Assembly: GCA_030041535.1 (NCBI GenBank)
Contig: JASHNR010000009.1
Span: 1-48,399, forward strand
Length of the DNA: 48,399 nucleotides
From: Nitrosopumilaceae archaeon
Lineage (GTDB): Archaea; Thermoproteota; Nitrososphaeria; Nitrososphaerales; Nitrosopumilaceae
Reading direction: 5' to 3'
The translations under genes and the position numbers were made by a program. This document shows positions 1-48,399 of the stretch, in pieces. How positions within the stretch are numbered: the stretch's first letter is position 1; each line of letters begins with the position of its first letter. The notes beneath the pieces were generated by a model that ran no database searches, was not told the DNA's origin, and worked only from the letters and a program-made list of their open reading frames with translations.

Positions 1-2
1 GT

Positions 3-599
3 GACAATCAGGGAGTTTTTCTAGAATCTTTGGTTAAGAAAGGATTTACTCATACTCCACCAAATCCCGCACAACAAATGGCGAGACAACCTGCTCCAAT
101 TGCACATAAGGCAAAAACAACCGCTATTTTCATAAACAATATATCAAGACAAATTACTTTTCAGATAACAAATGAAAATACTAAACCTAATGAAAACATA
201 AAAGAAATCTTAGACGTTCTTTCACTGATTGGTTTTCCGAGTCAAGAATCAGTAGAGCGAATTGATATTCATGGGAATGTAACCATAAAAACACAAGATG
301 TAAAAGCTTCTGATCTAGTTTCTTCTGTTATTACTGATAAATTTAAAACAAAAGCTGATCAAGTATTCAAACGTGACGTAAAAGTCATTGGTTTGAGATT
401 ATCAACAAAAGAACCAATCATAGGAGGCGTTTCGAAAACTCCTTTTGTGATTCTTATTGAGCCCTTATTCACAGATGATAGTGATACTAAGATGATTGCA
501 AACCTGACTTATAATACAAGTAACGCTGATTCTGCGTTAGAGTTTTCACAAAATTTATACGAAAGTTTAAAGCAAATAATATCAGGATTTGGAGAATAG
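3..599 (+). CDS. Hypothetical protein, 5' end cut by window edge
   Basis: The frame is open all the way to the left edge. A TTG at 30 could start it, but sense codons continue upstream of it without a stop, so the true start is probably outside the window. About 198 residues are visible. There is a Pro/Gln/Ala-rich linker near the visible N-terminus, then an alpha/beta region with no motif I recognise. No signal peptide or membrane segment is seen in the visible part. It ends one base before the next gene, whose start is preceded by GGAG inside this gene's last codons, so the two are probably co-transcribed. Function unknown. Confidence 0.7.
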   Translation, partial: DNQGVFLESLVKKGFTHTPPNPAQQMARQPAPIAHKAKTTAIFINNISRQITFQITNENTKPNENIKEILDVLSLIGFPSQESVERIDIHGNVTIKTQDVKASDLVSSVITDKFKTKADQVFKRDVKVIGLRLSTKEPIIGGVSKTPFVILIEPLFTDDSDTKMIANLTYNTSNADSALEFSQNLYESLKQIISGFGE

Positions 600-600
600 T

Positions 601-972
601 ATGTTAAGCGAAAAAACACAATCGGTCTCAACTTCTGGTAGTCACATCTTACAAAACGTGATTGACAAAAATATTATGGATTATCAAAAATCGATGCTTG
701 ATTTAATTACCAACTTACATCGTGTACAAATTCTTGTTCAAATGAATAATCTTCAAGAAGAGTATGATCCTGAAGAAGATTTCAAATGGTTCACATCGGG
801 TGAAGTTGATACTATAAGCTTCAAAGGAAAATACATTGCAATTTGGAAAAAACAGATAGTCGGTAGTGGCGAAAGTGCAGTAGAAGTAGAAAGATTAGCT
901 AAGGCTTACTGTGGAGAAAATTGCACTCCTGCAATAGTATACATACCTGAAAAAGAAGACGCTATTCTCTAA
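601..972 (+). CDS. DUF5678-like small protein
   Basis: This is a 123-aa soluble protein. The N-terminal half (about residues 1-65) is Gln/Asn-rich and probably helical. The C-terminal half has the pattern I associate with DUF5678: a 'GKYIAIW' strand, a 'KQIVGSG' strand, a helix, then 'AIVYIPE'. I chose the ATG at 601 over a TTG at 589 because GGAG sits at 591-594. It lies one base after the upstream gene and its 3' end overlaps the convergent protease-like gene by 11 bp. DUF5678 has no established biochemical function; the family call is from pattern memory. Confidence 0.7.
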   Translation: MLSEKTQSVSTSGSHILQNVIDKNIMDYQKSMLDLITNLHRVQILVQMNNLQEEYDPEEDFKWFTSGEVDTISFKGKYIAIWKKQIVGSGESAVEVERLAKAYCGENCTPAIVYIPEKEDAIL

Positions 973-1381
973 GAATATTTGTTTTCAGAGATTTTCCGCT
1001 AAAACAAACTTCAAAATTTTCAAAAAAGTTTATTCTGCCAAGTAGTTGCTGGTGTGGTTTACCCTCAGTAAAAGCTATTTTTGATTTGATAATATCATTA
1101 TCTATCTTTAACTCTATTTCATGTAAATATGCAATACGAGACTCTCCAAATACACCAGCAATGTCAATTTGTATTCCTGATTTGATGTCATATCCAAGCA
1201 CTTTACAATCATCCTCATTGAAGACGCTGACAAAAGCACCACTATCAACCAAAGGATAGAATGTTTTCCACTCACCCAATATGGATCTTAATTGTATTGG
1301 AATTGTTGGGACGTGGATTGTGCCAAATGCCTTAGATTGTCTTGGTGCCCAATCAAATGTATGGCTGTCATCGGTAGTCAT
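962..1381 (-). CDS. Retropepsin-like aspartyl protease domain protein
   Basis: This 139-aa protein carries 'PLVDSGA' (residues 43-49), the catalytic Asp-Ser-Gly turn of clan AA aspartic proteases. Near the end it has 'LLGRINFF' (113-120), which matches the hydrophobic-hydrophobic-Gly motif that follows the second half of a retropepsin fold. A single-domain enzyme of this size would work as a homodimer. No signal peptide or membrane anchor is present, so it is probably cytoplasmic. An ATAAAT-type TATA element at about 1405-1412 lies 25 bp before the ATG, fitting a leaderless transcript. It converges on the DUF5678-like gene with an 11-bp overlap. The substrate is unknown. Confidence 0.7.
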   Translation of the reverse strand: MTTDDSHTFDWAPRQSKAFGTIHVPTIPIQLRSILGEWKTFYPLVDSGAFVSVFNEDDCKVLGYDIKSGIQIDIAGVFGESRIAYLHEIELKIDNDIIKSKIAFTEGKPHQQLLGRINFFENFEVCFSGKSLKTNILRE

Positions 1382-1438
1382 TACTTATTTTACTTCTGAA
1401 CTGCTATTTATGAGACGCTAAAAAACTTGTTAAGTTAT

Positions 1439-1639
1439 TTAAATTGGGTTTTCCTGTCTTCTTCCTTCAAACTTTCTCAGGCCTGCAAGCATATTCTGCG
1501 TCGATACGTGAAATTTCCATTCAGAGAAGGCGTCAAAGTTTCCAAGTGCTTCTTTCTCGCATGCGAGTGTACCTGTCGAACTTTTTGGTATTCTTTCCAG
1601 GTATGTTTCCCTGCTTCGAAGCGAATCGAGAAGATCCAT
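1439..1639 (-). pseudogene. Probable tyrosine recombinase N-terminal remnant
   Basis: A 66-codon frame starts at an ATG 26 bp downstream of a TATA-like element (minus strand, about 1662-1669). Its helical, charged sequence ('SSTGTLACEKEALGNFDAF' and 'MLAGLRKFEGRR') resembles the SAM-like core-binding domain at the start of archaeal XerA/phage-type integrases, in which a helix ending in 'F..F' precedes a short linker. The frame stops at 1439-1441 and no catalytic R..HxxR..Y domain follows, so if the resemblance is right this is a truncated copy. It could instead be a genuine 66-aa protein. The family call is from memory. Confidence 0.4.
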
Positions 1640-1702
1640 TCAAAATTGAGGCAGAACTGCGATATTTAAGTTACCGATTATTAATCTCAAATGATTAATA
1701 TT

Positions 1703-1720
1703 CGCATCATTATTAATGCG
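1703..1720 (+). promoter_or_regulatory. bioA promoter with dyad over the TATA element
   Basis: ATTATTAAT at 1709-1717 lies about 29 bp before the bioA ATG, the right distance for an archaeal TATA box of a leaderless mRNA. It sits inside a short dyad, TCGCAT (1702-1707) with ATGCGA (1716-1721), so a bound repressor would block TBP. The dyad is short, so its role is inferred. The larger gap 1640-1740 holds no gene. Confidence 0.4.
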
Positions 1721-1740
1721 ACAAGTTTAGAGACTCCCAC

Positions 1741-3057
1741 ATGCACAGCTACGTTTGGCATCCATATACTCAGATGAACGAATGGCCAAACTTTGATGTC
1801 ATTGTACGAGGAAAAGGAATGTGGCTTTATGACTCTAAAGGAAATCGTCTGCTAGATGGAGTTGCAAGCATGTGGTGTAATGTATGGGGTCATTCAAGAG
1901 ATGAGCTAGTAAAATCAATGATATCTCAGACAAGGAAATTGCAGCACTCGTCTCTTTTCAATCTTACAAATGACAAGGCAGAAGATCTTGCGTCAAAGCT
2001 TGTGAGACTGGCACCAGGCATGTATAAGGTGTTTTATTCAGACGACGGCTCTACTGCCATGGAAGTTTCTGCAAAGATGGCTTTGCAGTATTGGCACAAT
2101 ATAGGTGAGAAGAAGAAAACAAAGTTTGTCACACTTGAAAATGGGTATCATGGAGACACCATCGGAGCAATGTCACTTGGATATGTTCCATCGTTTTTTT
2201 CAAGATACAAATCCATTTTGTTTCCTGTAATCAGCACTCCATCTCCCAATAGTTACAGGATTCCAAATGGTTTTACTTTGGAGGAATTTCAAAACCATTG
2301 CATAGATAAAATAGAAAAAACACTATCACGAAATGACAACATTGCAGCTTTTGTCATGGAAAGCGGCGCACAGATAGCTGGCGGCATTACCATATATCCG
2401 GATGGTTTTCAGAAAAAGATCAGTACCCTGTGCAGAAGACATGGTGTTTTATTCATACTAGATGAGATTGCCACAGGTTTTGGAAGACTTGGTTCCATGA
2501 TTGAATACCAAAACCAAGAAAGCAGACCTGACATAGTATCCTTTGGCAAAATGCTAACGGCTGGTTATTTACCACTTGCGGTCACGTTAGCGAACAAGAA
2601 AGTCTATGATTCATTTTTAGGACAGTATCAAGAAATGAAGCATTTTTTCCATGGACATACATTCACCGGCAATCCCTTGGCTTGTGCAACTGCAATTACA
2701 AACCTTGCACTTTACAAAAAATACAATATCATCTCAAAGATCAAAAAAAGCTCCTCATATCTTCAAAGACGAATTGAAGAGATTTCAGGACTAGGGATAG
2801 TTGGCGATGTAAGACACAAAGGAATGATTATGGGAATAGAGCTTGTCAGTAACAAGATAACAAAGTCTCCAGTTGCACCTGAAAAACACATACATCAAAG
2901 AATTTTCAATGAAGCAAAAAAACACAAAATTTACCTAAGAACACTTGGACCCATAGTAATGATTGTACCGCCTCTTGCAATCCCTGAAAATGAACTTGAC
3001 TTTTTGGTTAACGGCGTAATAGATACCATAAAAAAAGTCACAGAAAAAATATTGTAA
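1741..3057 (+). CDS. bioA: Adenosylmethionine-8-amino-7-oxononanoate aminotransferase
   Basis: BioA converts 7-keto-8-aminopelargonic acid to 7,8-diaminopelargonic acid using S-adenosylmethionine as amino donor, with PLP as cofactor. The family-specific 'WHPYTQM' is at residues 6-12. The fold-type I aminotransferase signature 'DEIATGFGR' is at 241-249, and the PLP lysine is K270 in 'SFGKMLTAGY'. The length of 438 aa is normal. The ATG at 1741 fits the upstream TATA element. bioB and bioF follow on the same strand; a 96-bp gap with its own dyad separates bioA from bioB. bioD is not in the window. Confidence 0.95.
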   Translation: MHSYVWHPYTQMNEWPNFDVIVRGKGMWLYDSKGNRLLDGVASMWCNVWGHSRDELVKSMISQTRKLQHSSLFNLTNDKAEDLASKLVRLAPGMYKVFYSDDGSTAMEVSAKMALQYWHNIGEKKKTKFVTLENGYHGDTIGAMSLGYVPSFFSRYKSILFPVISTPSPNSYRIPNGFTLEEFQNHCIDKIEKTLSRNDNIAAFVMESGAQIAGGITIYPDGFQKKISTLCRRHGVLFILDEIATGFGRLGSMIEYQNQESRPDIVSFGKMLTAGYLPLAVTLANKKVYDSFLGQYQEMKHFFHGHTFTGNPLACATAITNLALYKKYNIISKIKKSSSYLQRRIEEISGLGIVGDVRHKGMIMGIELVSNKITKSPVAPEKHIHQRIFNEAKKHKIYLRTLGPIVMIVPPLAIPENELDFLVNGVIDTIKKVTEKIL

Positions 3058-3083
3058 TTTGAATATGCCGGGTATTTTTGGAA

Positions 3084-3115
3084 TAGTAAACCAATTGAAT
3101 ATTATCAGTTTACCA
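3084..3115 (+). promoter_or_regulatory. BirA-type biotin operator in front of bioB
   Basis: TAGTAAACC (3084-3092) and AGTTTACCA (3107-3115) form an inverted repeat (core GTAAAC/GTTTAC) separated by 14 bp. The known BirA operator consensus is TTGTAAACC, a spacer of 14-16, then GGTTTACAA; both arms match at most positions and the spacer fits. It lies just upstream of a TATA-like CTTAATTAATA (about 3122-3132) that is positioned for a leaderless bioB mRNA. A biotin-responsive repressor here is inferred; no birA gene is in the window. Confidence 0.6.
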
Positions 3116-3153
3116 TAACAATCTTAATTAATAGAACCCAAAAAAAATATCCT

Positions 3154-4134
3154 ATGAATTCAGAACACGAATTTATCACTTTATGCAAGGACAAGATATT
3201 ATCAGGTCATAGCATTACAACTCTTGACGCTGAAAGACTTGTCAACATTTCAGATGAATCATTACAATTCTTATCAGATGCAGCAAACGAGATCACGCGC
3301 AAGATAAGTGGCAATCTGGTAGATGTAGAATCTCTAATCAATGCAAAAAAAGGAAAATGTCAAGAGGACTGTACATTTTGTTCCCAATCAGCATTCTACA
3401 AGAGCGGGATTGATACATACAAATTATTGCCAGCTGATATCATAGTTCAAAATGCTAAAATGTCAAAAGAAGAGGGAGTCAAGAGCTTTTGTCTTGTTTG
3501 CGCATGGCGAGGTCCAACTCAAAGCGATTTTGCCCAGATTTGCGATATCATAAAAGAGATAAACAATAAAGTTGGAATTGAAGTAAACTGTTCTCTTGGG
3601 TTCATAGACGAGAGCATGGCATTGCAACTCAAAAAATTAGGAGTGAAACGATACAATCACAATCTAGAAGCATCAAGAAGTTTCTTCTCTAAAATATGCA
3701 CGACTCACACATATGATGACAGGATGAATACTAATATGACAATAAAGAAAGTGGGTCTTGAACTGTGCTGCGGCGGAATCATTGGAATGGGAGAGACCAG
3801 AATGCAAAGGCTAGAGCTTGGCCTTGACTTGGCAAACCTCAGTCCAGAGGAATGCCCAATAAACATACTTGTTCCGCAAAAGGGAACTCCACTTGAAGTG
3901 CAGTCAAGGATTTCTCTGCAGGAAATTCTGCGCACGATAGCTGTCTTTAGATTTTTAATGCCAAAAACCATCTTGAAGATAGCTGGGGGTAGAGAAGTGT
4001 ACCTCTCAAGCGAACAAGAAAAAGCTCTTCTTGGAGGTGCCAACGGTATCATCACTGGAGGATACCTCACAATAGGTGGAAACTCTCCGGTGGAAGACTT
4101 TGATATGATATCAAAGATAGGCCTTGAAGCCTAG
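3154..4134 (+). CDS. bioB: Biotin synthase (radical SAM)
   Basis: BioB inserts sulfur into dethiobiotin to make biotin. The radical-SAM cysteines are C69, C73 and C76 in 'CQEDCTFC', ligating the [4Fe-4S] cluster. The conserved 'YNHNLEAS' follows, and 'AGGRE' near residue 275 matches the BioB C-terminal half. Length 326 aa is typical. The ATG lies about 26 bp downstream of an AT-rich TATA element and the BirA-type dyad. The 3' end overlaps bioF by 11 bp, so the two are probably translated as a pair. Confidence 0.95.
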   Translation: MNSEHEFITLCKDKILSGHSITTLDAERLVNISDESLQFLSDAANEITRKISGNLVDVESLINAKKGKCQEDCTFCSQSAFYKSGIDTYKLLPADIIVQNAKMSKEEGVKSFCLVCAWRGPTQSDFAQICDIIKEINNKVGIEVNCSLGFIDESMALQLKKLGVKRYNHNLEASRSFFSKICTTHTYDDRMNTNMTIKKVGLELCCGGIIGMGETRMQRLELGLDLANLSPEECPINILVPQKGTPLEVQSRISLQEILRTIAVFRFLMPKTILKIAGGREVYLSSEQEKALLGGANGIITGGYLTIGGNSPVEDFDMISKIGLEA

Positions 4135-5254
4135 GTTTAATTTTATAAATGCAAGACTTGCAGAGATAAAAAGATCCAATCTATATCGTAATCTGTTTGA
4201 CAACAAAGTTTCAGGCCCATATATTTTCATAAAGGGAAAAAAACTTGTCAACCTGTCCTCTAATGATTATCTTGGGCTAGGGCGCACCAAGATAACATCT
4301 ATGCAGGTCCAGTCAAGCTCAAGGCTGGTAGCAGGCAACGACGCTTTATTTAAAAAACTAGAATCTAAACTTGCAAGACACAAATACCAAGAAGCTGCGC
4401 TTACATTTCCAACTGGATACATGGCAAACTTGGGAATCGTTTCAATCCTACCACAAAAAAATGATCTGATATTAAGTGATGAACTCAATCATGCAAGCAT
4501 AATAGACTCTTGTAGATTATCACGTGCAAAAAAGGCAATCTACAAACATAACAACATGCAAGACTTAGAAAAAAAACTGAGAAAAGACAGGCGACGCAAA
4601 TTTATAGTTACCGAAGGAATCTTTTCCATGAACGGAGATTTTTCAAAGTTAAAAGAGATCTCAGAATTGTGCAAAAAATATAATGCATTTTTGATCCTAG
4701 ATGACGCACATGGAGATTTTGTTGCAGGCACGGACGGACAAGGATCTGCAGAGTATCTCGGAGTGTCCAAAAAAATAGATGTGTACATCAGCAGTCTTAG
4801 CAAGGGCCTTGGGGCATTTGGAGGATATGTTGCCTCAAAAAAAGAAATCATTGAACTTGCCATAAACACTTCACGACCTTTTATCTACACTTCTGCGTTG
4901 CCAAACTTTCTGGTGCAGGTATCACTAGACAAAATATCCTCAAACAGAGAACAAAAAAGAATCAAGCTATGGAAAAATATCAGCATGATGCGAAAAGGAT
5001 TAGAATCGATTGGGTACAAAGTAGGCTCTCAGAGTCAGATCATCCCGGTAATAATTGGAGATGAGAAAAAGGCCATTGAATTTGGCCAATATTTATCAAG
5101 TAATGGAATTTTTGCACAACCAATAAGGTACCCCACCGTAGAACTAGGTGCTGCAAGAATTCGAATTTCTGTTACTTCATGGTTGACAGGCGATACCATT
5201 ACAAGATCACTTGATGTATTTGAAAAAGCAGGAAAAAAGTTTAAAATTACATGA
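4124..5254 (+). CDS. bioF: 8-amino-7-oxononanoate synthase
   Basis: BioF condenses pimeloyl thioester with L-alanine, releasing CO2, to start the biotin ring pathway. This alpha-oxoamine synthase has 'LSSNDYLGL' at about residues 44-52, 'DDAHGDF' around 193-199 and the PLP lysine K227 in 'SSLSKGLGAFGG'. At 376 aa it is close to the usual length. It starts at a TTG inside the last codons of bioB (11-bp overlap), which suggests translational coupling. A perfect 9-bp hairpin follows 33 bp after its stop. Confidence 0.93.
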   Translation: MKPRFNFINARLAEIKRSNLYRNLFDNKVSGPYIFIKGKKLVNLSSNDYLGLGRTKITSMQVQSSSRLVAGNDALFKKLESKLARHKYQEAALTFPTGYMANLGIVSILPQKNDLILSDELNHASIIDSCRLSRAKKAIYKHNNMQDLEKKLRKDRRRKFIVTEGIFSMNGDFSKLKEISELCKKYNAFLILDDAHGDFVAGTDGQGSAEYLGVSKKIDVYISSLSKGLGAFGGYVASKKEIIELAINTSRPFIYTSALPNFLVQVSLDKISSNREQKRIKLWKNISMMRKGLESIGYKVGSQSQIIPVIIGDEKKAIEFGQYLSSNGIFAQPIRYPTVELGAARIRISVTSWLTGDTITRSLDVFEKAGKKFKIT

Positions 5255-5286
5255 CTTGCGTTCAAAGAAAGTAGAAATAAACAAAC

Positions 5287-5315
5287 TAGAAAAATGCTAA
5301 AAAATTATTTTTCTA
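5287..5315 (+). terminator. Possible terminator between bioF and convergent mini-gene
   Basis: TAGAAAAAT (5287-5295) and ATTTTTCTA (5307-5315) are perfect inverted copies with an 11-nt spacer, followed by ATTTTATA. The structure is AT-only and symmetric, so it could end bioF transcription, that of the minus-strand mini-gene, or both. Confidence 0.4.
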
Positions 5316-5353
5316 ATTTTATAAATAAAAAAGGTTCAAAATTAGAGACATCG

Positions 5354-5473
5354 CTATTCTAATTCTGAGGTTTCCTCTTGTTCATCTACATTTGCATCTA
5401 CTTCGGTGGTTTCTTCTTGAATTTCTGTAGCAGGTGCAGACTGATGGGATTCATCTGATTCGATTGAAGACAT
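5354..5473 (-). CDS. Small acidic protein, 39 aa
   Basis: An ATG frame of 39 codons ends in TAG. The product is very acidic (about a dozen Glu/Asp, no Lys or Arg) and rich in Ser, Thr and Gln, so it is probably disordered. It sits in an otherwise empty 420-bp gap between bioF and ccdA. A TATA-like TCTATATGA lies about 40 bp upstream of the ATG. It has no C-terminal diglycine, which argues against a SAMP or ubiquitin-like modifier. There is no recognised family. A real gene is plausible from the uniform acidic composition, but short frames of this kind can be chance. Confidence 0.45.
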   Translation of the reverse strand: MSSIESDESHQSAPATEIQEETTEVDANVDEQEETSELE

Positions 5474-5673
5474 GTTGTATCAAGTGTTTCATCGATTTAG
5501 AACCTTATTCATATAGAATTAGTTTGCATATGCGCCCTATGATGCCAGCAGATCAGATATAGTCATTACAATTTCTTGGTATTTCGTAGGAAGATTTTGT
5601 TCAAAAAACACATGGATGTGATTTGGATTAGATTTGGAACAAGGTATTAATAAAAAAAGGCGCCATCTAGTGC

Positions 5674-6405
5674 ATGGTCGAGCTAAGCATAGGCATTGCA
5701 GTTGTGGCAGGATTGGGCTCTTTTCTTGCTCCCTGTATTTTACCCATGATTCCAGCTTTTCTTGCATATATTTCTGGAACTACATTGTCTGAGCTTCAGA
5801 GAAACAACGGTACAGTCAATCTTGTTGCAAGCAGACTAAATATTTTGTTAAATACAGTATTTTTCGTAGCTGGGTTTACAGTTGTTTTTTCAGTTCTAGG
5901 CGTTGTACTCAATAGTGTAGTATCAACTAGCGCAGGAAAGTTACTTGCTGACTTTAACCATGTAGGAGGAATCATAATAATTGCGTTTGGAGTGTTCATG
6001 TTGTTGTCTTCAAAAATATCCCGGCTAAATTTTGAAAAGAAGATAATTCCAAATAGGACAAAAACGAGTTACCCTCTCTCTTTTGTATTCGGACTTGCCT
6101 TTGCTACAGGCTGGACTCCATGCATAGGCCCTATCTTGGGCAGCATCTTGACACTTGCCGCTACCTCGCCTGGTCATGCTTTTGTTTTGTTACTTAGTTA
6201 TTCTATTGGACTTGGAATACCATTCATACTAATGGGCATATTCTTTTCAAGATTTACAAGATTCATCAAATCAATGAGTAAGCATTTGAAATATTATTCA
6301 ATCATCATGGGATCATTTATTGTACTACTTGGAGTCTTGGTGTACACAAACCAGTTAGCAGATATTGCAAGCTTTCCTCTGCTAAACAATATTTTGTTAG
6401 GATGA
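5674..6405 (+). CDS. ccdA: CcdA-type thiol:disulfide transporter
   Basis: CcdA moves reducing equivalents from cytoplasmic thioredoxin across the membrane to extracytoplasmic thiol proteins. This 243-aa protein has about six hydrophobic segments. The two redox cysteines lie in the duplicated CxxP-like contexts 'LAPCILPMIPAF' (C21) and 'GWTPCIGP' (C150). A TATA-like TATTAATAA (about 5644-5652) precedes the ATG by about 26 bp, so the mRNA is probably leaderless. The downstream gene starts within its stop codon (ATGA, 4-bp overlap) and encodes the likely redox partner. Confidence 0.92.
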   Translation: MVELSIGIAVVAGLGSFLAPCILPMIPAFLAYISGTTLSELQRNNGTVNLVASRLNILLNTVFFVAGFTVVFSVLGVVLNSVVSTSAGKLLADFNHVGGIIIIAFGVFMLLSSKISRLNFEKKIIPNRTKTSYPLSFVFGLAFATGWTPCIGPILGSILTLAATSPGHAFVLLLSYSIGLGIPFILMGIFFSRFTRFIKSMSKHLKYYSIIMGSFIVLLGVLVYTNQLADIASFPLLNNILLG

Positions 6406-7532
6406 TACCACAGATGAAAAAAGAGATCAAAAGCGCAATCATTACCGGAATAATCATCATAGCAGCAATAGCTGGCATTGCGGCATACTTTACGTCACTA
6501 GACCAGCCAGAAATAAATGAAAACTCTAACCTGCTTCAACCAACTTCAGGTAACTCGTCAATACCAATAAATGAAAATCAATATCCATTAGCTCCTGATC
6601 TAGTTGGAATTTCAGGCTACATCAATACAACACCTGATGCACTAGAAGAAGCTATGAAAAACAAGGTTGTGCTTTATGATTTTTGGACGTATAGTTGTAT
6701 CAACTGTCTGCGAACACTCCCATATCTAAAAGAATGGAATGAAAAATATGCAGACAAGGGACTGCTCATAATTGGAATCCATTCACCGGAATTTGATTTT
6801 GAAAAAGATATCAACAATGTTGAGATGGCTGTGCAAAAATATAACATAACATATCCTGTTGTGTTAGACAGTGATCACGATACATGGGACGCCTTTGGCA
6901 ATAGGTACTGGCCTGCAGAATACATGACAGATTATCTTGGGCACATAAGGCATGTGCACTTTGGAGAAGGAGATTACAACATAACAGAAACAACAATACA
7001 GCAATTATTAGAACAACGCTCGCAGGCCCTTGGATTAAATGTCAATGTCAACATGTCACTAGTAAATCTTGTACCGCATGAATTTTCAGACCAAGAAACA
7101 CCAGAACTTTATTTTGGGTATGATTTTGCAACGGGTCGAAGTTTCATTGGAAATCAAGAGGGGTTTCAGCCAGACAATACAGTGACGTATTCACTTCCTT
7201 CCAGTTTGCAGCAAGATCATTTCTATCTTGATGGAGACTGGCAAAATCTACCAGATAGTATGAAACTGGCATCTGACACTGGCAAGATAGTGCTCCCATA
7301 CTATGCAAAGGATGTTCACATAGTGGCTGCAGGCCCCAACGTGGCTGTACAAGTGCTGCTTGATGGAAACCCTGTTGGAACAAGCGATGCAGGACTAGAC
7401 ACACAAAATAGCACGGTCCAGGTATCAGAGAACAGGTTGTATAATGTCATTTCGTCCCAGCAGGCAGGCGCGCACACTCTAACTCTAATAGCAAAACCGG
7501 GATTTCAAATCTATACATTCACGTTTGGATAG
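6402..7532 (+). CDS. Membrane-anchored DipZ-like thioredoxin
   Basis: This 376-aa protein starts with an N-terminal signal anchor (residues about 10-30), placing the rest outside the cell. A thioredoxin fold follows, with the unusual redox motif 'WTYSCINC' (C99, C102). A C-terminal beta-rich domain (about 240-376) ends in 'IYTFTFG', close to the end of actinobacterial DipZ. In DipZ a CcdA domain, a CINC thioredoxin and this carbohydrate-binding-module-like domain form one chain; here CcdA is a separate gene with a 4-bp overlap. It probably reduces extracytoplasmic disulfides, possibly in copper proteins or cytochromes. The substrate is unknown. Confidence 0.88.
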   Translation: MIPQMKKEIKSAIITGIIIIAAIAGIAAYFTSLDQPEINENSNLLQPTSGNSSIPINENQYPLAPDLVGISGYINTTPDALEEAMKNKVVLYDFWTYSCINCLRTLPYLKEWNEKYADKGLLIIGIHSPEFDFEKDINNVEMAVQKYNITYPVVLDSDHDTWDAFGNRYWPAEYMTDYLGHIRHVHFGEGDYNITETTIQQLLEQRSQALGLNVNVNMSLVNLVPHEFSDQETPELYFGYDFATGRSFIGNQEGFQPDNTVTYSLPSSLQQDHFYLDGDWQNLPDSMKLASDTGKIVLPYYAKDVHIVAAGPNVAVQVLLDGNPVGTSDAGLDTQNSTVQVSENRLYNVISSQQAGAHTLTLIAKPGFQIYTFTFG

Positions 7533-7540
7533 TCGTGTCA

Positions 7541-7582
7541 ATAATTAATGTTTCTAAATTCGAATTTTGAAACATTAATTAT
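7541..7582. repeat. 42-bp near-perfect palindrome, copy 1 of TTCGAA dyad
   Basis: The whole 42 bp is symmetric except for one position on each side. The outer arms are ATAATTAATGTTTC and its exact complement, around the centre AAATTCGAATTT. Its core (7551-7576) recurs at 12189-12214 and 12270-12295 on the opposite strand. It lies 8 bp after the thioredoxin-like gene and may act as terminator or as a protein-binding site. Confidence 0.75.
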
Positions 7583-7602
7583 CAAAGGCAGCAAATCACA
7601 CC

Positions 7603-7634
7603 TGTAACTGCAGCAATGTGTCACTGCAGTTACA
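7603..7634 (+). promoter_or_regulatory. 11-bp hairpin/operator upstream of the CdvB paralogue
   Basis: TGTAACTGCAG (7603-7613) and CTGCAGTTACA (7624-7634) are perfect inverted copies with a 10-nt spacer. There is no T-run after it on the plus strand. It ends about 20 bp upstream of the TATA-like TTTAAAATA at 7656-7664. Position and symmetry suit an operator for the ESCRT-III-like gene better than a terminator; this is inference. Confidence 0.5.
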
Positions 7635-7652
7635 CCCATACACAGAACATGA

Positions 7653-8336
7653 ATGTTTAAAATATCGATTCAGATCATGACACAGTCAAAAATCATGAAC
7701 TTTGCAGCAAAATGGAACACCCAGAAGGAAAGCCTATCACAGAAGGTAATGGATAAGGTAAAGCCTGATGCTCCACTTAGGCCAAAGATTGATGAGGCAC
7801 AAAAGAAGCTGCAGCTTCAGATAGCAAAACTTGACTCTATTTCACGAAAACTAAAGGAAAAAGACGATTATATTTTCAAAAAAGTTGTAGAGGCAGTAAG
7901 AAGTCACAACAAGCCATATTCTAACGCATATGCCACAGAACTACATGAGATTAGAAAGATGAATAACATGATAACAGGCGCAAAATTAGCCATGGAACAG
8001 ATTCAGATTAGATTAAACACAATGTCAGAACTTGGCGACGTGGTAGTCACGCTGAGCCCATGCATGTCCGTCATAAAGGGCCTAGGAACCAGTTTGAGCG
8101 GACTCATGCCTGAGGCAAGCTCGTCAATGCAGGACCTGTCAAGCATACTAGGAGATATCATGGCAGGCTCTTCAGTCAACGCAGACAGCCAATTTGTTGT
8201 CGATACGACAAGCTCTGAGACAAACCAGATTCTAGAAGAAGCGCAAGCGGTGCTAGAAGGACATGTCAGACAGACAATTCCCGACCTTCCACCCAACTTG
8301 CCTTCTACTACAAAAGAGCAAGCTACTACTATTTAG
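7653..8336 (+). CDS. CdvB/Snf7 (ESCRT-III-like) paralogue
   Basis: ESCRT-III proteins polymerise on membranes; archaeal CdvB proteins act in cell division. The sequence has the basic N-terminal helix 'KPDAPLRPKIDEAQKKLQ', then 'YATELHEIRKM' and 'LRLNTMSELGDVVVTLSP'-like helix segments matching thaumarchaeal CdvB paralogues. There is no C-terminal winged helix, so it is one of the short paralogues rather than full-length CdvB. The longest frame starts at 7653, but TTTAAAATA at 7656-7664 looks like the TATA box, so the true start is probably the ATG at 7677 or 7695. The 3' end overlaps the convergent gene by 8 bp. Confidence 0.85.
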   Translation: MFKISIQIMTQSKIMNFAAKWNTQKESLSQKVMDKVKPDAPLRPKIDEAQKKLQLQIAKLDSISRKLKEKDDYIFKKVVEAVRSHNKPYSNAYATELHEIRKMNNMITGAKLAMEQIQIRLNTMSELGDVVVTLSPCMSVIKGLGTSLSGLMPEASSSMQDLSSILGDIMAGSSVNADSQFVVDTTSSETNQILEEAQAVLEGHVRQTIPDLPPNLPSTTKEQATTI

Positions 8337-8670
8337 AACGCTTTTTGCTTATTTCTGCAAAGTGTTTCTTTATTCGTGATATAGTCGGGTAACTATATCC
8401 TAGTCTCCTGTAGTTTGCTATCATGGTCTTCCAGTTTTTCAAGCGCCATTGAGCTTGCTCGGATGTAACAGAATGAATTTCTTTTTTAATTATGCTTTTT
8501 CTTCCTACTTTTAGAACGCCTGCATCCTTTGCAGTCCATCGGCTTTTTGCAAAATAAAGGCCAGCAAGTATCTCCTCCATCGGCATCTCAGTAAAGTACT
8601 CTTGAAGTGTCTTGATTTGATTATCTGCTGGCTTTTTGCCTACTAAAAGTGTAAGCTCAAACTTTTCCAT
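8329..8670 (-). CDS. Conserved-looking hypothetical, 113 aa
   Basis: A basic soluble protein with no signal peptide. The C-terminal part is Lys/Arg-rich with 'RRLGYSYPTISRIKKHF', which has helix-turn-helix character and could contact nucleic acid; I do not recognise a named family. A TATA-like CATTAAATAG lies about 25-30 bp upstream of the ATG, supporting the start and a leaderless mRNA. It converges with the CdvB paralogue (8-bp overlap). Confidence 0.7.
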   Translation of the reverse strand: MEKFELTLLVGKKPADNQIKTLQEYFTEMPMEEILAGLYFAKSRWTAKDAGVLKVGRKSIIKKEIHSVTSEQAQWRLKNWKTMIANYRRLGYSYPTISRIKKHFAEISKKRSK

Positions 8671-8753
8671 GCAGACTTTTGCAAAATGTGTCTATTTAAT
8701 GTGAAGATCAACTCACATAGACAAGTTTGAAGGGGAAATTTCAAAAACTTGTT

Positions 8754-9023
8754 TTAGATTGCGGATTTTGGTGTGCCCCAGAAAAATTCCTTTCTTAGGA
8801 ACAAATCAAGCTTGTCAAAGCCCTCCAATGATATCTCTTGGTTTTTGAACATCTGAGATATCAAAAGTATCAATTTCTGCTGGAATTCTATATCATGATT
8901 GTGATAACGTTCCATCTTGTCTACAAGTTCTGTTAGTTTCTCAAGCAAAGGCCTGATTTCGTCAGAGACTATCCTCTTTATTTCTGAATTTATAGGCGTG
9001 ATGCCTTCCTCCTGCCTAATCAT
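8754..9023 (-). CDS. Helical hypothetical protein, 89 aa
   Basis: A frame starting at 9044 exists, but CTTTAAATAG at about 9047-9056 looks like the TATA box and puts transcription at about 9024. I therefore start at the ATG at 9023 (first residues MIRQEEG). The protein is mostly amphipathic helix ('RPLLEKLTELVDKMERY') and may form a coiled coil. No family is recognised. An imperfect inverted repeat (ACAAGTTTGAA with TTCAAAAACTTGT, about 8720-8753) follows its stop and may end transcription. Confidence 0.7.
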   Translation of the reverse strand: MIRQEEGITPINSEIKRIVSDEIRPLLEKLTELVDKMERYHNHDIEFQQKLILLISQMFKNQEISLEGFDKLDLFLRKEFFWGTPKSAI

Positions 9024-9347
9024 GACACATAGGAGTAATGCCATCTATTTAAAGCCAGAAAATCACATTTTTTACTTTAGTGAACTAATCTGCGGTATCA
9101 GATAATTCCTAAACGTATTACATCATGCAAGATATTTTCAGTATTTCGTTGAAATGGCATTTATATAGTCATACCTTGAGTGATGCCTCTTTTACCAAGA
9201 AATTAAAATTTTATTTTATGAAAAATTAGCAAAAAAAGTGTTAGTTATTTTGTACGGTACAATTTTTTTCGTGATTAAATTTATTTTCCAATCAAGACAA
9301 AAAAAATTAGATCACATTCTTAAAATATTTTTTATAGATACCTAGCA
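9024..9347. other. 324-bp intergenic region, promoter side of two divergent genes
   Basis: No convincing gene on either strand. It holds the TATA of the minus-strand gene, a TATA-like CATTTATATAG at about 9160-9170 with no good frame after it (possible short RNA, weak), a small dyad TTGTAC-G-GTACAA at 9250-9262, and CTTAAAATAT at about 9319-9329 serving the J-domain gene. Confidence 0.5.
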
Positions 9348-10334
9348 TTGAATAGTAACAATTGCTATCATCTACTTAATCTACAAGAAGGTGCATCCAT
9401 GCAGGAGATAAAAACTGCATATAGAAAACTAGTACTCAAATACCACCCTGACAAGAATGTCTCAAAGCAAGACAGTGAGAAATTCAAATTAATCATTGAG
9501 GCTTATAATATACTTAAAGCAGGTCAAAAAAATCACATTTATACAAATCATCAAAGACCCCACGGTAAAACTTTTGGTGGCAAGGGTCTTGGCTCAATCC
9601 TACGCAATCTCAATCCGGAAAAAATTTTCAAAGAGAAGTGGCATAAATGTGCGAGAGATGCAGAAAGAACGTATCATGACATTCGCAAACACGCTAGAAT
9701 AGCTTTGAAATATCCTGCAAAGGCATCAATGAGAACAGCCTCAGTTCTTGTTCATTCAGTCATTACACGATACAATCAGATTCCTTTCATCATTGACTCT
9801 CAGGTCCATGCCCCTCTTTTGAAGAAATGTCATGGTATTGAAATACACCTAAAAAACAAGGTACATCTCTTCCAAAGATTATTCCACCCCATAGCCATGA
9901 GAGCACTCTATCCACACTATTTGATAGATCTACGAAGACCTTCAAGACTAGACAGGTTAGCAACTGTGCATGAAATTGAGCTTGTCAGACAGGCACGAAA
10001 ACTGTCCAGTGCAAATGATGGTACGTATGGCAACATACCAATCTCCTTTGATTATAATCCGATAAAACATTGCATGAAGTATGAAATACCTATGCTGCAC
10101 TATGCCCAGATAAACAACAAGTTTGGGAAATTCTCTGACATTAAGAGAAAGATGGTGTATTTTGCGGCAATACCCCAGGTCATGGAATGCTACAGCAACA
10201 AGTCACATGGAGCCATGAATTCAGATGAGATGGAACTACCAAATGCCCATTATTATGGCAAAGTGGAAACAGGGGATATACTTATTGATCCTACAATACG
10301 GTGGAGGAATCGGCATCCTAGTTGTTTAGCATAA
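9348..10334 (+). CDS. J-domain protein with unknown C-terminal domain
   Basis: Residues about 4-58 form a J-domain: 'CYHLLNLQEGAS', a helix II 'IKTAYRKLVLKYHPDKN' with the invariant HPD at 33-35, and helix IV 'FKLIIEAYNIL'. J-domains stimulate the ATPase of Hsp70/DnaK. There is no Gly/Phe region and no CxxCxGxG zinc module, so this is a class C co-chaperone. The remaining about 260 residues are basic at first and then a globular region with several His and Tyr; I recognise no family. The TTG start fits the TATA element about 25 bp upstream, giving a leaderless mRNA. Confidence 0.85.
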   Translation: MNSNNCYHLLNLQEGASMQEIKTAYRKLVLKYHPDKNVSKQDSEKFKLIIEAYNILKAGQKNHIYTNHQRPHGKTFGGKGLGSILRNLNPEKIFKEKWHKCARDAERTYHDIRKHARIALKYPAKASMRTASVLVHSVITRYNQIPFIIDSQVHAPLLKKCHGIEIHLKNKVHLFQRLFHPIAMRALYPHYLIDLRRPSRLDRLATVHEIELVRQARKLSSANDGTYGNIPISFDYNPIKHCMKYEIPMLHYAQINNKFGKFSDIKRKMVYFAAIPQVMECYSNKSHGAMNSDEMELPNAHYYGKVETGDILIDPTIRWRNRHPSCLA

Positions 10335-10454
10335 ATTAGCACAATTGTCTCATCGTGTTTGGCGATAGCAATTAGATTTACAATTCAATAATTTGATAAA
10401 AATGAACTAGATTTTAATATATTTACAATCTAATTAACAAAAATTTAAAAATTC

Positions 10455-10814
10455 TCATGTTTTTATTCGCAACTTTATTATTTTAGTATATGAATCGATA
10501 AAGTCTTTGGCATACATATTGGCATGCCTTTCTGAGCCCTTGTGTATTCCAAGCTTTGAGTGAATGTGATGATAATACTCATGTAAAATAACAAATGGAT
10601 TGCGAAAAATGTCAGAGTTTAGCGCATAAATCTTCTTTTCAGATGGCACATATACTGCATATACAGTTCTTCTTTTTCCTTTGACTGTTCCAACGGCTAT
10701 TTTGGGGGTTTCAACTCGATAAAACTCACTTAGTTTGCCAAGTGCACCTTCAGTGGTTCCATCAAGAATCATCTGGACTATCTTTGCCTTTGTTAGATCA
10801 TCAAGATCTGGCAC
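10455..10814 (-). CDS. Small HExxH zinc-protease-like protein
   Basis: The 119-aa protein has 'LHEYYHHIHS' with the zincin HExxH at H78-E79-H82, and a downstream 'SERHANMYAKDF' whose E95 is placed as third zinc ligand, as in gluzincins and ImmA/IrrE-like proteins. The N-terminal 70 residues form a small helical plus beta region ('YAVYVPSEKKIYALN'). There is no signal peptide, so it should be cytoplasmic. ImmA-type relatives cleave repressors, but no partner repressor is next to it. A perfect 20-bp palindrome overlaps its promoter, suggesting specific control. Confidence 0.72.
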   Translation of the reverse strand: MPDLDDLTKAKIVQMILDGTTEGALGKLSEFYRVETPKIAVGTVKGKRRTVYAVYVPSEKKIYALNSDIFRNPFVILHEYYHHIHSKLGIHKGSERHANMYAKDFIDSYTKIIKLRIKT

Positions 10815-10823
10815 GGATTCAAG

Positions 10824-10843
10824 TTATATGATATATCATATAA
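10824..10843. promoter_or_regulatory. Perfect 20-bp palindrome in the zincin promoter
   Basis: TTATATGATA is followed directly by its complement TATCATATAA. The element sits 10-29 bp upstream of the zincin ATG, over the expected TATA position, so a dimeric repressor bound here would block TBP. The function is inferred from position and symmetry. Confidence 0.55.
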
Positions 10844-10886
10844 GCAGTTCAAAAAGCGCTAGTGTTTGTAGTACTTTTGCAGGGAT

Positions 10887-10982
10887 TTATTTCTTGCAAA
10901 CTTGACAGTCACACTCAAACATTCCTGCTTTCCCCATGCATTCCCCATGTTTTTCATCAGAACATTTGTGACAAAGAACCAT
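10887..10982 (-). CDS. Cys-rich mini-protein, 31 aa
   Basis: An ATG frame encodes 31 residues with six cysteines and two histidines: 'CHKCSDEKHGEC' (C4, C7, C15) and 'ECDCQVC' (C24, C26, C29). The spacing suggests one or two zinc (or other metal) sites. It ends in 'KK' then TAA. The upstream strand has an AAAAATA element about 30-36 bp before the ATG. Dense paired Cys in such a short frame is very unlikely by chance. Function unknown; metal binding is inferred. Confidence 0.65.
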   Translation of the reverse strand: MVLCHKCSDEKHGECMGKAGMFECDCQVCKK

Positions 10983-11461
10983 TGTTATCCAATTCTTTGA
11001 CGCATTTGGGGTTATTTTTACCCCCCTATTTCCAACCAAACCTGCCGATCATCAGGTTAGTTTCTGTCCATAAATGGCCTAAAATGGTCTTTTTTAAAAA
11101 AAATATTGTTTTTTTGAATAGACGTTCAAAGGTTAAACCCCTGCTTATTTTCTACGTACCACGAAGAAGGTGATTTTTTCAAAAAGCGGCATTTTTTGTG
11201 GGGGTTTAACACTTGTGCGTGTATATACGAGCCAAGGGTCAAAACACCCCCATTACATGGTAAGAGTTTGTGTTTCTTATTGGCGCACGGCTAGATGTTC
11301 AACCCCCATTTTTTGACCATTTTTTACAAAAAAAGTGTCAAAACATACTGGCATTTTATCATCCAAAAAATCAGATTTTATCAAAGTTTTTTGTAACAAG
11401 TCAAGATGTGATACCCTTGCAATTGCCAAAAAGTTAAGAAATTAATGACTAAACTGCAAAA
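10983..11461. other. 479-bp intergenic region with repeated C-tract motifs
   Basis: I see no believable gene. The stretch is full of long A/T runs and of a motif of the type GTTnAACCCCC: 11132-11141, 11200-11210 (opposite strand), 11237-11251 (variant with CAAAACACCCCC) and 11297-11307. GTTAAACCCC (11132-11141) and GGGGTTTAAC (11201-11210) are exact inverted copies 59 nt apart and could form a long hairpin. A TATA-like GTATATAC lies at about 11221-11228. Confidence 0.55.
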
Positions 11462-11788
11462 TCAGGCAGAAATTGGATAGTTTTGGTTGCGCCATATAGA
11501 CGGCAGTTTTTCAATTTGCTCCAAAATCTCCAAAGCCGCAGTACTGTCCCTACGCTTTACTGCAGTTGCAAAGCTAAATCCCAATTTTATGGCATCAGGG
11601 GTCAGATCCTTTACTTTCTCAAGATTGCGTCCTTCCTTTCTCATCCTCTCCCCGAGGGCGCAAAATTTCCAGTTATCAGACAAAGATTGTTCAGTACAGG
11701 TCAGTGGTTCTCGTAGCCTTTGTCGCCAATCACTTAATTCTATTTTTTCTAAAATATTTTCAAGTTTCTGAGTGTAAAAGATCCTCAT
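11462..11788 (-). CDS. Hypothetical protein, 108 aa
   Basis: A soluble, largely helical protein with two sections: an N-terminal half with 'LSDWRQRLREPL' and 'WKFCALGERM', and a C-terminal helix pair 'LGFSFATAVKRRDSTAALEILEQIEKL'-like. The first half looks as if it could be a small helical bundle; no catalytic motif or membrane segment is visible. I do not recognise a family. The convergent plus-strand frames here look like shadows because only this one has a globular composition. Confidence 0.65.
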   Translation of the reverse strand: MRIFYTQKLENILEKIELSDWRQRLREPLTCTEQSLSDNWKFCALGERMRKEGRNLEKVKDLTPDAIKLGFSFATAVKRRDSTAALEILEQIEKLPSIWRNQNYPISA

Positions 11789-11843
11789 CTTTTTCAGTGT
11801 AATATTTTCCTGGCTATACTTTAGTCTTTTTACACGGGATGCA

Positions 11844-12101
11844 TCACGTGGATTTGATGGTCTCAGGAACCTTTTCCCTGGCTTGGACTATCTCTATTTC
11901 CACTGTCTCAATTGGTTCATCTACCACATTTCGTTTAATTGAGAACATCTTGGGTTTATCAAAATCTTTAGTGCAGTCGGGACAAGCATAAACCAGAACC
12001 CTGTATTCGTTTGGAGCTTTTGGATTTGAAAGGCGAGGGTAGTAAACTAATCTTCCCCCACAATCCACGCAATATCTATTTGCGCGTCTTGTTCTGGCCA
12101 A
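11844..12101 (-). CDS. Zinc-ribbon protein, 85 aa
   Basis: Two CxxC knuckles, 'CVDCGG' (C11, C14) and 'CPDC' (C40, C43), define a zinc ribbon across the first 50 residues, after a basic N-terminus 'ARTRRANR'. An acidic/hydrophobic tail follows ('IETVEIEIV'). The start is a TTG at 12101: a strong Shine-Dalgarno AGGAGGT (12107-12113 on the complement) lies 5 nt upstream and there is no alternative ATG, which is unusual in this mostly leaderless window. A nucleic-acid or translation-related role is possible but unproven. Confidence 0.75.
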   Translation of the reverse strand: MARTRRANRYCVDCGGRLVYYPRLSNPKAPNEYRVLVYACPDCTKDFDKPKMFSIKRNVVDEPIETVEIEIVQAREKVPETIKST

Positions 12102-12188
12102 TGCGGACCTCCTGCATGTGAGAGTATGTAGCGATCAGTATTAGATCTATCTAGTCTAACAGAATAAACTAAAGCGTGATCGTAATAC

Positions 12189-12214
12189 AATATTTCACAA
12201 CTCGAATTTAGAAA
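12189..12214 (-). repeat. TTCGAA-type dyad, copy 2
   Basis: On the minus strand this reads TTTCTAAATTCGAG then TTGTGAAATATT. It differs from copy 1 (7551-7576) at three of 26 positions and keeps the TTTC...GAAA symmetry. It lies between the tRNA-Asn gene and the zinc-ribbon gene, 81 bp from copy 3. Confidence 0.65.
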
Positions 12215-12269
12215 TACCTTATCACAAGCATGGTAATTCAACGCATTTTGATTTACAGATGCAAAAAAC

Positions 12270-12295
12270 AATGTTTCATAATTCGAATTTAGAAA
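12270..12295 (-). repeat. TTCGAA-type dyad, copy 3
   Basis: On the minus strand this reads TTTCTAAATTCGAATT then ATGAAACATT, 25 of 26 identical to copy 1 although 4.7 kb away. It begins 8 bp after the 3' end of tRNA-Asn and is followed on that strand by GTTTTTTG, so it may end tRNA transcription. Confidence 0.7.
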
Positions 12296-12302
12296 TATCA
12301 AC

Positions 12303-12375
12303 GCCGCCCGTCAGACTTGAACTGACGACCCGCTGATTAACAGTCAGCTGCTCTACCACGCTGAGCTAGGGCGGC
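12303..12375 (-). tRNA. tRNA-Asn (anticodon GTT)
   Basis: A 73-nt cloverleaf. The acceptor stem GCCGCCC pairs with GGGCGGC. The D arm GCTC...GAGC, anticodon stem GCTGA/TCAGC around loop CTGTTAA (anticodon GTT) and T arm GTCAG/CTGAC with TTCAAGT are all intact. There is no encoded CCA and no intron. A TATA-like GATTAAATC lies about 28 bp upstream of the 5' end (about 12402-12412). It follows the last ribosomal protein gene, rpl6, but on its own promoter. Confidence 0.97.
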
Positions 12376-12420
12376 AATAGACATTGTTCGTAGAATAAGC
12401 CGATTTAATCCTTGCTGAGA

Positions 12421-12978
12421 TTACTTTTCGATCCCGTCTTGTTTTTCAAAAAGATAAATTCCGTCAAGAAAAACTCGCGAGTCTTTATTTTTGACTTTGG
12501 TATTTTGTTGAAGACTTGCACATGTTTGAGAAACATCAGTCAGGACAGGTCCAGTCACTATGACGTCGTCTCCTTTTGATGCAACCTTTGTTGCACCAAA
12601 TATTTTGGATACTCTAGCTGCACGTTCTCCTTGGAAATTCTCCACATGCACACTGCCATCTTTTGCTTTGACTGTGATAGGAAAGTGTGCGTATACTATT
12701 TTCATCTTAAAGGTGTACCCAGTTTGCACTCCCTTGATTAGAGTCCGAACAAGCGACTCTGCAGTCTTGAAGATTGCATAGTCTCTCTTGCGAGTACCTT
12801 GAGATTTTAGCATTATATTTTTGCCATCTATTTTAATATCAATTGGGATTTTCTTGAAACTTTTCCTTGTCTTTCCCAGAGGACCCTCGACACTGAGAAT
12901 TCTGTGGTGTTCGAAGACCTTTACTTTATCAGGTATCTCAATTTTTACCTCGTGTATTTCAACTTGCTCAGTAGACAT
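12421..12978 (-). CDS. rpl6: Ribosomal protein L6 (uL6)
   Basis: A large-subunit protein at the base of the factor-binding stalk. Two repeated alpha/beta domains are recognisable: 'KVKVFEHHRILSVEGPLGKTRK'-type N-terminal strands, and 'GATKVASKGDDVIVTGP' in the second domain. Length 185 aa is normal for archaea. Its start overlaps the rps8 stop by 11 bp. It is the last gene of the cluster here; L32e, L19e, L18 and S5, which usually follow in archaea, are absent and tRNA-Asn comes next. Confidence 0.93.
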   Translation of the reverse strand: MSTEQVEIHEVKIEIPDKVKVFEHHRILSVEGPLGKTRKSFKKIPIDIKIDGKNIMLKSQGTRKRDYAIFKTAESLVRTLIKGVQTGYTFKMKIVYAHFPITVKAKDGSVHVENFQGERAARVSKIFGATKVASKGDDVIVTGPVLTDVSQTCASLQQNTKVKNKDSRVFLDGIYLFEKQDGIEK

Positions 12979-13360
12979 ACCCTATCAATAGTCCTCCAAT
13001 ACCTTTCGTGATTGCGTCATGATGTGACATTACACCTTGATTTGTTGTAACAATAAGCATACCTCTTGAATAGGACGGCAAATACTGCTGCTCCCATTTT
13101 GCATAGCCATCTTTGTTTACCTTGAACGTTGGAGTAATTGCTCCACACTTTGTTATTTTTGCAAGTAACTCTATCTTGAATTTGCCTCCTCTTTTATCGT
13201 CAACGTGCTCAAATTCTCCAATATAATTATGATTTTGCAGTGTTTTTAGCACCTCAGTTGCAATCTTTGATGTAGGCAATACCACACAGTCTCCCTTTCT
13301 TCGTGCTTCGCTGTTGTACAATGTCACAAACAAGTTTGCTAAAATATTGGTTGTTGGCAT
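12968..13360 (-). CDS. rps8: Ribosomal protein S8 (uS8)
   Basis: Binds 16S rRNA helix 21 in the small subunit. The N-terminal 'NILANLFVTLYNSEARRK' and the C-terminal 'SRGMLIVTTNQGVMSHHDA' (the conserved S8 signature region) identify it. At 130 aa it matches the archaeal/eukaryotic S8/S15a type. It starts 5 bp after the rps14 stop and overlaps rpl6 by 11 bp. Confidence 0.95.
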   Translation of the reverse strand: MPTTNILANLFVTLYNSEARRKGDCVVLPTSKIATEVLKTLQNHNYIGEFEHVDDKRGGKFKIELLAKITKCGAITPTFKVNKDGYAKWEQQYLPSYSRGMLIVTTNQGVMSHHDAITKGIGGLLIGYVY

Positions 13361-13365
13361 ATCTA

Positions 13366-13545
13366 TTACCTAAATTTGTTAAACCCCAATGAAACAGCTA
13401 CTTCTCTGAAACATCGTCTGCACAGTGTCAAGTCATATTTTTGAATAACAGCATTATAGTCACCGCATCTTTTACACCATCTAGAGCCCTTTCCGAATTT
13501 GTGCTCCTTTCTTCCAGTTACCTTGTAATCTCGATTCTTGGCCAT
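13366..13545 (-). CDS. rps14: Ribosomal protein S14 (uS14), zinc-binding type
   Basis: A 59-codon frame gives the basic start 'MAKNRDYKVTGRKEHKFG' and four zinc-ligand cysteines in 'WCKRCG' (C24, C27) and 'LCRRCFRE' (C42, C45). This is the short zinc-containing archaeal/eukaryotic S14/S29 type. It lies between rpl5 and rps8, the canonical archaeal position, with its ATG one base from the rpl5 stop. Confidence 0.95.
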   Translation of the reverse strand: MAKNRDYKVTGRKEHKFGKGSRWCKRCGDYNAVIQKYDLTLCRRCFREVAVSLGFNKFR

Positions 13546-13546
13546 C

Positions 13547-14077
13547 TTATATCACTTGGACTCCAAATTCGCGCGCCATGAATTCCTTTGCATGCTCAGA
13601 AGTAATTCGGTGATTTAGACCAATACTTGCCTTGTGTTTGCTTCTGACTCTAATGTTAAATCCAGGTCTTGTCAGCGAGACGGTAATATTGAGCCCTACA
13701 ATTCCAACGTTAGGATCGTATTTTACCCCCGGTATATCAATATGTTCACGTATTCCAAAAGAAACATTGCCAAACTCATCAAATGATGAGCTCTTAAGCT
13801 GACTTCCTTTGGCAGTGACTAGTCTTTTTATCAATTCAAGCGCAGGTTGTTTTCGTATGGTTACTGCAACTCCAATTGGTTCGCCTTTGTGTACACCCCA
13901 ATCTCTTTGAGTGGCTTTTGCCGCTCTAGGATTTGGTTGCTGGCCTGATATTTGCAGTAATGCACGTTTTGCCTTCTCAATTGGTTCACCTGATTTTCCA
14001 ACACCCATATTCAGCACTACTTTTGCAACTGTTATTCTTTTCATTGAAGATTCCATTTTTTGTGCCATATTTATCAC
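13547..14077 (-). CDS. rpl5: Ribosomal protein L5 (uL5)
   Basis: Part of the central protuberance, contacting 5S rRNA and P-site tRNA. 'ITVAKVVLNMGVGKSGE' near the N-terminus and 'GLNITVSLTRPGFNIRVR' toward the C-terminus are the conserved L5 strands. The start is ambiguous between two Met codons (residues 1 and 4). It overlaps rps4e by 4 bp and its stop is followed directly by rps14, so it belongs to the same operon. Confidence 0.95.
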   Translation of the reverse strand: MINMAQKMESSMKRITVAKVVLNMGVGKSGEPIEKAKRALLQISGQQPNPRAAKATQRDWGVHKGEPIGVAVTIRKQPALELIKRLVTAKGSQLKSSSFDEFGNVSFGIREHIDIPGVKYDPNVGIVGLNITVSLTRPGFNIRVRSKHKASIGLNHRITSEHAKEFMAREFGVQVI

Positions 14078-14790
14078 TGGATTTGTATCACGGGTTTGTC
14101 CTTTCCAACTGCCATGACCAAGTCAGATGGAATTTCAATTTGTCTATCGTCAATATCAACCAAAGCCCTTCGAGGCAATACGAATGTTCCCTCTTCAATT
14201 TCTGCAACTTTTCCTATCTTTCCTGCGTTCACACCGCTAGTTACAATAACTTGTGCGCCTTTTTCGAGTTTTATCACATCAAGAATCTTGATTTCTGGAA
14301 CTTGTACAAGACATGTGTCACCCACACTTACTTTAGTGTCAGAGATAAGAATTCGTCCATCATGGAAACCTAGTTGTGTTTTTTTATCCTTGATTGTGAT
14401 TTTTTTTGTAACCTTTAGCAGTTTTTTTGTTTTTTCAGATGCGTTTATTACAATTGGTTTTAAAACAGTTAGATCTTTTGGAACAAGGCGATATATTTCC
14501 GGCACCCCTTGCAGTTCTACTACATCCATCAGCCCAATGCCGTGGTGGAGTGACTTGCGAACAACTCCGTCCACTGTAATTTTTCCTCCATATACGACAG
14601 ATTTTACTTCTCGAAGAGAATCTGCAAGCTTTAGCGTGTCACGCACAAATACAGCCGTAGGAACAGAGACATCTTTTTTGTGACCTCCTGGCTTGACTGT
14701 AACTACAAATCTCTTATCCTTTCTTGTAATTCCCCAGAAAAGCGGGGCCATTTGTCTTTTTAATTTCTTGCTTCCAGATATGCTAACCAT
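14074..14790 (-). CDS. rps4e: Ribosomal protein S4e
   Basis: A small-subunit protein found only in archaea and eukaryotes. 'KLKRQMAPLFWGITRKDKRF' at the N-terminus is the S4e signature region; an S4 RNA-binding domain (about 40-105) and a KOW-like segment 'GAQVIVTSGVNAGKIGKV' follow. At 238 aa it is the usual size. It overlaps rpl5 by 4 bp and touches rpl24 at base 14790. Confidence 0.95.
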   Translation of the reverse strand: MVSISGSKKLKRQMAPLFWGITRKDKRFVVTVKPGGHKKDVSVPTAVFVRDTLKLADSLREVKSVVYGGKITVDGVVRKSLHHGIGLMDVVELQGVPEIYRLVPKDLTVLKPIVINASEKTKKLLKVTKKITIKDKKTQLGFHDGRILISDTKVSVGDTCLVQVPEIKILDVIKLEKGAQVIVTSGVNAGKIGKVAEIEEGTFVLPRRALVDIDDRQIEIPSDLVMAVGKDKPVIQIQ

Positions 14791-15335
14791 TATTTATCAC
14801 TCTTTTTTGATTTTGGAGATTTTTGCTCTTTATCTGCCTTTGCAGTTTTTTCAACTGCTTTTGTTTCTTTTTGTTTTGGTTTTTGTTCTTTTGTTTCCTC
14901 TTTTTTCTCCTTTGGTGGTGGTGTTTCTTTTGGCTTGGCTTCTTTTTGTTCCTCGGCTGGTTTTTGTTTTACAGTCTTTGTTGGTTTCTGTCCTTCAAGC
15001 CTGTTTTGTCTCCACTTGTCATCAAGATTTAGAGCAGTAATCGTTACGTTAGATGGATGAATGTAAATGTCCACGTTTCCTCCCTTGAGTTTTTCGCGTT
15101 TTATTCCCTCTATTGCAATTCCTCGCTTTAGAGTTGATACGTTAGTAACTTTCCCTTCAATTCCCTTAAATTCGCCGCGAAGAACTTTGACGCTGTCACC
15201 TTCTATCACTCTAGCGCTGGTTTGATGTGGATATTTTTCTTGTAGTGCTTTAGAAAGCGGAGCGGCTAGTTGTTTGCTAATTAGGTGCATTGGTGCCACA
15301 TATAACATTCTATGACGCATTTTAGATGGATTCAT
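14790..15335 (-). CDS. rpl24: Ribosomal protein L24 (uL24) with charged C-terminal tail
   Basis: L24 starts large-subunit assembly. The KOW motif 'DSVKVLRGEFKGIEGKV' (about residues 47-63) and the N-terminal 'SKQLAAPLSKALQEKY' identify the archaeal/L26-type protein. Beyond about residue 125 it has a roughly 55-residue tail of almost only Lys, Glu, Pro, Gln and Thr, absent from most L24 proteins and probably disordered. It sits between rpl14 and rps4e in canonical order. Confidence 0.94.
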   Translation of the reverse strand: MNPSKMRHRMLYVAPMHLISKQLAAPLSKALQEKYPHQTSARVIEGDSVKVLRGEFKGIEGKVTNVSTLKRGIAIEGIKREKLKGGNVDIYIHPSNVTITALNLDDKWRQNRLEGQKPTKTVKQKPAEEQKEAKPKETPPPKEKKEETKEQKPKQKETKAVEKTAKADKEQKSPKSKKSDK

Positions 15336-15336
15336 C

Positions 15337-15774
15337 TTATACCACCATTGATGCCAGATTTGCTATCCTTGGCCATTTTTCTGATGCTTCCACTGCAACA
15401 GGTCCCTTGATTTCGGTTCCTTTGATCTCACCTTCAGGTGTAACAAGTACTGCTGCATTATCTTCAAATGTAATTCTAACTCCGCTTAATCTGTGAACTG
15501 CATATTTTTGCCTGATTATCACTGCTCCAAATATCTGGCCTCGAAGCTCGCCTGGGCCTTTTTTTACTACAACATTTACAAAATCTCCTACTGCTGCTGA
15601 GGGGTATCTTGCCACTCTTGTCTTTGTCTTTTGCACCATCACTATCTCCAAAATCTTTGCACCAGTGTTATCTGCACATACTACTTGTGCACCAAGAGGA
15701 AGTGCTCGTGTAATATATGGTCTAAATTCCTGTACGCCTTTTGCAGAAACCGCACGACTCTTGGTTGCTGCCAT
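15337..15774 (-). CDS. rpl14: Ribosomal protein L14 (uL14)
   Basis: A subunit-interface protein. 'GAQVVCADNTGAKILEIVMV' and 'VGDFVNVVVKKG' are the conserved L14 blocks; 'GTEIKGPVAVEASEKWPRIANLA' is the archaeal/eukaryotic L23-type ending. Length 145 aa. Its start codon shares a base with the rps17 stop (position 15774), so the genes are translationally linked. Confidence 0.96.
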   Translation of the reverse strand: MAATKSRAVSAKGVQEFRPYITRALPLGAQVVCADNTGAKILEIVMVQKTKTRVARYPSAAVGDFVNVVVKKGPGELRGQIFGAVIIRQKYAVHRLSGVRITFEDNAAVLVTPEGEIKGTEIKGPVAVEASEKWPRIANLASMVV

Positions 15775-16097
15775 TATGACACAACCTCCACGACTACAAA
15801 CGATACGCTTTTGGATATTGGTCTACATTCTGCAGTTAACACAATATCTCCCTCTTTGATATCAATGCAAAGTGGCCTATGAGCATGAATCTTACTTTGG
15901 CTACGTGCATATCTTTTGTATTTTGGTACAAATTTAGGAGCCTCTTGCTGCACTACAACCATTTTAGGAGCCTTTGCGCTCACTACTTTTCCTTGAATGA
16001 GTTTTCCTCGTATACTCAGAGTACCATGAAATGGACAGTCAGTGTCTTTGCATTCTGATTTTGGAGCTGCAACTTGAAGCCCGATATTTCTAGTCAT
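15774..16097 (-). CDS. rps17: Ribosomal protein S17 (uS17)
   Basis: Binds the 5' domain of 16S rRNA. 'CPFHGTLSIRGKLIQGKVVSAKA' and 'YARSQSKIHAHRP' match the archaeal S17/S11 type, which carries an N-terminal extension with 'DTDCPFHG'. Length 107 aa. It overlaps rnp1 upstream by 4 bp and rpl14 downstream by one base. Confidence 0.95.
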   Translation of the reverse strand: MTRNIGLQVAAPKSECKDTDCPFHGTLSIRGKLIQGKVVSAKAPKMVVVQQEAPKFVPKYKRYARSQSKIHAHRPLCIDIKEGDIVLTAECRPISKSVSFVVVEVVS

Positions 16098-16360
16098 GCT
16101 TTCATTCCCATTCGCTCATATGGTCTTTTGGCCAACTGTGTTCCCTCGATTTCTGTTTGGTCATTGTTAAAACTAAACTTCCAGCGTGCAGTTTCTTTTG
16201 GAAATTTTTTGTTGCCTTTTAGAGTATTTAGCGTAAACATGAATTTGGTTTCATCTACAACTTTTCCAGCAAGGCCAATTATCTGTTTGTTACTTGACCC
16301 TACAATCTGTGCTTGTAATCCAATTAGCTCATGTGATGTAATGTTTTCTTTTGTTATCAT
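16094..16360 (-). CDS. rnp1: RNase P protein component 1 (Rpp29/Pop4)
   Basis: Rnp1 is a protein subunit of archaeal RNase P, which removes 5' leaders from tRNA precursors. The 88-aa protein has 'HELIGLQAQIVGSSNKQIIGLAGKVVDET', the Sm-like beta-barrel core, and ends in 'KRPYERMGM'. Its place between rpl29 and rps17 is standard in archaea. It overlaps both neighbours by 4 bp. The RNase P RNA is not in the window. Confidence 0.92.
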   Translation of the reverse strand: MITKENITSHELIGLQAQIVGSSNKQIIGLAGKVVDETKFMFTLNTLKGNKKFPKETARWKFSFNNDQTEIEGTQLAKRPYERMGMKA

Positions 16361-16560
16361 TTTTTCTTCAACTCGTTTATTCTGGTCAGTACTCGTGCAA
16401 TATCTCTTCTTAGCGGCTTTACTTTTCCGCTATCTTTTCTTAGCGTACCCTTAGAGGACTCTATCCTCAGTTTTGTCAGCTCAGAACGCAGTTGATCCAG
16501 TCGGTCCTTGAGATCAGTTTCGTTAAACTCTCGTATAGTCTTCATCTTCAGTCTTGTCAT
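16357..16560 (-). CDS. rpl29: Ribosomal protein L29 (uL29)
   Basis: A 67-aa two-helix protein near the exit tunnel, where it helps dock SRP. 'LKDRLDQLRSELTKLRIESSKG' and 'KPLRRDIARVLTRINE' are typical. The first Met at 16560 shares a base with the rps3 stop codon; a second Met lies at residue 6 and could also serve as start. Confidence 0.94.
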   Translation of the reverse strand: MTRLKMKTIREFNETDLKDRLDQLRSELTKLRIESSKGTLRKDSGKVKPLRRDIARVLTRINELKKK

Positions 16561-17333
16561 TACTTGAGCTCCTCCTCAACTTCTTCAAAGGTTTCAACAT
16601 TTTCTATTAGCTTCTCTTCAATTTCTATTACTTCGCTTTCTGTACGGGGCTTTGTTGGGTCAATTTGTGATTCATCTATTATTTCAACTTCGGCAATTTC
16701 TTTTTCTACTACCAGCGCTTCCTTGGTCTTTGCCACCACTTTTCTTGCCTTTAATTCAAATTCTGGAATGGCTTTCTCCTTTTTGGCAATTCTAATTCTA
16801 ACACCAATAAGACCCATCTTAGTCTCCACATGAGCAATATCCTCAGATACTATTACTCCTGCTTGGTATCCAGCACGCGGTAGGATTCCTTTGCTATGTT
16901 TTTCAAATGATGAACGATCTCCTCTGAGTTTTCCTGAAATTGTAATTTGCACACCCATTGCTCCTGCTTCCATGATTGTTTGGAGCGTCCACATGACGGC
17001 TCGTCTAAATGCAGTTCCTCTTGCAAGATGTTGTGACATTCTATTGCACATGACACTTGGCTCAAGTTCAGGACGAGGAATCTCTATTACTGAAATCTGC
17101 GGGTTCTTGAGAGCAAAGTCCTTTTCTAAAACTTTGGTAAGATCTCGAATACCACTACCTTTTCTGCCAATGACAATTCCCGGTCTTGTCACATGCAATC
17201 CAACCCTTGTACCTGTTGGAGTTTTTTGAATATCAACTTCTGAAAAACCTGACTCTTTAATTGCTTCTCTGAGATAATCTTTCAGGAGCATGAGTTTGTA
17301 GCTATCTTGAATTACATTTTTTACTGATGACAT
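16560..17333 (-). CDS. rps3: Ribosomal protein S3 (uS3)
   Basis: Lines the mRNA entry channel. The KH domain carries 'RPGIVIGRKGSGIRDL' (about residues 50-65), and 'MEAGAMGVQITISGKLRG' marks the C-terminal S3 domain. The last about 45 residues are strongly acidic (Glu-rich), an extension beyond the bacterial form. Length 257 aa. It starts one base after the rpl22 stop. Confidence 0.96.
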   Translation of the reverse strand: MSSVKNVIQDSYKLMLLKDYLREAIKESGFSEVDIQKTPTGTRVGLHVTRPGIVIGRKGSGIRDLTKVLEKDFALKNPQISVIEIPRPELEPSVMCNRMSQHLARGTAFRRAVMWTLQTIMEAGAMGVQITISGKLRGDRSSFEKHSKGILPRAGYQAGVIVSEDIAHVETKMGLIGVRIRIAKKEKAIPEFELKARKVVAKTKEALVVEKEIAEVEIIDESQIDPTKPRTESEVIEIEEKLIENVETFEEVEEELK

Positions 17334-17334
17334 G

Positions 17335-17790
17335 TCAGAGCTCCTGAGCCACTAGCTCGACGTGTGTTAGAATATTTATTTTTGGTGTTGCCCTGCCCTG
17401 TGCACGTGGAATGAATCTTTCAATTCTTCTTCCTTTGTGAACTGTTGCGTTGATTATCTTTAATCTATCAAGATCCATTCCACGGTACTCAGCGTTTGAT
17501 TCTAAATTATCAAGCAGACGAATAAATTCAGTTGCTGCCTTTTCTGGATATCTACCTGACATTACACCAGTGTCAGACTTGTGTCCTACTTCGTTGTGGT
17601 ATCTTTTAAACGGCACAGCTCGTTCTAAATTGATAACTGCTTGCAGGTAGGTTCGTGCTTTTTCAATAGACATGCCTTTGATTGCAACTGCAACTTCGCG
17701 GGCATGTTTGTGAGATATTGTCTTCTCCCTCAGAGAAGCTCTGACATGCCGTGTTTTGTCATAATTTTGAAAAGAATAGTCAAAATGCAT
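17335..17790 (-). CDS. rpl22: Ribosomal protein L22 (uL22)
   Basis: Its beta hairpin lines the peptide exit tunnel. 'ASLREKTISHKHAREVAVAIKG' and 'ERFIPRAQGRATPKINILTHVE' are the conserved ends; the archaeal/L17-type 'GRYPEKAATEFIRLL' is present. Length 151 aa. It is 6 bp downstream of rps19 and one base upstream of rps3. Confidence 0.95.
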   Translation of the reverse strand: MHFDYSFQNYDKTRHVRASLREKTISHKHAREVAVAIKGMSIEKARTYLQAVINLERAVPFKRYHNEVGHKSDTGVMSGRYPEKAATEFIRLLDNLESNAEYRGMDLDRLKIINATVHKGRRIERFIPRAQGRATPKINILTHVELVAQEL

Positions 17791-17796
17791 AAAAAA

Positions 17797-18192
17797 TCAC
17801 TTCAATGGAACGTACAAACTGGACCTTGATGCCCCTACACCAGGTGCTCCGTGAACAACTCTTTTGTTAGTCATTATAAATTCGCCAAGATAATGCCCAA
17901 CCATATCTGGTTTGATATCAATGGGCAGGAATTCCTTGCCTGAATATACGCTAATAGTTAGGCCTGTCATATATGGTAAAATTATCACGTCTCTTAGGTG
18001 GGTTTTGATAGTAGTTTTTGTTTTGCCTGCTTTTGCAAGTTTAGTGTCTTCAAGTAGCTTTCTTTTATCGTCAGTAATTCCTCTTGTCAGTGATCTTCTT
18101 GCTCGCGCCGGCAAAAGTTCAAATAACTTTTCGAGTGACATGCCTTGCAGTTGCTCCAGTGACATTCCACGATACTTGAATTCTTTAACCAA
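17797..18192 (-). CDS. rps19: Ribosomal protein S19 (uS19)
   Basis: Sits in the small-subunit head near the A-site finger. 'IKTHLRDVIILPYMTGLTISVYSGKEF' and 'MVGHYLGEFIMTNKRVVHG' match archaeal/eukaryotic S19/S15. Length 131 aa. The gene directly upstream is rpl23, 41 bp away; rpl2, which normally lies between them, is missing. Confidence 0.95.
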   Translation of the reverse strand: MVKEFKYRGMSLEQLQGMSLEKLFELLPARARRSLTRGITDDKRKLLEDTKLAKAGKTKTTIKTHLRDVIILPYMTGLTISVYSGKEFLPIDIKPDMVGHYLGEFIMTNKRVVHGAPGVGASRSSLYVPLK

Positions 18193-18233
18193 TTGGTTTC
18201 ACCCTTATCTGAGTTGATTCACGAAGGACCATA

Positions 18234-18500
18234 TTATAGCATTCCTATCTTAGTTGCAAGGTCTCTTGCTTTCTCTATTGTTGCAAATTTTACAAAAGCC
18301 TTCTTTCCATATACTGTTCTGCACACGTTTACTGTCACTGGGACCTCATTGTAGAGCACCTTTACTGCTTCCATTATCTTGGGTTTTGTAGTGTTTTCTC
18401 TTACTAGAAAGCAGATCCTGCTTTCGTTTTCAACTAGTGCAAATGTTTTTTCAGTTACGTATGGCTTGAGTATAATGTGAGTTGCTTCGTCTATGTTCAT
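18234..18500 (-). CDS. rpl23: Ribosomal protein L23 (uL23)
   Basis: A tunnel-exit protein and docking site for SRP and nascent-chain factors. The 88-aa sequence has 'ILKPYVTEKTFALVENES' and 'VTVNVCRTVYGKKAFVKF', both standard L23 blocks. It overlaps the rpl4 stop by 4 bp. Confidence 0.95.
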   Translation of the reverse strand: MNIDEATHIILKPYVTEKTFALVENESRICFLVRENTTKPKIMEAVKVLYNEVPVTVNVCRTVYGKKAFVKFATIEKARDLATKIGML

Positions 18501-19312
18501 TGCATGGCCACCATTAATTCAAGATGTGAGGATTTTAGTTTGGCAAGCTCGTCTATTGCACTCTTTGAAAATGCCGTCAATCTTACAGGTCTTGCACCAG
18601 GCGCCAAGTCTATGACACTTAGGTTTCTTGCTTCTACAACGTCTACTCCCGGGATTGAGCCGGCTGCCTTTGAGAGATGCTTTGAATTCTTTACTACAAA
18701 TAGAATACTTTTACCAACTTTGGTATTTCTGCCACGCAATCGTGTTTTACCGGAACGACGCTTCAGCCTGTCTTCAAGCCTTGAAACATCTTGGGAGACG
18801 TGTAACACGTCTAGGATCTTGTAGAGTTCTTTTGATTTTGTTACTGATTCTATCGGGTCAGATACTATAATCGGAAAAGATTCAATCTTGTCAACCTTGT
18901 GGCCTCTAAGTTTTATGAGTGTAGCAGACGAAGTTGCTGCAATTGCAGAACACAGTGCGAGTTTGTTTTCTTTTTTGTTCAATAATTTGTATATGACTTT
19001 TTCAGCAACTGGAGGATGTGCCTGTCTACCCTTGCGCACCATTGCAACACCACCACCTTGTCCTTGTCTTCCTCCTCCACCGCCGTGCATACGTGCAACT
19101 CTTGCTGCATGATGTCCTGTTGGTGGACTATTTGATTCTGCAACTACGTCCATACCAGCATTTGGATATCTGCCTTGTTTTTGAAAACTGTGAGACTCTA
19201 AATGCACATATGCTCTGTGAATAAGATCACTTCTTATAGGCGTGGAAAAAACTAGTGGTAATTCTATTTCTCCATCTTTTGCGCCAGAGATTGAAATAAC
19301 TTGTCCTTTCAT
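18497..19312 (-). CDS. rpl4: Ribosomal protein L4 (uL4)
   Basis: Its internal loop contributes to the exit-tunnel constriction. 'MHGGGGGRQGQGGGVAMVRKGRQAHPP' type sequence (about residues 75-100) is the archaeal/L1-type loop, and 'GRNTKVGKSILFVV' lies near residue 195. Length 271 aa. The Gly-rich loop is more repetitive than usual (GGGGG then GQGGG). It overlaps rpl3 by 4 bp and rpl23 by 4 bp. Confidence 0.95.
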   Translation of the reverse strand: MKGQVISISGAKDGEIELPLVFSTPIRSDLIHRAYVHLESHSFQKQGRYPNAGMDVVAESNSPPTGHHAARVARMHGGGGGRQGQGGGVAMVRKGRQAHPPVAEKVIYKLLNKKENKLALCSAIAATSSATLIKLRGHKVDKIESFPIIVSDPIESVTKSKELYKILDVLHVSQDVSRLEDRLKRRSGKTRLRGRNTKVGKSILFVVKNSKHLSKAAGSIPGVDVVEARNLSVIDLAPGARPVRLTAFSKSAIDELAKLKSSHLELMVAMQ

Positions 19313-20301
19313 ATCATTATCTCCAAAACCTTTGGTTGAGTAACCTTCGATACCCTATGTCTTTCTGGTGCACGAAGTTTTACCAGTCTTCGATAAGTTC
19401 CAGGAATTGAACCACGCAAAATAACATAGTCGCCGTGTACTACACCGAAATGTTTGAAGCCACCTGAAGGATTAATTTTGTATTCATCATTTTCGGCATT
19501 ACTCATTATCATGATTCTGTTATTGTATTGTGTTCTTTGATGAAATCCTCTTTGTCCAGCTCTTGGTACAGTGTACATGATTGTAGATGGACTGATAGGA
19601 CCTAAAGTACCAAGTGCTCTCACACTTTTTCTTGACTTGTGTTGTTTCTTTTTGACTCCCCATCTTGCAATTGGGCCTTCAAATCCTTTTCCTTTTGTTA
19701 TTGCTGCAACATCAACATCGGCACCTTTTTGAAAAACTTGATCAATTTTGACTTCTTTTCCCAAAAGTTCTTTTAGAAACGTAAATTGTTTTTGAATATC
19801 TCCGCCTTTAACAGCAACCTCAAAGACATATGGCTTTTTTTGTTCAAGTCCGGCTCGGCTTGGCAATACAGATGTAATTGCAAAAAGCTCGTCAATGTGC
19901 CCAAGTGATTTTTCTGCCTTTTCAACGCCTTTTTCGTCATACTTTGTTTTGAATAGTCTTGATAATTCCTTTGGCAGATCTTTTGCATAAATGTCAAAAA
20001 GTGAGTCCAGTCCGTATCTATCCTTTGAATATCCTCTAATTCCAATAATTATCATAGGCGGTGTAACAACGATAGTTCCAAGGCTGACAAGTTGTTTGCC
20101 AAAATTAGGTGTCTTTTCTCGATCATCTACACTTGCAATACGCATGCATGCTGCCTTGAATCCAGCATATCCCAGCAACTTTGGCTGTTCATCTTGAATC
20201 TTAGGCCAAGTGCGTATTCTTGCTTCCATGCTTTTCGCTCGAGACCTTGGCAAATAGGCAAGGCTTCCCCTCCTTGGCTGGCTATGCTTCCTATGGCCCA
20301 T
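19309..20301 (-). CDS. rpl3: Ribosomal protein L3 (uL3)
   Basis: L3 reaches the peptidyl-transferase centre and is essential for large-subunit assembly. 'MGHRKHSQPRRGSLAYLPR' and 'GKGFEGPIARWGVKKKQHKS' are diagnostic of the archaeal/eukaryotic form; 330 aa is normal. It is the first gene of the cluster. A CTTATAATGG element (about 20325-20334) lies about 26 bp before the ATG, giving a leaderless polycistronic mRNA. Confidence 0.96.
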   Translation of the reverse strand: MGHRKHSQPRRGSLAYLPRSRAKSMEARIRTWPKIQDEQPKLLGYAGFKAACMRIASVDDREKTPNFGKQLVSLGTIVVTPPMIIIGIRGYSKDRYGLDSLFDIYAKDLPKELSRLFKTKYDEKGVEKAEKSLGHIDELFAITSVLPSRAGLEQKKPYVFEVAVKGGDIQKQFTFLKELLGKEVKIDQVFQKGADVDVAAITKGKGFEGPIARWGVKKKQHKSRKSVRALGTLGPISPSTIMYTVPRAGQRGFHQRTQYNNRIMIMSNAENDEYKINPSGGFKHFGVVHGDYVILRGSIPGTYRRLVKLRAPERHRVSKVTQPKVLEIMI

Positions 20302-20389
20302 TGATAAACGCTAAAAGTCGAGTACCCCATTATAAGTCTATTATTAGAAAATACAGCTTGCCATTATTTTTTTGTAAAACTTTAAGTTT

Positions 20390-20491
20390 TTATAAAAAAT
20401 GCATAAGATTGATTGCAATAACTATACTTCCAATGATAACACATGCAATTCCCGCCATAATTGCATATGCGAAAAATTTCTTCTCCAACAT
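20390..20491 (-). CDS. Single-span membrane mini-protein, 33 aa
   Basis: An ATG frame of 33 codons encodes 'MLEKKFFAYAIMAGIACV' and a run of Ile/Val/Ala up to 'INLMHFL', i.e. one transmembrane helix after a short charged N-terminus. TAATATTAAAT lies about 25 bp before the ATG, so it has a convincing leaderless promoter. It lies between the SPOUT methyltransferase gene (28 bp away) and rpl3. It resembles small Sec-type or cytochrome-associated subunits only in shape; no family is recognised. Confidence 0.6.
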   Translation of the reverse strand: MLEKKFFAYAIMAGIACVIIGSIVIAINLMHFL

Positions 20492-20518
20492 GTAATCATT
20501 ATACCATTTAATATTAAA

Positions 20519-21334
20519 CTAGTTACGTGTCAGTATGTTTAAGATCGCAAGTGTTCCAAGTATTGCTTCTTCGAGTCTGACTGTTTCAGTAGCTTGGTCT
20601 GGAAAGAAATTTAGGATCTGTGATTTTGGAACATTTCCCAAAGCCCTACCCAGTATCTCGTGAACACCTCTTTTTGGAGAGCCAAACACTACCAAAACTT
20701 CAGAGTCTGAGATTTCTTGAAAGTATTTTTGTGTTTTATGGATGAGTTTGCCCTTTCTTGATGTAAATATGACAAAAGAATTCCAATTGGATATAACGCT
20801 GCTCAGACTTGATGCTTCTTTGACTTCATAGCCCCAATATTGCTTGATCTCATCACGCCTGATCTGTTTTATGGATAAATTTGGAAACCCTTCTTTGAAT
20901 TGTACTGTGATTCTTTTTCCTTCGTCTTCAGATCCATGATATGGAATGAACTTGTCAAATCCAACATCCACATATTTTTGGCCTCTAGCAAAGACAACAA
21001 CTCCATCGCGGATATCGCCTGGTTTGACTTTGTTTGGATCCGGCGTTTGCACATGGGATGGAATTTTAAGTGGACTTAGGCTTCCTGCAAATCTGAGCTC
21101 TTCTGTTTTTCTGTACATTGTTCTGCGCAGGTACTGAGGAGTCTCAAGATAGCGCAGCGTGGTGCGCATAAGTGATCGGTCACGATCCCTACCGTCGGAC
21201 TCGTGGTACAGATAGATTGTGTTTACCTTAAACACAGAACAGGCGCGCCCAATATCAGAGATTTTTAATGCTTGTCCAAGAGGCGATGGCTCTTCCATTA
21301 GTGCTGAATCTGGAATAGCTATTGAGATTTTCAA
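20519..21334 (-). CDS. SPOUT-class RNA methyltransferase (DUF171 type)
   Basis: The 271-aa protein matches the archaeal/eukaryotic SPOUT1 (C9orf114) family, putative rRNA or RNA uridine methyltransferases. It has the N-terminal 'KISDIGRACSVFKVNTIYLYH', an inserted OB-like region containing 'GDIRDGVVVFARGQKYVDVGF', and the C-terminal knot 'VLVVFGSPKRGVHEIL' plus 'ILNFFPDQATETVRLEEAILGTLAILN'-type helix. It starts at a TTG 26 bp after CATTTTATA, inside the short gap after psmA. Confidence 0.85.
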   Translation of the reverse strand: MKISIAIPDSALMEEPSPLGQALKISDIGRACSVFKVNTIYLYHESDGRDRDRSLMRTTLRYLETPQYLRRTMYRKTEELRFAGSLSPLKIPSHVQTPDPNKVKPGDIRDGVVVFARGQKYVDVGFDKFIPYHGSEDEGKRITVQFKEGFPNLSIKQIRRDEIKQYWGYEVKEASSLSSVISNWNSFVIFTSRKGKLIHKTQKYFQEISDSEVLVVFGSPKRGVHEILGRALGNVPKSQILNFFPDQATETVRLEEAILGTLAILNILTRN

Positions 21335-21373
21335 TATTGCAAATAACTTTGTTGCGCTATAAAATGCTAGATG

Positions 21374-22126
21374 TTACTTTTGCTGTCTCTTGGCAAAGTT
21401 CTCTTTGGCTTTGGCAGCATATTTTTCAATATCTTTTTCTGAGGTTTTTGTCATGAGCTTGGCGTCATTTAGAATATGAGCCATCTTGATATGTTTTGTT
21501 CCTTCCTTGTCTTCACTTACAAGATATATTGATTCGATTGCAAGTGACGCGGCATCTTCAAGCGACATATCTTTTTTGTAGTGTTTTTCAAGATATTCTG
21601 TTACTTGGTCTGAGCCTGCACCTATTGCAACAGCGTCATACGAAATGTAAGTACCGCTTGGATCAGTGAGAAATATGGTGCTTCCACTTTTGTCAATGCC
21701 TGCGATTATCAATGCAACGCCAAATGGTCTTACTCCTGCATATTGGGTAAATTGTTGACACTGATCAGCCAAGTGTTTTGCAACAGACTCTACCTCAATT
21801 GGTTCATCATAGATCATTCTGTTACTTTGTGAAAAGAATCTAGCGTTATCTACTTGGGATCTTGCGTCTGGGATATATCCTGCTGCTGCTACACCTATGT
21901 GATCATCGACTTGGAATATTTTTTGAGTAACATCGGAGTTTTGTAATTTTCTTGGTTTTTCTTCTACTGCCAAAACAAGTCCATCTTTGCTCTTGATTCC
22001 CACCGCAAGAGTTCCTCTTCTTACAGTTTCAATAGCATATTCGACTTGGTAAAGCCTGCCATCGGGAGAAAACACAGTAATTGCTCTATCATAACCTGCT
22101 GCTGCTGGAAGCATTTCAAAATTCAT
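21374..22126 (-). CDS. psmA: 20S proteasome subunit alpha
   Basis: Forms the outer rings of the proteasome and gates substrate entry. 'GYDRAITVFSPDGRLYQVEYA' is the alpha-subunit signature (about residues 11-31); 'LLADQCQQ'-like helix and 'PFGVALIIAGID' follow. Length 250 aa. The ATG at 22126 gives four extra residues; the ATG at 22114 fits the TATA spacing about as well. Its promoter overlaps that of the divergent DUF371 gene. Confidence 0.96.
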   Translation of the reverse strand: MNFEMLPAAAGYDRAITVFSPDGRLYQVEYAIETVRRGTLAVGIKSKDGLVLAVEEKPRKLQNSDVTQKIFQVDDHIGVAAAGYIPDARSQVDNARFFSQSNRMIYDEPIEVESVAKHLADQCQQFTQYAGVRPFGVALIIAGIDKSGSTIFLTDPSGTYISYDAVAIGAGSDQVTEYLEKHYKKDMSLEDAASLAIESIYLVSEDKEGTKHIKMAHILNDAKLMTKTSEKDIEKYAAKAKENFAKRQQK

Positions 22127-22137
22127 ACCTTTGAAGG

Positions 22138-22152
22138 TTTAATTTAAGTTTA
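22138..22152. promoter_or_regulatory. Shared AT-rich core promoter between psmA and the DUF371 gene
   Basis: Only 41 bp separate the two divergent start codons. TTTAATTTAAG in this gap reads as a TATA-like element on both strands and lies about 20-26 bp from each start. One TBP site may serve both genes, or the two polymerase complexes may exclude each other. Confidence 0.5.
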
Positions 22153-22167
22153 TACAAGTAGCAGATC

Positions 22168-22584
22168 ATGCGTTTTGAGATCTCTTTTCATGGTCATGAA
22201 AACATAAGATCACTTCATCCAAAAACAATTGAGATAACAACAGAGTCACATCTTACGGTAAATGGAGACTGCATCATTGGAATTGGGGCAAGTTCGGGAT
22301 GCCGGGACTTGCCAGAAAAAATGAAAATGCTTTTGCAAAATTCAAAATCTAACGTTGACTGTACAATTATCGTAAAGGACTATTCATTCAAAGTAAAAGG
22401 CAGGGGAAGTGAGAAACTTACTCTGACAAACCCTCATGACATAGTAATCAGAAAAAGCGCTTTTACTTGTCCTAGAACCATGGCCACAAATTGCGATGTG
22501 GCATCGGACTCCATCCCAAGACAGATGATAAAGACGCTGCAGAATCCAGAAACTAGAGGAATCTTTGCAATAGAGGTTACCTAG
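22168..22584 (+). CDS. DUF371 family protein
   Basis: A 138-aa archaeal protein. 'HGHENIRSLHPKTIEIT', 'LTVNGDCIIGIGAS' and 'NPHDIVIRKSAF' are the conserved DUF371 blocks, forming a mostly beta structure. No catalytic residues are established for the family. It is divergent from psmA with 41 bp between starts, and convergent with the winged-helix gene, separated by one base. Confidence 0.85.
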   Translation: MRFEISFHGHENIRSLHPKTIEITTESHLTVNGDCIIGIGASSGCRDLPEKMKMLLQNSKSNVDCTIIVKDYSFKVKGRGSEKLTLTNPHDIVIRKSAFTCPRTMATNCDVASDSIPRQMIKTLQNPETRGIFAIEVT

Positions 22585-22585
22585 A

Positions 22586-23119
22586 CTATTTTTGAATCAT
22601 GGAACCGTTTTCTTCAAACACTTTTGCCATTGCCCGATTTACAATTTCTACTAAAAGATATTCTTCGTAGTTTGTCGCGGAGTTATTTTTTGTGTTACTT
22701 TTTTTCTTCATTTTAGAGCCTGCAGTCTGGGCTATGTTTTTGATTACTTTTTCTAGCTTGACAGATGCGTCAACTATTGTTTTAGAAAAGTCATTTTCAA
22801 AATTTGGTGGAAGCTTGTGTCCCAAAACTCTTACCGATGTTCCGTAATATTTCAAAACTGCACCTCGAACCTCTTCCATCTTGACAATCTCAACAAGCCC
22901 AGCTTCTTTTAGAACATCCAAGTGATGCCTTATTGTTGTGGTTGCTTTTTTGCACCCTTCTTTGTGTAATTCTACTACAATCTGATCTGTTGATAGTTGC
23001 TTGTGGTACAGTATTTGCAGAATCCTGACCCTTGCATCATCATCAAGTGCTTTGGCTTGTAAAGCGCTTGTGGCAAGAATTTTGTTTACTTTGATTTCTT
23101 TTTGTAGTAGAGTTGACAT
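22586..23119 (-). CDS. ArsR-like winged-helix transcription regulator
   Basis: A 177-aa cytoplasmic protein with a winged helix at about residues 20-95: 'LDDDARVRILQILYHKQLST', 'TTIRHHLDVLKEAGLVEIV' (recognition helix and wing) and 'GAVLKYYGTS'. The C-terminal half is helical with a Lys/Asn linker and may dimerise. It lacks cysteine metal sites, so it is not a classical metal sensor. Upstream is a 315-bp gap with a dyad. Confidence 0.83.
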   Translation of the reverse strand: MSTLLQKEIKVNKILATSALQAKALDDDARVRILQILYHKQLSTDQIVVELHKEGCKKATTTIRHHLDVLKEAGLVEIVKMEEVRGAVLKYYGTSVRVLGHKLPPNFENDFSKTIVDASVKLEKVIKNIAQTAGSKMKKKSNTKNNSATNYEEYLLVEIVNRAMAKVFEENGSMIQK

Positions 23120-23434
23120 TTCCTAATTTCAGTTTTAATACAACCTAAAAGATCACAAGATCATATTTTTTTGTCCATTACGTGATTTTTTTTCACGTTA
23201 CAACCATTGTGGAAAAGATTCTAATTTTTTCTTCATGATACGATATTTATGATTCTATAATTATATTATTTGTATCAGTATAATGTGTATGCTATCAATA
23301 CTATATTCATAGTAATGCTACGATAAAACCAAAACTGAAAATTTTTTGTGATTTTTGTGAAAAAGGGTAGCCCGGACAAAAAACAAGGCATGGATTGACA
23401 TGATTTATGCCAGGGGCCTAAAACAAAATTCGAG
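23120..23434. other. 315-bp intergenic region with dyad and terminator
   Basis: No gene is seen. ACGTGA (23180-23185) and TCACGT (23193-23198) flank a run of seven T about 60 bp upstream of the winged-helix gene, a possible autoregulatory site. The part near purC holds a likely terminator, described separately. The middle is very AT-rich. Confidence 0.5.
23374..23411 (-). terminator. Likely purC terminator
   Basis: Reading along the minus strand, GGCAT (23411-23407) and ATGCC (23391-23387) form a short hairpin with a 15-nt loop, followed by TTGTTTTTTG. It starts about 24 bp after the purC stop. The short stem makes it moderate evidence; the T-run is the stronger sign. Confidence 0.45.
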
Positions 23435-24262
23435 TTAAAGACGAATTCCAGTAATGCGCGCGTATGAGGTTAGATATCTTGAGGACATTTCGTTGCACAG
23501 CTCTTGTGGAAGATCCGGGGCAGCAGGTACTAGCCCCTGCTTTCTTTCGTCCTCGAACTTTTTTTGCAGACCTCGAGCCGCAAGCCAGTCGCGCAATAAC
23601 TGCTTGTCATAGCTTTCTTGTATCTTTCCCACCTGATACGATTCTTTTGGCCACATTCTGTATTCGTCAGGACCAATAGAATCACCTAAAATAATCTCGT
23701 CTCCTATCTTTCCAAACTCTAGTTTCAGATCTGCCAGTATGAATCCTGCTTGTTCTGCTGTTTCTGACATTTTTTGGTAAATTCCAAGCGAGGTCTTTTC
23801 TAGAAAATCATAGTCACTAGGGCTTGCAAGATTTTTTTCCAATGCGTCATCCCTAGTTATTGGAATATCATGCGTTTCAGATTTTGTCGTGGGATCAAAT
23901 ATGGGTCTTGGAAATTTTGCTGCGATTTGAGTATCAGAGCCTTCTGGGATTTTTACTTCACCTTCTTTCCATCTTTGGACCAGACTACCATAGAAATATC
24001 CACGAACAACGCATTCAATTGGAATAATATTCATTTTTTTAACTACCATCTTATCTTTTGCCTCTGTTTTGACATAGTGATTTTGGGTTGGCAATTTTTT
24101 AAACCAAAACTCGGCAAACTTGCACAATACTTCGCCCTTTCTCGGTATGGGCGTTGGAAACTTTACGTCAAATGCAGAGACACGGTCTGTGAAATGAAAT
24201 AGAACGTGCTTGTCATCTAGTTCGTATATGTCTTTGACCTTGCCTGAGCGTAAAAACCTCAA
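23435..24262 (-). CDS. purC: SAICAR synthetase
   Basis: PurC joins CAIR and aspartate with ATP to give SAICAR in purine synthesis. 'GKVKDIYELDDKHVLFHFTDR' at the N-terminus, 'PIECVVRGYFYGS' (about 84-96) and 'LADLKLEFG' (about 180) are the family's conserved blocks. Length 275 aa. The start is a TTG. It is transcribed apart from purQLF, separated by the regulator/cupredoxin block. Confidence 0.95.
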   Translation of the reverse strand: MRFLRSGKVKDIYELDDKHVLFHFTDRVSAFDVKFPTPIPRKGEVLCKFAEFWFKKLPTQNHYVKTEAKDKMVVKKMNIIPIECVVRGYFYGSLVQRWKEGEVKIPEGSDTQIAAKFPRPIFDPTTKSETHDIPITRDDALEKNLASPSDYDFLEKTSLGIYQKMSETAEQAGFILADLKLEFGKIGDEIILGDSIGPDEYRMWPKESYQVGKIQESYDKQLLRDWLAARGLQKKFEDERKQGLVPAAPDLPQELCNEMSSRYLTSYARITGIRL

Positions 24263-24327
24263 TCAGGCGTCATTGAACTGACTTGGATTTAAACTGATAT
24301 ATTTTTGACCTATTTCTAGAGCCCAGT

Positions 24328-24612
24328 TTACTGCCACGTTATCTTCAGGAATACAAGCGAGCCAGCAAGTTGGACTATACGAACCACAAGAACAAATGGC
24401 AAGAGTGTTGCCTGATACAGATCAAACATGAAAAAGTATGTGTATACGTTTATGGCGTTATCTAGAAACAACATTACAACAAAGAAGATCATTCCAAAAT
24501 GAACTTGGGATTTTGTCTTGGAATACATCTTTGCAAATGTGGCAATAAGGACACTGAACACGCCCATGTTTGCCATTGCAACGATAGCACAGTATGGTAT
24601 GATTGGAATCAA
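24328..24612 (-). CDS. Small membrane protein, three hydrophobic segments
   Basis: The 94-aa protein has about three transmembrane stretches: residues 2-26, 37-66 and 68-92. No conserved motif or metal ligands beyond isolated His and Met are evident. Its start overlaps the stop of the upstream winged-helix gene by 4 bp, so the two form a translationally coupled pair. By position it may be a sensor or partner of that regulator; that is inference. Confidence 0.72.
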   Translation of the reverse strand: MIPIIPYCAIVAMANMGVFSVLIATFAKMYSKTKSQVHFGMIFFVVMLFLDNAINVYTYFFMFDLYQATLLPFVLVVRIVQLAGSLVFLKITWQ

Positions 24613-25037
24613 TCTGTCATCTCCTGTTTCTTGCCCTTGTACAAGCCTACCACAAGCTCGTCAAAAACAACCATGTTTACCTCGATTAAAGTTGAAAGAT
24701 AATAGACTGTGCCATATTTTTCACCCACATGTGCTACAAGATTGTTTTTTTCAAGAACGCCTATGTGGTGCTGTATTGCCCTATAGTTTAGTCCAAGCTC
24801 CTTTGCTAGTTGATGTGCATTGAGTGGTGATTTTTTCAATGTTGTAATAATTCTTATTCTATTATTGCCACCCCTAGAGTTTGCAAAGACCATCCAAAGC
24901 AGGTTCTTTGCATACAATATATCAGATCCCCTCTGGCTAGATTCTACTGTAGTATTGTGATATGACGAGTTTTCTCTCTTGTACACAGGTGCATCTTTGC
25001 ACGATAACATAAATACATTTTTCAAGATTGAGTGCAA
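24609..25037 (-). CDS. Winged-helix regulator, second of a tandem pair
   Basis: The C-terminal part has 'AKNLLWMVFANSRGGNNRIRII', 'LAKELGLNYRAIQHHIGVLEKN' (helix-turn-helix) and the wing 'VGEKYGTVYYLS'. It is closely similar to the upstream gene and clearly a tandem duplicate. The longest frame starts at a TTG at 25037, 3 bp after the upstream stop. A GTG at 24986, about 25 bp after a GTATTTATGTTA element, is an alternative that removes a tail absent from the paralogue. Overlaps the membrane-protein gene by 4 bp. Confidence 0.8.
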   Translation of the reverse strand: MHSILKNVFMLSCKDAPVYKRENSSYHNTTVESSQRGSDILYAKNLLWMVFANSRGGNNRIRIITTLKKSPLNAHQLAKELGLNYRAIQHHIGVLEKNNLVAHVGEKYGTVYYLSTLIEVNMVVFDELVVGLYKGKKQEMTD

Positions 25038-25040
25038 ATC

Positions 25041-25346
25041 CTATTTCTTGCCTCCATAAGTCTTCAATACAATCTCATTGTATGTCTCCATATTAGCTTC
25101 AAAAAACGTAGAGAGAAAATAAGTAGCGCCATATTTTTCACCAACTTTTGTAATCAGGTTATTTTTTTCTAGCACTTCAAGATGATGCTGTATTGCCCTA
25201 TAGTTTAATCCCAGATCATTTGCAAGCTGGTTGGCATTGCGTGGAGAGTTTTGCAGTGCCGTCATTATTTTAACTCGGTTTTCTCCACCCCTTGAGCTGG
25301 CAAAGACGAAGAAGAGAAGATTTTTTGCATATGGCAAACTCGGCAT
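25041..25346 (-). CDS. Winged-helix regulator, first of a tandem pair
   Basis: This 101-aa protein is almost only a winged helix: 'YAKNLLFFVFASSRGGENRVKIM', 'LANDLGLNYRAIQHHLEVLEKN' and wing 'VGEKYGATYFLS'. It shares well over half its residues with the next gene. The ATG lies about 30 bp after CTTTAAC. It sits 87 bp from the large cupredoxin gene on the same strand; no metal-binding cysteines are present. Confidence 0.82.
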   Translation of the reverse strand: MPSLPYAKNLLFFVFASSRGGENRVKIMTALQNSPRNANQLANDLGLNYRAIQHHLEVLEKNNLITKVGEKYGATYFLSTFFEANMETYNEIVLKTYGGKK

Positions 25347-25433
25347 TTGAACGATTAGACATCAACACAATGCGGTTAAAGACGTTTATGAGATTGAGCT
25401 AACTAGACCTTGTATTAGAAAAAAGGAAAAGGG

Positions 25434-26801
25434 TTAGGAAACGATTATTGTTCCACGCATCTGCGAATGGATCATGCACGCGTAATCGTATGTTCCAGGG
25501 GTGTTGAATGTATACGAGAATATCTTTCCTGGCTTGATAAATCCACTATCAAACGTTCCATCTGCGTTTGCAGTTCCCGGCGTGACTGATGTGACAGTAT
25601 GTGTGGTGCCATCTGTGTTCACAAATGTTACAGTTGTTCTTGCCTTGACATTGAGCATATCTGGCGTGAAGAATGGTGATTCTAGGCCGTTGATGTATAC
25701 TGTGTTAGGTGGCGGGTTGGCATCTGTATCAGTTGAGGATGATGATGCGCCTCCAGTTGGTTCTGAGACAAACACGGTATAGTCAGTATAGGCTGCTCCC
25801 CACATGTAGTTTGAGAGAGTGCTTGGCTGGAGTTTAACATCTATAACATATGGTCCTGAACTTGGAAAGATCTCAGTCAATTCCTCCACGCCCGGATGCC
25901 CATGAATTGCTCCATCCATAGCCAATGGCCCTTCAACTGGTGCAGATTGCGCTACAATGTAGCCTTCAGTGGATATAGTAGTTTGCAGGTCAGGATGAAT
26001 AACCCTGGAATTATCCGCAGCTTTTGTCACGGTAAAGATAAAAGTTACAGGCTGTCCTGCGACAATTTTGTTAGCAGTTGTACTAAACTCTAGATTGACT
26101 GCAGTTCCAGGAACTGTTCCATTGAGTGTATGTGTCTGGTCTATGTTTTGTACATAAACTGGAAACTCAAACTCTCTAGATCCGAAATTATTTTGTGGAT
26201 CTGTTTTCCAGTCCTTTGGAGTTCCAGATAGCATTGTGTGAGTCCATCCTTTAGGAGTCGGTTCCAATCCCCCCATTGTGGTTCCAATTGATGATACAGT
26301 CAGGGATACAGTACTTTCACCTGCTGTTGGAAAAGCTACACTAAAGCCCATCTTCCCAACGTGGGAATGTGCAGTTGTTGTCTTGTAGATGAGGTTTCCA
26401 TCTGGATCTGTAACTACTATTGCCCAATCAACATGGCTGAGCCTTGCTCCAGATGCCGAGTCTTTGATTTGCATCTGGATTGATGCTAGCTGATTTGTTT
26501 GAATTATAGAGGTCGCATTAAAGTCTACTGTGACGTTACCTGATGTCTTTGAGAGTGGCGTATTCTGCATATCGCTGTCTTGTGTTTCATTTGACTGATC
26601 AGAGCCCATCGAATCTTGTCCATCCATCATCTGTGCCATATCATGAGATGGTGCAGTCATCAAATTGTTGTCTGCAGTCAGTGCACTGGCTTGCCCTAAT
26701 TCTGGGGTCTTGTCATGTGACATGAGGTCAAGCGGCACAATCATTGCAAGTACAGCAACTGTTGCTACAACTATTGTTGTAGTAGCTAGGTCTGTTTTCA
26801 T
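25434..26801 (-). CDS. Large membrane-anchored cupredoxin protein
   Basis: The 455-aa protein has an N-terminal signal anchor (about residues 7-25), then a linker rich in Met, Asp and Ser with 'MAQMMDGQDSMGSDQS'. Two beta-rich regions (about 90-210 and 225-345) follow, and a C-terminal plastocyanin-like domain (about 365-455). Type-1 copper ligands are visible: H401 ('THTVTS'), then C442, H445 and M448 in 'YACMIHSQM'. It should carry electrons outside the cell. It shares a promoter element with the smaller cupredoxin. TATA TATTTAG at 26823-26829 precedes the ATG by about 25 bp. Confidence 0.85.
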   Translation of the reverse strand: MKTDLATTTIVVATVAVLAMIVPLDLMSHDKTPELGQASALTADNNLMTAPSHDMAQMMDGQDSMGSDQSNETQDSDMQNTPLSKTSGNVTVDFNATSIIQTNQLASIQMQIKDSASGARLSHVDWAIVVTDPDGNLIYKTTTAHSHVGKMGFSVAFPTAGESTVSLTVSSIGTTMGGLEPTPKGWTHTMLSGTPKDWKTDPQNNFGSREFEFPVYVQNIDQTHTLNGTVPGTAVNLEFSTTANKIVAGQPVTFIFTVTKAADNSRVIHPDLQTTISTEGYIVAQSAPVEGPLAMDGAIHGHPGVEELTEIFPSSGPYVIDVKLQPSTLSNYMWGAAYTDYTVFVSEPTGGASSSSTDTDANPPPNTVYINGLESPFFTPDMLNVKARTTVTFVNTDGTTHTVTSVTPGTANADGTFDSGFIKPGKIFSYTFNTPGTYDYACMIHSQMRGTIIVS

Positions 26802-26822
26802 GACATGTTTTTTTGATAAAAT

Positions 26823-26865
26823 TATTTAGCAATATTTCAAAATCAAGTGCAAATTATATGCAAAT
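26823..26865 (-). promoter_or_regulatory. Cupredoxin promoter element, copy A
   Basis: 43 bp with 37 positions identical to copy B at 27586-27628. On the minus strand it contains two ATTTGCA repeats 11 bp apart, then a TGAAATATT block and a CTAAATA TATA box. The TATA lies about 25 bp before the large cupredoxin ATG. The rest of the gap 26802-27025 shows nothing clear. Confidence 0.7.
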
Positions 26866-27025
26866 CTCTAGAATTGTTTTTGCAGTCAGAAAAGATTGGT
26901 TAGAGTTATTGGATACAAAATATGAACGAGTTTTTCAGATTATTAACCGACCTTGTTGTACAAAAAATTAAAAATAGTGTGATGATATTACCAGCATGAT
27001 CTGCTGATCATATCAACATCATATT

Positions 27026-27556
27026 CTAGTCAGTTCTAGGAAGGACAATTATCTCGCCGCGCATGTTTGGCGCGTGCATTGAAGACCAAAAATCGATTGT
27101 TCCAACATTGTCTGCTGTAAAGTTAATAGTTTTCATCTCTCCTCTGTGAATGTCAAACTCTGGAGCAATCCCATCTACGGTTATTTTGTACCCAGGTCCT
27201 TGGACATCTACAAAGTTGAGAGTAACTTGGTCTCCTTGGTTTACAACAATTTGAGAGGGTTCAAACATGAACTGTCTTACCTTCCAGCCTCCCATGTTAT
27301 CGATCTTCTTTATCATCAAGCCGCCTCCCGAAGGAAGAGTTGAATTGGGATATGGTTCGGACGGGTGATCAGAAGACGGATAGATACTTGTTATGCCGTC
27401 TAGGTGAACTGTTGCGATATAGAATGTCCTCTGCGTTGAAGCAGAAGCAGTACCAGTTTGTCCAAACATTGGTCCTTCAAGAGAGATTGTGGCCATGACT
27501 CCAGCTACTGCAGCTATTGTCAGGCCAAGAATTATGCTCTTGTGTAGATTTTTCAT
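27026..27556 (-). CDS. Secreted cupredoxin-like protein lacking the copper Cys
   Basis: The 176-aa protein has an N-terminal hydrophobic signal/anchor (about residues 8-26) and one beta-sandwich domain (about 92-172) with 'VVNQGDQVTLNFVDVQG', 'HRGEMKTINFTADNVGTIDFW' and 'SSMHAPNMRGEIIV'. The fold and the H161 and M165 positions fit a CoxII/cupredoxin type. Ser158/Ser159 stand where the ligand Cys is expected, so a normal type-1 or CuA site cannot form. H137 is a possible remaining ligand. It may bind copper differently or only serve structurally. Confidence 0.78.
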   Translation of the reverse strand: MKNLHKSIILGLTIAAVAGVMATISLEGPMFGQTGTASASTQRTFYIATVHLDGITSIYPSSDHPSEPYPNSTLPSGGGLMIKKIDNMGGWKVRQFMFEPSQIVVNQGDQVTLNFVDVQGPGYKITVDGIAPEFDIHRGEMKTINFTADNVGTIDFWSSMHAPNMRGEIIVLPRTD

Positions 27557-27585
27557 ATGGTCAGAGAAATGGTCTAGTGGAAAAC

Positions 27586-27628
27586 TATTTAGTCATATTT
27601 CGAAATGACGTGCAAATTATGTGCAAAT
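27586..27628 (-). promoter_or_regulatory. Cupredoxin promoter element, copy B
   Basis: The counterpart of copy A. On the minus strand it has ATTTGCACAT then AATTTGCACGT (two ATTTGCA repeats one helical turn apart), followed by CGAAATATG and CTAAATAG. The TATA is about 30 bp before the small cupredoxin ATG. Six of 43 positions differ from copy A, mostly outside the repeats. Confidence 0.7.
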
Positions 27629-27728
27629 TGTTTTTTCTACAAGTTCTGCAATTTTGTAACCTTGGTCAAAATCAAAGATTTGTACATGAATTTGAAAAAT
27701 CTCTTTATATTATTGCAGTAGCACAATC

Positions 27729-27790
27729 ATGGTTCGATTCAATTTCATTAGTCTCTCCAGCCCCTTTGAATCGAACCAACTAAAATTTTT
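27729..27790 (+). ncRNA. Candidate small RNA with 13-bp hairpin
   Basis: TGGTTCGATTCAA (27730-27742) and its exact complement (27766-27778) flank a 23-nt loop. A TATA-like TTTATATTA at 27704-27712 lies about 25 bp upstream of the hairpin, and AAAATTTTTAAAA follows it. That is the layout of a short transcript: promoter, hairpin, T-run. An alternative is a leaderless mRNA from the ATG at 27729 encoding about 36 residues of low-complexity sequence, which I find less convincing. Confidence 0.4.
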
Positions 27791-27824
27791 AAAAATTACA
27801 AGTACAAGGTGTTTTAGATTATTC

Positions 27825-28085
27825 CTATTTTTTGGATGAGCGGTTATCGCCCTGGCCTGGGATCACGGGCAAGGTGGTTGTTGAAACCACATTGTGTACC
27901 TTACGAATATCTTTTGTTATTATTTTTTCAATTTGTGCCTTGGTTGGAACCTGGACCTTTACAAAAATATCATATTGCCCATATGTACCAGTGACCTCCT
28001 TTACTCCATCAATTTTTAAGATTTCATTTAGCACATCCATTTCATGTCCCATCTTGCTTTTTACAAGAACAAATGCTAATTCCAA
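27825..28085 (-). CDS. Stand-alone Lrp/AsnC ligand-binding (RAM) protein
   Basis: The 86-aa sequence is a RAM domain without any DNA-binding helix-turn-helix: 'AFVLVKSKMGHEMDVLNEILKIDGVKEVTGTYGQYDIFVKVQV' pattern with the typical 'G.YD' loop. Such proteins oligomerise and bind amino acids or similar effectors. It starts 2 bp after the purF stop, so it is co-transcribed at the end of the purQLF operon. A second RAM-only gene lies at 37.5 kb. Confidence 0.85.
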   Translation of the reverse strand: MELAFVLVKSKMGHEMDVLNEILKIDGVKEVTGTYGQYDIFVKVQVPTKAQIEKIITKDIRKVHNVVSTTTLPVIPGQGDNRSSKK

Positions 28086-28087
28086 TT

Positions 28088-29524
28088 TTATTCCCCTTTT
28101 GTTTCTGCTCTGCTCTTAAATGCGGGTTTTATTCCCAGAGTAGAATAGTCTCCTGAATAGCATGTAAAACACATTGAATTGTAATCCATCCCTACAGCAC
28201 TTGCAAGGTTCTGAGAGTCGTTGTAACCAAGAAAATCTGCACCGATTAGCTGTCTTACTTTTTCTGTGGTTTCTTCTTCAGTGTAATTTTTTTCATCTCC
28301 CATAAATGTGACCAGCTCGTCTTGGGATGGAAAATCAATTCCTGCATAGCAGGGATATTTGATCTGTGGAAAAGTGATAACCATGCTAATCTTTCTTGCA
28401 CCTGCTCTTCGCAGTGCCTTGATGATTGCCTTTGAGCTTGTGCCCCTTACAAGACTGTCATCAACTACCACAACATGTTTGCCGCTAATTACTTGAGTGA
28501 TAGGAATAATCCAGCGATTAATTTCAACTCTGTCACTTTGATGCGGTTCAATGAAACTGCGCAATGGACCTTTCCTGCTATACCTATCCTTGAGCAACCC
28601 CTCTTCAAATGGAATTCCTAGCTCTTGTGCATAACCTAGTGCGGCAGGCCTTGCAGAGTCAGGAACTGGAACAACAATATCTGCATCCTTGATTGGATAT
28701 TTTCTTGCTAAAAATTGTCCAATTCTCTTTCTGACTATATAGATATTAGAGTTCTCCATGACACTTGATGGATGCGCAAAATAGGTAAACTCAAAAGAAC
28801 AGTGAGCCGGTTTTTTTTCTTCAGAGAACATCTCATACTCTAGTCCTGCGTTGCTGATTTTTACAAGCTCGCCTGGTTTTACATCTCTGACAAGCTGAGC
28901 CCCCACTGCAGAAAGCGCTACAGACTCTGATGCCACGATGTAAGAATTGTTATCTTTTCTATACCCTATAACCATGGGTCTAAATCCCCTAGGATCACGC
29001 GCTGCGTATACAGCGTTATCATCAGAAACAAAAGTAAAACAAAATGAACCTACCATCTCATTTTTCAAAATTGAGAGGGCATTGCCTAGTTTTCCATTTT
29101 CAGACATGAGCGATACTAGTCGTTGTGCAGCAACAAGTGTGTCACTTGCATTTTGTGGCGTAAATGTGCATCCCCCTACCATGCCTGCCAACTCTTCAAC
29201 ATTTGATATGGTTCCATTATGGGCAATGCACAAGTCCTTTACTTTTAGTGGTTGAGCGTTTTCCAGGTTACTTTTGCCAATGGTAGAATATCGGACATGT
29301 CCTATGGCTGCAGGCGAAGCATAATCTCGAGTGATTTTGTCAAATTCAGATACAGCAGATGACACGAGTCCTAGTTGTTTGTGTGGTTGTTTTTTTGGAA
29401 CTGCAATGCCCCATGCCTCTTGTCCTCGATGTTGGAGAGCACGCAGTGCATCAATAACCATTGGTATGACGTTTGCACCATCCAAGCTAAAAATTCCTAC
29501 TACACCGCAGTTTTCTTTAACCAT
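28088..29524 (-). CDS. purF: Amidophosphoribosyltransferase
   Basis: PurF makes phosphoribosylamine from PRPP and glutamine, the first committed purine step. After a five-residue propeptide, Cys6 in 'MVKENCGVVGIF' is the glutaminase nucleophile. The PRPP site 'HVVVVDDSLVRGTSS' and the C-terminal 'MCFTCYSGDY' are present. Length 478 aa is normal. It overlaps purL by 8 bp. Confidence 0.96.
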   Translation of the reverse strand: MVKENCGVVGIFSLDGANVIPMVIDALRALQHRGQEAWGIAVPKKQPHKQLGLVSSAVSEFDKITRDYASPAAIGHVRYSTIGKSNLENAQPLKVKDLCIAHNGTISNVEELAGMVGGCTFTPQNASDTLVAAQRLVSLMSENGKLGNALSILKNEMVGSFCFTFVSDDNAVYAARDPRGFRPMVIGYRKDNNSYIVASESVALSAVGAQLVRDVKPGELVKISNAGLEYEMFSEEKKPAHCSFEFTYFAHPSSVMENSNIYIVRKRIGQFLARKYPIKDADIVVPVPDSARPAALGYAQELGIPFEEGLLKDRYSRKGPLRSFIEPHQSDRVEINRWIIPITQVISGKHVVVVDDSLVRGTSSKAIIKALRRAGARKISMVITFPQIKYPCYAGIDFPSQDELVTFMGDEKNYTEEETTEKVRQLIGADFLGYNDSQNLASAVGMDYNSMCFTCYSGDYSTLGIKPAFKSRAETKGE

Positions 29525-31682
29525 GATTGACTAATGACCCCAACGAGTTTAACCATTTTTCTTGTGCCTTATCAACCATTACACTTGCAACCAACTTGGT
29601 TTTGTTCTTAAATGTAATACTATGGCCTACAAATTTTCCGATAGTTTCATTTTGAATCCCTTTTTTTTCAAGCAAAGATTTTACTTTTTTTATTTTTGAT
29701 GGGTTGACTGTTAGCAAGAATCTGGAATGCGATTCTGAGAAGAGCAGTTCGTCATACTTGAGCTTCTCCGATGGTATTTTATCTAGAAAAACATGGCAAC
29801 CAATGTCATTTGTAATACAAGTCTCAGATATTGCTACTCCGATTCCCCCCTTTGAGCAATCGTGTATGGCCTTTACCAGATCTTGGCTTATTGTTTCCAA
29901 GACTGCACATTGATTGGCTTTTGAAGACTTTATATCAACTACAGGACATCTGCCTCCTGTAATACCATGGACGTACTCGTAATATTCCGAGCCCCCCATC
30001 TCATCCTTTGTAATACCTACCAGAACAATCAAGTCGCCTGTTTTGGCTTTTTGTGGCATCAATGGCTTGTCCTCTATTAGGCCAAGCACTCCTATCAGCG
30101 GAGTCGGTTTGATTGGCCCATCATCAGTCTCGTTGTACAGACTCACTTTACCTCCCACGCATGGAATCTCAAAATATTTAGCATACTCTGTGATTCCTTC
30201 TACTGATTCTTTGAATGTCCAAAAAATTTCAGGATCTTCTGGATTTCCAAATTGCAAATGATCAACCATTCCTATCGGAGTAGCGCCAGTGCAGATTACG
30301 TTTCTGCAGGCCTCATCAAAGCATCCAATCACGCCCTGTCGAGGGTCGACGTAGCAGTGCTTTGAGTTACCATCTATCTTAATTGAGAGGAATTTTCCAT
30401 TGTCAAGTCTTAAAACAGAGGCATCTTTTCCAGGTTTTATCACGGTGCGAATGCCAACTTCGTGGTCATATTGTGTGTATACCCAATGTTTGCTTGCAAT
30501 GTTTGGGTTTGAAAGCATGGTAAGAATCGTACGCGATAGATTTTTTGGCGTTTCTGGTTTTTCAATTAAAGAGATGTGTTTCAAATATTTTGGCACACTT
30601 GAAGGCCTGTCAAGAAGTGGGGCATTTGCAACTACATTGCTTGGCAATTTGGCTACTGTCTGTTTTTCAGATTTGACTTCCATTGTGTTGCCATCAGTTA
30701 TCACACCTACAACAGAATATGACACGCGGAACTTTTCACAGATTTCTTTTAGAGTTGCAAGTTTTTCAGGAGAGGTTATAACAAGCATCCTTTCTTGAGA
30801 TTCAGAAACCATCAATTCTGTAGGTGACATGTTTTGCTCCCTTTTGTGAATCAGGGATACATCAAGTTCAATGCCAACCGATAGCGCATCAGCTGTTTCC
30901 GAGATGGCGCAAGAAAGTCCCCCACCTCCCAAATCTTTCATGGCCTTGATGCAGTTCTGATTTCTGGCATTTAGAATTACTTCAATTACTAATTTTTCAA
31001 TGAACGGGTCTGGAATCTGAACAGCAGAGCGGTTCTCAGATTCTAATTTGTCAGATGCAAACTGAGACCCTCCCATACCATCTCTGCCTGTAGAACCGCC
31101 GATTAATACTAGAAAATCTCCCTTGTCAGCTCTGTTTTGTATTAGCCTCTCTTTTTTTCCAAATCCAACGGATGCAACATCAACTAACGCATAATTGGTA
31201 AAACATTTGTCAAATTCTATTTCACCACCAATAGTTGGTATACCCAAACAATTTCCATAATCAGCAATTCCTCTAACAGCATTTTTAAAAAGCCATCTTG
31301 CATGAGTATCATTTTCAATATCACCAAACCTAAGGCCGTCCAAAATTGCAATTGGCCTTGTACCAGCTGACAGGATATCACGTATTACTCCTCCTACTCC
31401 TGTTGCAGCTCCGCCATATGGTTCCACTGCAGAAGGATGGTTATGACTTTCAATGTGTACTGTAACAACATATCCGTCACCTACATCTAAAACGCCAGAA
31501 TCATAGCCAGGACCTGAGATAACACGAGCTCCTTTGCGCGGAAGAGTTCTTAGGTGTTTTTTTGACGACTTGTAAGAACAGTGTTCAGACCATTCTGCTG
31601 CGACTATCTGCGTCTCAAGAAGATTTGGTTTTCGGCCTATCTTTTTTTCAAGATAGTCGGACTCTTGGGGAGTCAGACTCAT
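29517..31682 (-). CDS. purL: FGAM synthase, large subunit
   Basis: PurL uses ATP and ammonia from PurQ to convert FGAR to FGAM. The 721-aa small-type PurL has 'EWSEHCSYKSSKKHLR' near the N-terminus, the Gly-rich 'LIGGSTGRDGMGGSQFAS' and 'VHDCSKGG'-type ('AIHDCSKGGIGVAISE') in the second half. The gene overlaps purQ by 4 bp and purF by 8 bp, so the three are an operon. PurS, the third subunit, is 2.6 kb upstream on the same strand. Confidence 0.96.
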   Translation of the reverse strand: MSLTPQESDYLEKKIGRKPNLLETQIVAAEWSEHCSYKSSKKHLRTLPRKGARVISGPGYDSGVLDVGDGYVVTVHIESHNHPSAVEPYGGAATGVGGVIRDILSAGTRPIAILDGLRFGDIENDTHARWLFKNAVRGIADYGNCLGIPTIGGEIEFDKCFTNYALVDVASVGFGKKERLIQNRADKGDFLVLIGGSTGRDGMGGSQFASDKLESENRSAVQIPDPFIEKLVIEVILNARNQNCIKAMKDLGGGGLSCAISETADALSVGIELDVSLIHKREQNMSPTELMVSESQERMLVITSPEKLATLKEICEKFRVSYSVVGVITDGNTMEVKSEKQTVAKLPSNVVANAPLLDRPSSVPKYLKHISLIEKPETPKNLSRTILTMLSNPNIASKHWVYTQYDHEVGIRTVIKPGKDASVLRLDNGKFLSIKIDGNSKHCYVDPRQGVIGCFDEACRNVICTGATPIGMVDHLQFGNPEDPEIFWTFKESVEGITEYAKYFEIPCVGGKVSLYNETDDGPIKPTPLIGVLGLIEDKPLMPQKAKTGDLIVLVGITKDEMGGSEYYEYVHGITGGRCPVVDIKSSKANQCAVLETISQDLVKAIHDCSKGGIGVAISETCITNDIGCHVFLDKIPSEKLKYDELLFSESHSRFLLTVNPSKIKKVKSLLEKKGIQNETIGKFVGHSITFKNKTKLVASVMVDKAQEKWLNSLGSLVNHG

Positions 31683-32359
31683 GCAATAACACCCAATGTA
31701 TTCAATAATGATTTGAAGATTAATGATGCGGGTTTTGCGTCTTGGGGATTGAGAATTTGCTCGGCTGATCTTTCTGGATGTGGCATCATGCCAACAACAT
31801 TTCCTTCTTTGTTACATACACTTGCAATATTCATTGTGGCACCGTTGACATCTTCTGCATAAGTAAAGACGATTTGGTTGTTCTTCTTCAACAGGCAAAG
31901 AGTTTCTTTATCTGCATAATAACGCCCTTCGCCATTTGCCATCGCAATTGGAATTTTTTGTCCTAGTTTGAGTTTATTTGTAAAGGGGGTCTTGTTATTT
32001 TTAACAATAATTTCAGTCCATTTACAGATGTAGCTAAGTGAGGTGTTTTTTAAAAGTGCGCCAGGTAAAAGGCCACATTCTACCAATATTTGAAATCCAT
32101 TGCAAACCCCTAAAATTGGCATGCCTTTTTCTGCCATCTTCTTTACTTCTGCAATAACTGGACTATGGGCAGCAATCACCCCTGCCCTGAGCCTGTCACC
32201 ATAAGAGAAACCTCCTGGCAACACGATTGCGTCTATATTCTGGGGTAGATTATCAGTGTGCCATACAAGTTGAGATTCAACCTTGAAGACATCAGTTAGG
32301 ACATGATGCATGTCCCGATCACAATTACTTCCAGGAAAAACGATTATTGCAACCCTCAC
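31679..32359 (-). CDS. purQ: FGAM synthase, glutaminase subunit
   Basis: PurQ releases ammonia from glutamine for PurL. 'VAIIVFPGSNCDRDM' is the family start, 'GVCNGFQILVE' holds the nucleophilic Cys, and 'MMPHPERSAEQ' holds the catalytic His/Glu. I start at the GTG at 32359, which gives the standard N-terminus, rather than a longer frame from 32380. A TTTAATATT element (about 32382-32392) is the right distance upstream. It is the first gene of the purQLF-RAM operon. Confidence 0.93.
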   Translation of the reverse strand: MRVAIIVFPGSNCDRDMHHVLTDVFKVESQLVWHTDNLPQNIDAIVLPGGFSYGDRLRAGVIAAHSPVIAEVKKMAEKGMPILGVCNGFQILVECGLLPGALLKNTSLSYICKWTEIIVKNNKTPFTNKLKLGQKIPIAMANGEGRYYADKETLCLLKKNNQIVFTYAEDVNGATMNIASVCNKEGNVVGMMPHPERSAEQILNPQDAKPASLIFKSLLNTLGVIA

Positions 32360-32657
32360 AAACACCCTACTTGCCAGCAATATTAAATCGAATCGGGGTG
32401 ATTGTAACTCTAAGACGTGATCCTAAACTTGGATTCATCAAAATCCAAATCTACGGACTATACATCGGTTCCTGTACCGCCCCTTGTTGATATTGCCTTT
32501 AAAATATTCCTGATTTACTCATGAGTTGGCAGGCCAATATGTCTCTCAAGTGAACACATGAGACATTCATAGAATAATCAGTAGATCAAATATTAGACCA
32601 AATAGATCAGATTATTAAATTTAGGATCTTTACTAGGTATAGTGAAAGATTTCATAA

Positions 32658-33335
32658 ATGAAGATTGTAGCATCACTTCTTGGATTTTTGATTATACTGG
32701 CTTTTACACAATTTGCGTATTCAGACCAGCAGCCAACGCTGTTTCTTGCCGTACAGCCTGTGACAACCCCGACATTGATAAAAGCCGCACCTGTCCTATC
32801 TGGTTCAGTTACAGACATGAATGGTATTGCAGTCACTAATGCGACTGTAATCGTTACAATATCATCAAAGCAAACCGAGGTGCAAACAGATGGACAAGGA
32901 AGCTTTACTATGAATCTTTCATCAAAGTTACATGTAGGTGAGTATGTGATAGAAGTGCAAGCCTCAAAGAGCTTGTACAACAGTGCTCTCAGCTATGTCG
33001 AATATACGGTAAATCCTCCACTTGGAGAACAGGCTGCAGCCCCTCCGCTATACTATGACAACTATACACTATATCTTGGAAATGTGACAAGTTGGAATGA
33101 CAACACAGGAATCTGCACCGTTAATATCGTTGATTCTCACAAAGCCATTAATCAAGCCTGCAATCCTGCAAACATGGGATTTGGCAGCCAGATATCAGGC
33201 AAGTCAGACTCTCTCTTGTCACTAATGCAGTTCAATGGCACTTACAAGATCTTCCCAGCCAGCATGTATTTCAGCACCATTAGACTTACTCCCTCGCTTG
33301 TGCCAGGATATCTAAATGAGTCCTGGAATTCTTAG
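32658..33335 (+). CDS. Secreted protein with carboxypeptidase-regulatory-like domain
   Basis: A signal peptide ('KIVASLLGFLIILAFTQFAYS', residues 2-22) precedes a beta-sandwich of the CarboxypepD_reg/Ig-like type: 'GSVTDMNGIAVTNATVIVTI' then 'TDGQGSFTMNL' (about 48-90). A second part (about 130-225) has two Cys (about residues 153 and 169) that could form a disulfide, and several N-glycosylation sequons. It probably acts at the cell surface; no enzymatic motif is seen. The 298-bp gap upstream (32360-32657) holds a 7-bp hairpin (TTGGATT/AATCCAA) and no other gene. Confidence 0.75.
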   Translation: MKIVASLLGFLIILAFTQFAYSDQQPTLFLAVQPVTTPTLIKAAPVLSGSVTDMNGIAVTNATVIVTISSKQTEVQTDGQGSFTMNLSSKLHVGEYVIEVQASKSLYNSALSYVEYTVNPPLGEQAAAPPLYYDNYTLYLGNVTSWNDNTGICTVNIVDSHKAINQACNPANMGFGSQISGKSDSLLSLMQFNGTYKIFPASMYFSTIRLTPSLVPGYLNESWNS

Positions 33336-33351
33336 ATATACTGTTTAAAAA

Positions 33352-33384
33352 AAGATTCAATTACAATATTGTTTTTTGAATCTT
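33352..33384 (+). terminator. Probable terminator after the secreted protein gene
   Basis: AAGATTCAA (33352-33360) and TTGAATCTT (33376-33384) are exact inverted copies with a 15-nt loop containing a T6 run, 17 bp after the stop codon. The following gap to 33571 holds another 7-bp dyad (CAAGATG/CATCTTG) but no gene I can support. Confidence 0.45.
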
Positions 33385-33571
33385 GTTTGTAGAATTGTGG
33401 CAATATATCTGCGATCTACTGTTTCTCTACTAGAAGCCAATTAGGCAAGTTGGATATCAAAGAAACAAGACAAGATGGCACATATTGCATCTTGACATTT
33501 CACAATATGACAATGAATCACATACGAGATTAACAGAACCCAATTTATTATGCAACAAATGCCGCTAATGT

Positions 33572-34201
33572 ATGTCAAGTATGCTGAGACTAATAGGACG
33601 CCCCGCTCCTGTAACTACAGCATTAATTATCATAAATGCCTTGATCTTTGCATATGGCATGCTCAGCCATTCGCAACAGCAGATCATTGTTCATTATGGA
33701 TTTGTTCCAGACGAACTATTCCGTGACAACAACGCTCCGTTGTCTGATAGTCTCACGAGGTTATTTACGTCAATGTTCATTCACGCAAACATTGCACATA
33801 TTTCATTTAATCTATTTGCGTTGGCATACATGGGAGGATCTGCCGAGAGATCAATTGGAATTCCCAGATTCATTGCACTCTACATACTTGCAGGACTTGG
33901 AGGAGCATTGCTTCATGGAGTAGTCGCGTCATACATACTATCAAATGGCAATAGCATTTTGATTGGGGCATCAGGTGCAATCTCCGGAGTTTTAGGAATA
34001 TCAGCTGCAATGGGAGATATACGAGGGTATTATTGGCTTGCCATCCAAATTTTGTATGTCTTCATAGGCTCGTTTGCGTCAATTACCATAGCATTCATGG
34101 CCCACGTAGGAGGATTCCTCACAGGATTACTTGTGACAAAGGCCATGATAGAGCATGAACGCAGAAGAAGAAAATGGTATTCTGATACTTTTTCTACATG
34201 A
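33572..34201 (+). CDS. Rhomboid-family intramembrane serine protease
   Basis: The 209-aa protein has about six transmembrane helices. The catalytic dyad is visible: S134 in 'IGASGAISGV' (GxSG motif) and H178 in 'MAHVGGFLTG'. The conserved 'HANIAHISFN' (H71, H76, N80) of helix 2 is intact, so it should be active. It cleaves transmembrane segments; the substrate is unknown. AATTTATTA at 33542-33550 places the start of a leaderless mRNA at the ATG. Confidence 0.92.
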   Translation: MSSMLRLIGRPAPVTTALIIINALIFAYGMLSHSQQQIIVHYGFVPDELFRDNNAPLSDSLTRLFTSMFIHANIAHISFNLFALAYMGGSAERSIGIPRFIALYILAGLGGALLHGVVASYILSNGNSILIGASGAISGVLGISAAMGDIRGYYWLAIQILYVFIGSFASITIAFMAHVGGFLTGLLVTKAMIEHERRRRKWYSDTFST

Positions 34202-34500
34202 CTTGTGCAAATCAATTCTTTGTTTTAAAGCCATATATTGCAACCAAGAATCGTGTTACTAGAGATACCATAGGAAACTGCAAAACATGATCTTGGTAGG
34301 AATTCACAGCTTTGCAGTCTCTTATGAAAAATTATGCGGTGCACATAATTAAGAAGGGCGTATACTAAGCAACTAACTGCAAACTAAATTAAGACTATTA
34401 TGCATGAAATATAATTTGTCTTGATTTTTGCAATAATTTATTAATTTTGTAGCTAAACTACAACAAATCGTTTTTATTCTAATACTCTTTGGTACTAGCT

Positions 34501-34941
34501 ATGGGCCTAGTTCGCGACATAATGGTCAACAACGTCATCACGATCGAACATAACAAGACGGCAAAAGATGTTGCAGTACTAATGGCAGAAAAAAACATCA
34601 GTTCACTAGTGGTAGTAAAGGAAGGAACCCCTATAGGATTGGTAACAGAAAGAGATCTTGCTCACAAGGTTTCAACTACAGACAAAAAAAGTTCCGATGT
34701 TCCAATCTCAGAGATAATGTCTCCAAACTTTAGATGGGTGGAACCTATGACGCCTATTGAAGATGCCGTACAGAAAATGACAAACAAGAACATACGAAGG
34801 CTACTTGTTTTAGCTGATGGAAAATTGGTAGGCATCATAACAGAGACAGACTTGGCAAAATATCTTCGAAGCAAACTTCTCATAGATGGAGCCATGGAAG
34901 ATGTGACTGCGCTGAACCGAAAAGTCGTAAAAAACAGTTAG
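34501..34941 (+). CDS. Tandem CBS-domain protein
   Basis: Two CBS domains fill the 146-aa protein: 'VRDIMVNNVITIEHNKTAKDVA' starts the first, and 'ISEIMSPNFRWVEPMTPIEDAVQKM' the second, each ending in 'GLVTERDLA' or 'GIITETDLA'. Such pairs bind adenine nucleotides or SAM. The ATG at 34501 is preferred to a TTG at 34489 because GTTTTTATTC lies about 26 bp upstream. It converges on purS with a 4-bp overlap. The 299-bp gap upstream has a 6-bp dyad (ATTATG/CATAAT) and no gene. Confidence 0.9.
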   Translation: MGLVRDIMVNNVITIEHNKTAKDVAVLMAEKNISSLVVVKEGTPIGLVTERDLAHKVSTTDKKSSDVPISEIMSPNFRWVEPMTPIEDAVQKMTNKNIRRLLVLADGKLVGIITETDLAKYLRSKLLIDGAMEDVTALNRKVVKNS

Positions 34942-35198
34942 GCGTCAAAAGTCTGAACTGATACTTTGCTTACTAGAGGATTGTATATTCTAAATTCATT
35001 GCACAAATCCATGACAGTCTTCTCGGCCAGATCCTTGTTCTTTGCCTCTATCTGAAACCTTAGCATCTTGGCAGAACGGACCTTCTTGACAGATGTCTTT
35101 TTGTCTTTCAAAATGAGATCATTTAGAATAGTATTACCCTCTGGGTCAACTATTTCCGGTTTATTCTCAATTATCACGTTAACCAAAAAAGCAGGCAT
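34938..35198 (-). CDS. purS: FGAM synthase, PurS subunit
   Basis: PurS bridges PurL and PurQ so ammonia can pass between them. The 86-aa sequence has 'PEIVDPEGNTILNDLI', 'VKKVRSAKMLRFQIEA' and 'LCNEFRIYNPLVSKVSV', the PurS pattern of beta-alpha-beta with a conserved 'DP.G' and 'VR..K'. It is separate from purQLF by about 2.6 kb, on the same strand, with its own promoter region (AATTAATTTAAA around 35216-35227). Confidence 0.88.
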   Translation of the reverse strand: MPAFLVNVIIENKPEIVDPEGNTILNDLILKDKKTSVKKVRSAKMLRFQIEAKNKDLAEKTVMDLCNEFRIYNPLVSKVSVQTFDA

Positions 35199-35268
35199 GA
35201 AATCCGTCGAAAGATAATTAATTTAAAGGTGCTGTCAAGTTAGCGGAAGACAAATCCCATCACTTGAC

Positions 35269-36150
35269 TTGACAATACAAATAAGCCTTGGCCAGAGTGC
35301 TGTCATGGTATCACTTTTTGATCCTACAGAATACAAGATTAATTCAAAGGCCAACTGGAATGTTGTTGCTCCAGAATACCATTACAACTGGGCCAACAAA
35401 CATGAAGGTCCATTCAAGTCTACTGCAAAAGTAGTCAATCTGGCAGAAATAAACTCATCAGACAAGGTATTGGACATTGCATGCGGAACAGGCGCTGTTT
35501 CAGCTGAGATATTTTGCCACCTTGACAAGACAGGCCTACTAGTTGGAATAGACATGTCAAGAACAGCTCTCTTCATTGCAAAGAAGACTACACATGGTCC
35601 TAATGTGGATTTTTTCGAGATGGATGCGGAAAATCTCGGATTTAACTTTACGTTTGACAAGATATTATGTCAGTATGGACTCATGTTTTTCCCAAATACT
35701 GCCAGAGTGCTAAAAGCAGTTAGAAAAATTTTAAAACCTGATGGAAAAATTGTTTTTGCAGTTCATGGAACAGCAGAAGAAGTCCCATATTTTAGTAGTA
35801 TAATGTCCTCCGTTTTGAAGTACATGCCAGACATTAGACCCAAAGGCACACCAACAGTACACAGGTTTGGCAACAGTGATGACTTGAAAAAAGAGCTTGC
35901 AAGTGCTGGATTTTCTGATGTGTCAATAACAAGACATGTTTTTAGCTACGAAGCAGGAACTTTTGAGGAATACTGGCACGATTACATGCATTCAACTGCA
36001 AATTCCATAAGGCCCAAAATTGAGAGCGCGGGAAACAATATCACTGATAAGATAAAAAACGATTCACGGAAAAACGCCGAACGCTACATAAAAGACGGAA
36101 AAACAATTTTCCCATGGACTGTACTGACGGCTTCTGCCTACAACACATAA
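35269..36150 (+). CDS. Class I SAM-dependent methyltransferase
   Basis: Motif I 'VLDIACGTGAVSAEI' (about residues 67-81) and the post-I acidic 'GIDMS' mark a Rossmann methyltransferase of the UbiE/Methyltransf_11 group; 'QYGLMFFPN' and 'ILKPDGKIVFAVHG' follow. Length 293 aa. The start is uncertain: a TTG at 35269 or the ATG at 35305, which removes 12 residues of poor conservation value. Substrate unknown. Confidence 0.85.
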   Translation: MTIQISLGQSAVMVSLFDPTEYKINSKANWNVVAPEYHYNWANKHEGPFKSTAKVVNLAEINSSDKVLDIACGTGAVSAEIFCHLDKTGLLVGIDMSRTALFIAKKTTHGPNVDFFEMDAENLGFNFTFDKILCQYGLMFFPNTARVLKAVRKILKPDGKIVFAVHGTAEEVPYFSSIMSSVLKYMPDIRPKGTPTVHRFGNSDDLKKELASAGFSDVSITRHVFSYEAGTFEEYWHDYMHSTANSIRPKIESAGNNITDKIKNDSRKNAERYIKDGKTIFPWTVLTASAYNT

Positions 36151-36163
36151 TAATCAAAAACAT

Positions 36164-36673
36164 CTATGAAATTTTTATTGCATTGGTCTTAAAATCAGAA
36201 TCATACCAAATGGTTCTTGCTTCTCGTCTCTTAGATGAAAATGTGTTAAATGCAACATGCCCGAAACTTTTGTTTGCGATTGCACCATGCCAATGAAGTG
36301 TATTTTTTGGAATGTAAACGGTATCACCGGTCTTCAAGACAAGTTTATCATCCTGCTTGATTCTAACATTTTTACCTTGAATCGAACCCTTAAACAAGAC
36401 CAGAATGCCCGTACCTTGGGTTACAACTAGTGTTTGCCCCCCTTCATGATAATGAACCTTAGTTCTTGCACCGCTTTTGAAGGCTGCATAGTATACTTTG
36501 TGATCCGTGACACCTATGTTTTTTGAGATATCGTGTAAAATGACATTTCCTAGAAAATATTTCCTTTTTGAAGCCAGAAGAGACTTGTCAGGCTTTATCT
36601 TGTTGAAGTTTTCTTTTTTCATTTTTTGATTTGAAATTGCATTATAATTAGCCGTTTCCTTTGTTGGTACCAT
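36164..36673 (-). CDS. Cupin-domain protein
   Basis: The 169-aa protein has a single cupin barrel: 'KVHYHEGGQTLVVTQGTG' supplies two metal-binding His (74, 76) with Q80 where Glu is usual, and 'YIPKNTLHWHGA' supplies the second-motif His. The family stabilises metal ions in enzymes or sensors of diverse function. The N-terminal about 17 residues are Asn/Gln-rich, and a second Met at residue 18 is a possible start. Confidence 0.84.
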   Translation of the reverse strand: MVPTKETANYNAISNQKMKKENFNKIKPDKSLLASKRKYFLGNVILHDISKNIGVTDHKVYYAAFKSGARTKVHYHEGGQTLVVTQGTGILVLFKGSIQGKNVRIKQDDKLVLKTGDTVYIPKNTLHWHGAIANKSFGHVAFNTFSSKRREARTIWYDSDFKTNAIKIS

Positions 36674-36819
36674 GATGTTTTACAGCACAAAATAATTTTT
36701 TACAAGTAGGTTTTCAGGCAAATGAATGCGTTTAGCAGCCCCAAAAATTAACAGAACTCTGATCGTCTAGATATCACGCAATAACATTTTAAACCACCCT
36801 CCAAATGCAATTACCTAGC

Positions 36820-36893
36820 GCCAATGTAGCTCAGCCTGGCTAGAGCATCTGACTTGTAATCAGAAGGTCGGGGGTCCAAATCCCCTCATTGGC
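36820..36893 (+). tRNA. tRNA-Thr (anticodon TGT)
   Basis: A 74-nt cloverleaf. The acceptor stem GCCAATG pairs with CATTGGC. The D arm GCTC/GAGC, anticodon stem TCTGA/TCAGA around loop CTTGTAA (anticodon TGT) and T arm GGGGG/CCCCT-type with TCCAAAT are present. No intron and no encoded CCA. TTTTAAA at about 36787-36793 is the likely TATA box. Confidence 0.96.
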
Positions 36894-37008
36894 TTTAATA
36901 TTTCATCTCGAGTATTTACTGTAGCACGTTACAGGGGGAAAGACATTAAGCGCCAAGACCTGAAAAATCGACTAGGTTAATAGCAATCCTGTGTAAAATA
37001 CTGTCAAA

Positions 37009-37371
37009 ATGATAGCATCCAGGGATTTTAACAAACTTTGTGAGAAAATAATGAAAATTGATGCAAAGATACGATTTGTCGGCATGATTAACCAAGATGG
37101 CAAATTAGTAGGAGGCGGAATGAAGCAGGGCATCAAACCCCTAGGGGATAAAAAAGACGATGAATCACTCTACTGTGGCATAGTTACAAGAGCCAAGATG
37201 CGCCAGGGGTTTGACAGGGTGCTAGGACAAGTTTCTTTTGCCATGTCATACAGGGAAAAAGTTGTAATCATGAGTTTTCCTGTAAGAGAGAATCTCCTTC
37301 TCTTGTCTGCAGAAAAAGAAATTGATTTATCTGCAACTCCGTTTAAGGTACTAGGCCTATTGCGTCACTGA
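37009..37371 (+). CDS. DUF6659-like protein
   Basis: The 120-aa protein has 'KIDAKIRFVGMINQDGKLVGGGMKQG' near the N-terminus and 'SYREKVVIMSFPVRENLLLLS' toward the end, matching the thaumarchaeal family I know as DUF6659. The fold looks like a roadblock/longin alpha-beta sandwich. Function unknown. The family is abundant in ammonia-oxidising archaea, which supports the lineage assignment. Confidence 0.75.
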   Translation: MIASRDFNKLCEKIMKIDAKIRFVGMINQDGKLVGGGMKQGIKPLGDKKDDESLYCGIVTRAKMRQGFDRVLGQVSFAMSYREKVVIMSFPVRENLLLLSAEKEIDLSATPFKVLGLLRH

Positions 37372-37490
37372 TTACCTGTCAGTCTACATCTTTAGAAAAT
37401 TTATCAATATTTCAAAAACTAGATGTTTTTCAATTTTGGTCTGGCATGTAGAATAGACAAAGTTAAGTAATTTGCATATTTGAGAAAAGT

Positions 37491-37727
37491 ATGGAGAGAG
37501 GGTTTGTCTTGATAAATTGTGATATTGGTGCAGAAGAGTATGTAATGGAAGAATTAAAGCTCCTGTCTCAAGTCAAAAGTGCCCATGTGACTTTTGGCGC
37601 ATATGATGTCATAGCAGAATTGCAAGCTCCAACTTCAGATGAATTTGATCAGACAGTGTCTCGCAAGATTCGAACCATTTCAAGAGTTGAGAGCACCATG
37701 ACTTTGAAAGTAACTACTTCTGAGTAG
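37491..37727 (+). CDS. Stand-alone RAM (Lrp/AsnC C-terminal) protein
   Basis: A 78-aa RAM domain: 'GFVLINCDIGAEEYVMEELK', then 'VKSAHVTFGAYDVIAEL' with the 'G.YDV' loop, and 'VESTMTLKV'. There is no helix-turn-helix. It resembles the RAM protein after purF in length and layout, though the sequences differ. A TTTGCATATTTG stretch lies just upstream of the ATG. Confidence 0.83.
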   Translation: MERGFVLINCDIGAEEYVMEELKLLSQVKSAHVTFGAYDVIAELQAPTSDEFDQTVSRKIRTISRVESTMTLKVTTSE

Positions 37728-37788
37728 GATTTCTGATATTTTCGTATTCAGATAGCTTTAAAAAAACGCTAAACTTGCTGATAATTAG

Positions 37789-38076
37789 TTGGAAAAAATC
37801 GATTACGAAGGGACAGTCTGGGCCATAAATCACGGTCTCCCCCAGCCATTGCTTGATCACTGCATCAAAAAGCTAGTAGAGCATGGAATAAAAAAAGACG
37901 ACATCAAATTCACAGATGCACCTAGTGATGTAAAAATTGGAACCGTTGTGGTAGATGTTTGGCCATACCATCTTGAAATAGGGCGCGTCAGGACTACAAG
38001 AAATGATTCCTACATCAGCGGCAGTATAATGATAATTGAGCTAAAAGCTGACCCAGAAGGAAATTACATAGATTAG
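37789..38076 (+). CDS. Hypothetical protein, 95 aa
   Basis: A small soluble alpha/beta protein starting at a TTG, with 'YEGTVWAINHGLPQPLLDHC' and 'VVDVWPYHLEIGRVRT' segments. No motif or family recognised. It lies between two other small genes on the same strand; a TTTAAAAAA stretch about 30 bp upstream could be its TATA. Confidence 0.68.
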   Translation: MEKIDYEGTVWAINHGLPQPLLDHCIKKLVEHGIKKDDIKFTDAPSDVKIGTVVVDVWPYHLEIGRVRTTRNDSYISGSIMIIELKADPEGNYID

Positions 38077-38133
38077 ATAAATCAAAGATAGATACAGCAA
38101 ACGATTTATTTCACATGACAATCTAGCCGATTT

Positions 38134-38646
38134 GTGAAGAAAATACCAAAGCCTCCAGATCCCAAAAGACGTTTACAATTTGCAATCATGATAGGAGTTA
38201 TCATAATAATCGCAGTAATTGCTTTCAATTATTATTTGGACCAAGCCAACTTGGCAGGACAAAGATTTGGCGACAATCTGGCATTTATCCAGTCAGAATT
38301 AAAAAATCAGACCATTAGTTTTGATGCCAATCTTACAATGTATGAGAAGGGCAAGATAACAAAGGATCAGATGCTAAATGTAACAGATGCGCACATTGCA
38401 GTGATGCAAAATATACTAACCTCGTATGGCGATTTGAATCCACCTGAGCCCTTTGTCGCGTCATTGCAGCTCTTCAGACTATCAACACAGACACAGCTAG
38501 AAAGCGACAACCTCCTAAAAGAATGGATTCAGACTGGAGATAATTCAACTAGAGCAAAATCAGACCAACTACTACAAGACTCATTTCAATACGAGATGAA
38601 TGCGCTACAGTCTTTTAACAATGCAAAATCAGGCAGCTCACAGTAG
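38134..38646 (+). CDS. Membrane-anchored hypothetical protein, 170 aa
   Basis: A basic N-terminus ('KKIPKPPDPKRR') is followed by one transmembrane helix (about residues 16-34), giving a likely cytoplasmic-tail-in anchor. The outer part is mostly helical, with 'TQTQLESDNLLKEWIQTG' and many Gln/Asn/Ser. Start is GTG. It overlaps the convergent gene by 9 bp. No family recognised. Confidence 0.7.
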   Translation: MKKIPKPPDPKRRLQFAIMIGVIIIIAVIAFNYYLDQANLAGQRFGDNLAFIQSELKNQTISFDANLTMYEKGKITKDQMLNVTDAHIAVMQNILTSYGDLNPPEPFVASLQLFRLSTQTQLESDNLLKEWIQTGDNSTRAKSDQLLQDSFQYEMNALQSFNNAKSGSSQ

Positions 38647-39093
38647 ACCATCTGCGTGAATCAAGTCCAGTATTTTTCCAATCTCGTTTTGTATGGCATT
38701 TTTTTCAAGTTCTAGTGGGGATGGAAATACCAGATCCAAGGTAATGCTTAGCATGTCATGATCTGTGTGAGATATCGTGATCTTGTGATGCCTTATGTGG
38801 TTGTTTGTGATAAAATCAGACCACATCGTAACGCGTTTTTTTACATCATCTAGTTGTTTTAGCAGGTATGCAAAATGCATCTCTCTGTCTTCCCCAAAGA
38901 TTCCAAATTTTACCATTGGAATCATAAGATATCCGCTTTTGACAGTTTCATGCCTCTTATGCATTTGTTCTATTACTTCGTCTGCCTTTTCTTCTGGATA
39001 GATGGCACCATATTCAGGAGCAAAGTAACCAGCTACGTTTTTTCTCTGGTCATATATTTTAAAATAATATCCCTCTCGTTCTACTTTCCACAT
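38638..39093 (-). CDS. Hypothetical protein, 151 aa
   Basis: A soluble alpha/beta protein. The N-terminal 'KVEREGYYFKIYDQRKNVAGYFAPEYGA' looks like a beta-rich domain, and the middle has a His-rich patch 'NNHIRHHKITISHTDHD'. The His cluster could bind a metal, but no known site pattern fits. No family recognised. Convergent with the gene at 38.1 kb. Confidence 0.66.
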   Translation of the reverse strand: MWKVEREGYYFKIYDQRKNVAGYFAPEYGAIYPEEKADEVIEQMHKRHETVKSGYLMIPMVKFGIFGEDREMHFAYLLKQLDDVKKRVTMWSDFITNNHIRHHKITISHTDHDMLSITLDLVFPSPLELEKNAIQNEIGKILDLIHADGLL

Positions 39094-39121
39094 TATACTT
39101 TACCTAAAAACTACTTCTTGA

Positions 39122-39241
39122 TTAGTATATGGAAACGGTGTTAAGGCATTTTCCACAAAAGTAACTCTTACCAGTATTAAATACGGTTGAGTTTTTACAC
39201 TGTGGACATTCCCTATTGATGCGGTTAATTTCAATTGGCAC
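39122..39241 (-). CDS. Zinc-ribbon mini-protein, 39 aa
   Basis: A 39-codon frame with a GTG start encodes 'ECPQCKNSTVFNTGKSYFCG' then 'KCLNTVSIY': C12, C15, C29 and C32 form a textbook zinc ribbon (CPxC...CGxC). A CAAATATAATTT element on the same strand lies about 40 bp upstream of the GTG. Its function is unknown; ribbons of this size often bind nucleic acid or serve in ribosome or polymerase subunits. Confidence 0.65.
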   Translation of the reverse strand: MPIEINRINRECPQCKNSTVFNTGKSYFCGKCLNTVSIY

Positions 39242-39363
39242 AGATTACCGTTGTTATTTTTCTACAAAAGAAATGAGGTCAAATTATATTTGCAAACTCT
39301 CTAAAATCTCACATTAATTTGCAGGCATTAAACATTATAAAGAATAAGACTCAACTCTAGTTT

Positions 39364-39645
39364 GTGATTTCTGTAGCAACTAGGAGCTTTATTGACAGCC
39401 TAGTTGATTATTACATAAGCGAGGCATCGTCATACAAACAGATGGCAAAGTCATATGCCGATGAGGCAGGCGATGTTTCTGCGGCTGCCTTTGGCATCAT
39501 CCTAGGCTCCATTTACTCGGCATTCATCCAATCATATACCAATTTGCAGCAAAAACCATCCTTAGAAGACATACATGAATTCACACAAATAATTAAAAAA
39601 AGAGCAGCCCAAATAAAACGAAGTATACTTGATGCAACACCATAG
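39364..39645 (+). CDS. Hypothetical helical protein, 93 aa
   Basis: Starts at GTG. Mostly amphipathic helices with 'FIDSLVDYYISEASSYKQMAK' and 'FGIILGSIYSAFIQSYTNL', the second being moderately hydrophobic. No motif or family recognised. It stands alone with 88 bp to the next gene. Confidence 0.62.
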   Translation: MISVATRSFIDSLVDYYISEASSYKQMAKSYADEAGDVSAAAFGIILGSIYSAFIQSYTNLQQKPSLEDIHEFTQIIKKRAAQIKRSILDATP

Positions 39646-39733
39646 ATACTCCGATAATATTTTGACAAAAATAACATTTTTCCAGGTCATCATTAGACTT
39701 TTTAATGCACCCACAAGAAAATGCTAATAAGAT

Positions 39734-40588
39734 TTGAACCAGAAAACATGTGCATTACTTTTTGGCATGCTACTTGCAGTGTCCATACTTGGAATTACTG
39801 GCAGTCCTTTAATGCAGAATCAACAAGTGACAAAATCAGCATTTGCACAATCTAGTAACGATACCTCAGACACGCAACCTTCCAACGTAATTTCCATATA
39901 CGTTCCATATTGGATTAAAAACAATACCAATTTGTGGGTTCAAGGAAAACTTACTGATTCACAATTTGTTTTGGGCATACGATATCTTGACGCAAATGGC
40001 ATCACACTGCTTCCTCATGGATATAACGTTGCTCTGCAACAACCTATCCCCCCATGGATAAAAAATGTTGCCAGTTGGTGGATAAATGGAAGTGTTTCTG
40101 ATTACGAGTTTCTCTCAGATATACAATATTTGGTCAACAACGGAGAGATCAATCTCAAACCTTCTGGAAATCAGACCACGGAGCAGGACTCTAACTTGCT
40201 AATGGATAATTTCCCAAAAGGCAAGATCAAAATAGATAACATGACACTGGATGTCCAAATTGCAGATACGCCAGACAGGATGACAGAAGGGTTACAATTT
40301 CAACAGCCACTTCCATACAATCAGGGAATGATCTTCATATTCCCACAACCACAGATAATTTCAATGTGGATGATAGACATGCAGTTTCCACTAGATATGA
40401 TTTGGTTTGATAACAATGGTAACGTGATAGACATTGAAAAAAGCTTGCCGCCCTGCCATGCCAATTCTACATGCCCAATCTATACGGGCCAAATGCAAAA
40501 TGCAAAATATGTTTTGGAAGTAACTGGTGGCTTTGCAAATAAATTTAACATAACTGAAAATTCACGATTTGTTCTTTTACAAAGTTAA
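39734..40588 (+). CDS. Secreted DUF192 protein with two N-terminal WIKN repeats
   Basis: A signal peptide (about residues 5-22) precedes two imperfect repeats, 57-93 ('VPYWIKNNTNLWVQGKLTD') and 105-141 ('IPPWIKNVASWWINGSVSD'), of a type common in archaeal surface proteins. A DUF192 domain follows (about 164-282) with 'TPDRMTEGLQFQ', 'QGMIFIFPQPQIISMWM' and 'MQFPLDMIWFD'. DUF192 has no firm biochemical role. The TTG start gives the full signal peptide. Confidence 0.82.
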   Translation: MNQKTCALLFGMLLAVSILGITGSPLMQNQQVTKSAFAQSSNDTSDTQPSNVISIYVPYWIKNNTNLWVQGKLTDSQFVLGIRYLDANGITLLPHGYNVALQQPIPPWIKNVASWWINGSVSDYEFLSDIQYLVNNGEINLKPSGNQTTEQDSNLLMDNFPKGKIKIDNMTLDVQIADTPDRMTEGLQFQQPLPYNQGMIFIFPQPQIISMWMIDMQFPLDMIWFDNNGNVIDIEKSLPPCHANSTCPIYTGQMQNAKYVLEVTGGFANKFNITENSRFVLLQS

Positions 40589-40714
40589 ATTGTGAGATAT
40601 TTCTTAATCTATTCTAGCACATGGACATTGGCCAAGCCATTACATACACAAGTCACATTTCAAATGACTTTCCCAGCACATACAGATAAATTCTGACACT
40701 TTGAACCATAATTC

Positions 40715-41035
40715 ATGTCTGAAGTTATACAATACCAGATACAACAGCTAGTTGACAATGGGCAGACAGTACAGCTTGCCCTTGTAGAAGATGTGCAGAC
40801 AGAGCCAGTTTCACAAAAACAACTAATGCTAGAGGCCATAAATAAAAAATTAGACCCAGAATTAAAAGACCAGATTCTTCCATTTCTAGAGGCAATACTT
40901 CAGGCCCAACCTACTATTGCAATCAAGAGCTATGCCCAGACTACCATAACAATAACCATGCCAAAGCGCAGGTATGAGAGAATGGGCAGCCCTCAAGTAG
41001 GACAAAGATTAGAGATCAATATCAAAAAGATCTAG
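40715..41035 (+). CDS. Hypothetical protein, 106 aa
   Basis: A soluble protein: a Gln-rich N-terminal strand/helix region, a helix '[19 protein letters not shown]', and a basic end '[18 protein letters not shown]'. No family recognised. It overlaps the convergent thioredoxin-fold gene by 4 bp. Confidence 0.68.
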
Positions 41036-43062
41036 AGAAGCTTCTCTACTTCATCTATTGTTTCTAGCGGCAATGAACACGTAAAATCCTTGCATATATA
41101 GACTTGGGTCTTTGTCTCGACAAATTCTTTTCCTGCAAAAAATGGCAATGGTCGCAGATCCTCGAGATTTTCTTTGGCATCCACGCCTACAAGTATTGAT
41201 TCTGGAAGAAATCTCTTTTCAAGATAAGTGCATAGTTCCTTGTTGGCGTAGTTTACCATAGTTATCTCGATTGGTTTTTTGAGATACATGTAAATGACAT
41301 TTAAAAGCTGACCGAATCCAAATGGATTTTCTGCCGCCATTGTAGAAAGCGATTCCATTATCTTAAGTGAGACATCAAAGTACCTCTTATCATATGTGAT
41401 ATGATATAGTCTCAACAATGCCCCGGCTGCAACAGAATTTCCAGAGGGAAGAGACAAGTCATAGATGTTCTTTGTACGTATGATTAGCGTTTCATGATTA
41501 TCTGCAGTGAAAAAGAAATTCTTTTCATTTTCATCCCAAAAGTGTTTTAGTAGATAATCTGCATAATACATAGCAAGATCCAAGTATTTCTTTGTAGGTT
41601 TGGCCTCAAAATAATCAAGCAACGCATTTACAAAATATGCATAATCGTCAAGATACGCTCTGAGTTTTGCTTGCCCATCTTTGTAAGTATGTAACAATTC
41701 TCCGTTTTTTACCATTTTTTCTTCTATAAACTTGATACAGTTTTCTGCAGCCTTTAAGAAATCAGTGTTTCTTGTAACTCGGTATCCCCGTAGAAATCCC
41801 GTTATCATAAGCCCATTCCAACCTGTGAGGATCTTTTCATCTCTACCAGGCAGCACACGTTTGCTTCTTGCTTCCAAAAGCTTTACCTTGCTTCTTTCTA
41901 GCATATCCTTGGCTTCAGATTCAGTCTTGCCAAATTGAAACGCAATAGAGGATATGTTTATGTTATTATGCAATATGTTGTGGCCCTCAAAGTTTCCTCC
42001 ATCTACAACATCATAATACAGGCAAAACATATCAGCGTCATTTCCAAGTATTTCTCGAATCTCATTTTTTTTCCAAACATAGTATTTTCCTTCTTCGCCT
42101 TCCGAGTCTGCATCTTGCGCGGAATAAAATCCCCCATCAGGCGAGGTCATTTCCTTCAAAACATATCCCAGTGTGCGATTTATCACATCAAGATATTTTT
42201 CGTCCTTTGTTACCTGATATGCCTCAGCATATACAACTGGCAGCAATGCATTATCATACAACATCTTTTCAAAATGCGGTACAAGCCACCTAGAGTCTGT
42301 GGAATATCGGTGAAATCCTCCCATAATTTGATCATATATTCCCCCATTTGCCATTTTTGTCAGAGTTTTGAGTGTGAATTCCTGAAACTTTGAGATTCCA
42401 GAGAGTTTAGAGTATCGTAACATAAATGACAGATTTGCAGCATTTGGAAATTTTGGGGCACTGCCAAATCCTCCATTTGTTGGATCCCCCAGTGAAAGCA
42501 AGTTTATGGCAGCTTCGTCAAGTATTGATTTGTCTAATTTTGTAGGCATTGATATGGACTCGGTTTTTTGCAGCGAGTTGACAAAATTCTCCGCTGCAGC
42601 CTCTACGTCATGTGGCTTTTCCTTCCAAGATTGCGCAAGCTGCCTTATGATGCTTCCAAAACCGTGCCTTCCGTAGTTGTCAAGCGGTGGAAAATACGTT
42701 CCAACATAGAACGGTCTCTGATTTGGCGTAAGAAATACGCTAAGAGGCCAACCACCGCTGCCCGTAACTAGCTGACACACTTTTTGATAAATATCGTCAA
42801 TGTCTGGTCTTTCCTCTCTATCTACTTTGATATTGACAAAGTTTTCGTTCATTACTTGGGCAATCTCTTGGTTTTCAAAAGACTCGTGTGCCATAACATG
42901 ACACCAATGGCACGCACTATAACCTACGCTGAGAAATATGGGCTTGTTCTCATCCTTTGCTTTGTTTAGGGCTTCATCACACCATGGATACCATTTTACT
43001 GGGTTGTAGGCATGCTGCAAAAGATATGGGCTGGACTCGTGAATTAACTTGTTTGGTTCCAC
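41032..43062 (-). CDS. YyaL/DUF255 thioredoxin-fold and (alpha/alpha)6-barrel protein
   Basis: The first about 160 residues are the DUF255 thioredoxin-like domain: '[19 protein letters not shown]', then the redox-like '[13 protein letters not shown]' (C51, C54) and '[12 protein letters not shown]'. The rest (about 190-660) is an (alpha/alpha)6 barrel of the glycosidase/epimerase type, as in human SPATA20 and bacterial YyaL. Length 676 aa is normal. Its catalytic role is not established. It has no signal peptide, so it is cytoplasmic. Confidence 0.93.
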
Positions 43063-43161
43063 TATTTCTAGAATTGAAAATGACTATTTGTATTGTTCTA
43101 TCTTATTTTCTGTTTCAGATATTTTTTCAAATATTAAATAACAGTGTAAATCCTTTCAGTT

Positions 43162-43314
43162 ATGAACTGTAAGCGTTGTCACCACACTGATGCCATACAT
43201 GAGCCTTCAAGTGAGAGTCATTCTTTTTTAAAAGCTGGTAGATGCCTAATACCAAACTGTCCGTGCAAACAATATCTCGATCCCATAGATGAGATTGACG
43301 AAGAACTAGTCTAG
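43162..43314 (+). CDS. Cys/His-rich mini-protein, 50 aa
   Basis: An ATG frame of 50 codons encodes 'MNCKRCHHTDAIHE' (C3, C6, with H7/H8), then 'GRCLIPNCPCKQYLDP' (C28, C33, C35) and an acidic end 'IDEIDEELV'. The CxxC and C-x4-C-x-C arrangement suggests a zinc site. It lies in the gap after the YyaL-like gene, with its stop 4 bp from the convergent mucin-like gene. Function unknown. Confidence 0.68.
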   Translation: MNCKRCHHTDAIHEPSSESHSFLKAGRCLIPNCPCKQYLDPIDEIDEELV

Positions 43315-43317
43315 ACT

Positions 43318-44436
43318 TTATTTTCCTGTGACGTTAAGACTTACTGTATCATTTAGGCTAATTGATTTTGAGACTCCAGTAGTCATAGTTGCATTCAGGG
43401 CTACTTCTGATGTTGTTGCATTCATTGTTTTTGAAGAGGTGGCATTAGTTTGGTTAGATGATACACTTGTGATTTTATTTGCTGCTACAGAAGTGGCATT
43501 TGTTGCGTTTGATATCGCCGTAGTTTGATTTGTTGCTGCAACTACAGTTTCGTTTGCTGTAACAGTTAAAGTTTGATTTGCTGCTGCAACTGTAGTCTTG
43601 TTTGTTGCAACGGTTGCAGTTTGGTTAGATGATACAGTCGATGTTGGAACGGCTGTTGCATTAGAACTGCTTGAACTTGCAACAGTAGTTGTTTGATTCG
43701 TGGTTGTTTGATTTGTAGTGGTTTGATTTGTGGTTGTTTGATTTGTAGTGGTTTGTGGTGAACTTGAGGCTTGACTTGGCGGTAACACCGTTGTGTAATT
43801 TGCCACAGGTGTACTGGAGTTTGTTACCAGTTTCAAATTATCAGGAAATGATGAAGAAAAAATTAGAATTTTGACTTCTTGCCCTTGTATTTGACTTGTT
43901 TGTACTTGTTCATAGGCGGTAGCATTGGCAAGAGTGGCTTCATATGAGCCTGACGTTAGTTTTGCTCCCACTGCCAAATTGTAATTATCAAGGACCACGT
44001 TGTAACCTGTTTTTGGAGTTTGAACAAATACTTCAGCACCTGCCATTTGGTCCAGATTATAATCTGAAGAGCCGTTAAAGATTAGAACTTGTATTGTGGA
44101 CCCTGGATTTTGTGTTGCGTCTTGCGATTGCAGTTGTTTTGCAGCATCAATTGTATCTGCGTGATCCAACAGCTTCAGTTTTGCACCTACAGGTTGTGAA
44201 GTATCAAAGAGAACAATATTGTAGCCTGACTTTGGTGTCATGGCATCTACTTCTTGTAAAGCCATTATGTTAGTTGAGAAATGGTAATCGCTGGCAAGAT
44301 TCCATGAAAGTATCCCGATTATTGTCAGAGATACAGAAATTACTATCATTGAATAACCCACTTTTCTGTAGTTATGTGGATTCTTGTCTTTTTGAACAGG
44401 TATTGGTTTGTCGTCAGGATTAGTTGACAATGACAT
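43318..44436 (-). CDS. Mucin-like membrane-anchored surface protein
   Basis: The 372-aa protein has one transmembrane helix (about residues 27-47) and two related beta domains (68-126 and 141-197) sharing 'GYN.VL' and 'VGAKL'. From about residue 205 it is Thr/Ser/Asn/Ala-rich with many N-x-S/T sequons, including four tandem TTTNQT units (229-252). This looks like a heavily N-glycosylated stalk outside the cell. The domain pair is repeated but has no family I recognise. Confidence 0.78.
   Translation of the reverse strand: MSLSTNPDDKPIPVQKDKNPHNYRKVGYSMIVISVSLTIIGILSWNLASDYHFSTNIMALQEVDAMTPKSGYNIVLFDTSQPVGAKLKLLDHADTIDAAKQLQSQDATQNPGSTIQVLIFNGSSDYNLDQMAGAEVFVQTPKTGYNVVLDNYNLAVGAKLTSGSYEATLANATAYEQVQTSQIQGQEVKILIFSSSFPDNLKLVTNSSTPVANYTTVLPPSQASSSPQTTTNQTTTNQTTTNQTTTNQTTTVASSSSSNATAVPTSTVSSNQTATVATNKTTVAAANQTLTVTANETVVAATNQTTAISNATNATSVAANKITSVSSNQTNATSSKTMNATTSEVALNATMTTGVSKSISLNDTVSLNVTGK
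43686..43757 (-). repeat. Tandem 18-bp coding repeat
   Basis: About four copies of an 18-bp unit (GTTTGATTTGTGGTGGTT type, allowing for silent changes) encode the TTTNQT repeats of the mucin-like protein. Third-position differences between units show the copies are not brand new. Such arrays are prone to length change by slippage. Confidence 0.6.
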
Positions 44437-44529
44437 TTGTTGTCCAAAAAATAGTGCTGAATTTAATCTTTTATTAATATGTCATCGTATTGAGTCGTAA
44501 AATATGGCAAGATGCCTTGCCTCGAGTTA

Positions 44530-44763
44530 CTATCCAGAATGGAAGCCTTTTTCAACTTTGAAGATCTGAAGCGTGAGTAGATCTATTGCTTTTTTTAGGT
44601 GCTCAAATTCATCTACTAGATGTCTTTGATTTTCAACTATGCCTTTTAGGGCACCAATCATAGATTTTTGGTATTTATCATCAGATGAGGCCTCAAGCGC
44701 ATTAAGTTTTGATTCCATGATATCCAAGTCCTTTTGCATTTTCTTACTATGTGACTTTTCCAC
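44530..44763 (-). CDS. Coiled-coil hypothetical protein, 77 aa
   Basis: Almost entirely amphipathic helix with heptad-like spacing ('MQKDLDIMESKLNALEASS', 'VDEFEHLKKAIDLLTLQIF'), so probably a dimeric coiled coil. No family recognised. Divergent from the RidA gene with 24 bp between start codons. Confidence 0.68.
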   Translation of the reverse strand: MEKSHSKKMQKDLDIMESKLNALEASSDDKYQKSMIGALKGIVENQRHLVDEFEHLKKAIDLLTLQIFKVEKGFHSG

Positions 44764-44787
44764 AGTTAGACTCTGCGTACATCGTAT

Positions 44788-45309
44788 ATGAAGATAAAGA
44801 CTGGCAAATCAATCCAAGATAAAGTTAAAAGTTCAGGCAATGAGCAAAAAATCGTGATTGAAGAAAAACTGGGCTTGCTAAATATTTCACTTCCAATACC
44901 TCCAAAACCTGCAGGTTCGTACATTCCTGTTGTTAGAACAGGAAATCTAGTATTTGTCTCAGGTCAGATTCCAGTCAAAGATGGCAAAGTAGAATTTCAT
45001 GGCAAGGTACCTACAAATGTATCAATAGAGATTGCACAACAAGCAGCCAGGCTTTGTATCATAAACGTCTTGGCGCAACTCAAGGCAGAGCTTGGAACAC
45101 TGGATAAGATTTCAAGAATTGTTCGAGTGTCAGGATTTGTAAACAGCACGCAGGACTTTACGGAACAACCAAAGATAATCAATGCTGCCTCAGACCTGTT
45201 GTTTGAAATATTTGGGGACCGTGGCAAACATTCTAGAATTGCAGTTGGGGTTTCAAGTCTTCCGTTAAACTCTACAGTTGAGATAGACGTGATAGCCGAG
45301 GTCAGTTAA
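44788..45309 (+). CDS. RidA/YjgF-family protein
   Basis: RidA proteins hydrolyse reactive enamine/imine intermediates. 'PPKPAGSYIPVVRTGNLVFVSGQIPV', 'ARLCIINVLAQLKAELG' and 'SRIAVGVSSLPLNSTVEIDVIAEV' match the YjgF fold. At 173 aa it is longer than the usual about 130, with a Lys-rich N-terminal extension of about 30 residues; a GTG start at residue 23 would give a more typical length. The Arg usually needed for imine hydrolysis is not in its normal place, so it may belong to a YjgF subgroup without that activity. The 3' end overlaps the DHH gene by 8 bp. Confidence 0.86.
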   Translation: MKIKTGKSIQDKVKSSGNEQKIVIEEKLGLLNISLPIPPKPAGSYIPVVRTGNLVFVSGQIPVKDGKVEFHGKVPTNVSIEIAQQAARLCIINVLAQLKAELGTLDKISRIVRVSGFVNSTQDFTEQPKIINAASDLLFEIFGDRGKHSRIAVGVSSLPLNSTVEIDVIAEVS

Positions 45310-46282
45310 GCTTGGAATTGAATTTTTTTATAAATTGAGAAATTTTTTCTTTTGGTATAACTGCACCGCATGCTTTGTCATGACCTCCACCGGAACCTCC
45401 AAGCTCTGTTGCCAACTGGTTGATGATTCTACCCAGATGTAATTTGCATGATCTTGAACCTCGAATAGAAACAGCATAAATCCCTTTTTCTTCTCTGAAT
45501 TTGTATGACACTCCAACATCCTTTCCTGACATACCCAAGACAAAATTAACTACCATGCTTGCACCAGAATCTGTAACTTCCATGTAAGCCAAGTTCTTCA
45601 TTTTCTTCATGTTATCTTTTACCTTTTGAATTACTCCAGAGATTCTTTCTGCTTGTATGCGTGCAAACTCGAAAGTATTTGGAATATCATGCGGATATTT
45701 TAATTGACTGAGCTCATCTACAAGATATAACAAGTAATCAGCGTCTTTCTGATGACTAACAATAGTAAAGGTAAGAACCGTTGCCTCAAGTAAGATAAAT
45801 TGTCTGTCAAACCTTTGAAGCAGTTTAGAGCCCAGAGGCCTATCCTCCATATAATCAGTGACTGCAGAACAGGCCGCAATTAGAGAGCTGTGATCGTTTA
45901 GTCTTGACTTGAACGCGTTATAGACTTGAACTGTTGTACATTCATTTACTGTGTGAATCAATTTGACTTTTAAAGACTTGATTTTTTTCTTTGTGCTGTC
46001 TTCTAGATCATGATGATCAATATATGTCACCGAAACACGTTTTTTTCTTAATGCCTTTAGGAGTTCAACGAATTGATCTTGATTTGTTTTACTAAGACCC
46101 AAGTCACATATGTATACTGTTTTTAGTGACTCGTCATTGCGCAATTGTTCAAGTTCTGTCATAAGACCAGGATAATCAACAAGCCTAGTGTCTCCACCAA
46201 AAGCTTGCCTGATTAGCGATGCGGCACCTATCCCATCGGCATCTTCTTTGTGAGAAATGCAAACAACTTTGGTCCTTGCCAT
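45302..46282 (-). CDS. DHH-family phosphoesterase
   Basis: The DHH module has motif I 'HKEDADGIGAASLI' (H11, D14, D16) and motif III 'YIDHHDLED' (D89, H90, H91), binding two metal ions. The C-terminal DHHA1 domain ends in 'GGSGGGHDKACGAVIP', the substrate-binding GGGH. These archaeal 326-aa proteins are RecJ/NrnA-like, cutting short RNA or DNA, or cyclic dinucleotides. Which is unclear. The ATG is in good context. Confidence 0.9.
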   Translation of the reverse strand: MARTKVVCISHKEDADGIGAASLIRQAFGGDTRLVDYPGLMTELEQLRNDESLKTVYICDLGLSKTNQDQFVELLKALRKKRVSVTYIDHHDLEDSTKKKIKSLKVKLIHTVNECTTVQVYNAFKSRLNDHSSLIAACSAVTDYMEDRPLGSKLLQRFDRQFILLEATVLTFTIVSHQKDADYLLYLVDELSQLKYPHDIPNTFEFARIQAERISGVIQKVKDNMKKMKNLAYMEVTDSGASMVVNFVLGMSGKDVGVSYKFREEKGIYAVSIRGSRSCKLHLGRIINQLATELGGSGGGHDKACGAVIPKEKISQFIKKFNSKLN

Positions 46283-46343
46283 AGAATTAACAGGTCAGAA
46301 CACCCTCATTTAAATCAAAAACGACGTAACTTCAATAATTGAT

Positions 46344-46577
46344 TCAAGCTACAAAAGTGGCTGGTTTTTTCAGACCCATGTAGTGTTTGAATTCTGAGGT
46401 CAAAATTTTGTGTTTTGTCTCATCCTGTAAAACCAAACAATACATGTCATAAAATGAGATTCCAAGTAGTCTTGATTCCCTGTCAAGTTGAGATATCTCA
46501 TCCAAGATTTTCTGATCTCGGGTTTCAACCACGAAACTGTCAACTAGTTTGATGAAATCCTCTTCCAATGGAGCCAT
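46344..46577 (-). CDS. Hypothetical protein, 77 aa
   Basis: A small acidic helical protein ('FIKLVDSFVVETRDQKILDE', 'GISFYDMYCLVLQDETKHKI'). No motif or family recognised. It lies alone between the DHH gene and citrate synthase, and upstream there is a 164-bp gap without features except AT-rich promoter sequence. Confidence 0.65.
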   Translation of the reverse strand: MAPLEEDFIKLVDSFVVETRDQKILDEISQLDRESRLLGISFYDMYCLVLQDETKHKILTSEFKHYMGLKKPATFVA

Positions 46578-46741
46578 TTCATGCAGTCCTTTTGAAATTT
46601 TGCTATATGCTACAGAGTTGCGAGATTAGACCAAGTGCTTAATTTTTTACCATTTTTATCCAAAGTCATGATTATTTTCCCATGTATACTAGATGTAACG
46701 CATAGTAGATTTTTAATACACATTTGACGCACTGATATCTA

Positions 46742-47914
46742 GTGGAAACAAAGAACATAGGACTTCGAAATATTGAAGTTGCAGATACAAAAATTTGCGC
46801 AATAGATGGCATTAATGGAAAACTAATCTATAGAGGATATGACATTTTAGACTTGGTAAAAAAATCCAATTTTGAGGAAACAGCCTGTCTGCTCCTCAAT
46901 GATGACCTTCCAACGGATAAGACTTTAGATGATTTTGCAAGTAAATTGGTTGAAACAAGAGACATACCAGAAAACATTGAAAAAAATCTAAGGAATCTTC
47001 CCAAGACAGCCAATCCAATGGACGTCATCCAGTCGCGCATATCAGAATTAGCCGTCTACGACAAGGAAAAAGGAGACGACCACAAGGCCAATTATAACAG
47101 GGCAATAGACCTAATCTCAAAGATTCCAATAATCATAGCATATTGGGACAGGATTAGAAATGACAAAGACGTTGTTAAGCCTTCAAAGAAGTTAGGTCAT
47201 GCCGGAAATTTTCTCTACATGTTAACTGGAAAGGAACCAGATCCTGAGGTTGCAAGAATTTTTGACATATGTTTGATTTTACATGCAGAACACAGTTTTA
47301 ACGCATCTACCTTTGCCGCAAGAGAAGTGGCCTCAACCCGGGCTCACATGTATGCTGCAGTAGGTGCCGCAATAGGAGCACTCAGTGGAGAGCTCCATGG
47401 AGGAGCAAACTTTCAAGTCATGAAGATGCTTTTAGATATTCAAACCGAAGATAGAGTAGAGCCCAAAATAAAAGAAAAACTTGCAAAAGGCGAAAGGATA
47501 ATGGGAATGGGTCATGCAGTGTACAAAACATTTGATCCTAGAGCCGAAGTCTTGAGAGAGCTTTCTCGCAGATTGTCAGAGAAGACAGGACAGCCTTGGT
47601 ACAGAATAACAAAGAAAGTGGAGGATGTGACAGAAGAAGAAATGAAAAAAGTAAAGGGGTCAGACATTTTTCCAAATGTGGATCTATACAGTGCATCAAC
47701 ATACTATATGCTAGGCATACCAATGGATCTTAACACTCCAATCTTTGCAATTTCCAGAGCTGCTGGATGGACCGCACATATCATTGAAGAAAAATTTGCC
47801 GAAGCCCAGCCAAAGCCTATGCTTTATAGACCAAAAGCAGTGTATGTAGGAAAGTATTGCGGACCTTCAGGTTGCGAATACGTACCTATTGAAAAAAGAC
47901 AAACGGCAGTCTGA
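46742..47914 (+). CDS. Citrate synthase
   Basis: Condenses oxaloacetate and acetyl-CoA. The family landmarks are intact: 'HAEHSFNASTFAAR' (181-194), 'GELHGGAN' with H219, 'GMGHAVYKTFDPRA' with H258 and D265, the catalytic triad pattern. At 390 aa it is the archaeal/type II-like short form. In ammonia-oxidising archaea it works in an oxidative or partial TCA route. The GTG start fits TTTTTAATAC about 26 bp upstream; a leaderless mRNA is likely. Confidence 0.95.
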   Translation: METKNIGLRNIEVADTKICAIDGINGKLIYRGYDILDLVKKSNFEETACLLLNDDLPTDKTLDDFASKLVETRDIPENIEKNLRNLPKTANPMDVIQSRISELAVYDKEKGDDHKANYNRAIDLISKIPIIIAYWDRIRNDKDVVKPSKKLGHAGNFLYMLTGKEPDPEVARIFDICLILHAEHSFNASTFAAREVASTRAHMYAAVGAAIGALSGELHGGANFQVMKMLLDIQTEDRVEPKIKEKLAKGERIMGMGHAVYKTFDPRAEVLRELSRRLSEKTGQPWYRITKKVEDVTEEEMKKVKGSDIFPNVDLYSASTYYMLGIPMDLNTPIFAISRAAGWTAHIIEEKFAEAQPKPMLYRPKAVYVGKYCGPSGCEYVPIEKRQTAV

Positions 47915-47979
47915 CCGAACAAGACAAAAGCGCCAGACCTAAAAGACCGTCGTAACTTCTAAAGATTATCAAAATATCT

Positions 47980-48018
47980 CAAAATAAAAAAAATAAAATA
48001 AAAAAGGCTTTCTAGATT
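47980..48018 (-). terminator. T-rich terminator of the PepSY-like gene
   Basis: On the minus strand, right after the stop codon, the sequence has runs of T6 to T8 (TTTTTTATTTTATTTTTTTT). Archaeal RNA polymerase stops on such T-tracts without a hairpin. It may also mark the end of the plus-strand citrate synthase mRNA. Confidence 0.5.
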
Positions 48019-48399
48019 CTATTCTTGAAAGTCAGTTGGGGCAGTGGTAGTACCATTGCTTGGTTTCTTCCACATTCCAGCGTGTCCGTGCATCTTTCCA
48101 TGGCCACCTGCGCCGCCTCCGATAAGTGAAGCCAGCGTTAATGGGTGTCCCTGTGACGTCTTGAGCACAGAGCCGTTTCCTGCATCTACTATTACAGAGT
48201 AGACGCTCTTGCCGTCTGTTACCTTGAAGGCATAGACAACGGAGCCCTGTACCACTGCAAGATGTCCAGATATCACTTGTCCTCCAGTTACCTGACCTGC
48301 AGCAGTTGTTGCAGCAGTTGTAAATGAGGTCTTCACACTAGATAGTATCATCTGTGGAAGGTTGATTGAACCCTGTATTGGTGTTGGACCCGAACCTGA
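48019..48399 (-). CDS. PepSY-like domain protein, 5' end cut by window edge
   Basis: The frame is open from the right edge through an internal ATG at 48351, so about 16 more residues are visible before that Met (ending '...GSINLPQ') and the gene continues outside the window. 'GSINLPQMILSSVKTSF', 'GGQVISGHLAVVQGSVVYAFKV' and 'YSVIVDAGNGSVLKTSQ' match PepSY-type repeats, which are often found in extracellular protease inhibitors or regulatory proteins. The C-terminus has a Gly/His-rich segment ('GGHGKMHGHAGM'), possibly metal binding. Function unknown. Confidence 0.75.
   Translation of the reverse strand, partial: SGSGPTPIQGSINLPQMILSSVKTSFTTAATTAAGQVTGGQVISGHLAVVQGSVVYAFKVTDGKSVYSVIVDAGNGSVLKTSQGHPLTLASLIGGGAGGHGKMHGHAGMWKKPSNGTTTAPTDFQE

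Follow-up and report, generated by a model that had tools for sequence, protein, structure and literature searches.

Genes and features of the cassette

The window analysed here is the whole stretch of 48,399 nucleotides of contig JASHNR010000009.1 (assembly GCA_030041535.1, a Nitrosopumilaceae archaeon), in which secreted cupredoxins, winged-helix regulators and a small membrane protein lie together in a compact cassette. In the following list, R1 and R3 are the sequence models used in the motif searches, R1 representing the three-repeat (type A) promoter element and R3 its two-repeat (type B) form.

24328-24612, minus strand: three-helix membrane protein, 94 aa, whose gene overlaps the end of wH2 (three helices predicted, at low confidence)
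24609-24986, minus strand: wH2, winged-helix regulator of about 125 aa (HTH_5, E 4e-7)
25007-25040, minus strand: type B element plus TATA box in the promoter of the transcription unit of wH2 and the membrane protein, directly after the wH1 stop codon (R3 42.3 bits, E 1.4e-10, not an independent score because R3 was built from the type B sites themselves)
25041-25346, minus strand: wH1, winged-helix regulator of 101 aa (HTH_5, E 1e-10), with no element in its own upstream region
25434-26801, minus strand: large secreted cupredoxin, 455 aa, with a C-terminal plastocyanin/amicyanin-like domain (PF00127, E 4e-9)
26822-26866, minus strand: type A element plus TATA box in the promoter of the large cupredoxin gene (R1 54.5 bits, E 2e-14), kept in seven orthologous promoters
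27026-27556, minus strand: small secreted cupredoxin-fold protein, 176 aa (PF13473, E 3e-7)
27586-27628, minus strand: type A element plus TATA box in the promoter of the small cupredoxin gene (R1 51.4 bits, E 1.8e-13), kept in six orthologous promoters
27677-27709, plus strand: type B element and TATA box before the hairpin, divergent from the small cupredoxin gene (R1 18.1 bits, weak; R3 31.5 bits, likewise not independent)
27731-27793, plus strand: candidate small hairpin RNA (12-bp stem, 27731-27742 with 27766-27777, a C-rich loop, then a T-rich end)

The host is an ammonia-oxidizing archaeon, with archaeal AmoA (PF12942) found in the source genome and in seven of the eight other genomes harboring the cassette; the Thaumarchaeota MAGs REEA16 and REEA19 are close relatives. 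Archaea of this kind rely on copper enzymes and are responsible for much of global nitrification. Two amoA genes are present in the source genome (G000:C8:1292-1840 and G000:C12:7996-8544), and two also in G018, through either a true duplication or a mixed assembly.

The large cupredoxin exhibits a complete set of type-1 copper ligands, His/Cys/His/Met (TTHTVTS...YDYACMIHSQM), conserved in its orthologs, so that the earlier note was right to call it a cupredoxin. The same label fits the small protein only in part, since in the source genome two of the four ligands are lost (His to Tyr and Cys to Ser, in the alignment with seven orthologs). This loss is restricted to the source genome; close orthologs with a complete C-terminus keep the full set, and the remainder of the protein is about 78-86% identical to them. 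Judging from these residues, the copper function of this copy appears doubtful, which weakens a copper reading for the source genome. The likeness of the small protein to nitrosocyanin (TIGR03096) is weak and sub-threshold, at 29.8 bits against a cut-off of 142.85.

The two regulators, previously described as near-identical, are in fact 63% identical over 98 residues. Their best Pfam match is PF01022, and they do not reach the ArsR/SmtB class, scoring 33.8 and 30.9 bits against the curated cut-off of 55 bits for NF033788. wH2 was given a new, leaderless start, the GTG at 24986 (ATG in the eight orthologs), about 26 nt after the type B site, and the spacing from TATA box to start is conserved in nine genomes. 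No cysteine is present in wH1, nor in wH2 from the reassigned start, in the aligned orthologs, and therefore neither carries a cysteine-based metal site; direct copper sensing through cysteines is unsupported for these proteins. The AlphaFold models of wH1 and of the membrane protein are of low confidence.

Nearly all members of the genus harbor one core copy of the wH1/wH2 family beside a three-helix membrane protein. An ortholog of the cassette membrane protein adjoins wH2 in the cassette genomes, and its paralog adjoins the core regulator. Genus members lacking the cassette have the core paralog only and no element, and the upstream regions of the core copies are likewise free of it. The region of the recognition helix reads NYRAIQHH in the cassette regulators (NYRATQHH in one) versus DYKAIQHH in the core paralogs. 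As side observations, in L110, L112-L118 and further members of the genus the core pair lies beside apparent genes for 4-hydroxybutyryl-CoA dehydratase and for acyl-CoA synthetase, and in L112 it is divergent from a CopA-type ATPase; contig G018:C261 carries two further winged-helix/membrane-protein pairs (L177 and L178), with a cupredoxin gene near the L177 pair.

A tandem-repeat element confined to the cassette

The upstream regions of the two cupredoxin genes had been reported to share 37 of 43 positions, and exactly this match was recovered as the best ungapped 43-bp alignment (26823-26865 with 27586-27628, both on the minus strand); 1000 dinucleotide-shuffled pairs gave a mean best match of 21.5 and a maximum of 28. 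The exact pattern ATTTGCA-N4-ATTTGCA occurs at two places in the 1.83-Mb genome, both of them the cupredoxin promoters; the backwards-pattern control for this count is a poor one, as the reversed pattern contains CpG. The repeat pair 11 bp apart, followed by the TATA box, was thus correctly recognized, but the description was incomplete, because a third, degenerate repeat had been missed. Indeed, the type A element consists of three direct repeats at an 11-bp pitch (ATTTGYA-N4-ATTTGYA-N4-ATTTTGAAATA) and ends at the TATA box. In the source genome the third repeat is degenerate, reading ATTTTGA or ATTTCGA before CTAAATA; the TATA box of type A promoters starts about 28-36 nt upstream of the start codon. 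The orthologous promoters of relatives keep a fixed layout without gaps, R-ATTTGYA-N4-ATTTGYA-N4-ATTTTGAAATA-N3-CTAAATA, in which the repeats run into the BRE and TATA box; the identity of the element columns is about 80-93%, that of the flanking columns mostly 30-60%. Since it overlaps the BRE region, the third repeat may be partly core promoter.

The element is indeed located at both cupredoxin promoters, as the earlier note stated, but it is not limited to them, the two-repeat form (GATTTGYAYTCAATCTTGAAAAATGTATTTATGT) being found also at the two type B sites listed above. The one before wH2, nearly invariant in all nine cassette genomes, represents an internal promoter that the first reading overlooked, as it did the hairpin, the third repeat and the further target genes of relatives. 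The other lies about 27 nt upstream of the hairpin and recurs in five orthologous intergenic regions as weak R1 matches; these copies had been picked up by R1 before R3 existed. The upstream region of wH1, which follows a T-rich stretch behind the large cupredoxin gene, has no such site.

Full type A sites were detected in seven of 250 genomes of the family (the source genome G000, G005, G018, G021, G029, G034 and G036, the last with its cassette split over two contigs), and only in the cassette. In two further genomes with the cassette (G025 and G031) contig ends cut the cupredoxin promoters, which brings the cassette genomes to nine; several of the genomes compared are incomplete. The R3 search of the 250 genomes gave no convincing match in the 241 lacking the cassette, where the best one reached 27.7 bits with no wHTH or cupredoxin gene around it; having no related genes nearby, the two-repeat match in G213 was rejected. 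A genome-wide regulon was also rejected, since there is no further strong site in the source genome.

The element is always accompanied by the winged-helix pair and never found without it (seven genomes for the three-repeat form, nine for the two-repeat form). Two genomes (G001 and G015) possess a homolog of the large cupredoxin and lack both the regulator pair and the element. Although its chromosomal surroundings are of at least five kinds, the cassette remains intact as a group. Further copies of the element stand in relatives before the divergently oriented gene of a secreted repeat protein and, in two genomes, before that of a PEFG-type surface protein. The repeat protein (L099:9543-10202, plus strand, and its orthologs) has internal repeats (MMLVA...KGG...PRP...DGIP) and no Pfam match, and occurs almost only with the cassette; as a separate observation, the cassette of G021 neighbors a gene for a CsoR-type metal-sensing repressor (L103:12607-12864, minus strand; PF02583). 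All cassette genomes belong to one genus, and the co-occurrence of element and regulators thus reflects few independent events. The identities of wH1 and those of the core regulators rise and fall together across these genomes, in a manner consistent with a mostly vertical descent.

These data strongly support the conserved regulation that had been proposed; the search of relatives suggested at that time found the element conserved near their cupredoxins, and the lack of conservation that would have spoken against the idea did not occur. The other explanation offered then, a promoter duplication, taken here as the recent copying of a single sequence without any shared regulation, would account for the 37/43 identity and for the adjacency of the two genes. 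We consider it highly improbable, as the repeats, unlike their flanks, have been kept across genomes that diverged and in front of genes unrelated to one another, and as the element, conserved and confined to the cassette, has additional copies at wH2 and at the hairpin.

As a further possibility, a single alternative TFB of the lineage, and not the winged-helix pair, might read the element, which would then be an extended BRE/TATA. Ammonia-oxidizing archaea have several TFB paralogs, and the best conserved columns include GAAATA-N3-CTAAATA, that is, BRE plus TATA. Nevertheless, conservation is almost as high in the outer ATTTGYA repeats, whose 11-bp pitch is maintained, and the distribution of the element follows the winged-helix pair exactly, so that such a reading appears very unlikely.

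The hairpin downstream of the divergent element

The sequence following the divergent type B site folds into a hairpin with a z-score of -6.3 in the source genome (from -3.5 to -6.7 across genomes), and none of 200 shuffled sequences folds equally well. The 12-bp stem, GGTTCGATTCAA with TTGAATCGAACC, is common to six genomes (97% of the cells are paired), as is the C-rich loop. A search with a hairpin model found it, among the genomes covered, at the cassette locus only; weak matches in G006, G015 and G022 are probably unrelated, the G006 sequence lacking the element. A tRNA or Rfam origin was not found; the sole Rfam 15 match, next to the hairpin, falls below the gathering score and is due to chance.

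We regard this hairpin as a candidate RNA gene, and it is possible, although we hold it for the less probable case, that it represents a palindromic DNA site of some additional DNA-binding protein, or else nothing more than a terminator, which would leave the rest of the module unchanged. In favor of the latter idea, only one compensatory pair was observed among the six sequences; the stem is so highly conserved that covariation, even with the shuffle control, gives little support for its pairing. On the other hand, in each of the six genomes inspected the stem begins about 27 nt past the TATA box, where transcription would be expected to start, a T-rich stretch follows it in five of the six, and the hairpin is retained in the source genome, from which the divergent gene is entirely absent.

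A possible control circuit and its relation to known systems

On the whole, we suggest, with a probability of about 0.6, that the cassette is a self-contained regulon of an ammonia-oxidizing archaeon, in which the paralogous regulators wH1 and wH2 would bind immediately before the TFB/TATA region and thereby activate promoters. The element would be the operator of this regulon, and the two proteins would be paralogs related to the ancestral winged-helix/membrane-protein pair. Subunits of wH1 and/or wH2 might sit side by side on one face of the DNA, on the ATTTGYA repeats spaced 11 bp apart, and assist the loading of TFB/TBP at the neighboring BRE/TATA, thus acting as activators. wH1 would be expressed from its own element-free promoter, and wH2 with the membrane protein from an element promoter, which would generate a feedback; the membrane protein, in turn, might tether wH2 or pass an envelope signal to it. 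The targets would be the secreted cupredoxins and the hairpin RNA and, in relatives, also the secreted repeat protein and the PEFG-type surface protein. That element, regulator pair and membrane protein belong together, as the earlier note already put forward, is supported by their occurring in the same genomes and by the presence of the element in the promoter of wH2 itself.

The same proteins on the same repeats might instead repress, blocking TFB at the repeats and at the BRE/third repeat until an envelope signal releases them. ArsR-type proteins often bind inverted repeats and act as repressors, a role that most ArsR-family relatives have; moreover, the third repeat extends into the BRE region, and the wH2 promoter carries the element, as in the case of autorepressors. 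Yet no repeat overlaps the TATA box or the start site, and the two outer repeats are located upstream of the BRE, the usual position of archaeal activators (PMC5512572). Repression thus seems rather unlikely to us, and, by judgement, activation is favored over it roughly 3 to 1.

Concerning the signal, the idea of a copper or redox control module is supported as far as the module is concerned, but its copper or redox part remains conjectural. Copper sensing is weakly supported, since the regulators lack cysteine metal sites and the small cupredoxin of the source genome lacks two ligands. In other genomes the surroundings of paralogous pairs contain another cupredoxin, a CopA-type ATPase or DsbD/thioredoxin-like genes; together with the cupredoxins of the cassette, these neighbors hint at copper or the envelope redox state. 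More tentatively still, and as an idea that we would not yet favor, a split, membrane-linked winged-helix system might read the state of the envelope and, via a tandem-repeat operator of 11-bp pitch that the genome uses at no other place, turn on the secreted cupredoxins together with surface proteins, the second regulator of the system itself and a co-regulated hairpin RNA, with a C-rich loop, which would act on target mRNAs, all in a compact cassette that stays cohesive across chromosomal places.

The cassette thus offers a rare and directly testable gene-control circuit, with one repeated promoter element confined to it in some ammonia-oxidizing archaea, and with the operator, the likely regulators, the membrane partner and the full target set within a few kilobases, amenable to in vitro tests with purified proteins. 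If the proposed circuit is true, it would show how an ancestral regulator-membrane pair, kept genus-wide, was duplicated and acquired a new DNA target. Our searches of the literature for regulators and for small RNAs of ammonia-oxidizing archaea returned nothing on point, and the transcriptional regulation of Cop genes in Nitrososphaera viennensis was called an open question by Reyes et al. (PMC7785015).

Among known systems, the Cu-limitation motif of N. viennensis, likewise an ammonia-oxidizing archaeon, TTCSGSMTTTGWACYANT, is located upstream of copper-related genes, and an ArsR-type regulator belongs to the induced cluster (PMC7785015). It has TTTGTAC in common with some half-sites of the cassette, a likeness of about 7 bp that may be due to chance, and it is a single GC-flanked site, unlike the tandem repeats described here. 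With the ArsR/SmtB proteins (NF033788, PF01022) wH1 and wH2 share the winged-helix fold class, but they fall below the NCBIfam cut-off and do not possess metal-binding cysteines.

The ArnR/ArnR1 system of Sulfolobus acidocaldarius, a paralogous HTH pair with a membrane link and with boxes upstream of the BRE/TATA of a surface-structure gene (PMC6396743), resembles the cassette in its paired, membrane-linked HTH regulators and in the position of the sites. However, ArnR joins sensor and transmembrane parts in one chain, whereas here the HTH and membrane proteins are encoded by separate genes, and its 15-bp inverted repeats contrast with the direct repeats of the cassette. With respect to promoter layout, a likeness exists with EarA, the activator of fla/arl promoters proposed to recruit TFB where the BRE is weak, which has four 6-bp TACATA-type sites in Methanococcus and one to three adjacent sites in Thermococcales (PMC5512572, PMC10665913). 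Both systems exhibit short tandem sites immediately upstream of the BRE (here two to three ATTTGYA-type repeats ending at the BRE/TATA) and an A-rich BRE-like sequence. The cassette differs from EarA in its targets (cupredoxins, a regulator and a hairpin RNA), in the ATTTGYA repeat at an 11-bp pitch and in the presence of a membrane partner, while sites just upstream of the BRE, typical of archaeal activators (PMC5512572), fit the activating role suggested here for wH1 and wH2.
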